Source: Siphonodentalium dalli (lineage: Eukaryota; Mollusca; Scaphopoda; Gadilida; Siphonodentaliidae). From it: a stretch of 64,000 bases of DNA. The stretch spans positions 1 through 64,000 of the forward strand of contig CP136064.1 of NCBI GenBank assembly GCA_032622095.1, given 5' to 3'. The translations under genes were made by a program, and so were the position numbers. This document shows positions 1 to 64,000 of the stretch, in pieces (the first letter of the stretch is position 1; every line of letters begins with the position of its first letter). The notes under the pieces were generated by a model. It was not told the DNA's origin and did no database searches. It was given only the letters and a program-made list of their open reading frames with translations.

Positions 1-3000
1 GATACCCCTTAAAGTTGGTGACTGTGTTACTTATGTCCCTTTAAGTTGAGATACATCTGTTCCTTTAAACATACATTTGCATTCCACCATGAAGATATAA
101 ATTTTCTGCAGTCATTGTAAATGACAACCCGATTCGGATATGGCCAGATTTGACATGGCGCGGTATGGAGAAACATGCGCCAAGTAGAAAATATCCAACC
201 GTACTCCACCATGGAACCATTCTAAATCAGACACCTCTTTAAGTTGGTGACTGTGTTACTTATGTCCCTTTAAGTTTGAGATACATCTGTTCCTTTAAAC
301 ATACATTTGCATTCCAACATGAAGATATATATTTTCTGCAGTCCATTGTAAATGACAACCCGATTCGGATATGGCCAGATTTGACATGGCGCGGTATGGA
401 GAAACATGCGCCAAATTGAAAATATCCAACCGTACTCCACCATGTAACCAGTCTATAGCAGATACCCCTTAAAGTTGGTGACGGTGTTACTTATGTCCCT
501 TTAAGTTGAGATACATCTGTTTCCTTTAAACATACATTTGCATTCCAACATGAAGATATATATTTTCTGCAGTCATTGTAAATGACAACCCGATTCGGAT
601 ATGGCCAGATTTGACATGGCGCGGTATGGAGAAACATGCGCCAAATAGAAAATATCCAACCGTACTCCACCATGGAACCAGTCTATAGCAGATACCCCTT
701 AAAGTTGGTGACGGTGTTACTTATGTCCCTTTAAGTTGAGATACATCTGTTCCTTTAAACATACATTTGCATTCCAACATGAAGATATTTATTTCTGTAG
801 TCATTGTAAATGACAACCCCGATTCGGATATGGCCAGATTTGACATGGCGCGGTATGGAGAAACATGCGCAAAATTGAAAATATCCAACCGTACTCCACC
901 ATGTAACCAGTCTATAGCAGATACCCCTTAAAGTTGGTGACTGTGTTACTTATGTCCCTTTAAGTTGAGATACATCTGTTTCTTTAAACATACATTTGCA
1001 TTCCAACATGAAGATATTTATTTTCTGTAGTCATTGTAAATGACAACGCCGATTCGGATATGGCCAGATTTGACATGACGCGGTAGGGAGAAACATGCGC
1101 CAAATTGAAAATATCCAACAGTACTCCACCATGGAACCAGTCTATAGCAGATACCCCTTAAGTTGGTGACGGTGTTACTTATGTCCCTTTAAGTTGAGAT
1201 ACATCTGTTCCTTTAAACATACATTTGCATTCCACCATGAAGATATATATTTTTCTGCAGTCATTGTAAATGACAACCCGATTCGGATATGGCCAGATTT
1301 GACATGGCGCGGTATGGAGAAACATGCGCCAAATTGAAAATATCCAACTGTACTCCACCATGGAACCAGTCTATAGCAGATACCCCTTAAAGTTGGTGAC
1401 TGTGTTACTTATGTCCCTTTAAGTTGAGATACATCTGTTTCCATTAAACATACATTTGCATTCCACCTTGAAGATATAAATTTTCTGCAGTCATTGTAAA
1501 TGACAACCCGATTCGGATATGGCCAGATTTGACATGGCGCGGTATGGAGAAACATGCGCCAAGTAGAAAATATCCAACCGTACTCCACCATGGAACCATT
1601 CTAAATCAGACACCTCTTTAAGTTGGTGACTGTGTTACTTATGTCCCTTTAAGTTGAGATACATCTGTTCCTTTAAACATACATTTGCATTCCAACATGA
1701 AGATATATATTTTCTGCAGTCATTGTAAATGACAACCCGATTCGGATATGGCCAGATTTGACATGGCGCGGTATGGAGAAACATGCGCCAAATTGAAAAT
1801 ATCCAACCGTACTCCACCATGGAACCAGTCTATAGCAGATACCCCTTTAAGTTGGTGACTGTGTTACTTATGTCCCTTTAAGTTGAGATACATCTGTTCC
1901 TTTAAACATACATTTGCATTCCAACATGAAGATATATATTTTTCTGCAGTCATTGTAAATGACAACCCGATTCGGATATGGCCAGATTTGACATGGCGCG
2001 GTATGGAGAAACATGCGCCAATTGAAAATATCCAACCGTACTCCACCATGGAACCAGTCTATAGCAGATACCCCTTTAAGTTGGTGACTGTGTTACTTAT
2101 GTCCCTTTAAGTTGAGATACATCTGTTCCTTTAAACATACATTTGCTTTCCAACATGAAGATATTTATTTTCTGTAGTCATTGTAAATGACAACCCGATT
2201 CGGATATGGCCAGATTTGACATGGCGCGGTATGGAAAAACATGCGCCAAATTGAAAATATCCAACCGTACTCCACCATGGAACCAGTCTATAGCAGATAC
2301 CCCTTAAAGTTGGTGACTGTGTTACTTATGTCTCTTTAAGTTGAGATACATCTGTTTCTTTAAACATACATTTGCATTCCAACATGAAGATATTTATTTT
2401 CTGTAGTCATTGTAAATGACAACCCGATTCGGATATGGCCAGATTTGACATGGCACGGTGTGGAGAAACATGCGCCAAATAGAAAATATCCAACCGTACT
2501 CCACCATGGAACCAGTCTATAGCAGATACCCCTTAAAGTTGGTGACTGTGTTACTTATGTCCCTTTAAGTTGAGATACATCTGTTCCTTTAAACATACAT
2601 TTGCATTCCAACATGAAGATATTTATTTTCTGTAGTCATTGTAAATGACAACCCGATTCGGATATGGCCAGATTTGACATGGCGCGGTAGGGAGAAACAT
2701 GCGCCAAATTGAAAATATCCAACAGTACTCCACCATGGAACCAGTCTATAGCAGATACCCCTTAAAGTTGGTGACTGTGTTACTTATGTCCCTTTAAGTT
2801 GAGATACATCTGTTTCTTTAAACATACATTTGCATTCCAACATGAAGATATTTATTTTCTGTAGTCATTGTAAATGACAACCCCGATTCGGATATGGCCA
2901 GATTTGACATGGCGCGGTATGGAGAAACATGCGCCAAATAGAAAATATCCAACCGTACTCCACCATGGAACCAGTCTATAGCAGATACCCCTTAAAGTTG

Positions 3001-4113
3001 GTAACTGTGTTACTTATGTCCCTTTAAGTTGAGATACATCTGTTCCTTTAAACATACATTTGCATTCCAACATGAAGATATTTATTTTCTGTAGTCATTG
3101 TAAATGACAACCCGATTCGGATATGGCCAGATTTGACATGGCGCGGAATGGAGAAACATGCGCCAAATAGAAAAATATCCAACCGTACTCCACCATGGAA
3201 CCAGTCTAAATCAGACACCTCTTTAAGTTGGTGACTGTGTTACTTATGTTCCTTTAAGTTGAGATACATCTGTTCCTTTAAACATACATTTGCATTCCAA
3301 CATGAAGATATTTATTTTCTGTAGTCATTGTAAATGACAACCCGATTCGGATATGGCCAGATTTGACATGGCGCGGTATGGAGAAACATGCGCAAAGTTG
3401 AAAATATCCAACCGTACTCCACCATGTAACCAGTCTATAGCAGATACCCCTTAAAGTTGGTGACGGTGTTACTTATGTCCCTTTAAGTTGAGATACATCT
3501 GTTCCTTTAAACATACATTTGCATTCCAACATGAAGATATATATTTTCTGCAGTCATTGTAAATGACAACCCGATTCGGATATGGCCAGATTTGACATGG
3601 CGCGGTATGGAGAAACATGCGCCAAATTGAAAATATCCAACCGTACTCCACCATGGAACCAGTCTATAGCAGATACCCCTTAAAGTTGGTGACTGTGTTA
3701 CTTATGTCCCTTTAAGTTGAGATACATCTGTTCCTTTAAACATACATTTGCATTCCAACATGAAGATATATATTTTCTGCAGTCATTGTAAATGACAACC
3801 CGATTCGGATATGGCCAGATTTGACATGGCGCGGTATGGAGAAACAAGCGCCAAATTGAAAATATCCAACCGTACTCCACCATGGGAACCAGTCTATAGC
3901 AGATACCCCTTAAAGTTGGTGACTGTGTTACTTATGTCCCTTTAAGTTGAGATACATCTGTTTCTTTAAACATACATTTGCATTCCACCATGAAGATATA
4001 TATTTTCTGCAGTCATTGTAAATGACAACCCGATTCGGATAGGGCCAGATTTGACATGACGCGGTATGGAGAAACATGCGCCAAATTGAAAATATCCAAC
4101 CGTACTCCACCAT
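1..4113 (-). repeat. Indel-rich left edge of the minus arm
   Basis: Monomer starts here drift from the 229-bp grid. From the minus ATG at 212 to that at 4113 is 3901 bp, eight more than 17 x 229. Visible one-base changes include an extra T in AAGTTTGAG (near 276), an extra C in AGTCCATTG (near 343), an extra T in the TTCCTTTAAAC run near 520, an extra C in ACAACCCCG (near 817), and a lost base in GCGCCAATTG (near 2019). From 4342 to 11212 the grid is exact (30 x 229). This stretch therefore looks like the oldest or least homogenised part of the window. Confidence 0.8.
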
Positions 4114-7100
4114 GGAACCAGTCTATATCAGACACCCCTTTAAGTTGGTGACTGTGTTACTTATGTCCCTTTAAGTTGAGATACATCTGTTCCTTTAAAC
4201 ATACATTTGCATTCCACCATGAAGATATATATTTTCTGCAGTCATTGTAAATGACAACCCGATTCGGATATGGCCAGATTTGACATGGCGCGGTATGGAG
4301 AAACATGCGCCAAATTGAAAATATCCAACCGTACTCCACCATGGAACCAGTCTATAGCAGATACCCCTTTAAGTTGGTGACTGTGTTGCTTATGTCCCTT
4401 TAAGTTGAGATACATCTGTTCCTTTAAACATACATTTGCATTCCAACATGAAGATATTTATTTTCTGTAGTCATTGTAAATGACAACCCGATTCGGATAT
4501 GGCCAGATTTGACATGGCGCGGTATGGAGAAACATGCGCCAAATTGAAAATATCCAACCGTACTCCACCATGGAACCAGTCTATAGCAGATACCCCTTAA
4601 AGTTGGTGACTGTGTTACTTATGTCCCTTTAAGTTGAGATACATCTGTTCCTTTAAACATACATTTGCATTCCAACATGAAGATATTTATTTTCTGTAGT
4701 CATTGTAAATGACAACCCGATTCGGATATGGCCAGATTTGACATGGCGCGGTATGGAGAAACATGCGCCAAATTGAAAATATCCAACAGTACTCCACCAT
4801 GGAACCAGTCTATAGCAGATACCCCTTAAAGTTGGTGACTGTGTTACTTATGTCCCTTTAAGTTGAGATACATCTGTTCCTTTAAACATACATTTGCATT
4901 CCAACATGAAGATATTTAATTTCTGTAGTCATTGTAAATGACAACCCGATTCGGATATGGCCAGATTTGACATGGCGCGGTATGGAGAAACATGCGCCAA
5001 ATAGAAAATATCCAACCGTACTCCACCATGGAACCAGTCTATAGCAGATACCCCTTAAAGTTGGTGACTGTGTTACTTATGTCCCTTTAAGTTGAGATAC
5101 ATCTGTTCCTCTAAACATACTTTTGCATTCCAACATGAAGATACTTATTTTCTGTAGTCATTGTAAATGACAACCCGATTCGGATATGGCCAGATTTGAC
5201 ATGGCGCGGTATGGAGAAACATGCGCCAAGTAGAAAATATCCAACCGTACTCCACCATGGAACCAGTCTAAATCAGACACCTCTTTAAGTTGGTGAATGT
5301 GTTACTTATGTCCCTTTAAGTTGAGATACATCTGTTCCTTTAAACATACATTTGCATTCCAACATGAAGATATTTATTTTCTGCAGTCATTGTAAATGAC
5401 AACCCGATTCGGATATGGCCAGATTTGACATGGCGCGGTATGGAGAAACATGCGCCAAATTGAAAATATCCAACCGTACTCCACCATGGAACCAGTCTAT
5501 AGCAGATACCCCTTAAAGTTGGTGACTGTGTTACTTATGTCCCTTTAAGTTGAGATACATCTGTTCCTTTAAACATACATTTGCAATCCACCATGAAGAT
5601 ATATATTTTCTGCAGTCATTGTAAATGACAACCCGATTCGGATAGGGCCAGATTTGACATGGCGCGGTATGGAGAAACATGCGCCAAATAGAAAATATCC
5701 AACCGTACTCCACCATGGAACCAGTCTATAGCAGATACCCCTTTAAGTTGGTGACTGTGTTACTTATGTCCCTTTAAGTTGAGATACATCTGTTCCTTTA
5801 AACATACATTTGCATTCCACCATGAAGATATATATTTTCTGCAGTCATTGTAAATGACAACCCGATTCGGATATGGCCAGATTTGACATGGCGCGGTATG
5901 GAGAAACATGCGCCAAATTGAAAATATCCAACCGTACTCCACCATGGAACCAGTCTATAGCAGATACCCCTTTAAGTTGGTAACTGTGTTACTTATGTCC
6001 CTTTAAGTTGAGATACATCTGTTCCTTTAAACATACATTTGCTTTCCAACATGAAGATATTTATTTTCTGTAGTCATTGTAAATGACAACCCGATTCGGA
6101 TATGGCCAGATTTGACATGGCGCGGTATGGAAAAACATGCGCCAAATTGAAAATATCCAACCGTACTCCACCATGGAACCAGTCTATAGCAGATACCCCT
6201 TAAAGTTGGTGACTGTGTTACTTATGTCCCTTTAAGTTGAGATACATCTGTTCCTTTAAACATACATTTGCATTCCAACATGAAGATATTTATTTTCTGT
6301 AGTCATTGTAAATGACAACCCGATTCGGATATGGCCAGATTTGACATGGCGCGGTATGGAGAAACATGCGCCAAATAGAAAATATCCAACCGTACTCCAC
6401 CATGGAACCAGTCTATAGCAGATACCCCTTAAAGTTGGTGACTGTGTTACTTATGTCCCTTTAAGTTGAGATACATCTGTTCCTTTAAACATACATTTGC
6501 ATTCCAACATGAAGATATTTATTTTCTGTAGTCATTGTAAATGACAACCCGATTTGGATATGGCCAGATTAGACATGGCGCGGTATGGAGAAACATGCGC
6601 CAAATAGAAAATATCCAACCGTACTCCACCATGGAACCAGTCTAAATCAGACACCTCTTTAAGTTGGTGACTGTGTTACTTATGTTCCTTTAAGTTGAGA
6701 TACATCTGTTCCTTTAAACATACATTTGCATTCCATAATGAAGATATATATTTTCTGCAGTCATTGTAAATGACAACCCGATTCGGATATGGCCAGATTT
6801 GACATGGCGCGGTATGGAGAAACATGCGCCAAATTGAAAATATCCAACCGTACTCCACCATGGAACCAGTCTATAGCAGATACCCCTTTAAGTTGGTGAC
6901 TGTGTTACTTATGTCCCTTTAAGTTGAGATACATCTGTTCCTTTAAACATACATTTGCTTTCCAACATGAAGATATTTATTTTCTGTAGTCATTGTAAAT
7001 GACAACCCGATTCGGATATGGCCAGATTTGACATGGCGCGGTATGGAAAAACATGCGCCAAATTGAAAATATCCAACCGTACTCCACCATGGAACCAGTC

Positions 7101-7591
7101 TATAGCAGATACCCCTTAAAGTTGGTGACTGTGTTACTTATGTCCCTTTAAGTTGAGATACATCTGTTCCTTTAAGCATACATTTGCATTCCAACATGAA
7201 GATATTTATTTTCTGTAGTCATTGTAAATGACAACCCGATTCGGATATGGCCAGATTTGACATGGCGCAGTATGGAGAAACATGCGCCAAATTGAAAATA
7301 TCCAACAGTACTCCACCATGGAACCAGTCTATAGCAGATACCCCTTAATGTTGGTGACTGTGTTACTTATGTTCCTTTAAGTTGAGATACATCTGTTTCT
7401 TTAAACATACATTTGCATTCCAACATGAAGATATTTATTTTCTGTAGTCATTGTAAATGACAACCCGATTCGGATATGGCCAGATTTGACATGGCGCGGT
7501 ATGGAGAAACATGCGCCAAATAGAAAATATCCAACCGTACTCCACCATGGAACCAGTCTATAGCAGATACCCCTTAAAGTTGGTGACTGTG

Positions 7592-8507
7592 TTACTTATG
7601 TCCCTTTAAGTTGAGATACATCTGTTCCTTTAAACATACATTTGCATTCCACCATGAAGATATATATTTTCTGCAGTCATTGTAAATGACAACCCGATTC
7701 GGATATGGCCAGATTTGACATGGCGCGGTATGGAGAAACATGCGCCAAGTAGAAAATATCCAACCGTACTCCACCATGGAACCATTCTAAATCAGACACC
7801 TCTTTAAGTTGGTGACTGTGTTACTTATGTCCCTTTAAGTTGAGATACATCTGTTCCTTTAAACATACATTTGCATTCCAACATGAAGATATTTATTTTC
7901 TGCAGTCATTGTAAATGACAACCCGATTCGGATATGGCCAGATTTGACATGGCGCGGTATGTAGAAACATGCGCAAAATTGAAAATATCCAACCGTACTC
8001 CACCATGTAACCACTCTATAGCAGATACCCCTTCAAGTTGGTGACGTTGTTACTTATGTCCCTTTAAGTTGAGATACATCTGTTCCTTTAAACATTCATT
8101 TGCATTCCACCATGAAGATATATATTTTCTGCAGTCATTGTAAATGACAACCCGATTCGGATATGGCCAGATTTGACATGGCGCGGTATGGAGAAACATG
8201 CGCCAAATTGAAAATATCCAACCGTACTCCACCATGTAACCAGTCTATAGCAGATACCCCTTAAAGTTGGTGACGGTGTTACTTATGTCCCTTTAAGTTG
8301 AGATACATCTGTTCCTTTAAACATACATTTGCATTCCAACATGAAGATATATATTTTCTGCAGTCATTGTAAATGACAACCCGATTCGGATATGGCCAGA
8401 TTTGACATGGCGCGGTATGGAGAAACATGCGCCAAATTGAAAATATCCAACCGTACTCCACCATGGAACCAGTCTATAGCAGATACCCCTTAAAGTTGGT
8501 GACTGTG
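7592..8507 (-). repeat. Minus-strand A-B-C-D monomer block, first copy
   Basis: Four monomers read on the minus strand as A (8279), B (8050), C (7821), D (7592). B carries its diagnostic changes: G126, A140, and CTTGAAGG at its 3' end. D carries CTACTTGG and the variant boundary with CTGATTTAGAATGG. The same four classes in the same order open each plus-arm HOR. The block recurs 2061 bp (9 x 229) to the right at 9653. Confidence 0.8.
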
Positions 8508-9652
8508 TTACTTATGTCCCTTTAAGTTGAGATACATCTGTTCCTTTAAACATATATTTGCATTCCACCATGAAGATATATATTTTCTGCAGTCATTGTA
8601 AATGACAACCCGATTCGGATAGGGCCAGATTTGACATGGCGCGGTATGGAGAAACATGCGCCAAATTGAAAATATCCAACCGTACTCCACCATGTAACCA
8701 GTCTATAGCAGATACCCCTTTAAGTTGGTGACTGTGTTACTTATGTCCCTTTAAGTTGAGATACATCTGTTCCTTTAAACATACATTTGCATTCCACCAT
8801 GAAGATATATATTTTCTGCAGTCATTGTAAATGACAACCCGATTCGGATATGGCCAGATTTGACATGGCGCGGTATGGAGAAACATGCGCCAAATTGAAA
8901 ATATCCAACAGTACTCCACCATGGAACCAGTCTATAGCAGATACCCCTTTAAGTTGGTGACTGTGTTACTTATGTCCCTTTAAGTTGAGATACATCTGTT
9001 CCTTTAAACATACATTTGCTTTCCAACATGAAGATATTTATTTTATGTAGTCATTGTAAATGACAACCCGATTCGGATATGGCCAGATTTGACATGGCGC
9101 GGTAGGGAGAAACATGCGCCAAATTGAAAATATCCAACAGTACTCCACCATGGAACCAGTCTATAGCAGATACCCCTTAAAGTTGGTGACTGTGTTACTT
9201 ATGTCCCTTTAAGTTGAGATACATCTGTTTCTTTAAACATACATTTGCATTCCAACATGAAGATATTTATTTTCTGTAGTCATTGTAAATGACAACCCGA
9301 TTCGGATATGGCCAGATTTGACATGACGCGGTAGGGAGAAACATGCGCCAAATTGAAAATATCCAACAGTACTCCACCATGGAACCAGTCTATAGCAGAT
9401 ACCCCTTAAAGTTGGTGACGGTGTTACTTATGTCCCTTTAAGTTGAGATACATCTGTTCCTTTAAACATACATTTGCATTCCACCATGAAGATATATATT
9501 TTCTGCAGTCATTGTAAATGACAACCCGATTCGGATATGGCCAGATTTGACATGGCGCGGTATGGAGAAACATGCGCCAAATTGAAAATATCCAACAGTA
9601 CTCCACCATGGAACCAGTCTATAGCAGATACCCCTTAAAGTTGGTGACTGTG

Positions 9653-10568
9653 TTACTTATGTCCCTTTAAGTTGAGATACATCTGTTCCTTTAAACATAC
9701 ATTTGCATTCCACCATGAAGATATATATTTTCTGCAGTCATTGTAAATGACAACCCGATTCGGATATGGCCAGATTTGACATGGCGCGGTATGGAGAAAC
9801 ATGCGCCAAGTAGAAAATATCCAACCGTACTCCACCATGGAACCATTCTAAATCAGACACCTCTTTAAGTTGGTGACTGTGTTACTTATGTCCCTTTAAG
9901 TTGAGATACATCTGTTCCTTTAAACATACATTTGCATTCCAACATGAAGATATTTATTTTCTGCAGTCATTGTAAATGACAACCCGATTCGGATATGGCC
10001 AGATTTGACATGGCGCGGTATGGAGAAACATGCGCAAAATTGAAAATATATAACCGTACTCCACCATGTAACCAGTCTATAGCAGATACCCCTTCAAGTT
10101 GGTGACGGTGTTACTTATGTCCCTTTAAGTTGAGATACATCTGTTCCTTTAAACATTCATTTGCATTCCACCATGAAGATATATATTTTCTGCAGTCATT
10201 GTAAATGACAACCCGATTCGGATATGGCCAGATTTGACATGGCGCGGTATGGAGAAACATGCGCCAAATTGAAAATATCCAACCGTACTCCACCATGTAA
10301 CCAGTCTATAGCAGATACCCCTTAAAGTTGGTGACGGTGTTACTTATGTCCCTTTAAGTTGAGATACATCTGTTCCTTTAAACATACATTTGCATTCCAA
10401 CATGAAGATATATATTTTCTGCAGTCATTGTAAATGACAACCCGATTCGGATATGGCCAGATTTGACATGGCGCGGTATGGAGAAACATGCGCCAAATTG
10501 AAAATATCCAACCGTACTCCACCATGGAACCAGTCTATAGCAGATACCCCTTAAAGTTGGTGACTGTG
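9653..10568 (-). repeat. Minus-strand A-B-C-D monomer block, second copy
   Basis: Monomers at 10340, 10111, 9882 and 9653 repeat those at 8279, 8050, 7821 and 7592 with exact 2061-bp spacing. Both B copies share an extra private change (ATTCATTTGC instead of ATACATTTGC on the plus strand). The two blocks are thus a recent nine-monomer tandem duplication inside the minus arm. Confidence 0.78.
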
Positions 10569-11421
10569 TTACTTATGTCCCTTTAAGTTGAGATACATCT
10601 GTTCCTTTAAACATACATTTGCATTCCAACATGAAGATATTTATTTTCTGTAGTCATTGTAAATGACAACCCGATTCGGATATGGCCAGATTTGACATGG
10701 CGCGGTAGGGAGAAACATGCGCCAAATTGAAAATATCCAACAGTACTCCACCATGGAACCAGTCTATAGCAGATACCCCTTAAAGTTGGTGACTGTGTTA
10801 CTTATGTCCCTTTAAGTTGAGATACATCTGTTTCTTTAAACATACATTTGCATTCCAACATGAAGATATTTATTTTCTGTAGTCATTGTAAATGACAACT
10901 CGATTCGGATATGGCCAGATTTGACATGGCGCGGTATGGAGAAACATGCGCCAAATAGAAAATATCCAACCGTACTCCACCATGGAACCAGTCTAAATCA
11001 GACACCTCTTTAAGTTGGTGACTGTGTTACTTATGTTCCTTTAAGTTGAGATACATCCGTTCCTTTAAACATACATTTGCACTGCAACATGAAGATATAT
11101 ATTTTCTGTAGTCATTGTAAATGACAACCCGATTCGGATATGGCCAGATTTGACATGGCGCGGTATGGAGAAACATGCGCAAAATTGAAAATATCCAACC
11201 GTACTCCACCATGTAACCAGTCTATAGCAGATACCCCTTAAAGTTGGTGACTGTGTTACTTATGTCCCTTTAAGTTGAGATACATCTGTTTCTTCAAACA
11301 TACATTTGCATTCCAACATGAAGATATTTATTTTCTGTAGTCATTGTAAATGACAACCCGATTCGGATATGGCCAGATTTGACATGGCGCGGTATGGAGA
11401 AACATGCGCCAAATAGAAAAT

Positions 11422-11434
11422 ATCCAACCGTACT
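11422..11434. repeat. 13-bp direct repeat, left of flipped fragment
   Basis: ATCCAACCGTACT lies immediately left of the plus-oriented fragment and is repeated exactly at 11985-11997 on its right. The match is exactly 13 bp: the flanking bases differ on both sides. Removing one copy together with the fragment (563 bp) leaves a minus monomer of exactly 229 bp (11213-11421 plus 11985-12004). This has the form of a target-site duplication or a filled-in staggered break. Confidence 0.85.
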
Positions 11435-11984
11435 TTAAGGGGTATCTGCTATAGACTGGTTCCATGGTGGAGTACGGTTGGATATTTTCCATTTGGCGCA
11501 TGTTTCTCCATACCGCGCCATGTCAAATCTGGCCATATCCGAATCAAGTTGTCATTTACAATGACTACAGAAAATAAATATCTTCATGTTGGAATGCAAA
11601 TGTATGTTTAAAGGAACAGATGTATCTCAACTTAAAGGGACATAAGTAACACAGTCACCAACTTTAAGGGGTATCTGCTATAGACTGGTTACATGGTGGA
11701 GTACGGTTGGATATTTTCAATTTTGCGCATGTTTCTCCATACCGCGCCATGTCAAATCTGGCCATATCCGAATCGGGTTGTCATTTACAATGACTACAGA
11801 AAATAAATATCTTCATGTTGGAATGCAAATGTATGTTTGAAGGAACAGATGTATCTCAACTTAAAGGGACATAAGTAACACAGTCACCAACTTTAAGGGG
11901 TATCTCCTATAGACTGGTTCCATGGTGGAGTACGGTTGGATATTTTCTATTTGGCGCATGTTTCTCCATACCGCGCCATGTCAA
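11435..11984 (+). repeat. 550-bp inverted satellite fragment inserted in a minus monomer
   Basis: The orientation is plus here while both neighbours are minus. It holds the 3' end of one monomer, a full K-like unit (ATG 11464; CCATTTGG; AATCAAGTTG at 83-84), a full F-like unit (ATG 11693; private TTTGAAGG and TATCTCCTATAG) and the first part of a G-like unit (ATG 11922). Bases 11435-11932 are the reverse complement of 12681-13178 with one mismatch, at 11436, sharing all those private variants. The last 52 bp differ from that source (CTATTTGG rather than CAATTTTG), so the donor may have been another copy or may have been converted later. It is a captured or template-switched fragment, not a transposon: it has no terminal repeats of its own and no coding capacity. 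Confidence 0.85.
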
Positions 11985-11997
11985 ATCCAACCGTACT
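11985..11997. repeat. 13-bp direct repeat, right of flipped fragment
   Basis: Second copy of ATCCAACCGTACT, identical to 11422-11434. Its first three bases (ATC) also match the plus-strand sequence that would follow the fragment, so the exact junction is ambiguous by 3 bp. On the left, ACT (11432-11434) is shared in the same way. Confidence 0.85.
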
Positions 11998-12680
11998 CCA
12001 CCATGGAACCAGTCTAAATCATACACCTCTTTAAGTTGGTGACTGTGTTACTTATGTTCCTTTAAGTTGAGATACATCCGTTCCTTTAAACATACATTTG
12101 CATTGCAACATGAAGATATATATTTTCTGTAGTCATTGTAAATGACAACCCGATTCGGATATGGCCAGATTTCACATGACGCGGTAGGGAGAAACATGCG
12201 CCAAATTGAAAATATCCAACAGTACTCCACCATGGAACCAGTCTATAGCAGATACCCCTTAAAGTTGGTGACGGTGTTACTTATGTCCCTTTAAGTTGAG
12301 ATACATCTGTTCCTTTAAACATACATTTGCATTCCAACATGAAGATATATATTTTCTGCAGTCATTGTAAATGACAACCCGATTCGGATATGGCCAGATT
12401 TGACATGGCGCGGTATGGAGAAACATGCGCCAAATTGAAAATATCCAACCGTACTCCACCATGGAACCAGTCTATAGCAGATACCCCTTAAAGTTGGTGA
12501 CTGTGTTACTTATGTCCCTTTAAGTTGAGATACATCTGTTTCTTCAAACATACATTTGCATTCCAACATGAAGATATTTATTTTCTGTAGTCATTGTAAA
12601 TGACAACCCGATTCGGATATGGCCAGATTTGACATGGCGCGGTATGGAGAAACATGCGCAAAATTGAAAATATCCAACCA

Positions 12681-13178
12681 TACTCCACCATGGAACCAGT
12701 CTATAGGAGATACCCCTTAAAGTTGGTGACTGTGTTACTTATGTCCCTTTAAGTTGAGATACATCTGTTCCTTCAAACATACATTTGCATTCCAACATGA
12801 AGATATTTATTTTCTGTAGTCATTGTAAATGACAACCCGATTCGGATATGGCCAGATTTGACATGGCGCGGTATGGAGAAACATGCGCAAAATTGAAAAT
12901 ATCCAACCGTACTCCACCATGTAACCAGTCTATAGCAGATACCCCTTAAAGTTGGTGACTGTGTTACTTATGTCCCTTTAAGTTGAGATACATCTGTTCC
13001 TTTAAACATACATTTGCATTCCAACATGAAGATATTTATTTTCTGTAGTCATTGTAAATGACAACTTGATTCGGATATGGCCAGATTTGACATGGCGCGG
13101 TATGGAGAAACATGCGCCAAATGGAAAATATCCAACCGTACTCCACCATGGAACCAGTCTATAGCAGATACCCCTTTA
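12681..13178 (-). repeat. Right arm of a 498-bp near-perfect inverted repeat
   Basis: Coordinates map onto the flipped fragment as 24613 minus x. The K-like unit (minus ATG 13149) and F-like unit (minus ATG 12920) are base-for-base the reverse complement of 11464-11921. This includes rare variants: CAACTTGATT at about 13064, CCTTCAAAC near 12771, and CTATAGGAGATACC near 12702. Only one mismatch is seen across the arm. The arms are separated by about 750 bp, so the region could fold back. Confidence 0.85.
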
Positions 13179-13461
13179 AGTTGGTGACTGTGTTACTTAT
13201 GTCCCTTTAAGTTGAGATACATCTGTTCCTTTAAACATACATTTGCATTCCACCATGAAGATATATATTTTCTGCAGTCATTGTAAATGACAACCCGATT
13301 CGGATATGGCCAGATTTGACATGGCGCGGTATGGAGAAACATGCGCCAAATTGAAAATATCCAACAGTACTCCACCATGGAACCAGTCTATAGCAGATAC
13401 CCCTTTAAGTTGGTGACTGTGTTACTTATGTCCCTTTAAGTTGAGATACATCTGTTCCTTT

Positions 13462-13464
13462 AAA
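13462..13464. other. Minus-to-plus orientation switch with AAA overlap
   Basis: Minus sequence CTGTTCCTTTAAA (normally followed by CATAC) joins plus sequence AAATAAATATC (normally preceded by CAGA). AAA fits both sides. Minus monomer position about 144 meets plus position about 112, so both monomers are broken internally. The flanks are not mirror images, so this is not a simple local foldback. All sequence to the right stays plus-oriented. Confidence 0.85.
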
Positions 13465-14498
13465 TAAATATCTTCATGTTGGAATGCAAATGTATGTTTA
13501 AAGGAACAGATGTATCTCAACTTAAAGGGACATAAGTAACACAGTCACCAACTTTAAGGGGTATCTGCTATAGACTGGTTCCATGGTGGAGTACGGTTGG
13601 ATATTTTCAATTTGGCGCATGTTTCTCCATACCGCGCCATGTCAAATCTGGCCATATCCGAATCGGGTTGTCATTTACAATGACTACAGAAAATAAATAT
13701 CTTCATGTTGGAATGCAAATGTATGTTTAAAGAAACAGATGTATCTCAACTTAAAGGGACATAAGTAACACAGTCACCAACTTTAAGGGGTATCTGCTAT
13801 AGACTGGTTCCATGGTGGAGTACTGTTGGATATTTTCAATTTGGCGCATGTTTCTCCATACCGCGCCATGTCAAATCTGGCCATATCCGAATCGGGTTGT
13901 CATTTACAATGACTACAGAAAATAAATATCTTCATGTTGGAATGCAAATGTATGTTTAAAGGAACAGATGTATCTCAACTTAAAGGGACATAAGTAACAC
14001 AGTCACCAACTTTAAGGGGTATCTGCTATAGACTGGTTCCATGGTGGAGTACGGTTGGATATTTTCTATTTGGCGCATGTTTCTCCATACCGTGCCATGT
14101 CAAATCTGGCCATATCCGAATCGGGTTGTCATTTACAATGACTACAGAAAATAAATATCTTCATGTTGGAATGCAAATGTATGTTTAAAGGAACAGATGT
14201 ATCTCAACTTAAAGGGACATAAGTAACACAGTCACCAACTTTAAGGGGTATCTGCTATAGACTGGTTCCATGGTGGAGTACGGTTGGATATTTTCAATTT
14301 GGCGCATGTTTTTCCATACCGCGCCATGTCAAATCTGGCCATATCCGAATCGGGTTGTCATTTACAATGACTACAGAAAATAAATATCTTCATGTTGGAA
14401 AGCAAATGTATGTTTAAAGGAACAGATGTATCTCAACTTAAAGGGACATAAGTAACACAGTCACCAACTTAAAGGGGTATCTGCTATAGACTGGTTCC
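13465..14498 (+). repeat. Start of plus arm: partial unit, then H-, I-, M- and J-like units
   Basis: A broken monomer (13465-13582) is followed by four units. 13583 has GAAAC at 151 (H-like, but CAATTTGG). 13812 has the ScaI-type AGTACT (I-like, but without the C47 change). 14041 has ACCGTGCC (M class, a CpG C-to-T change at 53). 14270 is J (T43, A132). This order is older and less regular than anything right of 26.8 kb. Confidence 0.75.
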
Positions 14499-16101
14499 AT
14501 GGTGGAGTACGGTTGGATATTTTCAATTTGGCGCATGTTTCTCCATACCGCGCCATGTCAAATCTGGCCATATCCGAATCGGGTTGTCATTTACAATGAC
14601 TGCAGAAAATATATATCTTCATGTTGGAATGCAAATGTATGTTTAAAGGAACAGATGTATCTCAACTTAAAGGGACATAAGTAACACAGTCACCAACTTA
14701 AAGGGGTATCTGCTATAGACTGGTTCCATGGTGGAGTACGGTTGGATATTTTCAATTTGGCGCATGTTTCTCCATACCGCGCCATGTCAAATCTGGCCAT
14801 ATCCGAATCGGGTTGTCATTTACAATGACTGCAGAAAATATATATCTTCATATTGGAATGCAAATGTATGTTTAAAGGAACAGATGTATCTCAACTTAAA
14901 GGGACATAAGTAACACAGTCACCAACTTAAAGAGGTGTCTGATTTAGAATGGTTCCATGGTGGAGTACGGTTGGATATTTTCTACTTGGCGCATGTTTCT
15001 CCATACCGCGCCATGTCAAATCTGGCCATATCCGAATCGGGTTGTCATTTACAATGACTGCAGAAAATTTATATCTTCATGGTGGAATGCAAATGTATGT
15101 TTAAAGGAACAGATGTATCTCAACTTAAAGGGACATAAGTAACACAGTCACCAACTTTAAGGGGTATCTGCTATAGACTGGTTCCATGGTGGAGTACTGT
15201 TGGATATTTTCAATTTGGCGCATGTTTCTCCATACCGCGCCATGTCAAATCTGGCCATATCCGAATCGGGTTGTCATTTACAATGACTGCAGAAAATATA
15301 TATCTTCATGGTGGAATGAAAATGTATGTTTAAAGGAACAGATGTATCTCAACTTAAAGGGACATAAGTAACACCGTCACCAACTTTAAGGGGTATCTGC
15401 TATAGACTGGTTCCATGGTGGAGTACTGTTGGATATTTTCAATTTGGCGCATGTTTCTCCCTGCCGCGTCATGTCAAATCTGGCCATATCCGAATCGGGT
15501 TGTCATTTACAATGACTACAGAAAATAAATATCTTCATGTTGGAATGCAAATGTATGTTTAAAGAAACAGATGTATCTCAACTTAAAGGGACATAAGTAA
15601 CACAGTCACCAACTTTAAGGGGTATCTGCTATAGACTGGTTACATGGTGGAGTACGGTTGGATATTTTCAATTTTGCGCATGTTTCTCCATACCGCGCCA
15701 TGTCAAATCTGGCCATATCCGAATCGGGTTGTCATTTACAATGACTACAGAAAATAAATATCTTCATGTTGGAATGCAAATGTATGTTTAAAGGAACAGA
15801 TGTATCTCAACTTAAAGGAACATAAGTAACACAGTCACCAACTTAAAGAGGTGTCTGATTTAGACTGGTTCCATGGTGGAGTACGGTTGGATATTTTCTA
15901 TTTGGCGCATGTTTCTCCATACCGCGCCATGTCAAATCTGGCCATATCCGAATCGGGTTGTCATTTACAATGACTACAGAAAATAAATATCTTCATGTTG
16001 GAATGCAAATGTATGTTTAAAGGAACAGATGTATCTCAACTTAAAGGGACATAAGTAACACAGTCACCAACTTTAAGGGGTATCTGCTATAGACTGGTTC
16101 C
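14499..16101 (+). repeat. Seven-monomer block E-E2-D'-N'-O'-F'-G', copy 1
   Basis: Units at 14499, 14728, 14957, 15186, 15415, 15644 and 15873. Rare markers are AAAATTTATATC in D' (14957) and GGAATGAAAATG in N' (15186). Both recur in the matching units of copy 2, 10,764 bp to the right (25721, 25950). Copy-specific changes are CATATTGG at 14728 and CCCTGCCGC at 15415. The E E2 D' N' O' F' order is also found on the minus strand at 1864 down to 721. Confidence 0.8.
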
Positions 16102-19100
16102 ATGGTGGAGTACGGTTGGATATTTTCTATTTGGCGCATGTTTCTCCATACCGCGCCATGTCAAATCTGGCCATATCCGAATCGGGTTGTCATTTACAAT
16201 GACTGCAGAAAATATATATCTTCATGTTGGAATGCAAATGTATGTTTAAAGGAACAGATGTATCTCAACTTAAAGGGACATAAGTAACACCGTCACCAAC
16301 TTTAAGGGGTATCTGCTATAGACTGGTTACATGGTGGAGTACGGTTGGATATTTTCAATTTGGCGCATGTTTCTCCATACCGCGCCATGTCAAATCTGGC
16401 CATATCCGAATCGGGTTGTCATTTACAATGACTGCAGAAAATATATATCTTCATGGTGGAATGCAAATGAATGTTTAAAGGAACAGATGTATCTCAACTT
16501 AAAGGGGACATAAGTAACACCGTCACCAACTTGAAGGGGTATCTGCTATAGACTGGTTACATGGTGGAGTACGGTTGGATATTTTCAATTTTGCGCATGT
16601 TTCTCCATACCGCGCCATGTCAAATCTGGCCATATCCGAATCGGGTTGTCATTTACAATGACTGCAGAAAATAAATATCTTCATGTTGGAATGCAAATGT
16701 ATGTTTAAAGGAATAGATGTATCTCAACTTAAAGGGACATAAGTAACACAGTCACCAACTTAAAGAGGTGTCTGATTTAGAATGGTTCCATGGTGGAGTA
16801 CGGTTGGATATTTTCTACTTGGCGCATGTTTCTCCATACCGCGCCATGTCAAATCTGGCCATATCCGAATCGGGTTGTCATTTACAATGACTGCAGAAAA
16901 TATATATCTTCATGGTGGAATGCAAATGTATGTTTAAAGGAACAGATGTATCTCAACTTAAAGGGACATAAGTAACACAGTCACCAACTTTAAGGGGTAT
17001 CTGCTATTGACTGGTTCCATGGTGGAGTACTGTTGGATATTTTCAATTTGGCGCATGTTTCTCCATACCGCGCCATGTCAAATCTGGCCATATCCGAATC
17101 GGGTTGTCATTTACAATGACTGCAGAAAATATATATCTTCATGGTGGAATGCAAATGTATGTTTAAAGGAACAGATGTATCTCAACTTAAAGGGACATAA
17201 GTAACACCATCACCAACTTTAAGGGGTATCTGCTATAGACTGGTTCCATGGTGGAGTACTGTTGGATATTTTCAATTTGGCGCATGTTTCTCCCTACCGC
17301 GTCATGTCAAATCTGGCCATATCCGAATCGGGTTGTCATTTACAATGACTACAGAAAATAAATATCTTCATGTTGGAATGCAAATGTGTGTTTAAAGAAA
17401 CAGATGTATCTCAACTTAAAGGGACATAAGTAACACAGTCACCAACTTTAAGGGGTATCTGCTATAGACTGGTTCCATGGTGGAGTACGGTTGGATATTT
17501 TCAATTTGGCGCTTGTTTCTCCATACCGCGCCATGTCAAATCTGGCCATATCCGAATCGGGTTGTCATTTACAATGACTGCAGAAAATATATATCTTCAT
17601 GTTGGAATGCAAATGTATGTTTAAAGGAACAGATGTATCTCAACTTAAAGGGACATAAGTAACACAGTCACCAACTTTAAGGGGTATCTGCTATAGACTG
17701 GTTCCATGGTGGAGTACGGTTGGATATTTTCAATTTGGCGCATGTTTCTCCATACCGCGCCATGTCAAATCTGCCATATCCGAATCGGGTTGTCATTTAC
17801 AATGACTGCAGAAAATATATATCTTCATGTTGGAATGCAAATGTATGTTTAAAGGAACAGATGTATCTCAACTTAAAGGGACATAAGTAACACCGTCACC
17901 AACTTTAAGGGTATCTGCTATAGACTGGTTACATGGTGGAGTACGGTTTGGATATTTTCAATTTTGCGCATGTTTCTCCATACCGCACCATGTCAAATCT
18001 GGCCATATCCGAATCGGGTTGTCATTTACAATGACTACAGAAAATAAATATCTTCATGTTGGAATGCAAATGTATGTTTAAAGGAACAGATGTATCTCAA
18101 CTTAAAGGAACATAAGTAACACAGTCACCAACTTAAAGAGGTGTCTGATTTAGACTGGTTCCATGTTGGAGTACGGTTGGATATTTTCTATTTGGCGCAT
18201 GTTTCTCCATACCGCGCCATGTCAAATCTGGCCATATCCGAATCGGGTTGTCATTTACAATGACTACAGAAAATAAATATCTTCATGTTGGAATGCAAAT
18301 GTATGTTTAAAGGAACAGATGTATCTCAACTTAAAGGGACATAAGTAACACAGTTACCAACTTTAAGGGGTATCTGCTATAGACTGGTTCCATGGTGGAG
18401 TACGGTTGGATATTTTCTATTTGGCGCATGTTTCTCCATACCGCGCCATGTCAAATCTGGCCATATCCGAATCGGGTTGTCATTTACAATGACTACAGAA
18501 AATAAATATCTTCATGTTGGAATGCAAATGTATGTTTAAAGAAACAGATGTATCTCAACTTAAAGGGACATAAGTAACACAGTCACCAACTTTAAGGGGT
18601 ATCTGCTATAGACTGGTTCCATGGTGGAGTACTGTTGGATATTTTCAATTTGGCGCATGTTTCTCCCTACCGCGCCATGTCAAATCTGGCCATATCCGAA
18701 TCGGGTTGTCATTTACAATGACTACAGAAAATAAATATCTTCATGTTGGAATGCAAATGTATGTTTAAAGGAACAGATGTATCTCAACTTAAAGGGACAT
18801 AAGTAACACAGTCACCAACTTTAAGGGGTATCTGCTATAGACTGGTTCCATGGTGGAGTACGGTTGGATATTTTCAATTTGGCGCATGTTTTTCCATACC
18901 GCGCCATGTCAAATCTGGCCATATCCGAATCGGGTTGTCATTTACAATGACTACAGAAAATAAATATCTTCATGTTGGAAAGCAAATGTATGTTTAAAGG
19001 AACAGATGTATCTCAACTTAAAGGGACATAAGTAACACAGTCACCAACTTAAAGGGGTATCTGCTATAGACTGGTTCCATGGTGGAGTACGGTTGGATAT

Positions 19101-19307
19101 TTTCCATTTGGCGCATGTTTCTCCATACCGCGCCATGTCAAATCTGGCCATATCCGAATCAAGTTGTCATTTACAATGACTACAGAAAATAAATATCTTC
19201 ATGTTGGAATGCAAATGTATGTTTAAAGGAACAGATGTATCTCAACTTAAAGGGACATAAGTAACACAGTCACCAACTTTAAGGGGTATCTGCTATAGAC
19301 TGGTTCC
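16102..19307 (+). repeat. 14-monomer HOR, copy 1 (3206 bp)
   Basis: Class order is A 16102, B 16331, C 16561, D 16790, N 17019, O 17248, L 17477, E 17706, F 17933, G 18163, H 18392, I 18621, J 18850, K 19079. Small indels (extra G near 16505; lost G near 17774 and in the TTTAAGGG run near 17908; extra T near 17949) cancel out. K carries AATCAAGTTG (19161-19162), as in the flipped fragment at 11546. F still has the ancestral GATGTATCTC. This is the fullest early example of the HOR from which the later 11-mer appears to derive. Confidence 0.85.
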
Positions 19308-22284
19308 ATGGTGGAGTACGGTTGGATATTTTCTATTTGGCGCATGTTTCTCCATACCGCGCCATGTCAAATCTGGCCATATCCGAATCGGGTTGTCATT
19401 TACAATGACTGCAGAAAATATATATCTTCATGTTGGAATGCAAATGTATGTTTAAAGGAACAGATGTATCTCAACTTAAAGGGACATAAGTAACACCGTC
19501 ACCAACTTTAAGGGGTATCTGCTATAGACTGGTTACATGGTGGAGTACGGTTGGATATTTTCAATTTGGCTCATGGTTCTCCATACCGCGCCATGTCAAA
19601 TCTGGCCATATCCGAATCGGGTTGTCATTTACAATGACTGCAGAAAATATATATCTTCATGGTGGAATGCAAATGAATGTTTAAAGGAACAGATGTATCT
19701 CAACTTAAAGGGACATAAGTAACACCGTCACCAACTTGAAGGGGTATCTGCTATAGACTGGTTACATGGTGGAGTACTGTTGGATATTTTCAATTTTGCG
19801 CATGTTTCTCCATACCGCGCCATGTCAAATCTGGCCATATCCGAATCGGGTTGTCATTTACAATGACTGCAGAAAATAAATATCTTCATGTTGGAATGCA
19901 AATGTATGTTTAAAGGAATAGATGTATCTCAACTTAAAGGGACATAAGTAACACAGTCACCAACTTAAAGAGGTGTCTGATTTAGAATGGTTCCATGGTG
20001 GAGTACGGTTGGATATTTTCTACTTGGCGCATGTTTCTCCATACCGCGCCATGTCAAATCTGGCCATATCCGAATCGGGTTGTCATTTACAATGACTGCA
20101 GAAAATATATATCTTCATGGTGGAATGCAAATGTATGTTTAAAGGAACAGATGTATCTCAACTTAAAGGGACATAAGTAACACAGTCACCAACTTTAAGG
20201 GGTATCTGCTATTGACTGGTTCCATGGTGGAGTACTGTTGGATATTTTCAATTTGGCGCATGTTTCTCCATACCGCGCCATGTCAAATCTGGCCATATCC
20301 GAATCGGGTTGTCATTTACAATGACTGCAGAAAATATATATCTTCATGGTGGAATGCAAATGTATGTTTAAAGGAACAGATGTATCTCAACTTAAAGGGA
20401 CATAAGTAACACCGTCACCAACTTTAAGGGGTATCTGCTATAGACTGGTTCCATGGTGGAGTACTGTTGGATATTTTCAATTTGGCGCATGTTTCTCCCT
20501 ACCGCGTCATGTCAAATCTGGCCATATTCGAATCGGGTTGTCATTTACAATGACTACAGAAAATAAATATCTTCATGTTGGAATGCAAATGTGTGTTTAA
20601 AGAAACAGATGTATCTCAACTTAAAGGGACATAAGTAACACAGTCACCAACTTTAAGGGGTATCTGCTATAGACTGGTTCCATGGTGGAGTACGGTTGGA
20701 TATTTTCAATTTGGCGCTTGTTTCTCCATACCGCGCCATGTCAAATCTGGCCATATCCGAATCGGGTTGTCATTTACAATGACTGCAGAAAATATATATC
20801 TTCATGTTGGAATGCAAATGTATGTTTAAAGGAACAGATGTATCTCAACTTAAAGGGACATAAGTAACACAGTCACCAACTTTAAGGGGTATCTGCTATA
20901 GACTGGTTCCATGGTGGAGTACGGTTGGATATTTTCAATTTGGCGCATGTTTCTCCATACCGCGCCATGTCAAATCTGGCCATATCCGAATCGGGTTGTC
21001 ATTTACAATGACTGCAGAAAATATATATCTTCATGTTGGAATGCAAATGTATGTTTAAAGGAACAGATGTATCTCAACTTAAAGGAACATAAGTAACACC
21101 GTCACCAACTTTAAGGGGTATCTGCTATAGACTGGTTACATGGTGGAGTACGGTTGGATATTTTCAATTTTGCGCATGTTTCTCCATACCGCGCCATGTC
21201 AAATCTGGCCATATCCGAATCGGGTTGTCATTTACAATGACTACAGAAAATAAATATCTTCATGTTGGAATGCAAATGTATGTTTAAAGGAACAGATGTA
21301 TCTCAACTTAAAGGAACATAAGTAACACAGTCACCAACTTAAAGAGGTGTCTGATTTAGACTGGTTCCATGGTGGAGTACGGTTGGATATTTTCTATTTG
21401 GCGCATGTTTCTCCATACCGCGCCATGTCAAATCTGGCCATATCCGAATCGGGTTGTCATTTACAATGACTACAGAAAATAAATATCTTCATGTTGGAAT
21501 GCAAATGTATGTTTAAAGGAACAGATGTATCTCAACTTAAAGGGACATAAGTAACACAGTTACCAACTTTAAGGGGTATCTGCTATAGACTGGTTCCATG
21601 GTGGAGTACGGTTGGATATTTTCTATTTGGCGCATGTTTCTCCATACCGCGCCATGTCAAATCTGGCCATATCCGAATCGGGTTGTCATTTACAATGACT
21701 ACAGAAAATAAATATCTTCATGTTGGAATGCAAATGTATGTTTAAAGAAACAGATGTATCTCAACTTAAAGGGACATAAGTAACACAGTCACCAACTTTA
21801 AGGGGTATCTGCTATAGACTGGTTCCATGGTGGAGTACTGTTGGATATTTTCAATTTGGCGCATGTTTCTCCCTACCGCGCCATGTCAAATCTGGCCATA
21901 TCCGAATCGGGTTGTCATTTACAATGACTACAGAAAATAAATATCTTCATGTTGGAATGCAAATGTATGTTTAAAGGAACAGATGTATCTCAACTTAAAG
22001 GGACATAAGTAACACAGTCACCAACTTTAAGGGGTATCTGCTATAGACTGGTTCCATGGTGGAGTACGGTTGGATATTTTCAATTTGGCGCATGTTTTTC
22101 CATACCGCGCCATGTCAAATCTGGCCATATCCGAATCAGGTTGTCATTTACAATGACTACAGAAAATAAATATCTTCATGTTGGAAAGCAAATGTATGTT
22201 TAAAGGAACAGATGTATCTCAACTTAAAGGGACATAAGTAACACAGTCACCAACTTAAAGGGGTATCTGCTATAGACTGGTTCC
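19308..22284 (+). repeat. 14-monomer HOR, copy 2, lacking K (13 units)
   Basis: A 19308 through J 22056 in the same order as copy 1, all at exact 229-bp spacing. K is missing: J is followed by an I-like unit at 22285. Private changes include GGCTCATGG in B (about 19570), AGTACT in C (about 19777), CATATTCG in O (about 20527) and AAAGGAACAT at the end of E (about 21081). Confidence 0.83.
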
Positions 22285-25262
22285 ATGGTGGAGTACTGTT
22301 GGATATTTTCAATTTGGCGCATGTTTCTCCCTACCGCGCCATGTCAAATCTGGCCATATCCGAATCGGGTTGTCATTTACAATGACTACAGAAAATAAAT
22401 ATCTTCATGTTGGAATGCAAATGTATGTTTAAAGGAACAGATGTATCTCAACTTAAAGGGACATAAGTAACACAGTCACCAACTTTAAGGGGTATCTGCT
22501 ATAGACTGGTTCCATGGTGGAGTACGGTTGGATATTTTCTATTTGGCGCATGTTTCTCCATACCGTGCCATGTCAAATCTGGCCATATCCGAATCGGGTT
22601 GTCATTTACAATGACTACAGAAAATAAATATCTTCATGTTGGAATGCAAATGTATGTTTAAAGAAACAGATGTATCTCAACTTAAAGGAACATAAGTAAC
22701 ACAGTCACCAACTTTAAGGGGTATCTGCTATAGACTGGTTCCATGGTGGAGTACTGTTGGATATTTTCAATTTGGCGCATGTTTCTCCCTACCGCGCCAT
22801 GTCAAATCTGGCCATATCCGAATCGGGTTGTCATTTACAATGACTACAGAAAATAAATATCTTCATGTTGGAATGCAAATGTATGTTTAAAGGAACAGAT
22901 GTATCTCAACTTAAAGGGACATAAGTAACACAGTCACCAACTTTAAGGGGTATCTGCTATAGACTGGTTCCATGGTGGAGTACGGTTGGATATTTTCAAT
23001 TTGGCGCATGTTTTTCCATACCGCGCCATGTCAAATCTGGCCATATCCGAATCGGGTTGTCATTTACAATGACTACAGAAAATAAATATCTTCATGTTGG
23101 AAAGCAAATGTATGTTTAAAGGAACAGATGTATCTCAACTTAAAGGGACATAAGTAACACAGTCACCAACTTAAAGGGGTATCTGCTATAGACTGGTTCC
23201 ATGGTGGAGTACGGTTGGATATTTTCAATTTGGCGCATGTTTCTCCATACCGCGCCATGTCAAATCTGGCCATATCCGAATCGGGTTGTCATTTACAATG
23301 ACTGCAGAAAATATATATCTTCATGTTGGAATGCAAATGTATGTTTAAAGGAACAGATGTATCTCAACTTAAAGGAACATAAGTAACACAGTCACCAACT
23401 TAAAGAGGTGTCTGATTTAGACTGGTTCCATGGTGGAGTACGGTTGGATATTTTCTATTTGGCGCATGTTTCTCCATACCGCGCCATGTCAAATCTGGCC
23501 ATATCCGAATCGGGTTGTCATTTACAATGACTACAGAAAATAAATATCTTCATGTTGGAATGCAAATGTATGTTTAAAGGAACAGATGTATCTCAACTTA
23601 AAGGGACATAAGTAACACAGTTACCAACTTTAAGGGGTATCTGCTATAGACTGGTTCCATGGTGGAGTACGGTTGGATATTTTCTATTTGGCGCATGTTT
23701 CTCCATACCGCGCCATGTCAAATCTGGCCATATCCGAATCGGGTTGTCATTTACAATGACTACAGAAAATAAATATCTTCATGTTGGAATGCAAATGTAT
23801 GTTTAAAGAAACAGATGTATCTCAACTTAAAGGGACATAAGTAACACAGTCACCAACTTTAAGGGGTATCTGCTATAGACTGGTTCCATGGTGGAGTACT
23901 GTTGGATATTTTCAATTTGGCGCATGTTTCTCCCTACCGCGCCATGTCAAATCTGGCCATATCCGAATCGGGTTGTCATTTACAATGACTACAGAAAATA
24001 AATATCTTCATGTTGGAATGCAAATGTATCGTTTAAAGGAACAGATGTATCTCAACTTAAAGGGACATAAGTAACACAGTCACCAACTTTAAGGGGTATC
24101 TGCTATAGACTGGTTCCATGGTGGAGTACGGTTGGATATTTTCAATTTGGCGCATGTTTTTCCATACCGCGCCATGTCAAATCTGGCCATATCCGAATCG
24201 GGTTGTCATTTACAATGACTACAGAAAATAAATATCTTCATGTTGGAAAGCAAATGTATGTTTAAAGGAACAGATGTATCTCAACTTAAAGGGACATAAG
24301 TAACACAGTCACCAACTTAAAGGGGTATCTGCTATAGACTGGTTCCATGGTGGAGTACTGTTGGATATTTTCAATTTGGCGCATGTTTCTCCCTACCGCG
24401 CCATGTCAAATCTGGCCATATCCGAATCGGGTTGTCATTTACAATGACTACAGAAAATAAATATCTTCATGTTGGAATGCAAATGTATGTTTAAAGGAAC
24501 AGATGTATCTCAACTTAAAGGGACATAAGTAACACAGTCACCAACTTTAAGGGGTATCTGCTATAGACTGGTTCCATGGTGGAGTACGGTTGGATATTTT
24601 CTATTTGGCGCATGTTTCTCCATACCGTGCCATGTCAAATCTGGCCATATCCGAATCGGGTTGTCATTTACAATGACTACAGAAAATAAATATCTTCATG
24701 TTGGAATGCAAATGTATGTTTAAAGAAACAGATGTATCTCAACTTAAAGGAACATAAGTAACACATTCACCAACTTTAAGGGGTATCTGCTATAGACTGG
24801 TTCCATGGTGGAGTACTGTTGGATATTTTCAATTTGGCGCATGTTTCTCCCTACCGCGCCATGTCAAATCTGGCCATATCCGAATCGGGTTGTCATTTAC
24901 AATGACTACAGAAAATAAATATCTTCATGTTGGAATGCAAATGTATGTTTAAAGGAACAGATGTATCTCAACTTAAAGGGACATAAGTAACACAGTCACC
25001 AACTTTAAGGGGTATCTGCTATAGACTGGTTCCATGGTGGAGTACGGTTGGATATTTTCAATTTGGCGCATGTTTTTCCATACCGCGCCATGTCAAATCT
25101 GGCCATATCCGAATCGGGTTGTCATTTACAATGACTACAGAAAATAAATATCTTCATGTTGGAAAGCAAATGTATGTTTAAAGGAACAGATGTATCTCAA
25201 CTTAAAGGGACATAAGTAACACAGTCACCAACTTAAAGGGGTATCTGCTATAGACTGGTTCC
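22056..25262 (+). repeat. Nine-monomer HOR variant, about one and a half copies
   Basis: Order is J I M I J E G H I (22056-24117), then J I M I J (24118-25262), followed again by E. The first copy is 2062 bp because of one inserted C in GTATCGTTT (near 24030), the last indel in the window. M units (22514, 24576) carry ACCGTGCC and GAAAC. The E unit at 23201 ends with F-type sequence (AAAGGAACAT and CTGATTTAGACTGG), so E and F have fused and F is lost. The first J overlaps the last unit of the preceding block. Confidence 0.75.
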
Positions 25263-26865
25263 ATGGTGGAGTACGGTTGGATATTTTCAATTTGGCGCAT
25301 GTTTCTCCATACCGCGCCATGTCAAATCTGGCCATATCCGAATCGGGTTGTCATTTACAATGACTGCAGAAAATATATATCTTCATGTTGGAATGCAAAT
25401 GTATGTTTAAAGGAACAGATGTATCTCAACTTAAAGGGACAAAAGTAACACAGTCACCAACTTAAAGGGGTATCTGCTATAGACTGGTTCCATGGTGGAG
25501 TACGGTTGGATATTTTCAATTTGGCGCATGTTTCTCCATACCGCGCCATGTCAAATCTGGCCATATCCGAATCGGGTTGTCATTTACAATGACTGCAGAA
25601 AATATATATCTTCATGTTGGAATGCAAATGTATGTTTAAAGGAACAGATGTATCTCAACTTAAAGGGACATAAGTAACACAGTCACCAACTTAAAGAGGT
25701 GTCTGATTTAGAATGGTTCCATGGTGGAGTACGGTTGGATATTTTCTACTTGGCGCATGTTTCTCCATACCGCGCCATGTCAAATCTGGCCATATCCGAA
25801 TCGGGTTGTCATTTACAATGACTGCAGAAAATTTATATCTTCATGGTGGAATGCAAATGTATGTTTAAAGGAACAGATGTATCTCAACTTAAAGGGACAT
25901 AAGTAACACAGTCACCAACTTTAAGGGGTATCTGCTATAGACTGGTTCCATGGTGGAGTACTGTTGGATATTTTCAATTTGGCGCATGTTTCTCCATACC
26001 GCGCCATGTCAAATCTGGCCATATCCGAATCGGGTTGTCATTTACAATGACTGCAGAAAATATATATCTTCATGGTGGAATGAAAATGTATGTTTAAAGG
26101 AACAGATGTATCTCAACTTAAAGGGACATAAGTAACACCGTCACCAACTTTAAGGGGTATCTGCTATAGACTGGTTCCATGGTGGAGTACTGTTGGATAT
26201 TTTCAATTTGGCGCATGTTTCTCCCTACCGCGTCATGTCAAATCTGGCCATATCCGAATCGGGTTGTCATTTACAATGACTACAGAAAATAAATATCTTC
26301 ATGTTGGAATGCAAATGTATGTTTAAAGAAACAGATGTATCTCAACTTAAAGGGACATAAGTAACACAGTCACCAACTTTAAGGGGTATCTGCTATAGAC
26401 TGGTTACATGGTGGAGTACGGTTGGATATTTTCAATTTTGCGCATGTTTCTCCATACCGCGCCATGTCAAATCTGGCCATATCCGAATCGGGTTGTCATT
26501 TACAATGACTACAGAAAATAAATATCTTCATGTTGGAATGCAAATGTATGTTTAAAGGAACAGATGTATCTCAACTTAAAGGAACATAAGTAACACAGTC
26601 ACCAACTTAAAGAGGTGTCTGATTTAGACTGGTTCCATGGTGGAGTACGGTTGGATATTTTCTATTTGGCGCATGTTTCTCCATACCGCGCCATGTCAAA
26701 TCTGGCCATATCCGAATCGGGTTGTCATTTACAATGACTACAGAAAATAAATATCTTCATGTTGGAATGCAAATGTATGTTTAAAGGAACAGATGTATCT
26801 CAACTTAAAGGGACATAAGTAACACAGTCACCAACTTTAAGGGGTATCTGCTATAGACTGGTTCC
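25263..26865 (+). repeat. Seven-monomer block E-E2-D'-N'-O'-F'-G', copy 2
   Basis: Units at 25263, 25492, 25721, 25950, 26179, 26408 and 26637 match 14499-16101 class for class, including the rare AAAATTTATATC and GGAATGAAAATG markers. One private change is AAAAGTAAC at about 25441. As in copy 1, it is followed directly by a 14-mer. Confidence 0.8.
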
Positions 26866-27781
26866 ATGGTGGAGTACGGTTGGATATTTTCTATTTGGCG
26901 CATGTTTCTCCATACCGCGCCATGTCAAATCTGGCCATATCCGAATCGGGTTGTTATTTACAATGACTGCAGAAAATATATATCTTCATGTTGGAATGCA
27001 AATGTATGTTTAAAGGAACAGATGTATCTCAACTTAAAGGGACATAAGTAACACCGTCACCAACTTTAAGGGGTATCTGCTATAGACTGGTTACATGGTG
27101 GAGTACGGTTGGATATTTTCAATTTGGCGCATGTTTCTCCATACCGCGCCATGTCAAATCTGGCCATATCCGAATCGGGTTGTCATTTACAATGACTGCA
27201 GAAAATATATATCTTCATGGTGGAATGCAAATGAATGTTTAAAGGAACAGATGTATCTCAACTTAAAGGGACATAAGTAACACCGTCACCAACTTGAAGG
27301 GGTATCTGCTATAGACTGGTTACATGGTGGAGTACGGTTGGATATTTTCAATTTTGCGCATGTTTCTCCATACCGCGCCATGTCAAATCTGGCCATATCC
27401 GAATCGGGTTGTCATTTACAATGACTGCAGAAAATAAATATCTTCATGTTGGAATGCAAATGTATGTTTAAAGGAATAGATGTATCTCAACTTAAAGGGA
27501 CATAAGTAACACAGTCACCAACTTAAAGAGGTGTCTGATTTAGAATGGTTCCATGGTGGAGTACGGTTGGATATTTTCTACTTGGCGCATGTTTCTCCAT
27601 ACCGCGCCATGTCAAATCTGGCCATATCCGAATCGGGTTGTCATTTACAATGACTGCAGAAAATATATATCTTCATGGTGGAATGCAAATGTATGTTTAA
27701 AGGAACAGATGTATCTCAACTTAAAGGGACATAAGTAACACAGTCACCAACTTTAAGGGGTATCTGCTATTGACTGGTTCC

Positions 27782-28010
27782 ATGGTGGAGTACTGTTGGA
27801 TATTTTCAATTTGGCGCATGTTTCTCCATACCGCGCCATGTCAAATCTGGCCATATCCGAATCGGGTTGTCATTTACAATGACTGCAGAAAATATATATC
27901 TTCATGGTGGAATGCAAATGTATGTTTAAAGGAACAGATGTATCTCAACTTAAAGGGACATAAGTAACACCGTCACCAACTTTAAGGGGTATCTGCTATA
28001 GGCTGGTTCC
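27782..28010 (+). repeat. Monomer class N (14-mer only)
   Basis: Preceded by CTATTGACTGG, with AGTACT at 8-13 (T13), CAATTTGG, CTGCAG, the AT-rich run without TAA, GGTGG at 125-129 and ACACCGTC at its end. It is present at 17019 and 20224 too but absent from the 11-mers. Because of the upstream T, a longer reading frame opens here, which I treat as incidental. Confidence 0.8.
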
Positions 28011-28239
28011 ATGGTGGAGTACTGTTGGATATTTTCAATTTGGCGCATGTTTCTCCCTACCGCGTCATGTCAAATCTGGCCATATCCGAATCGGGTTGTC
28101 ATTTACAATGACTACAGAAAATAAATATCTTCATGTTGGAATGCAAATGTGTGTTTAAAGAAACAGATGTATCTCAACTTAAAGGGACATAAGTAACACA
28201 GTTACCAACTTTAAGGGGTATCTGCTATAGACTGGTTCC
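28011..28239 (+). repeat. Monomer class O (14-mer only)
   Basis: Marked by AGTACT (8-13), C47 in CTCCCTACC, T55 in CGCGTCATG, CTACAG, and GTGTGTTTAAAGAAAC (G141, A151). It also occurs at 17248 and 20453. O' in the seven-monomer blocks (15415, 26179) lacks G141. It resembles I but is distinguished by T55 and A151. Confidence 0.8.
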
Positions 28240-28468
28240 ATGGTGGAGTACGGTTGGATATTTTCAATTTGGCGCTTGTTTCTCCATACCGCGCCATGTC
28301 AAATCTGGCCATATCCGAATCGGGTTGTCATTTACAATGACTGCAGAAAATATATATCTTCATGTTGGAATGCAAATGTATGTTTAAAGGAACAGATGTA
28401 TCTCAACTTAAAGGGACATAAGTAACACAGTCACCAACTTTAAGGGGTATCTGCTATAGACTGGTTCC
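28240..28468 (+). repeat. Monomer class L (14-mer only)
   Basis: Diagnostic T37 (GGCGCTTG instead of GGCGCATG) with CAATTTGG, CTGCAG, T114, and ACACAGTC at the end. It occurs at 17477, 20682 and, in minus orientation, 3698. Its 3' half survives in the K' fusion monomer; its 5' half has been lost from the right half of the window. Confidence 0.82.
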
Positions 28469-30071
28469 ATGGTGGAGTACGGTTGGATATTTTCAATTTG
28501 GCGCATGTTTCTCCATACCGCGCCATGTCAAATCTGGCCATATCCGAATCGGGTTGTCATTTACAATGACTGCAGAAAATATATATCTTCATGTTGGAAT
28601 GCAAATGTATGTTTAAAGGAACAGATGTATCTCAACTTAAAGGGACATAAGTAACACCGTCACCAACTTTAAGGGGTATCTGCTATAGACTGGTTACATG
28701 GTGGAGTACGGTTGGATATTTTCAATTTTGCGCATGTTTCTCCATACCGCGCCATGTCAAATCTGGCCATATCCGAATCGGGTTGTCATTTACAATGACT
28801 ACAGAAAATAAATATCTTCATGTTGGAATGCAAATGTATGTTTAAAGGAACAGATGTAACTCAACTTAAAGGAACATAAGTAACACAGTCACCAACTTAA
28901 AGAGGTGTCTGATTTAGACTGGTTCCATGGTGGAGTACGGTTGGATATTTTCTATTTGGCGCATGTTTCTCCATACCGCGCCATGTCAAATCTGGCCATA
29001 TCCGAATCGGGTTGTCATTTACAATGACTACAGAAAATAAATATCTTCATGTTGGAATGCAAATGTATGTTTAAAGGAACAGATGTATCTCAACTTAAAG
29101 GGACATAAGTAACACAGTTACCAACTTTAAGGGGTATCTGCTATAGACTGGTTCCATGGTGGAGTACGGTTGGATATTTTCTATTTGGCGCATGTTTCTC
29201 CATACCGCGCCATGTCAAATCTGGCCATATCCGAATCGGGTTGTCATTTACAATGACTACAGAAAATAAATATCTTCATGTTGGAATGCAAATGTATGTT
29301 TAAAGAAACAGATGTATCTCAACTTAAAGGGACATAAGTAACACAGTCACCAACTTTAAGGGGTATCTGCTATAGACTGGTTCCATGGTGGAGTACTGTT
29401 GGATATTTTCAATTTGGCGCATGTTTCTCCCTACCGCGCCATGTCAAATCTGGCCATATCCGAATCGGGTTGTCATTTACAATGACTACAGAAAATAAAT
29501 ATCTTCATGTTGGAATGCAAATGTATGTTTAAAGGAACAGATGTATCTCAACTTAAAGGGACATAAGTAACACAGTCACCAACTTTAAGGGGTATCTGCT
29601 ATAGACTGGTTCCATGGTGGAGTACGGTTGGATATTTTCAATTTGGCGCATGTTTTTCCATACCGCGCCATGTCAAATCTGGCCATATCCGAATCGGGTT
29701 GTCATTTACAATGACTACAGAAAATAAATATCTTCATGTTGGAAAGCAAATGTATGTTTAAAGGAACAGATGTATCTCAACTTAAAGGGACATAAGTAAC
29801 ACAGTCACCAACTTAAAGGGGTATCTGCTATAGACTGGTTCCATGGTGGAGTACGGTTGGATATTTTCCATTTGGCGCATGTTTCTCCATACCGCGCCAT
29901 GTCAAATCTGGCCATATCCGAATCGGGTTGTCATTTACAATGACTACAGAAAATAAATATCTTCATGTTGGAATGCAAATGTATGTTTAAAGGAACAGAT
30001 GTATCTCAACTTAAAGGGACATAAGTAACACAGTCACCAACTTTAAGGGGTATCTGCTATAGACTGGTTCC

Positions 30072-32590
30072 ATGGTGGAGTACGGTTGGATATTTTCTAT
30101 TTGGCGCATGTTTCTCCATACCGCGCCATGTCAAATCTGGCCATATCCGAATCGGGTTGTCATTTACAATGACTGCAGAAAATATATATCTTCATGTTGG
30201 AATGCAAATGTATGTTTAAAGGAACAGATGTATCTCAACTTAAAGGGACATAAGTAACACCGTCACCAACTTTAAGGGGTATCTGCTATAGACTGGTTAC
30301 ATGGTGGAGTACGGTTGGATATTTTCAATTTGGCGCATGTTTCTCCATACCGCGCCATGTCAAATCTGGCCATATCCGAATCGGGTTGTCATTTACAATG
30401 ACTGCAGAAAATATATATCTTCATGGTGGAATGCAAATGAATGTTTAAAGGAACAGATGTATCTCAACTTAAAGGGACATAAGTAACACCGTCACCAACT
30501 TGAAGGGGTATCTGCTATAGACTGGTTACATGGTGGAGTACGGTTGGATATTTTCAATTTTGCGCATGTTTCTCCATACCGCGCCATGTCAAATCTGGCC
30601 ATATCCGAATCGGGTTGTCATTTACAATGACTGCAGAAAATAAATATCTTCATGTTGGAATGCAAATGTATGTTTAAAGGAATAGATGTATCTCAACTTA
30701 AAGGGACATAAGTAACACAGTCACCAACTTAAAGAGGTGTCTGATTTAGAATGGTTCCATGGTGGAGTACGGTTGGATATTTTCTACTTGGCGCATGTTT
30801 CTCCATACCGCGCCATGTCAAATCTGGCCATATCCGAATCGGGTTGTCATTTACAATGACTGCAGAAAATATATATCTTCATGGTGGAATGCAAATGTAT
30901 GTTTAAAGGAACAGATGTATCTCAACTTAAAGGGACATAAGTAACACAGTCACCAACTTTAAGGGGTATCTGCTATAGACTGGTTCCATGGTGGAGTACG
31001 GTTGGATATTTTCAATTTGGCGCATGTTTCTCCATACCGCGCCATGTCAAATCTGGCCATATCCGAATCGGGTTGTCATTTACAATGACTGCAGAAAATA
31101 TATATCTTCATGTTGGAATGCAAATGTATGTTTAAAGGAACAGATGTATCTCAACTTAAAGGGACATAAGTAACACCGTCACCAACTTTAAGGGGTATCT
31201 GCTATAGACTGGTTACATGGTGGAGTACGGTTGGATATTTTCAATTTTGCGCATGTTTCTCCATACCGCGCCATGTCAAATCTGGCCATATCCGAATCGG
31301 GTTGTCATTTACAATGACTACAGAAAATAAATATCTTCATGTTGGAATGCAAATGTATGTTTAAAGGAACAGATGTAACTCAACTTAAAGGAACATAAGT
31401 AACACAGTCACCAACTTAAAGAGGTGTCTGATTTAGACTGGTTCCATGGTGGAGTACGGTTGGATATTTTCTATTTGGCGCATGTTTCTCCATACCGCGC
31501 CATGTCAAATCTGGCCATATCCGAATCGGGTTGTCATTTACAATGACTACAGAAAATAAATATCTTCATGTTGGAATGCAAATGTATGTTTAAAGGAACA
31601 GATGTATCTCAACTTAAAGGGACATAAGTAACACAGTTACCAACTTTAAGGGGTATCTGCTATAGACTGGTTCCATGGTGGAGTACGGTTGGATATTTTC
31701 TATTTGGCGCATGTTTCTCCATACCGCGCCATGTCAAATCTGGCCATATCCGAATCGGGTTGTCATTTACAATGACTACAGAAAATAAATATCTTCATGT
31801 TGGAATGCAAATGTATGTTTAAAGAAACAGATGTATCTCAACTTAAAGGGACATAAGTAACACAGTCACCAACTTTAAGGGGTATCTGCTATAGACTGGT
31901 TCCATGGTGGAGTACTGTTGGATATTTTCAATTTGGCGCATGTTTCTCCCTACCGCGCCATGTCAAATCTGGCCATATCCGAATCGGGTTGTCATTTACA
32001 ATGACTACAGAAAATAAATATCTTCATGTTGGAATGCAAATGTATGTTTAAAGGAACAGATGTATCTCAACTTAAAGGGACATAAGTAACACAGTCACCA
32101 ACTTTAAGGGGTATCTGCTATAGACTGGTTCCATGGTGGAGTACGGTTGGATATTTTCAATTTGGCGCATGTTTTTCCATACCGCGCCATGTCAAATCTG
32201 GCCATATCCGAATCGGGTTGTCATTTACAATGACTACAGAAAATAAATATCTTCATGTTGGAAAGCAAATGTATGTTTAAAGGAACAGATGTATCTCAAC
32301 TTAAAGGGACATAAGTAACACAGTCACCAACTTAAAGGGGTATCTGCTATAGACTGGTTCCATGGTGGAGTACGGTTGGATATTTTCCATTTGGCGCATG
32401 TTTCTCCATACCGCGCCATGTCAAATCTGGCCATATCCGAATCGGGTTGTCATTTACAATGACTGCAGAAAATATATATCTTCATGTTGGAATGCAAATG
32501 TATGTTTAAAGGAACAGATGTATCTCAACTTAAAGGGACATAAGTAACACAGTCACCAACTTTAAGGGGTATCTGCTATAGACTGGTTCC
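30072..32590 (+). repeat. First 11-monomer HOR, ending in fusion unit K'
   Basis: A 30072, B 30301, C 30530, D 30759, E 30988, F 31217, G 31446, H 31675, I 31904, J 32133, K' 32362. D is followed directly by E; N, O and L (687 bp) are missing, the step that converts 14-mer to 11-mer. D keeps its own GGTGG at 125-129, so the exchange with L lies after that point and before the CTATAGACTGG boundary. K' is a K/L fusion. Confidence 0.86.
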
Positions 32591-33048
32591 ATGGTGGAGT
32601 ACGGTTGGATATTTTCAATTTGGCGCATGTTTCTCCATACCGCGCCATGTCAAATCTGGCCATATCCGAATCGGGTTGTCATTTACAATGACTGCAGAAA
32701 ATATATATCTTCATGTTGGAATGCAAATGTATGTTTAAAGGAACAGATGTATCTCAACTTAAAGGGACATAAGTAACACCGTCACCAACTTTAAGGGGTA
32801 TCTGCTATAGACTGGTTCCATGGTGGAGTACGGTTGGATATTTTCTATTTGGCGCATGTTTCTCCATACCGCGCCATGTCAAATCTGGCCATATCCGAAT
32901 CGGGTTGTCATTTACAATGACTACAGAAAATAAATATCTTCATGTTGGAATGCAAATGTATGTTTAAAGGAACAGATGTATCTCAACTTAAAGGGACATA
33001 AGTAACACAGTTACCAACTTTAAGGGGTATCTGCTATAGACTGGTTCC

Positions 33049-33277
33049 ATGGTGGAGTACGGTTGGATATTTTCTATTTGGCGCATGTTTCTCCATACCG
33101 CGCCATGTCAAATCTGGCCATATCCGAATCGGGTTGTCATTTACAATGACTGCAGAAAATATATATCTTCATGTTGGAATGCAAATGTATGTTTAAAGGA
33201 ACAGATGTAACTCAACTTAAAGGAACATAAGTAACACAGTCACCAACTTAAAGAGGTGTCTGATTTAGACTGGTTCC
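33049..33277 (+). repeat. A/F recombinant monomer
   Basis: The 5' part reads CTATTTGG, CTGCAG, T114 and GTTGG like A. The 3' part reads GATGTAACTC, AAAGGAACAT and the CTGATTTAGACTGG boundary like F. It is preceded by G and followed by G. The exchange lies between position 126 and 162. This combination was seen only here. Confidence 0.78.
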
Positions 33278-36200
33278 ATGGTGGAGTACGGTTGGATATT
33301 TTCTATTTGGCGCATGTTTCTCCATACCGCGCCATGTCAAATCTGGCCATATCCGAATCGGGTTGTCATTTACAATGACTACAGAAAATAAATATCTTCA
33401 TGTTGGAATGCAAATGTATGTTTAAAGGAACAGATGTATCTCAACTTAAAGGGACATAAGTAACACAGTTACCAACTTTAAGGGGTATCTGCTATAGACT
33501 GGTTCCATGGTGGAGTACGGTTGGATATTTTCTATTTGGCGCATGTTTCTCCATACCGCGCCATGTCAAATCTGGCCATATCCGAATCGGGTTGTCATTT
33601 ACAATGACTACAGAAAATAAATATCTTCATGTTGGAATGCAAATGTATGTTTAAAGAAACAGATGTATCTCAACTTAAAGGGACATAAGTAACACAGTCA
33701 CCAACTTTAAGGGGTATCTGCTATAGACTGGTTCCATGGTGGAGTACTGTTGGATATTTTCAATTTGGCGCATGTTTCTCCCTACCGCGCCATGTCAAAT
33801 CTGGCCATATCCGAATCGGGTTGTCATTTACAATGACTACAGAAAATAAATATCTTCATGTTGGAATGCAAATGTATGTTTAAAGGAACAGATGTATCTC
33901 AACTTAAAGGGACATAAGTAACACAGTCACCAACTTTAAGGGGTATCTGCTATAGACTGGTTCCATGGTGGAGTACGGTTGGATATTTTCAATTTGGCGC
34001 ATGTTTTTCCATACCGCGCCATGTCAAATCTGGCCATATCCGAATCGGGTTGTCATTTACAATGACTACAGAAAATAAATATCTTCATGTTGGAAAGCAA
34101 ATGTATGTTTAAAGGAACAGATGTATCTCAACTTAAAGGGACATAAGTAACACAGTCACCAACTTAAAGGGGTATCTGCTATAGACTGGTTCCATGGTGG
34201 AGTACGGTTGGATATTTTCCATTTGGCGCATGTTTCTCCATACCGCGCCATGTCAAATCTGGCCATATCCGAATCGGGTTGTCATTTACAATGACTGCAG
34301 AAAATATATATCTTCATGTTGGAATGCAAATGTATGTTTAAAGGAACAGATGTATCTCAACTTAAAGGGACATAAGTAACACAGTCACCAACTTTAAGGG
34401 GTATCTGCTATAGACTGGTTCCATGGTGGAGTACGGTTGGATATTTTCAATTTGGCGCATGTTTCTCCATACCGCGCCATGTCAAATCTGGCCATATCCG
34501 AATCGGGTTGTCATTTACAATGACTGCAGAAAATATATATCTTCATGTTGGAATGCAAATGTATGTTTAAAGGAACAGATGTATCTCAACTTAAAGGGAC
34601 ATAAGTAACACCGTCACCAACTTTAAGGGGTATCTGCTATAGACTGGTTACATGGTGGAGTACGGTTGGATATTTTCAATTTTGCGCATGTTTCTCCATA
34701 CCGCGCCATGTCAAATCTGGCCATATCCGAATCGGGTTGTCATTTACAATGACTACAGAAAATAAATATCTTCATGTTGGAATGCAAATGTATGTTTAAA
34801 GGAACAGATGTAACTCAACTTAAAGGAACATAAGTAACACAGTCACCAACTTAAAGAGGTGTCTGATTTAGACTGGTTCCATGGTGGAGTACGGTTGGAT
34901 ATTTTCTATTTGGCGCATGTTTCTCCATACCGCGCCATGTCAAATCTGGCCATATCCGAATCGGGTTGTCATTTACAATGACTACAGAAAATAAATATCT
35001 TCATGTTGGAATGCAAATGTATGTTTAAAGGAACAGATGTATCTCAACTTAAAGGGACATAAGTAACACAGTTACCAACTTTAAGGGGTATCTGCTATAG
35101 ACTGGTTCCATGGTGGAGTACGGTTGGATATTTTCTATTTGGCGCATGTTTCTCCATACCGCGCCATGTCAAATCTGGCCATATCCGAATCGGGTTGTCA
35201 TTTACAATGACTACAGAAAATAAATATCTTCATGTTGGAATGCAAATGTATGTTTAAAGAAACAGATGTATCTCAACTTAAAGGGACATAAGTAACACAG
35301 TCACCAACTTTAAGGGGTATCTGCTATAGACTGGTTCCATGGTGGAGTACTGTTGGATATTTTCAATTTGGCGCATGTTTCTCCCTACCGCGCCATGTCA
35401 AATCTGGCCATATCCGAATCGGGTTGTCATTTACAATGACTACAGAAAATAAATATCTTCATGTTGGAATGCAAATGTATGTTTAAAGGAACAGATGTAT
35501 CTCAACTTAAAGGGACATAAGTAACACAGTCACCAACTTTAAGGGGTATCTGCTATAGACTGGTTCCATGGTGGAGTACGGTTGGATATTTTCAATTTGG
35601 CGCATGTTTTTCCATACCGCGCCATGTCAAATCTGGCCATATCCGAATCGGGTTGTCATTTACAATGACTACAGAAAATAAATATCTTCATGTTGGAAAG
35701 CAAATGTATGTTTAAAGGAACAGATGTATCTCAACTTAAAGGGACATAAGTAACACAGTCACCAACTTAAAGGGGTATCTGCTATAGACTGGTTCCATGG
35801 TGGAGTACGGTTGGATATTTTCCATTTGGCGCATGTTTCTCCATACCGCGCCATGTCAAATCTGGCCATATCCGAATCGGGTTGTCATTTACAATGACTA
35901 CAGAAAATAAATATCTTCATGTTGGAATGCAAATGTATGTTTAAAGGAACAGATGTATCTCAACTTAAAGGGACATAAGTAACACAGTCACCAACTTTAA
36001 GGGGTATCTGCTATAGACTGGTTCCATGGTGGAGTACGGTTGGATATTTTCTATTTGGCGCATGTTTCTCCATACCGCGCCATGTCAAATCTGGCCATAT
36101 CCGAATCGGGTTGTCATTTACAATGACTGCAGAAAATATATATCTTCATGTTGGAATGCAAATGTATGTTTAAAGGAACAGATGTATCTCAACTTAAAGG

Positions 36201-36712
36201 GACATAAGTAACACCGTCACCAACTTTAAGGGGTATCTGCTATAGACTGGTTACATGGTGGAGTACGGTTGGATATTTTCAATTTGGCGCATGTTTCTCC
36301 ATACCGCGCCATGTCAAATCTGGCCATATCCGAATCGGGTTGTCATTTACAATGACTGCAGAAAATATATATCTTCATGGTGGAATGCAAATGAATGTTT
36401 AAAGGAACAGATGTATCTCAACTTAAAGGGACATAAGTAACACCGTCACCAACTTGAAGGGGTATCTGCTATAGACTGGTTACATGGTGGAGTACGGTTG
36501 GATATTTTCAATTTTGCGCATGTTTCTCCATACCGCGCCATGTCAAATCTGGCCATATCCGAATCGGGTTGTCATTTACAATGACTGCAGAAAATAAATA
36601 TCTTCATGTTGGAATGCAAATGTATGTTTAAAGGAATAGATGTATCTCAACTTAAAGGGACATAAGTAACACAGTCACCAACTTAAAGAGGTGTCTGATT
36701 TAGAATGGTTCC

Positions 36713-37170
36713 ATGGTGGAGTACGGTTGGATATTTTCTACTTGGCGCATGTTTCTCCATACCGCGCCATGTCAAATCTGGCCATATCCGAATCGGGTTG
36801 TCATTTACAATGACTGCAGAAAATATATATCTTCATGGTGGAATGCAAATGTATGTTTAAAGGAACAGATGTATCTCAACTTAAAGGGACATAAGTAACA
36901 CAGTCACCAACTTTAAGGGGTATCTGCTATAGACTGGTTCCATGGTGGAGTACGGTTGGATATTTTCAATTTGGCGCATGTTTTTCCATACCGCGCCATG
37001 TCAAATCTGGCCATATCCGAATCGGGTTGTCATTTACAATGACTACAGAAAATAAATATCTTCATGTTGGAAAGCAAATGTATGTTTAAAGGAACAGATG
37101 TATCTCAACTTAAAGGGACATAAGTAACACAGTCACCAACTTAAAGGGGTATCTGCTATAGACTGGTTCC
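36713..37170 (+). repeat. D-to-J junction (E-I deleted)
   Basis: D at 36713 (CTACTTGG, GGTGG) is followed by a J unit at 36942 (T43; A132 in GGAAAGC). The regular array has E-F-G-H-I between them. The exchange lies between about 36838 and 36984, where D and I are nearly identical at their 3' ends. Confidence 0.75.
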
Positions 37171-39002
37171 ATGGTGGAGTACGGTTGGATATTTTCCATT
37201 TGGCGCATGTTTCTCCATACCGCGCCATGTCAAATCTGGCCATATCCGAATCGGGTTGTCATTTACAATGACTGCAGAAAATATATATCTTCATGTTGGA
37301 ATGCAAATGTATGTTTAAAGGAACAGATGTATCTCAACTTAAAGGGACATAAGTAACACAGTCACCAACTTTAAGGGGTATCTGCTATAGACTGGTTCCA
37401 TGGTGGAGTACGGTTGGATATTTTCAATTTGGCGCATGTTTCTCCATACCGCGCCATGTCAAATCTGGCCATATCCGAATCGGGTTGTCATTTACAATGA
37501 CTGCAGAAAATATATATCTTCATGTTGGAATGCAAATGTATGTTTAAAGGAACAGATGTATCTCAACTTAAAGGGACATAAGTAACACCGTCACCAACTT
37601 TAAGGGGTATCTGCTATAGACTGGTTACATGGTGGAGTACGGTTGGATATTTTCAATTTTGCGCATGTTTCTCCATACCGCGCCATGTCAAATCTGGCCA
37701 TATCCGAATCGGGTTGTCATTTACAATGACTACAGAAAATAAATATCTTCATGTTGGAATGCAAATGTATGTTTAAAGGAACAGATGTAACTCAACTTAA
37801 AGGAACATAAGTAACACAGTCACCAACTTAAAGAGGTGTCTGATTTAGACTGGTTCCATGGTGGAGTACGGTTGGATATTTTCTATTTGGCGCATGTTTC
37901 TCCATACCGCGCCATGTCAAATCTGGCCATATCCGAATCGGGTTGTCATTTACAATGACTACAGAAAATAAATATCTTCATGTTGGAATGCAAATGTATG
38001 TTTAAAGGAACAGATGTATCTCAACTTAAAGGGACATAAGTAACACAGTTACCAACTTTAAGGGGTATCTGCTATAGACTGGTTCCATGGTGGAGTACGG
38101 TTGGATATTTTCTATTTGGCGCATGTTTCTCCATACCGCGCCATGTCAAATCTGGCCATATCCGAATCGGGTTGTCATTTACAATGACTACAGAAAATAA
38201 ATATCTTCATGTTGGAATGCAAATGTATGTTTAAAGAAACAGATGTATCTCAACTTAAAGGGACATAAGTAACACAGTCACCAACTTTAAGGGGTATCTG
38301 CTATAGACTGGTTCCATGGTGGAGTACTGTTGGATATTTTCAATTTGGCGCATGTTTCTCCCTACCGCGCCATGTCAAATCTGGCCATATCCGAATCGGG
38401 TTGTCATTTACAATGACTACAGAAAATAAATATCTTCATGTTGGAATGCAAATGTATGTTTAAAGGAACAGATGTATCTCAACTTAAAGGGACATAAGTA
38501 ACACAGTCACCAACTTTAAGGGGTATCTGCTATAGACTGGTTCCATGGTGGAGTACGGTTGGATATTTTCAATTTGGCGCATGTTTTTCCATACCGCGCC
38601 ATGTCAAATCTGGCCATATCCGAATCGGGTTGTCATTTACAATGACTACAGAAAATAAATATCTTCATGTTGGAAAGCAAATGTATGTTTAAAGGAACAG
38701 ATGTATCTCAACTTAAAGGGACATAAGTAACACAGTCACCAACTTAAAGGGGTATCTGCTATAGACTGGTTCCATGGTGGAGTACGGTTGGATATTTTCC
38801 ATTTGGCGCATGTTTCTCCATACCGCGCCATGTCAAATCTGGCCATATCCGAATCGGGTTGTCATTTACAATGACTACAGAAAATAAATATCTTCATGTT
38901 GGAATGCAAATGTATGTTTAAAGGAACAGATGTATCTCAACTTAAAGGGACATAAGTAACACAGTCACCAACTTTAAGGGGTATCTGCTATAGACTGGTT
39001 CC

Positions 39003-41521
39003 ATGGTGGAGTACGGTTGGATATTTTCTATTTGGCGCATGTTTCTCCATACCGCGCCATGTCAAATCTGGCCATATCCGAATCGGGTTGTCATTTACAA
39101 TGACTGCAGAAAATATATATCTTCATGTTGGAATGCAAATGTATGTTTAAAGGAACAGATGTATCTCAACTTAAAGGGACATAAGTAACACCGTCACCAA
39201 CTTTAAGGGGTATCTGCTATAGACTGGTTACATGGTGGAGTACGGTTGGATATTTTCAATTTGGCGCATGTTTCTCCATACCGCGCCATGTCAAATCTGG
39301 CCATATCCGAATCGGGTTGTCATTTACAATGACTGCAGAAAATATATATCTTCATGGTGGAATGCAAATGAATGTTTAAAGGAACAGATGTATCTCAACT
39401 TAAAGGGACATAAGTAACACCGTCACCAACTTGAAGGGGTATCTGCTATAGACTGGTTACATGGTGGAGTACGGTTGGATATTTTCAATTTTGCGCATGT
39501 TTCTCCATACCGCGCCATGTCAAATCTGGCCATATCCGAATCGGGTTGTCATTTACAATGACTGCAGAAAATAAATATCTTCATGTTGGAATGCAAATGT
39601 ATGTTTAAAGGAATAGATGTATCTCAACTTAAAGGGACATAAGTAACACAGTCACCAACTTAAAGAGGTGTCTGATTTAGAATGGTTCCATGGTGGAGTA
39701 CGGTTGGATATTTTCTACTTGGCGCATGTTTCTCCATACCGCGCCATGTCAAATCTGGCCATATCCGAATCGGGTTGTCATTTACAATGACTGCAGAAAA
39801 TATATATCTTCATGGTGGAATGCAAATGTATGTTTAAAGGAACAGATGTATCTCAACTTAAAGGGACATAAGTAACACAGTCACCAACTTTAAGGGGTAT
39901 CTGCTATAGACTGGTTCCATGGTGGAGTACGGTTGGATATTTTCAATTTGGCGCATGTTTCTCCATACCGCGCCATGTCAAATCTGGCCATATCCGAATC
40001 GGGTTGTCATTTACAATGACTGCAGAAAATATATATCTTCATGTTGGAATGCAAATGTATGTTTAAAGGAACAGATGTATCTCAACTTAAAGGGACATAA
40101 GTAACACCGTCACCAACTTTAAGGGGTATCTGCTATAGACTGGTTACATGGTGGAGTACGGTTGGATATTTTCAATTTTGCGCATGTTTCTCCATACCGC
40201 GCCATGTCAAATCTGGCCATATCCGAATCGGGTTGTCATTTACAATGACTACAGAAAATAAATATCTTCATGTTGGAATGCAAATGTATGTTTAAAGGAA
40301 CAGATGTAACTCAACTTAAAGGAACATAAGTAACACAGTCACCAACTTAAAGAGGTGTCTGATTTAGACTGGTTCCATGGTGGAGTACGGTTGGATATTT
40401 TCTATTTGGCGCATGTTTCTCCATACCGCGCCATGTCAAATCTGGCCATATCCGAATCGGGTTGTCATTTACAATGACTACAGAAAATAAATATCTTCAT
40501 GTTGGAATGCAAATGTATGTTTAAAGGAACAGATGTATCTCAACTTAAAGGGACATAAGTAACACAGTTACCAACTTTAAGGGGTATCTGCTATAGACTG
40601 GTTCCATGGTGGAGTACGGTTGGATATTTTCTATTTGGCGCATGTTTCTCCATACCGCGCCATGTCAAATCTGGCCATATCCGAATCGGGTTGTCATTTA
40701 CAATGACTACAGAAAATAAATATCTTCATGTTGGAATGCAAATGTATGTTTAAAGAAACAGATGTATCTCAACTTAAAGGGACATAAGTAACACAGTCAC
40801 CAACTTTAAGGGGTATCTGCTATAGACTGGTTCCATGGTGGAGTACTGTTGGATATTTTCAATTTGGCGCATGTTTCTCCCTACCGCGCCATGTCAAATC
40901 TGGCCATATCCGAATCGGGTTGTCATTTACAATGACTACAGAAAATAAATATCTTCATGTTGGAATGCAAATGTATGTTTAAAGGAACAGATGTATCTCA
41001 ACTTAAAGGGACATAAGTAACACAGTCACCAACTTTAAGGGGTATCTGCTATAGACTGGTTCCATGGTGGAGTACGGTTGGATATTTTCAATTTGGCGCA
41101 TGTTTTTCCATACCGCGCCATGTCAAATCTGGCCATATCCGAATCGGGTTGTCATTTACAATGACTACAGAAAATAAATATCTTCATGTTGGAAAGCAAA
41201 TGTATGTTTAAAGGAACAGATGTATCTCAACTTAAAGGGACATAAGTAACACAGTCACCAACTTAAAGGGGTATCTGCTATAGACTGGTTCCATGGTGGA
41301 GTACGGTTGGATATTTTCCATTTGGCGCATGTTTCTCCATACCGCGCCATGTCAAATCTGGCCATATCCGAATCGGGTTGTCATTTACAATGACTACAGA
41401 AAATAAATATCTTCATGTTGGAATGCAAATGTATGTTTAAAGGAACAGATGTATCTCAACTTAAAGGGACATAAGTAACACAGTCACCAACTTTAAGGGG
41501 TATCTGCTATAGACTGGTTCC
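39003..41521 (+). repeat. 11-mer HOR copy 1 of the homogeneous array
   Basis: A 39003, B 39232, C 39461, D 39690, E 39919, F 40148, G 40377, H 40606, I 40835, J 41064, K 41293. First copy of the regular series; preceded by an E-K 7-mer. Same diagnostic bases as the reference copy. Confidence 0.9.
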
Positions 41522-41551
41522 ATGGTGGAGTACGGTTGGATATTTTCTATT

Positions 41552-41578
41552 TGGCGCATGTTTCTCCATACCGCGCCA
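41552..41578. repeat. GC-rich dyad TGGCGC / GCGCCA in the monomer
   Basis: Positions 31-36 (TGGCGC) and 52-57 (GCGCCA) are perfect 6-bp inverted repeats around a 15-nt spacer. Present in most monomers; broken in classes C and F (T32) and altered in M and O. No known binding protein is assigned. Confidence 0.7.
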
Positions 41579-41608
41579 TGTCAAATCTGGCCATATCCGA
41601 ATCGGGTT

Positions 41609-41623
41609 GTCATTTACAATGAC
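41609..41623. repeat. Conserved dyad GTCATT-TAC-AATGAC
   Basis: Perfect 6-bp inverted repeat with a 3-nt centre at monomer positions 88-102. It is kept in nearly every copy and in both orientations. Exceptions seen are C to T at 26955 and an inserted base near 343. Short dyads of this kind are reported to be enriched in centromeric satellites that lack CENP-B boxes, but a role here is inference. Confidence 0.8.
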
Positions 41624-41665
41624 TGCAGAAAATATATATCTTCATGTTGGAATGCAAATGTATGT

Positions 41666-41727
41666 TTAAAGGAACAGATGTATCTCAACTTAAAGGGACA
41701 TAAGTAACACCGTCACCAACTTTAAGG
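41666..41727 (+). repeat. Three TTAAAGG-like subrepeats inside the monomer
   Basis: Motif 1 at 145-151 (TTAAAGG), motif 2 at 169-175 (TTAAAGG), motif 3 at 200-206 (TTTAAGG here, TTAAAGG in classes C, F and J). Spacings are 24 and 31 bp. With T202 the second and third are inverted (CTTAAAG / CTTTAAG); with A202 they are direct repeats within a longer match (CAACTTAAAGGG). Confidence 0.65.
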
Positions 41728-41750
41728 GGTATCTGCTATAGACTGGTTAC

Positions 41751-41979
41751 ATGGTGGAGTACGGTTGGATATTTTCAATTTGGCGCATGTTTCTCCATAC
41801 CGCGCCATGTCAAATCTGGCCATATCCGAATCGGGTTGTCATTTACAATGACTGCAGAAAATATATATCTTCATGGTGGAATGCAAATGAATGTTTAAAG
41901 GAACAGATGTATCTCAACTTAAAGGGACATAAGTAACACCGTCACCAACTTGAAGGGGTATCTGCTATAGACTGGTTAC
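41751..41979 (+). repeat. Monomer class B
   Basis: CAATTTGG, CTGCAG, T114, G126 (CATGGTGG), A140 (AAATGAATG), C190, G202 (CTTGAAGG), A228. The start lacks CCATGG (TTACATGG). G202 is specific to B and also marks B in the minus arm (CTTCAAGTTGG near 8031 and 10092). Confidence 0.88.
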
Positions 41980-42208
41980 ATGGTGGAGTACGGTTGGATA
42001 TTTTCAATTTTGCGCATGTTTCTCCATACCGCGCCATGTCAAATCTGGCCATATCCGAATCGGGTTGTCATTTACAATGACTGCAGAAAATAAATATCTT
42101 CATGTTGGAATGCAAATGTATGTTTAAAGGAATAGATGTATCTCAACTTAAAGGGACATAAGTAACACAGTCACCAACTTAAAGAGGTGTCTGATTTAGA
42201 ATGGTTCC
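41980..42208 (+). repeat. Monomer class C
   Basis: CAATTTTG (T32), CTGCAG but A114 (TAA present), T154 (GGAATAG), A190, A202 and the divergent 3' boundary AAAGAGGTGTCTGATTTAG with A222. G104 with A114 makes it intermediate between the two monomer types. T32 breaks the TGGCGC/GCGCCA dyad. T154 is absent from the minus-arm C units. Confidence 0.87.
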
Positions 42209-42437
42209 ATGGTGGAGTACGGTTGGATATTTTCTACTTGGCGCATGTTTCTCCATACCGCGCCATGTCAAATCTGGCCATATCCGAATCGGGTTGTCAT
42301 TTACAATGACTGCAGAAAATATATATCTTCATGGTGGAATGCAAATGTATGTTTAAAGGAACAGATGTATCTCAACTTAAAGGGACATAAGTAACACAGT
42401 CACCAACTTTAAGGGGTATCTGCTATAGACTGGTTCC
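42209..42437 (+). repeat. Monomer class D
   Basis: C29 (CTACTTGG), CTGCAG, T114, G126 (CATGGTGG), A190, T202, C228. It follows the CTGATTTAGAATGG boundary of C. In the 14-mer D is followed by N; here by E. Confidence 0.87.
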
Positions 42438-42666
42438 ATGGTGGAGTACGGTTGGATATTTTCAATTTGGCGCATGTTTCTCCATACCGCGCCATGTCAA
42501 ATCTGGCCATATCCGAATCGGGTTGTCATTTACAATGACTGCAGAAAATATATATCTTCATGTTGGAATGCAAATGTATGTTTAAAGGAACAGACGTATC
42601 TCAACTTAAAGGGACATAAGTAACACCGTCACCAACTTTAAGGGGTATCTGCTATAGACTGGTTAC
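42438..42666 (+). repeat. Monomer class E
   Basis: CAATTTGG, CTGCAG, T114, T126, C190, T202, A228. This copy has the private C at 42595. E is the unit to which both major deletions rejoin (D to E in the 11-mer; K' to E in the 7-mer). Confidence 0.87.
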
Positions 42667-42895
42667 ATGGTGGAGTACGGTTGGATATTTTCAATTTTGC
42701 GCATGTTTCTCCATACCGCGCCATGTCAAATCTGGCCATATCCGAATCGGGTTGTCATTTACAATGACTACAGAAAATAAATATCTTCATGTTGGAATGC
42801 AAATGTATGTTTAAAGGAACAGATGTAACTCAACTTAAAGGAACATAAGTAACACAGTCACCAACTTAAAGAGGTGTCTGATTTAGACTGGTTCC
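42667..42895 (+). repeat. Monomer class F
   Basis: CAATTTTG (T32), CTACAG (A104), A114, A162 (GATGTAACTC), A176 (AAAGGAACAT), A190, A202 and the divergent boundary ending CTGATTTAGACTGG. Starts TTACATGG. A162 separates the 28698 and later copies from F at 17933 and 21140. Confidence 0.88.
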
Positions 42896-43124
42896 ATGGT
42901 GGAGTACGGTTGGATATTTTCTATTTGGCGCATGTTTCTCCATACCGCGCCATGTCAAATCTGGCCATATCCGAATCGGGTTGTCATTTACAATGACTAC
43001 AGAAAATAAATATCTTCATGTTGGAATGCAAATGTATGTTTAAAGGAACAGATGTATCTCAACTTAAAGGGACATAAGTAACACAGTTACCAACTTTAAG
43101 GGGTATCTGCTATAGACTGGTTCC
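42896..43124 (+). repeat. Monomer class G
   Basis: CTATTTGG, CTACAG, A114, A190 and the specific T193 (ACAGTTACC). It follows the CTGATTTAGACTGG boundary of F. The minus-arm G (GGTAACTGTG near 3000) has the same T193. Confidence 0.87.
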
Positions 43125-43353
43125 ATGGTGGAGTACGGTTGGATATTTTCTATTTGGCGCATGTTTCTCCATACCGCGCCATGTCAAATCTGGCCATATC
43201 CGAATCGGGTTGTCATTTACAATGACTACAGAAAATAAATATCTTCATGTTGGAATGCAAATGTATGTTTAAAGAAACAGATGTATCTCAACTTAAAGGG
43301 ACATAAGTAACACAGTCACCAACTTTAAGGGGTATCTGCTATAGACTGGTTCC
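43125..43353 (+). repeat. Monomer class H
   Basis: CTATTTGG, CTACAG, A114, A151 (TTTAAAGAAACAG), A190, T202. A151 removes the first TTAAAGG motif of the monomer (TTAAAGA). Confidence 0.86.
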
Positions 43354-43582
43354 ATGGTGGAGTACTGTTGGATATTTTCAATTTGGCGCATGTTTCTCCC
43401 TACCGCGCCATGTCAAATCTGGCCATATCCGAATCGGGTTGTCATTTACAATGACTACAGAAAATAAATATCTTCATGTTGGAATGCAAATGTATGTTTA
43501 AAGGAACAGATGTATCTCAACTTAAAGGGACATAAGTAACACAGTCACCAACTTTAAGGGGTATCTGCTATAGACTGGTTCC
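43354..43582 (+). repeat. Monomer class I
   Basis: T13 makes AGTACT (ScaI-type) at 8-13, with CAATTTGG and C47 (CTCCCTACC), CTACAG, A114. In the 11-mer this is the only unit with AGTACT, so the site occurs once per 2519 bp. Confidence 0.88.
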
Positions 43583-43811
43583 ATGGTGGAGTACGGTTGG
43601 ATATTTTCAATTTGGCGCATGTTTTTCCATACCGCGCCATGTCAAATCTGGCCATATCCGAATCGGGTTGTCATTTACAATGACTACAGAAAATAAATAT
43701 CTTCATGTTGGAAAGCAAATGTATGTTTAAAGGAACAGATGTATCTCAACTTAAAGGGACATAAGTAACACAGTCACCAACTTAAAGGGGTATCTGCTAT
43801 AGACTGGTTCC
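43583..43811 (+). repeat. Monomer class J
   Basis: CAATTTGG, T43 (ATGTTTTTCC), CTACAG, A114, A132 (GGAAAGCAAATG), A202 (CTTAAAGGGG). A132 destroys the ATGCAAAT octamer found in the other classes. The minus-arm J (CTTTCCAACATG near 2149) has the same change. Confidence 0.88.
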
Positions 43812-44040
43812 ATGGTGGAGTACGGTTGGATATTTTCCATTTGGCGCATGTTTCTCCATACCGCGCCATGTCAAATCTGGCCATATCCGAATCGGGTTGT
43901 CATTTACAATGACTACAGAAAATAAATATCTTCATGTTGGAATGCAAATGTATGTTTAAAGGAACAGATGTATCTCAACTTAAAGGGACATAAGTAACAC
44001 AGTCACCAACTTTAAGGGGTATCTGCTATAGACTGGTTCC
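43812..44040 (+). repeat. Monomer class K
   Basis: C27 (CCATTTGG) is diagnostic; CTACAG, A114, A190, T202. Closes the HOR before the next A. Older K copies (11464, 13149 minus, 19079) have AATCAAGTTG; this one has AATCGGGTTG. Confidence 0.87.
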
Positions 44041-46559
44041 ATGGTGGAGTACGGTTGGATATTTTCTATTTGGCGCATGTTTCTCCATACCGCGCCATGT
44101 CAAATCTGGCCATATCCGAATCGGGTTGTCATTTACAATGACTGCAGAAAATATATATCTTCATGTTGGAATGCAAATGTATGTTTAAAGGAACAGATGT
44201 ATCTCAACTTAAAGGGACATAAGTAACACCGTCACCAACTTTAAGGGGTATCTGCTATAGACTGGTTACATGGTGGAGTACGGTTGGATATTTTCAATTT
44301 GGCGCATGTTTCTCCATACCGCGCCATGTCAAATCTGGCCATATCCGAATCGGGTTGTCATTTACAATGACTGCAGAAAATATATATCTTCATGGTGGAA
44401 TGCAAATGAATGTTTAAAGGAACAGATGTATCTCAACTTAAAGGGACATAAGTAACACCGTCACCAACTTGAAGGGGTATCTGCTATAGACTGGTTACAT
44501 GGTGGAGTACGGTTGGATATTTTCAATTTTGCGCATGTTTCTCCATACCGCGCCATGTCAAATCTGGCCATATCCGAATCGGGTTGTCATTTACAATGAC
44601 TGCAGAAAATAAATATCTTCATGTTGGAATGCAAATGTATGTTTAAAGGAATAGATGTATCTCAACTTAAAGGGACATAAGTAACACAGTCACCAACTTA
44701 AAGAGGTGTCTGATTTAGAATGGTTCCATGGTGGAGTACGGTTGGATATTTTCTACTTGGCGCATGTTTCTCCATACCGCGCCATGTCAAATCTGGCCAT
44801 ATCCGAATCGGGTTGTCATTTACAATGACTGCAGAAAATATATATCTTCATGGTGGAATGCAAATGTATGTTTAAAGGAACAGATGTATCTCAACTTAAA
44901 GGGACATAAGTAACACAGTCACCAACTTTAAGGGGTATCTGCTATAGACTGGTTCCATGGTGGAGTACGGTTGGATATTTTCAATTTGGCGCATGTTTCT
45001 CCATACCGCGCCATGTCAAATCTGGCCATATCCGAATCGGGTTGTCATTTACAATGACTGCAGAAAATATATATCTTCATGTTGGAATGCAAATGTATGT
45101 TTAAAGGAACAGATGTATCTCAACTTAAAGGGACATAAGTAACACCGTCACCAACTTTAAGGGGTATCTGCTATAGACTGGTTACATGGTGGAGTACGGT
45201 TGGATATTTTCAATTTTGCGCATGTTTCTCCATACCGCGCCATGTCAAATCTGGCCATATCCGAATCGGGTTGTCATTTACAATGACTACAGAAAATAAA
45301 TATCTTCATGTTGGAATGCAAATGTATGTTTAAAGGAACAGATGTAACTCAACTTAAAGGAACATAAGTAACACAGTCACCAACTTAAAGAGGTGTCTGA
45401 TTTAGACTGGTTCCATGGTGGAGTACGGTTGGATATTTTCTATTTGGCGCATGTTTCTCCATACCGCGCCATGTCAAATCTGGCCATATCCGAATCGGGT
45501 TGTCATTTACAATGACTACAGAAAATAAATATCTTCATGTTGGAATGCAAATGTATGTTTAAAGGAACAGATGTATCTCAACTTAAAGGGACATAAGTAA
45601 CACAGTTACCAACTTTAAGGGGTATCTGCTATAGACTGGTTCCATGGTGGAGTACGGTTGGATATTTTCTATTTGGCGCATGTTTCTCCATACCGCGCCA
45701 TGTCAAATCTGGCCATATCCGAATCGGGTTGTCATTTACAATGACTACAGAAAATAAATATCTTCATGTTGGAATGCAAATGTATGTTTAAAGAAACAGA
45801 TGTATCTCAACTTAAAGGGACATAAGTAACACAGTCACCAACTTTAAGGGGTATCTGCTATAGACTGGTTCCATGGTGGAGTACTGTTGGATATTTTCAA
45901 TTTGGCGCATGTTTCTCCCTACCGCGCCATGTCAAATCTGGCCATATCCGAATCGGGTTGTCATTTACAATGACTACAGAAAATAAATATCTTCATGTTG
46001 GAATGCAAATGTATGTTTAAAGGAACAGATGTATCTCAACTTAAAGGGACATAAGTAACACAGTCACCAACTTTAAGGGGTATCTGCTATAGACTGGTTC
46101 CATGGTGGAGTACGGTTGGATATTTTCAATTTGGCGCATGTTTTTCCATACCGCGCCATGTCAAATCTGGCCATATCCGAATCGGGTTGTCATTTACAAT
46201 GACTACAGAAAATAAATATCTTCATGTTGGAAAGCAAATGTATGTTTAAAGGAACAGATGTATCTCAACTTAAAGGGACATAAGTAACACAGTCACCAAC
46301 TTAAAGGGGTATCTGCTATAGACTGGTTCCATGGTGGAGTACGGTTGGATATTTTCCATTTGGCGCATGTTTCTCCATACCGCGCCATGTCAAATCTGGC
46401 CATATCCGAATCGGGTTGTCATTTACAATGACTACAGAAAATAAATATCTTCATGTTGGAATGCAAATGTATGTTTAAAGGAACAGATGTATCTCAACTT
46501 AAAGGGACATAAGTAACACAGTCACCAACTTTAAGGGGTATCTGCTATAGACTGGTTCC
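44041..46559 (+). repeat. 11-mer HOR copy 3
   Basis: A 44041 to K 46331, exact 229-bp spacing and the reference class markers. No private change noticed by eye. Confidence 0.9.
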
Positions 46560-49078
46560 ATGGTGGAGTACGGTTGGATATTTTCTATTTGGCGCATGTT
46601 TCTCCATACCGCGCCATGTCAAATCTGGCCATATCCGAATCGGGTTGTCATTTACAATGACTGCAGAAAATATATATCTTCATGTTGGAATGCAAATGTA
46701 TGTTTAAAGGAACAGATGTATCTCAACTTAAAGGGACATAAGTAACACCGTCACCAACTTTAAGGGGTATCTGCTATAGACTGGTTACATGGTGGAGTAC
46801 GGTTGGATATTTTCAATTTGGCGCATGTTTCTCCATACCGCGCCATGTCAAATCTGGCCATATCCGAATCGGGTTGTCATTTACAATGACTGCAGAAAAT
46901 ATATATCTTCATGGTGGAATGCAAATGAATGTTTAAAGGAACAGATGTATCTCAACTTAAAGGGACATAAGTAACACCGTCACCAACTTGAAGGGGTATC
47001 TGCTATAGACTGGTTACATGGTGGAGTACGGTTGGATATTTTCAATTTTGCGCATGTTTCTCCATACCGCGCCATGTCAAATCTGGCCATATCCGAATCG
47101 GGTTGTCATTTACAATGACTGCAGAAAATAAATATCTTCATGTTGGAATGCAAATGTATGTTTAAAGGAATAGATGTATCTCAACTTAAAGGGACATAAG
47201 TAACACAGTCACCAACTTAAAGAGGTGTCTGATTTAGAATGGTTCCATGGTGGAGTACGGTTGGATATTTTCTACTTGGCGCATGTTTCTCCATACCGCG
47301 CCATGTCAAATCTGGCCATATCCGAATCGGGTTGTCATTTACAATGACTGCAGAAAATATATATCTTCATGGTGGAATGCAAATGTATGTTTAAAGGAAC
47401 AGATGTATCTCAACTTAAAGGGACATAAGTAACACAGTCACCAACTTTAAGGGGTATCTGCTATAGACTGGTTCCATGGTGGAGTACGGTTGGATATTTT
47501 CAATTTGGCGCATGTTTCTCCATACCGCGCCATGTCAAATCTGGCCATATCCGAATCGGGTTGTCATTTACAATGACTGCAGAAAATATATATCTTCATG
47601 TTGGAATGCAAATGTATGTTTAAAGGAACAGATGTATCTCAACTTAAAGGGACATAAGTAACACCGTCACCAACTTTAAGGGGTATCTGCTATAGACTGG
47701 TTACATGGTGGAGTACGGTTGGATATTTTCAATTTTGCGCATGTTTCTCCATACCGCGCCATGTCAAATCTGGCCATATCCGAATCGGGTTGTCATTTAC
47801 AATGACTACAGAAAATAAATATCTTCATGTTGGAATGCAAATGTATGTTTAAAGGAACAGATGTAACTCAACTTAAAGGAACATAAGTAACACAGTCACC
47901 AACTTAAAGAGGTGTCTGATTTAGACTGGTTCCATGGTGGAGTACGGTTGGATATTTTCTATTTGGCGCATGTTTCTCCATACCGCGCCATGTCAAATCT
48001 GGCCATATCCGAATCGGGTTGTCATTTACAATGACTACAGAAAATAAATATCTTCATGTTGGAATGCAAATGTATGTTTAAAGGAACAGATGTATCTCAA
48101 CTTAAAGGGACATAAGTAACACAGTTACCAACTTTAAGGGGTATCTGCTATAGACTGGTTCCATGGTGGAGTACGGTTGGATATTTTCTATTTGGCGCAT
48201 GTTTCTCCATACCGCGCCATGTCAAATCTGGCCATATCCGAATCGGGTTGTCATTTACAATGACTACAGAAAATAAATATCTTCATGTTGGAATGCAAAT
48301 GTATGTTTAAAGAAACAGATGTATCTCAACTTAAAGGGACATAAGTAACACAGTCACCAACTTTAAGGGGTATCTGCTATAGACTGGTTCCATGGTGGAG
48401 TACTGTTGGATATTTTCAATTTGGCGCATGTTTCTCCCTACCGCGCCATGTCAAATCTGGCCATATCCGAATCGGGTTGTCATTTACAATGACTACAGAA
48501 AATAAATATCTTCATGTTGGAATGCAAATGTATGTTTAAAGGAACAGATGTATCTCAACTTAAAGGGACATAAGTAACACAGTCACCAACTTTAAGGGGT
48601 ATCTGCTATAGACTGGTTCCATGGTGGAGTACGGTTGGATATTTTCAATTTGGCGCATGTTTTTCCATACCGCGCCATGTCAAATCTGGCCATATCCGAA
48701 TCGGGTTGTCATTTACAATGACTACAGAAAATAAATATCTTCATGTTGGAAAGCAAATGTATGTTTAAAGGAACAGATGTATCTCAACTTAAAGGGACAT
48801 AAGTAACACAGTCACCAACTTAAAGGGGTATCTGCTATAGACTGGTTCCATGGTGGAGTACGGTTGGATATTTTCCATTTGGCGCATGTTTCTCCATACC
48901 GCGCCATGTCAAATCTGGCCATATCCGAATCGGGTTGTCATTTACAATGACTACAGAAAATAAATATCTTCATGTTGGAATGCAAATGTATGTTTAAAGG
49001 AACAGATGTATCTCAACTTAAAGGGACATAAGTAACACAGTCACCAACTTTAAGGGGTATCTGCTATAGACTGGTTCC
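46560..49078 (+). repeat. 11-mer HOR copy 4
   Basis: A 46560 to K 48850, exact spacing. No private change noticed by eye. Confidence 0.9.
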
Positions 49079-51597
49079 ATGGTGGAGTACGGTTGGATAT
49101 TTTCTATTTGGCGCATGTTTCTCCATACCGCGCCATGTCAAATCTGGCCATATCCGAATCGGGTTGTCATTTACAATGACTGCAGAAAATATATATCTTC
49201 ATGTTGGAATGCAAATGTATGTTTAAAGGAACAGATGTATCTCAACTTAAAGGGACATAAGTAACACCGTCACCAACTTTAAGGGGTATCTGCTATAGAC
49301 TGGTTACATGGTGGAGTACGGTTGGATATTTTCAATTTGGCGCATGTTTCTCCATACCGCGCCATGTCAAATCTGGCCATATCCGAATCGGGTTGTCATT
49401 TACAATGACTGCAGAAAATATATATCTTCATGGTGGAATGCAAATGAATGTTTAAAGGAACAGATGTATCTCAACTTAAAGGGACATAAGTAACACCGTC
49501 ACCAACTTGAAGGGGTATCTGCTATAGACTGGTTACATGGTGGAGTACGGTTGGATATTTTCAATTTTGCGCATGTTTCTCCATACCGCGCCATGTCAAA
49601 TCTGGCCATATCCGAATCGGGTTGTCATTTACAATGACTGCAGAAAATAAATATCTTCATGTTGGAATGCAAATGTATGTTTAAAGGAATAGATGTATCT
49701 CAACTTAAAGGGACATAAGTAACACAGTCACCAACTTAAAGAGGTGTCTGATTTAGAATGGTTCCATGGTGGAGTACGGTTGGATATTTTCTACTTGGCG
49801 CATGTTTCTCCATACCGCGCCATGTCAAATCTGGCCATATCCGAATCGGGTTGTCATTTACAATGACTGCAGAAAATATATATCTTCATGGTGGAATGCA
49901 AATGTATGTTTAAAGGAACAGATGTATCTCAACTTAAAGGGACATAAGTAACACAGTCACCAACTTTAAGGGGTATCTGCTATAGACTGGTTCCATGGTG
50001 GAGTACGGTTGGATATTTTCAATTTGGCGCATGTTTCTCCATACCGCGCCATGTCAAATCTGGCCATATCCGAATCGGGTTGTCATTTACAATGACTGCA
50101 GAAAATATATATCTTCATGTTGGAATGCAAATGTATGTTTAAAGGAACAGATGTATCTCAACTTAAAGGGACATAAGTAACACCGTCACCAACTTTAAGG
50201 GGTATCTGCTATAGACTGGTTACATGGTGGAGTACGGTTGGATATTTTCAATTTTGCGCATGTTTCTCCATACCGCGCCATGTCAAATCTGGCCATATCC
50301 GAATCGGGTTGTCATTTACAATGACTACAGAAAATAAATATCTTCATGTTGGAATGCAAATGTATGTTTAAAGGAACAGATGTAACTCAACTTAAAGGAA
50401 CATAAGTAACACAGTCACCAACTTAAAGAGGTGTCTGATTTAGACTGGTTCCATGGTGGAGTACGGTTGGATATTTTCTATTTGGCGCATGTTTCTCCAT
50501 ACCGCGCCATGTCAAATCTGGCCATATCCGAATCGGGTTGTCATTTACAATGACTACAGAAAATAAATATCTTCATGTTGGAATGCAAATGTATGTTTAA
50601 AGGAACAGATGTATCTCAACTTAAAGGGACATAAGTAACACAGTTACCAACTTTAAGGGGTATCTGCTATAGACTGGTTCCATGGTGGAGTACGGTTGGA
50701 TATTTTCTATTTGGCGCATGTTTCTCCATACCGCGCCATGTCAAATCTGGCCATATCCGAATCGGGTTGTCATTTACAATGACTACAGAAAATAAATATC
50801 TTCATGTTGGAATGCAAATGTATGTTTAAAGAAACAGATGTATCTCAACTTAAAGGGACATAAGTAACACAGTCACCAACTTTAAGGGGTATCTGCTATA
50901 GACTGGTTCCATGGTGGAGTACTGTTGGATATTTTCAATTTGGCGCATGTTTCTCCCTACCGCGCCATGTCAAATCTGGCCATATCCGAATCGGGTTGTC
51001 ATTTACAATGACTACAGAAAATAAATATCTTCATGTTGGAATGCAAATGTATGTTTAAAGGAACAGATGTATCTCAACTTAAAGGGACATAAGTAACACA
51101 GTCACCAACTTTAAGGGGTATCTGCTATAGACTGGTTCCATGGTGGAGTACGGTTGGATATTTTCAATTTGGCGCATGTTTTTCCATACCGCGCCATGTC
51201 AAATCTGGCCATATCCGAATCGGGTTGTCATTTACAATGACTACAGAAAATAAATATCTTCATGTTGGAAAGCAAATGTATGTTTAAAGGAACAGATGTA
51301 TCTCAACTTAAAGGGACATAAGTAACACAGTCACCAACTTAAAGGGGTATCTGCTATAGACTGGTTCCATGGTGGAGTACGGTTGGATATTTTCCATTTG
51401 GCGCATGTTTCTCCATACCGCGCCATGTCAAATCTGGCCATATCCGAATCGGGTTGTCATTTACAATGACTACAGAAAATAAATATCTTCATGTTGGAAT
51501 GCAAATGTATGTTTAAAGGAACAGATGTATCTCAACTTAAAGGGACATAAGTAACACAGTCACCAACTTTAAGGGGTATCTGCTATAGACTGGTTCC
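49079..51597 (+). repeat. 11-mer HOR copy 5
   Basis: A 49079 to K 51369, exact spacing. No private change noticed by eye. Confidence 0.9.
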
Positions 51598-54116
51598 ATG
51601 GTGGAGTACGGTTGGATATTTTCTATTTGGCGCATGTTTCTCCATACCGCGCCATGTCAAATCTGGCCATATCCGAATCGGGTTGTCATTTACAATGACT
51701 GCAGAAAATATATATCTTCATGTTGGAATGCAAATGTATGTTTAAAGGAACAGATGTATCTCAACTTAAAGGGACATAAGTAACACCGTCACCAACTTTA
51801 AGGGGTATCTGCTATAGACTGGTTACATGGTGGAGTACGGTTGGATATTTTCAATTTGGCGCATGTTTCTCCATACCGCGCCATGTCAAATCTGGCCATA
51901 TCCGAATCGGGTTGTCATTTACAATGACTGCAGAAAATATATATCTTCATGGTGGAATGCAAATGAATGTTTAAAGGAACAGATGTATCTCAACTTAAAG
52001 GGACATAAGTAACACCGTCACCAACTTGAAGGGGTATCTGCTATAGACTGGTTACATGGTGGAGTACGGTTGGATATTTTCAATTTTGCGCATGTTTCTC
52101 CATACCGCGCCATGTCAAATCTGGCCATATCCGAATCGGGTTGTCATTTACAATGACTGCAGAAAATAAATATCTTCATGTTGGAATGCAAATGTATGTT
52201 TAAAGGAATAGATGTATCTCAACTTAAAGGGACATAAGTAACACAGTCACCAACTTAAAGAGGTGTCTGATTTAGAATGGTTCCATGGTGGAGTACGGTT
52301 GGATATTTTCTACTTGGCGCATGTTTCTCCATACCGCGCCATGTCAAATCTGGCCATATCCGAATCGGGTTGTCATTTACAATGACTGCAGAAAATATAT
52401 ATCTTCATGGTGGAATGCAAATGTATGTTTAAAGGAACAGATGTATCTCAACTTAAAGGGACATAAGTAACACAGTCACCAACTTTAAGGGGTATCTGCT
52501 ATAGACTGGTTCCATGGTGGAGTACGGTTGGATATTTTCAATTTGGCGCATGTTTCTCCATACCGCGCCATGTCAAATCTGGCCATATCCGAATCGGGTT
52601 GTCATTTACAATGACTGCAGAAAATATATATCTTCATGTTGGAATGCAAATGTATGTTTAAAGGAACAGATGTATCTCAACTTAAAGGGACATAAGTAAC
52701 ACCGTCACCAACTTTAAGGGGTATCTGCTATAGACTGGTTACATGGTGGAGTACGGTTGGATATTTTCAATTTTGCGCATGTTTCTCCATACCGCGCCAT
52801 GTCAAATCTGGCCATATCCGAATCGGGTTGTCATTTACAATGACTACAGAAAATAAATATCTTCATGTTGGAATGCAAATGTATGTTTAAAGGAACAGAT
52901 GTAACTCAACTTAAAGGAACATAAGTAACACAGTCACCAACTTAAAGAGGTGTCTGATTTAGACTGGTTCCATGGTGGAGTACGGTTGGATATTTTCTAT
53001 TTGGCGCATGTTTCTCCATACCGCGCCATGTCAAATCTGGCCATATCCGAATCGGGTTGTCATTTACAATGACTACAGAAAATAAATATCTTCATGTTGG
53101 AATGCAAATGTATGTTTAAAGGAACAGATGTATCTCAACTTAAAGGGACATAAGTAACACAGTTACCAACTTTAAGGGGTATCTGCTATAGACTGGTTCC
53201 ATGGTGGAGTACGGTTGGATATTTTCTATTTGGCGCATGTTTCTCCATACCGCGCCATGTCAAATCTGGCCATATCCGAATCGGGTTGTCATTTACAATG
53301 ACTACAGAAAATAAATATCTTCATGTTGGAATGCAAATGTATGTTTAAAGAAACAGATGTATCTCAACTTAAAGGGACATAAGTAACACAGTCACCAACT
53401 TTAAGGGGTATCTGCTATAGACTGGTTCCATGGTGGAGTACTGTTGGATATTTTCAATTTGGCGCATGTTTCTCCCTACCGCGCCATGTCAAATCTGGCC
53501 ATATCCGAATCGGGTTGTCATTTACAATGACTACAGAAAATAAATATCTTCATGTTGGAATGCAAATGTATGTTTAAAGGAACAGATGTATCTCAACTTA
53601 AAGGGACATAAGTAACACAGTCACCAACTTTAAGGGGTATCTGCTATAGACTGGTTCCATGGTGGAGTACGGTTGGATATTTTCAATTTGGCGCATGTTT
53701 TTCCATACCGCGCCATGTCAAATCTGGCCATATCCGAATCGGGTTGTCATTTACAATGACTACAGAAAATAAATATCTTCATGTTGGAAAGCAAATGTAT
53801 GTTTAAAGGAACAGATGTATCTCAACTTAAAGGGACATAAGTAACACAGTCACCAACTTAAAGGGGTATCTGCTATAGACTGGTTCCATGGTGGAGTACG
53901 GTTGGATATTTTCCATTTGGCGCATGTTTCTCCATACCGCGCCATGTCAAATCTGGCCATATCCGTATCGGGTTGTCATTTACAATGACTACAGAAAATA
54001 AATATCTTCATGTTGGAATGCAAATGTATGTTTAAAGGAACAGATGTATCTCAACTTAAAGGGACATAAGTAACACAGTCACCAACTTTAAGGGGTATCT
54101 GCTATAGACTGGTTCC
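51598..54116 (+). repeat. 11-mer HOR copy 6
   Basis: A 51598 to K 53888. K carries a private A to T at 53966 (CCGTATCGG), shared with the K unit 3206 bp further on (57172). Confidence 0.9.
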
Positions 54117-54803
54117 ATGGTGGAGTACGGTTGGATATTTTCTATTTGGCGCATGTTTCTCCATACCGCGCCATGTCAAATCTGGCCATATCCGAATCGG
54201 GTTGTCATTTACAATGACTGCAGAAAATATATATCTTCATGTTGGAATGCAAATGTATGTTTAAAGGAACAGATGTATCTCAACTTAAAGGGACATAAGT
54301 AACACCGTCACCAACTTTAAGGGGTATCTGCTATAGACTGGTTACATGGTGGAGTACGGTTGGATATTTTCAATTTGGCGCATGTTTCTCCATACCGCGC
54401 CATGTCAAATCTGGCCATATCCGAATCGGGTTGTCATTTACAATGACTGCAGAAAATATATATCTTCATGGTGGAATGCAAATGAATGTTTAAAGGAACA
54501 GATGTATCTCAACTTAAAGGGACATAAGTAACACCGTCACCAACTTAAAGGGGTATCTGCTATAGACTGGTTCCATGGTGGAGTACGGTTGGATATTTTC
54601 CATTTGGCGCATGTTTCTCCATACCGCGCCATGTCAAATCTGGCCATATCCGAATCGGGTTGTCATTTACAATGACTACAGAAAATAAATATCTTCATGT
54701 TGGAATGCAAATGTATGTTTAAAGGAACAGATGTATCTCAACTTAAAGGGACATAAGTAACACAGTCACCAACTTTAAGGGGTATCTGCTATAGACTGGT
54801 TCC
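54117..54803 (+). repeat. Three-monomer insertion A-B-K (687 bp)
   Basis: A 54117 and B 54346 are followed by K 54575 instead of C. B keeps its own C190 (ACACCGTC) but then reads CTTAAAGG, the 3' end of J, not its usual CTTGAAGG. The exchange therefore lies in the 11 shared bases 54536-54546. The inserted K lacks the T found in the K units on either side (53966, 57172), so the material came from a different HOR copy. Confidence 0.85.
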
Positions 54804-57322
54804 ATGGTGGAGTACGGTTGGATATTTTCTATTTGGCGCATGTTTCTCCATACCGCGCCATGTCAAATCTGGCCATATCCGAATCGGGTTGTCATTTACA
54901 ATGACTGCAGAAAATATATATCTTCATGTTGGAATGCAAATGTATGTTTAAAGGAACAGATGTATCTCAACTTAAAGGGACATAAGTAACACCGTCACCA
55001 ACTTTAAGGGGTATCTGCTATAGACTGGTTACATGGTGGAGTACGGTTGGATATTTTCAATTTGGCGCATGTTTCTCCATACCGCGCCATGTCAAATCTG
55101 GCCATATCCGAATCGGGTTGTCATTTACAATGACTGCAGAAAATATATATCTTCATGGTGGAATGCAAATGAATGTTTAAAGGAACAGATGTATCTCAAC
55201 TTAAAGGGACATAAGTAACACCGTCACCAACTTGAAGGGGTATCTGCTATAGACTGGTTACATGGTGGAGTACGGTTGGATATTTTCAATTTTGCGCATG
55301 TTTCTCCATACCGCGCCATGTCAAATCTGGCCATATCCGAATCGGGTTGTCATTTACAATGACTGCAGAAAATAAATATCTTCATGTTGGAATGCAAATG
55401 TATGTTTAAAGGAATAGATGTATCTCAACTTAAAGGGACATAAGTAACACAGTCACCAACTTAAAGAGGTGTCTGATTTAGAATGGTTCCATGGTGGAGT
55501 ACGGTTGGATATTTTCTACTTGGCGCATGTTTCTCCATACCGCGCCATGTCAAATCTGGCCATATCCGAATCGGGTTGTCATTTACAATGACTGCAGAAA
55601 ATATATATCTTCATGGTGGAATGCAAATGTATGTTTAAAGGAACAGATGTATCTCAACTTAAAGGGACATAAGTAACACAGTCACCAACTTTAAGGGGTA
55701 TCTGCTATAGACTGGTTCCATGGTGGAGTACGGTTGGATATTTTCAATTTGGCGCATGTTTCTCCATACCGCGCCATGTCAAATCTGGCCATATCCGAAT
55801 CGGGTTGTCATTTACAATGACTGCAGAAAATATATATCTTCATGTTGGAATGCAAATGTATGTTTAAAGGAACAGATGTATCTCAACTTAAAGGGACATA
55901 AGTAACACCGTCACCAACTTTAAGGGGTATCTGCTATAGACTGGTTACATGGTGGAGTACGGTTGGATATTTTCAATTTTGCGCATGTTTCTCCATACCG
56001 CGCCATGTCAAATCTGGCCATATCCGAATCGGGTTGTCATTTACAATGACTACAGAAAATAAATATCTTCATGTTGGAATGCAAATGTATGTTTAAAGGA
56101 ACAGATGTAACTCAACTTAAAGGAACATAAGTAACACAGTCACCAACTTAAAGAGGTGTCTGATTTAGACTGGTTCCATGGTGGAGTACGGTTGGATATT
56201 TTCTATTTGGCGCATGTTTCTCCATACCGCGCCATGTCAAATCTGGCCATATCCGAATCGGGTTGTCATTTACAATGACTACAGAAAATAAATATCTTCA
56301 TGTTGGAATGCAAATGTATGTTTAAAGGAACAGATGTATCTCAACTTAAAGGGACATAAGTAACACAGTTACCAACTTTAAGGGGTATCTGCTATAGACT
56401 GGTTCCATGGTGGAGTACGGTTGGATATTTTCTATTTGGCGCATGTTTCTCCATACCGCGCCATGTCAAATCTGGCCATATCCGAATCGGGTTGTCATTT
56501 ACAATGACTACAGAAAATAAATATCTTCATGTTGGAATGCAAATGTATGTTTAAAGAAACAGATGTATCTCAACTTAAAGGGACATAAGTAACACAGTCA
56601 CCAACTTTAAGGGGTATCTGCTATAGACTGGTTCCATGGTGGAGTACTGTTGGATATTTTCAATTTGGCGCATGTTTCTCCCTACCGCGCCATGTCAAAT
56701 CTGGCCATATCCGAATCGGGTTGTCATTTACAATGACTACAGAAAATAAATATCTTCATGTTGGAATGCAAATGTATGTTTAAAGGAACAGATGTATCTC
56801 AACTTAAAGGGACATAAGTAACACAGTCACCAACTTTAAGGGGTATCTGCTATAGACTGGTTCCATGGTGGAGTACGGTTGGATATTTTCAATTTGGCGC
56901 ATGTTTTTCCATACCGCGCCATGTCAAATCTGGCCATATCCGAATCGGGTTGTCATTTACAATGACTACAGAAAATAAATATCTTCATGTTGGAAAGCAA
57001 ATGTATGTTTAAAGGAACAGATGTATCTCAACTTAAAGGGACATAAGTAACACAGTCACCAACTTAAAGGGGTATCTGCTATAGACTGGTTCCATGGTGG
57101 AGTACGGTTGGATATTTTCCATTTGGCGCATGTTTCTCCATACCGCGCCATGTCAAATCTGGCCATATCCGTATCGGGTTGTCATTTACAATGACTACAG
57201 AAAATAAATATCTTCATGTTGGAATGCAAATGTATGTTTAAAGGAACAGATGTATCTCAACTTAAAGGGACATAAGTAACACAGTCACCAACTTTAAGGG
57301 GTATCTGCTATAGACTGGTTCC
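54804..57322 (+). repeat. 11-mer HOR copy 7
   Basis: A 54804 to K 57094. K has the private T at 57172, as in copy 6. Otherwise reference-like. Confidence 0.9.
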
Positions 57323-59841
57323 ATGGTGGAGTACGGTTGGATATTTTCTATTTGGCGCATGTTTCTCCATACCGCGCCATGTCAAATCTGGCCATATCCG
57401 AATCGGGTTGTCATTTACAATGACTGCAGAAAATATATATCTTCATGTTGGAATGCAAATGTATGTTTAAAGGAACAGATGTATCTCAACTTAAAGGGAC
57501 ATAAGTAACACCGTCACCAACTTTAAGGGGTATCTGCTATAGACTGGTTACATGGTGGAGTACGGTTGGATATTTTCAATTTGGCGCATGTTTCTCCATA
57601 CCGCGCCATGTCAAATCTGGCCATATCCGAATCGGGTTGTCATTTACAATGACTGCAGAAAATATATATCTTCATGGTGGAATGCAAATGAATGTTTAAA
57701 GGAACAGATGTATCTCAACTTAAAGGGACATAAGTAACACCGTCACCAACTTGAAGGGGTATCTGCTATAGACTGGTTACATGGTGGAGTACGGTTGGAT
57801 ATTTTCAATTTTGCGCATGTTTCTCCATACCGCGCCATGTCAAATCTGGCCATATCCGAATCGGGTTGTCATTTACAATGACTGCAGAAAATAAATATCT
57901 TCATGTTGGAATGCAAATGTATGTTTAAAGGAATAGATGTATCTCAACTTAAAGGGACATAAGTAACACAGTCACCAACTTAAAGAGGTGTCTGATTTAG
58001 AATGGTTCCATGGTGGAGTACGGTTGGATATTTTCTACTTGGCGCATGTTTCTCCATACCGCGCCATGTCAAATCTGGCCATATCCGAATCGGGTTGTCA
58101 TTTACAATGACTGCAGAAAATATATATCTTCATGGTGGAATGCAAATGTATGTTTAAAGGAACAGATGTATCTCAACTTAAAGGGACATAAGTAACACAG
58201 TCACCAACTTTAAGGGGTATCTGCTATAGACTGGTTCCATGGTGGAGTACGGTTGGATATTTTCAATTTGGCGCATGTTTCTCCATACCGCGCCATGTCA
58301 AATCTGGCCATATCCGAATCGGGTTGTCATTTACAATGACTGCAGAAAATATATATCTTCATGTTGGAATGCAAATGTATGTTTAAAGGAACAGATGTAT
58401 CTCAACTTAAAGGGACATAAGTAACACCGTCACCAACTTTAAGGGGTATCTGCTATAGACTGGTTACATGGTGGAGTACGGTTGGATATTTTCAATTTTG
58501 CGCATGTTTCTCCATACCGCGCCATGTCAAATCTGGCCATATCCGAATCGGGTTGTCATTTACAATGACTACAGAAAATAAATATCTTCATGTTGGAATG
58601 CAAATGTATGTTTAAAGGAACAGATGTAACTCAACTTAAAGGAACATAAGTAACACAGTCACCAACTTAAAGAGGTGTCTGATTTAGACTGGTTCCATGG
58701 TGGAGTACGGTTGGATATTTTCTATTTGGCGCATGTTTCTCCATACCGCGCCATGTCAAATCTGGCCATATCCGAATCGGGTTGTCATTTACAATGACTA
58801 CAGAAAATAAATATCTTCATGTTGGAATGCAAATGTATGTTTAAAGGAACAGATGTATCTCAACTTAAAGGGACATAAGTAACACAGTTACCAACTTTAA
58901 GGGGTATCTGCTATAGACTGGTTCCATGGTGGAGTACGGTTGGATATTTTCTATTTGGCGCATGTTTCTCCATACCGCGCCATGTCAAATCTGGCCATAT
59001 CCGAATCGGGTTGTCATTTACAATGACTACAGAAAATAAATATCTTCATGTTGGAATGCAAATGTATGTTTAAAGAAACAGATGTATCTCAACTTAAAGG
59101 GACATAAGTAACACAGTCACCAACTTTAAGGGGTATCTGCTATAGACTGGTTCCATGGTGGAGTACTGTTGGATATTTTCAATTTGGCGCATGTTTCTCC
59201 CTACCGCGCCATGTCAAATCTGGCCATATCCGAATCGGGTTGTCATTTACAATGACTACAGAAAATAAATATCTTCATGTTGGAATGCAAATGTATGTTT
59301 AAAGGAACAGATGTATCTCAACTTAAAGGGACATAAGTAACACAGTCACCAACTTTAAGGGGTATCTGCTATAGACTGGTTCCATGGTGGAGTACGGTTG
59401 GATATTTTCAATTTGGCGCATGTTTTTCCATACCGCGCCATGTCAAATCTGGCCATATCCGAATCGGGTTGTCATTTACAATGACTACAGAAAATAAATA
59501 TCTTCATGTTGGAAAGCAAATGTATGTTTAAAGGAACAGATGTATCTCAACTTAAAGGGACATAAGTAACACAGTCACCAACTTAAAGGGGTATCTGCTA
59601 TAGACTGGTTCCATGGTGGAGTACGGTTGGATATTTTCCATTTGGCGCATGTTTCTCCATACCGCGCCATGTCAAATCTGGCCATATCCGAATCGGGTTG
59701 TCATTTACAATGACTACAGAAAATAAATATCTTCATGTTGGAATGCAAATGTATGTTTAAAGGAACAGATGTATCTCAACTTAAAGGGACATAAGTAACA
59801 CAGTCACCAACTTTAAGGGGTATCTGCTATAGACTGGTTCC
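57323..59841 (+). repeat. 11-mer HOR copy 8
   Basis: A 57323 to K 59613, exact spacing; K has the ordinary CCGAATCGG. No private change noticed by eye. Confidence 0.9.
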
Positions 59842-62360
59842 ATGGTGGAGTACGGTTGGATATTTTCTATTTGGCGCATGTTTCTCCATACCGCGCCATG
59901 TCAAATCTGGCCATATCCGAATCGGGTTGTCATTTACAATGACTGCAGAAAATATATATCTTCATGTTGGAATGCAAATGTATGTTTAAAGGAACAGATG
60001 TATCTCAACTTAAAGGGACATAAGTAACACCGTCACCAACTTTAAGGGGTATCTGCTATAGACTGGTTACATGGTGGAGTACGGTTGGATATTTTCAATT
60101 TGGCGCATGTTTCTCCATACCGCGCCATGTCAAATCTGGCCATATCCGAATCGGGTTGTCATTTACAATGACTGCAGAAAATATATATCTTCATGGTGGA
60201 ATGCAAATGAATGTTTAAAGGAACAGATGTATCTCAACTTAAAGGGACATAAGTAACACCGTCACCAACTTGAAGGGGTATCTGCTATAGACTGGTTACA
60301 TGGTGGAGTACGGTTGGATATTTTCAATTTTGCGCATGTTTCTCCATACCGCGCCATGTCAAATCTGGCCATATCCGAATCGGGTTGTCATTTACAATGA
60401 CTGCAGAAAATAAATATCTTCATGTTGGAATGCAAATGTATGTTTAAAGGAATAGATGTATCTCAACTTAAAGGGACATAAGTAACACAGTCACCAACTT
60501 AAAGAGGTGTCTGATTTAGAATGGTTCCATGGTGGAGTACGGTTGGATATTTTCTACTTGGCGCATGTTTCTCCATACCGCGCCATGTCAAATCTGGCCA
60601 TATCCGAATCGGGTTGTCATTTACAATGACTGCAGAAAATATATATCTTCATGGTGGAATGCAAATGTATGTTTAAAGGAACAGATGTATCTCAACTTAA
60701 AGGGACATAAGTAACACAGTCACCAACTTTAAGGGGTATCTGCTATAGACTGGTTCCATGGTGGAGTACGGTTGGATATTTTCAATTTGGCGCATGTTTC
60801 TCCATACCGCGCCATGTCAAATCTGGCCATATCCGAATCGGGTTGTCATTTACAATGACTGCAGAAAATATATATCTTCATGTTGGAATGCAAATGTATG
60901 TTTAAAGGAACAGATGTATCTCAACTTAAAGGGACATAAGTAACACCGTCACCAACTTTAAGGGGTATCTGCTATAGACTGGTTACATGGTGGAGTACGG
61001 TTGGATATTTTCAATTTTGCGCATGTTTCTCCATACCGCGCCATGTCAAATCTGGCCATATCCGAATCGGGTTGTCATTTACAATGACTACAGAAAATAA
61101 ATATCTTCATGTTGGAATGCAAATGTATGTTTAAAGGAACAGATGTAACTCAACTTAAAGGAACATAAGTAACACAGTCACCAACTTAAAGAGGTGTCTG
61201 ATTTAGACTGGTTCCATGGTGGAGTACGGTTGGATATTTTCTATTTGGCGCATGTTTCTCCATACCGCGCCATGTCAAATCTGGCCATATCCGAATCGGG
61301 TTGTCATTTACAATGACTACAGAAAATAAATATCTTCATGTTGGAATGCAAATGTATGTTTAAAGGAACAGATGTATCTCAACTTAAAGGGACATAAGTA
61401 ACACAGTTACCAACTTTAAGGGGTATCTGCTATAGACTGGTTCCATGGTGGAGTACGGTTGGATATTTTCTATTTGGCGCATGTTTCTCCATACCGCGCC
61501 ATGTCAAATCTGGCCATATCCGAATCGGGTTGTCATTTACAATGACTACAGAAAATAAATATCTTCATGTTGGAATGCAAATGTATGTTTAAAGAAACAG
61601 ATGTATCTCAACTTAAAGGGACATAAGTAACACAGTCACCAACTTTAAGGGGTATCTGCTATAGACTGGTTCCATGGTGGAGTACTGTTGGATATTTTCA
61701 ATTTGGCGCATGTTTCTCCCTACCGCGCCATGTCAAATCTGGCCATATCCGAATCGGGTTGTCATTTACAATGACTACAGAAAATAAATATCTTCATGTT
61801 GGAATGCAAATGTATGTTTAAAGGAACAGATGTATCTCAACTTAAAGGGACATAAGTAACACAGTCACCAACTTTAAGGGGTATCTGCTATAGACTGGTT
61901 CCATGGTGGAGTACGGTTGGATATTTTCAATTTGGCGCATGTTTTTCCATACCGCGCCATGTCAAATCTGGCCATATCCGAATCGGGTTGTCATTTACAA
62001 TGACTACAGAAAATAAATATCTTCATGTTGGAAAGCAAATGTATGTTTAAAGGAACAGATGTATCTCAACTTAAAGGGACATAAGTAACACAGTCACCAA
62101 CTTAAAGGGGTATCTGCTATAGACTGGTTCCATGGTGGAGTACGGTTGGATATTTTCCATTTGGCGCATGTTTCTCCATACCGCGCCATGTCAAATCTGG
62201 CCATATCCGAATCGGGTTGTCATTTACAATGACTGCAGAAAATATATATCTTCATGTTGGAATGCAAATGTATGTTTAAAGGAACAGATGTATCTCAACT
62301 TAAAGGGACATAAGTAACACAGTCACCAACTTTAAGGGGTATCTGCTATAGACTGGTTCC
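59842..62360 (+). repeat. 11-mer HOR copy 9, ending in fusion unit K'
   Basis: A 59842 to J 61903 as in the reference, but the eleventh unit (62132) is K' rather than K, and the next unit is E, not A. Confidence 0.88.
62132..62360 (+). repeat. K' fusion monomer (K 5' half, L 3' half)
   Basis: Starts with K-type CCATTTGG, then has CTGCAG, T114, GTTGG and ACACAGTC, a 3' half matching class L. It is followed by E, the normal neighbour of L. It also occurs at 32362, 34194 and 37171, always before E. The exchange lies between positions 28 and 104. It removes A-B-C-D-N-O and so gives a 7-mer. Confidence 0.82.
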
Positions 62361-63963
62361 ATGGTGGAGTACGGTTGGATATTTTCAATTTGGCGCATGT
62401 TTCTCCATACCGCGCCATGTCAAATCTGGCCATATCCGAATCGGGTTGTCATTTACAATGACTGCAGAAAATATATATCTTCATGTTGGAATGCAAATGT
62501 ATGTTTAAAGGAACAGATGTATCTCAACTTAAAGGGACATAAGTAACACCGTCACCAACTTTAAGGGGTATCTGCTATAGACTGGTTACATGGTGGAGTA
62601 CGGTTGGATATTTTCAATTTTGCGCATGTTTCTCCATACCGCGCCATGTCAAATCTGGCCATATCCGAATCGGGTTGTCATTTACAATGACTACAGAAAA
62701 TAAATATCTTCATGTTGGAATGCAAATGTATGTTTAAAGGAACAGATGTAACTCAACTTAAAGGAACATAAGTAACACAGTCACCAACTTAAAGAGGTGT
62801 CTGATTTAGACTGGTTCCATGGTGGAGTACGGTTGGATATTTTCTATTTGGCGCATGTTTCTCCATACCGCGCCATGTCAAATCTGGCCATATCCGAATC
62901 GGGTTGTCATTTACAATGACTACAGAAAATAAATATCTTCATGTTGGAATGCAAATGTATGTTTAAAGGAACAGATGTATCTCAACTTAAAGGGACATAA
63001 GTAACACAGTTACCAACTTTAAGGGGTATCTGCTATAGACTGGTTCCATGGTGGAGTACGGTTGGATATTTTCTATTTGGCGCATGTTTCTCCATACCGC
63101 GCCATGTCAAATCTGGCCATATCCGAATCGGGTTGTCATTTACAATGACTACAGAAAATAAATATCTTCATGTTGGAATGCAAATGTATGTTTAAAGAAA
63201 CAGATGTATCTCAACTTAAAGGGACATAAGTAACACAGTCACCAACTTTAAGGGGTATCTGCTATAGACTGGTTCCATGGTGGAGTACTGTTGGATATTT
63301 TCAATTTGGCGCATGTTTCTCCCTACCGCGCCATGTCAAATCTGGCCATATCCGAATCGGGTTGTCATTTACAATGACTACAGAAAATAAATATCTTCAT
63401 GTTGGAATGCAAATGTATGTTTAAAGGAACAGATGTATCTCAACTTAAAGGGACATAAGTAACACAGTCACCAACTTTAAGGGGTATCTGCTATAGACTG
63501 GTTCCATGGTGGAGTACGGTTGGATATTTTCAATTTGGCGCATGTTTTTCCATACCGCGCCATGTCAAATCTGGCCATATCCGAATCGGGTTGTCATTTA
63601 CAATGACTACAGAAAATAAATATCTTCATGTTGGAAAGCAAATGTATGTTTAAAGGAACAGATGTATCTCAACTTAAAGGGACATAAGTAACACAGTCAC
63701 CAACTTAAAGGGGTATCTGCTATAGACTGGTTCCATGGTGGAGTACGGTTGGATATTTTCCATTTGGCGCATGTTTCTCCATACCGCGCCATGTCAAATC
63801 TGGCCATATCCGAATCGGGTTGTCATTTACAATGACTACAGAAAATAAATATCTTCATGTTGGAATGCAAATGTATGTTTAAAGGAACAGATGTATCTCA
63901 ACTTAAAGGGACATAAGTAACACAGTCACCAACTTTAAGGGGTATCTGCTATAGACTGGTTCC
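62361..63963 (+). repeat. Seven-monomer HOR E-F-G-H-I-J-K
   Basis: E 62361, F 62590, G 62819, H 63048, I 63277, J 63506, K 63735. It follows K' and matches the 7-mers at 34423 and 37400. The array then resumes with A. Confidence 0.86.
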
Positions 63964-64000
63964 ATGGTGGAGTACGGTTGGATATTTTCTATTTGGCGCA
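63964..64000 (+). repeat. Partial A monomer at window edge
   Basis: Thirty-seven bases with CTATTTGG, the A-class marker, in the order expected after K. The array continues beyond the window. Confidence 0.8.

Follow-up and report, generated by a model that had tools for sequence, protein, structure and literature searches.

The window, that is, the whole stretch of DNA analyzed here, comprised bases 1-64000 of contig C4 (299.2 Mb), and the tandem repeat finder showed that a 229-bp satellite filled all 64000 bases. The satellite changed orientation at junctions J1, J2, and J3, which separate a long minus arm, a short flipped fragment, a second stretch of minus satellite, and a long plus arm (blocks A to D in Table 1). 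The minus arms were more mixed than the higher-order-repeat part of block D, in which near-identical copies of the 2519-bp unit gave equivalent match starts at 41032, 43551, 46070, 48589, and 51108. For comparison with the array at large, we examined a sample of 326.5 kb of C4 (1-254000, 454001-514000, and 614001-626500, with the window included); the last two segments were picked for near matches, and the sample leaves out C4:254-454 kb and C4:514-614 kb. Pattern searches of the whole genome covered 2.227 Gb in 9 contigs at a threshold of at most 3 mismatches, and the repeat counts obtained from them are lower bounds. The satellite was also present near the other end of the contig (C4:296297792-296300820), and, because all of the matches listed among the scored candidates of the genome were on C4, it may be subterminal and chromosome specific. 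Non-satellite inserts of ~2.2 kb (C4:110319-112498) and ~3.3 kb (C4:239146-242493) break the array.

Table 1. Satellite blocks, junctions, and repeats at the flipped fragment, in window coordinates
Feature	Position	Strand	Remarks
Block A, left flank, minus arm of the 229-bp satellite	1-11434	-	Tandem repeat finder and orientation map
Left direct-repeat copy, ATCCAACCGTACT	11422-11434	+	Exact; monomer phases 197-209
J1, minus to plus	11432-11434	.	3-bp microhomology ACT
Block B, flipped satellite fragment	11432-11987	+	556 bp = 2x229+98; monomer phases 19 down to 151
Fragment interior, 496 bp	11437-11932	+	Exact reverse complement of 12681-13176
J2, plus to minus	11985-11987	.	3-bp microhomology ATC
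Right direct-repeat copy, ATCCAACCGTACT	11985-11997	+	Exact
Block C, right flank, 1480 bp	11985-13464	-	Tandem repeat finder and orientation map
Inverted partner (within block C)	12626-13181	-	4/556 mismatches, 3 of the 4 in the last 55 bp of the fragment (J2 end)
J3, minus to plus	13462-13464	.	3-bp microhomology AAA; at least 1 place in the genome (pattern search)
Block D, plus arm	13462-64000	+	Contains an 11-monomer higher-order repeat (2519 bp) in part of its length

A satellite fragment is inverted in its own array at this site, with 3 bp of microhomology at both junctions and 13 bp of the flank present twice. The fragment is 556 bp long when the microhomologies at both ends are counted and 550 bp without them. 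As the earlier note had stated, an exact 13-bp direct repeat lies on both sides of it, and removal of the fragment together with one copy of the repeat brings back the 229-bp register: the landmark spacing across the insert was 792 bp, and all four landmark motifs across the site showed a spacing of 229 bp once 563 bp (550 + 13) had been subtracted. A simple in-place inversion was excluded because 792 bp does not divide into whole monomers of 229 bp. The same note had described the fragment as the only short plus-oriented piece in the minus arm, which is correct for the minus arm of the window but not for the array, where other flipped blocks exist. It had also taken the 13-bp repeat as the signature of a staggered break, and here we reached a different view: no staggered break is needed, and the repeat alone is weak evidence, because it is ordinary monomer sequence and breakpoints at random phases would give an overlap of 1 to 13 bp with a probability of 13/229 (~6%). 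The flanks of a site in a tandem array share phase; therefore, any pair of breakpoints leaves an overlap or a gap modulo 229. When the joined flanks were compared with other intact units, the best match had 1 mismatch in 230, and 137 of 250 random joins were equal or better; with the observed right flank kept fixed, 11 of 120 random left halves were equal or better. Since random joins often fit as well, an in-register insertion is supported, not proven. The contiguity of the flanks in the higher-order repeat was likewise dropped as strong proof of a clean insertion, as the random-join control leaves it modest weight.

The fragment has an inverted partner, which begins 639 bp beyond it. Against the reverse complement of 12626-13181, 552 of the 556 bases of the fragment were alike, and its inner part was identical throughout (496/496); the next best match to this inner part in the 326.5 kb of C4 had 9 mismatches, and there was no other exact match. 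The partner also ranked first among the scored candidates of the whole-genome search, which found two further places at 98%, these counts being lower bounds. Near-exact matches are common in the array: in control comparisons, 31 of 99 minus-arm windows matched somewhere in the window with at most 4 mismatches, and an exact match in the window was found for 34 of 50 plus-arm windows. Identity alone is for this reason no proof of source, and the argument is carried by private variants. Among 1388 units, variant 3G was present in just two, which belong to the fragment and the partner, respectively. Judged by these likenesses, the fragment is apparently copied from, or converted with, its inverted neighbor in block C. 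Because the 79 bp at the J2 end and position 11436 differ from block C, that block cannot have templated the whole fragment without later changes, and its candidacy as the plain template of the entire fragment was weakened by the finding that the ends of the fragment match a second locus.

This second locus lies ~608 kb from the site in the window, on the same contig. In the pattern searches (at most 3 mismatches), J1 was found at no fewer than two places in the genome, 11419-11447 and C4:620016-620044, and J2 also had at least two, 11971-11999 and C4:619089-619117. The satellite at the second locus ran minus to 618698, plus at 618688-619105, minus at 619103-620031, and plus from 620029. Its order is reciprocal to that of the window, namely, J2, 929 bp of minus satellite, and J1, and the 929 bp (4x229+13) extend from phase 197 to phase 209. 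Around J1, the two loci were identical over 220 bp on the left and 27 bp on the right; around J2, they were identical over 188 bp on the right and 78-79 bp on the left, which is the fragment side and includes 190A. Variant 5T beside J2 occurred only in the units of these two loci (2/1388 units), and the 15T of the fragment beside J1 resembled the second locus. From these shared sequences, J1 and J2 are taken to be common to both loci by descent. A one-off insertion does not predict the two junctions again at C4:619-620 kb in reciprocal order, and we instead regard the structure as inherited and propagated. The fragment itself was a mosaic, with ends like the second locus and an interior like block C, which fits conversion between inverted neighbors or direct templating by block C followed by small changes. 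Unit 12020 (12020-12246), with a 5T-62C-88G-103A head and a 156C-162A-170G-204A tail, resembles a fusion of two second-locus units (C4:619138-619593) by a 229-bp deletion, a visible step of unequal exchange.

In total, 17 orientation switches of 11 kinds were found in the 326.5 kb of C4. In this sample, J1, J2, K1, M1, and M2 occurred twice each, N1 occurred once more as its reverse complement, and J3, J4, K2, N2, and M5 occurred once each. The microhomology was 3 bp at J1, J2, J3, and K2, 5 bp at K1, 7-8 bp at J4, 2 bp at M2, and 0 bp at N2 and M1, and filler bases were present at N1 (one) and M5 (about five); the J4 and M5 junctions were read by hand from alignments. Microhomology of at least 3 bp was found at 6 of the 11 distinct junctions, compared with 6% expected at random satellite junctions (binomial P, ~2e-5), and at 5 of 10 when J4 was left out (P = 1.6e-4). 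Not all of the switches fit one mechanism, since N1, N2, M1, and M5 have no microhomology or carry filler bases. Under random placement, the occurrence of three switches within ~2 kb at the fragment had a P value of 0.04 for 14 switches and 0.01 for 9. Short direct repeats were observed at 4 of 14 bounded blocks in the sample: the 13 bp described here, an exact 14 bp at M4-M5, 27 bp with one mismatch at N1-N2, and 2 bp at J4-J2 of the second locus. The other 10 blocks had no short repeat. With 1.65 expected (P = 0.07, or P = 0.06 when the copied block M3-M4 is left out), the data do not establish short duplications as a rule, and the stronger-looking proportion among plus-in-minus blocks (4/7) comes from a post hoc selection.

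Two further features accompanied the switches elsewhere in the sample. N1 (C4:222503) and its reverse complement N3 (C4:243262) were identical for 994 bp on one side of the junction and 770 bp on the other and form a large inverted duplication with a switch inside. One copy of a duplicated minus block contained a ~6.6-kb non-satellite insert (C4:494434-501045), which accounts for the difference in length between block M3-M4 and its copy M1-M2; three open reading frames of this insert were scanned, and one matched a reverse transcriptase (Pfam RVT_1), one matched a HeH/LEM domain, and one had no match.

We consider it moderately probable that the inverted insertion arose by a microhomology-mediated template switch and that ordinary satellite exchange and conversion subsequently propagated and altered it. 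In this scheme, a growing end that was copying the minus array, in replication or in the repair of a break, would have reached phase 209, used ACT to pair with satellite of the opposite orientation, synthesized ~550 bp of inverted sequence, and used ATC to return to the minus array 13 bp behind its point of departure. Such an event would be template switching of the MMBIR/FoSTeS type; in terms of the four-point model, point 4 would precede point 1. The 13-bp repeat would then record how far the returning end stepped back rather than the filling of a staggered cut. Block C may have served as the template of the interior at the outset, or gene conversion with that block may have overwritten the interior, and the junction pair would later have been copied or moved between the loci by satellite exchange, whether through unequal crossover, break-induced replication, or a circle. 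Two features looked for in template switching were found here, an inverted copy of a nearby template, a likeness that later conversion could also give, and microhomology at the junctions. However, an end-joined fragment with microhomology would look much alike, matches at this identity are common in the array, and not every switch junction has microhomology. Furthermore, copying 556 bp at a distance of 639 bp exceeds the range of the tool in PMC8421209, which, according to the available portion of that paper, is limited to templates at most 100 bp away and to inserts that fit within one sequencing read.

Capture of the fragment at a staggered double-strand break, by fill-in of 13-nt overhangs and microhomology-mediated end joining, would produce the direct repeat, the 3-bp microhomology at both ends, and the exact register of the flanks, and the short repeats at M4-M5 and N1-N2 are consistent with it. 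This origin is conceivable but rather unlikely in our judgment, as a random fragment would not need an interior identical to its inverted neighbor and short repeats were found at just 4 of the 14 bounded blocks, which is not far above the chance expectation (P = 0.07). Nor is there a fixed cut spacing, because the repeat lengths (13, 14, 27, and 2) differ. These varying duplication lengths also led us to reject a transposon insertion, together with the lack of element ends (TIR, LTR, or poly-A); the insert is satellite from end to end, and on this point we agree with the earlier note. Its reading of a captured fragment or a circle is only partly right. The event does resemble an insertion, its flanks are in register, and the insert is all satellite, but neither a fragment from far away nor a plain satellite circle was supported as the source. 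Within the 326.5 kb of C4, the interior was identical only to the neighbor, which speaks against the far-away fragment, and the plain circle was rejected because 556 bp is 2.43 monomers, not a whole number, and the fragment is collinear with its partner, not circularly permuted.

A circle of mixed orientation (~550 bp plus and 929 bp minus, 1479 bp) that integrated by homologous recombination at both loci is a more elaborate proposal, and we regard it as improbable. It would give J1-plus-J2 in the minus array here and J2-minus-J1 in the plus array at C4:619-620 kb, the exact register would be automatic, and the two loci do hold complementary parts with both junctions in cyclic order, with 929 bp equal to 4x229+13. 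On the other hand, the plus-side identity ends fast, 27 bp after J1 and 78 bp before J2, another switch bounds the left plus piece of the second locus after just 418 bp, and tandem duplication by unequal exchange would yield the same order without a circle. The broader idea that a compound unit of ~1479 bp (550 plus, 929 minus) moves or amplifies as a whole, for example, as a circle, and seeds switches in arms of either direction has, in our estimate, an equally small chance of being right; if true, the geometry of the unit would yield the exact register and the 13-bp repeat as by-products. We give slightly less credence to gene conversion in a pre-existing inverted pair, by which the fragment would be old, its likeness to block C would stem from conversion, and the neighbor would be silent on its origin. 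The match of the fragment ends to the second locus (~79 bp at J2 and 15T at J1) and the exact match of the interior to block C argue for such conversion, but the end differences from block C amount to 4 bases, and these could be later changes because one of them (205A, on the block C side) is private to its unit and the remaining ones are widespread in the satellite. Finally, the orientation changes could be mis-joins of the assembly within a repeat. Satellite arrays are error-prone, read-level foldback artifacts are known, and the structure was read from the assembled sequence alone; nevertheless, an assembly error is very unlikely, since both junctions recur base for base at a second, differently arranged locus ~608 kb away and the fragment differs from its partner at 4 sites.

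Overall, the fragment is real and informative, an unusually readable case of known kinds of process. Following a change of direction in an array base by base is hard because most arrays are too uniform for a piece to be traced to its source. Here, the private variants, the exact junctions, and the second copy of the junction pair separate the steps from one another: a switch at microhomology, a short back-step, a later exchange, and conversion. The case suggests an origin of orientation switches in copying errors and their later spread through turnover of the array itself. Our literature search, which covered subscription journals thinly and so leaves absence unproven, returned no small in-register flipped satellite fragment with a reciprocally recurring junction pair.

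The closest parallels come from other satellites and from template switching. The satellites of Tribolium madens (PMC13081366) likewise form arrays that change orientation, with macro-dyad symmetries and with switch junctions copied many times in the genome. According to the accessible part of that study, a few conserved inversion sites are present there in thousands of copies, whereas the junctions described here occur once or twice in 326.5 kb, and that part reports no small flipped fragment with a direct repeat. In the hemicentric CentC inversion of maize centromere 10, a satellite array was also split and inverted through microhomology, as summarized in the review PMC8997354; that rearrangement is larger, and the portion of the review at hand mentions no small in-register insertion, but it does record that break-induced replication and microhomology-based repair have already been proposed for satellite arrays. 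The four-point model of short-range template switching, as set out in the available text of PMC7954356, likewise involves an inverted copy of a nearby template and a return to the original strand. Our case differs from it in that a 556-bp stretch lies in a tandem array and the empty site is deduced from the repeat register, not read from an ancestral sequence. The MMBIR templated insertions in the accessible text of PMC8421209 are similarly inverted copies of nearby templates flanked by a few bases of microhomology, with an average of 3.7 bp in one set, and the microhomology lengths observed here fit insertions of this kind.
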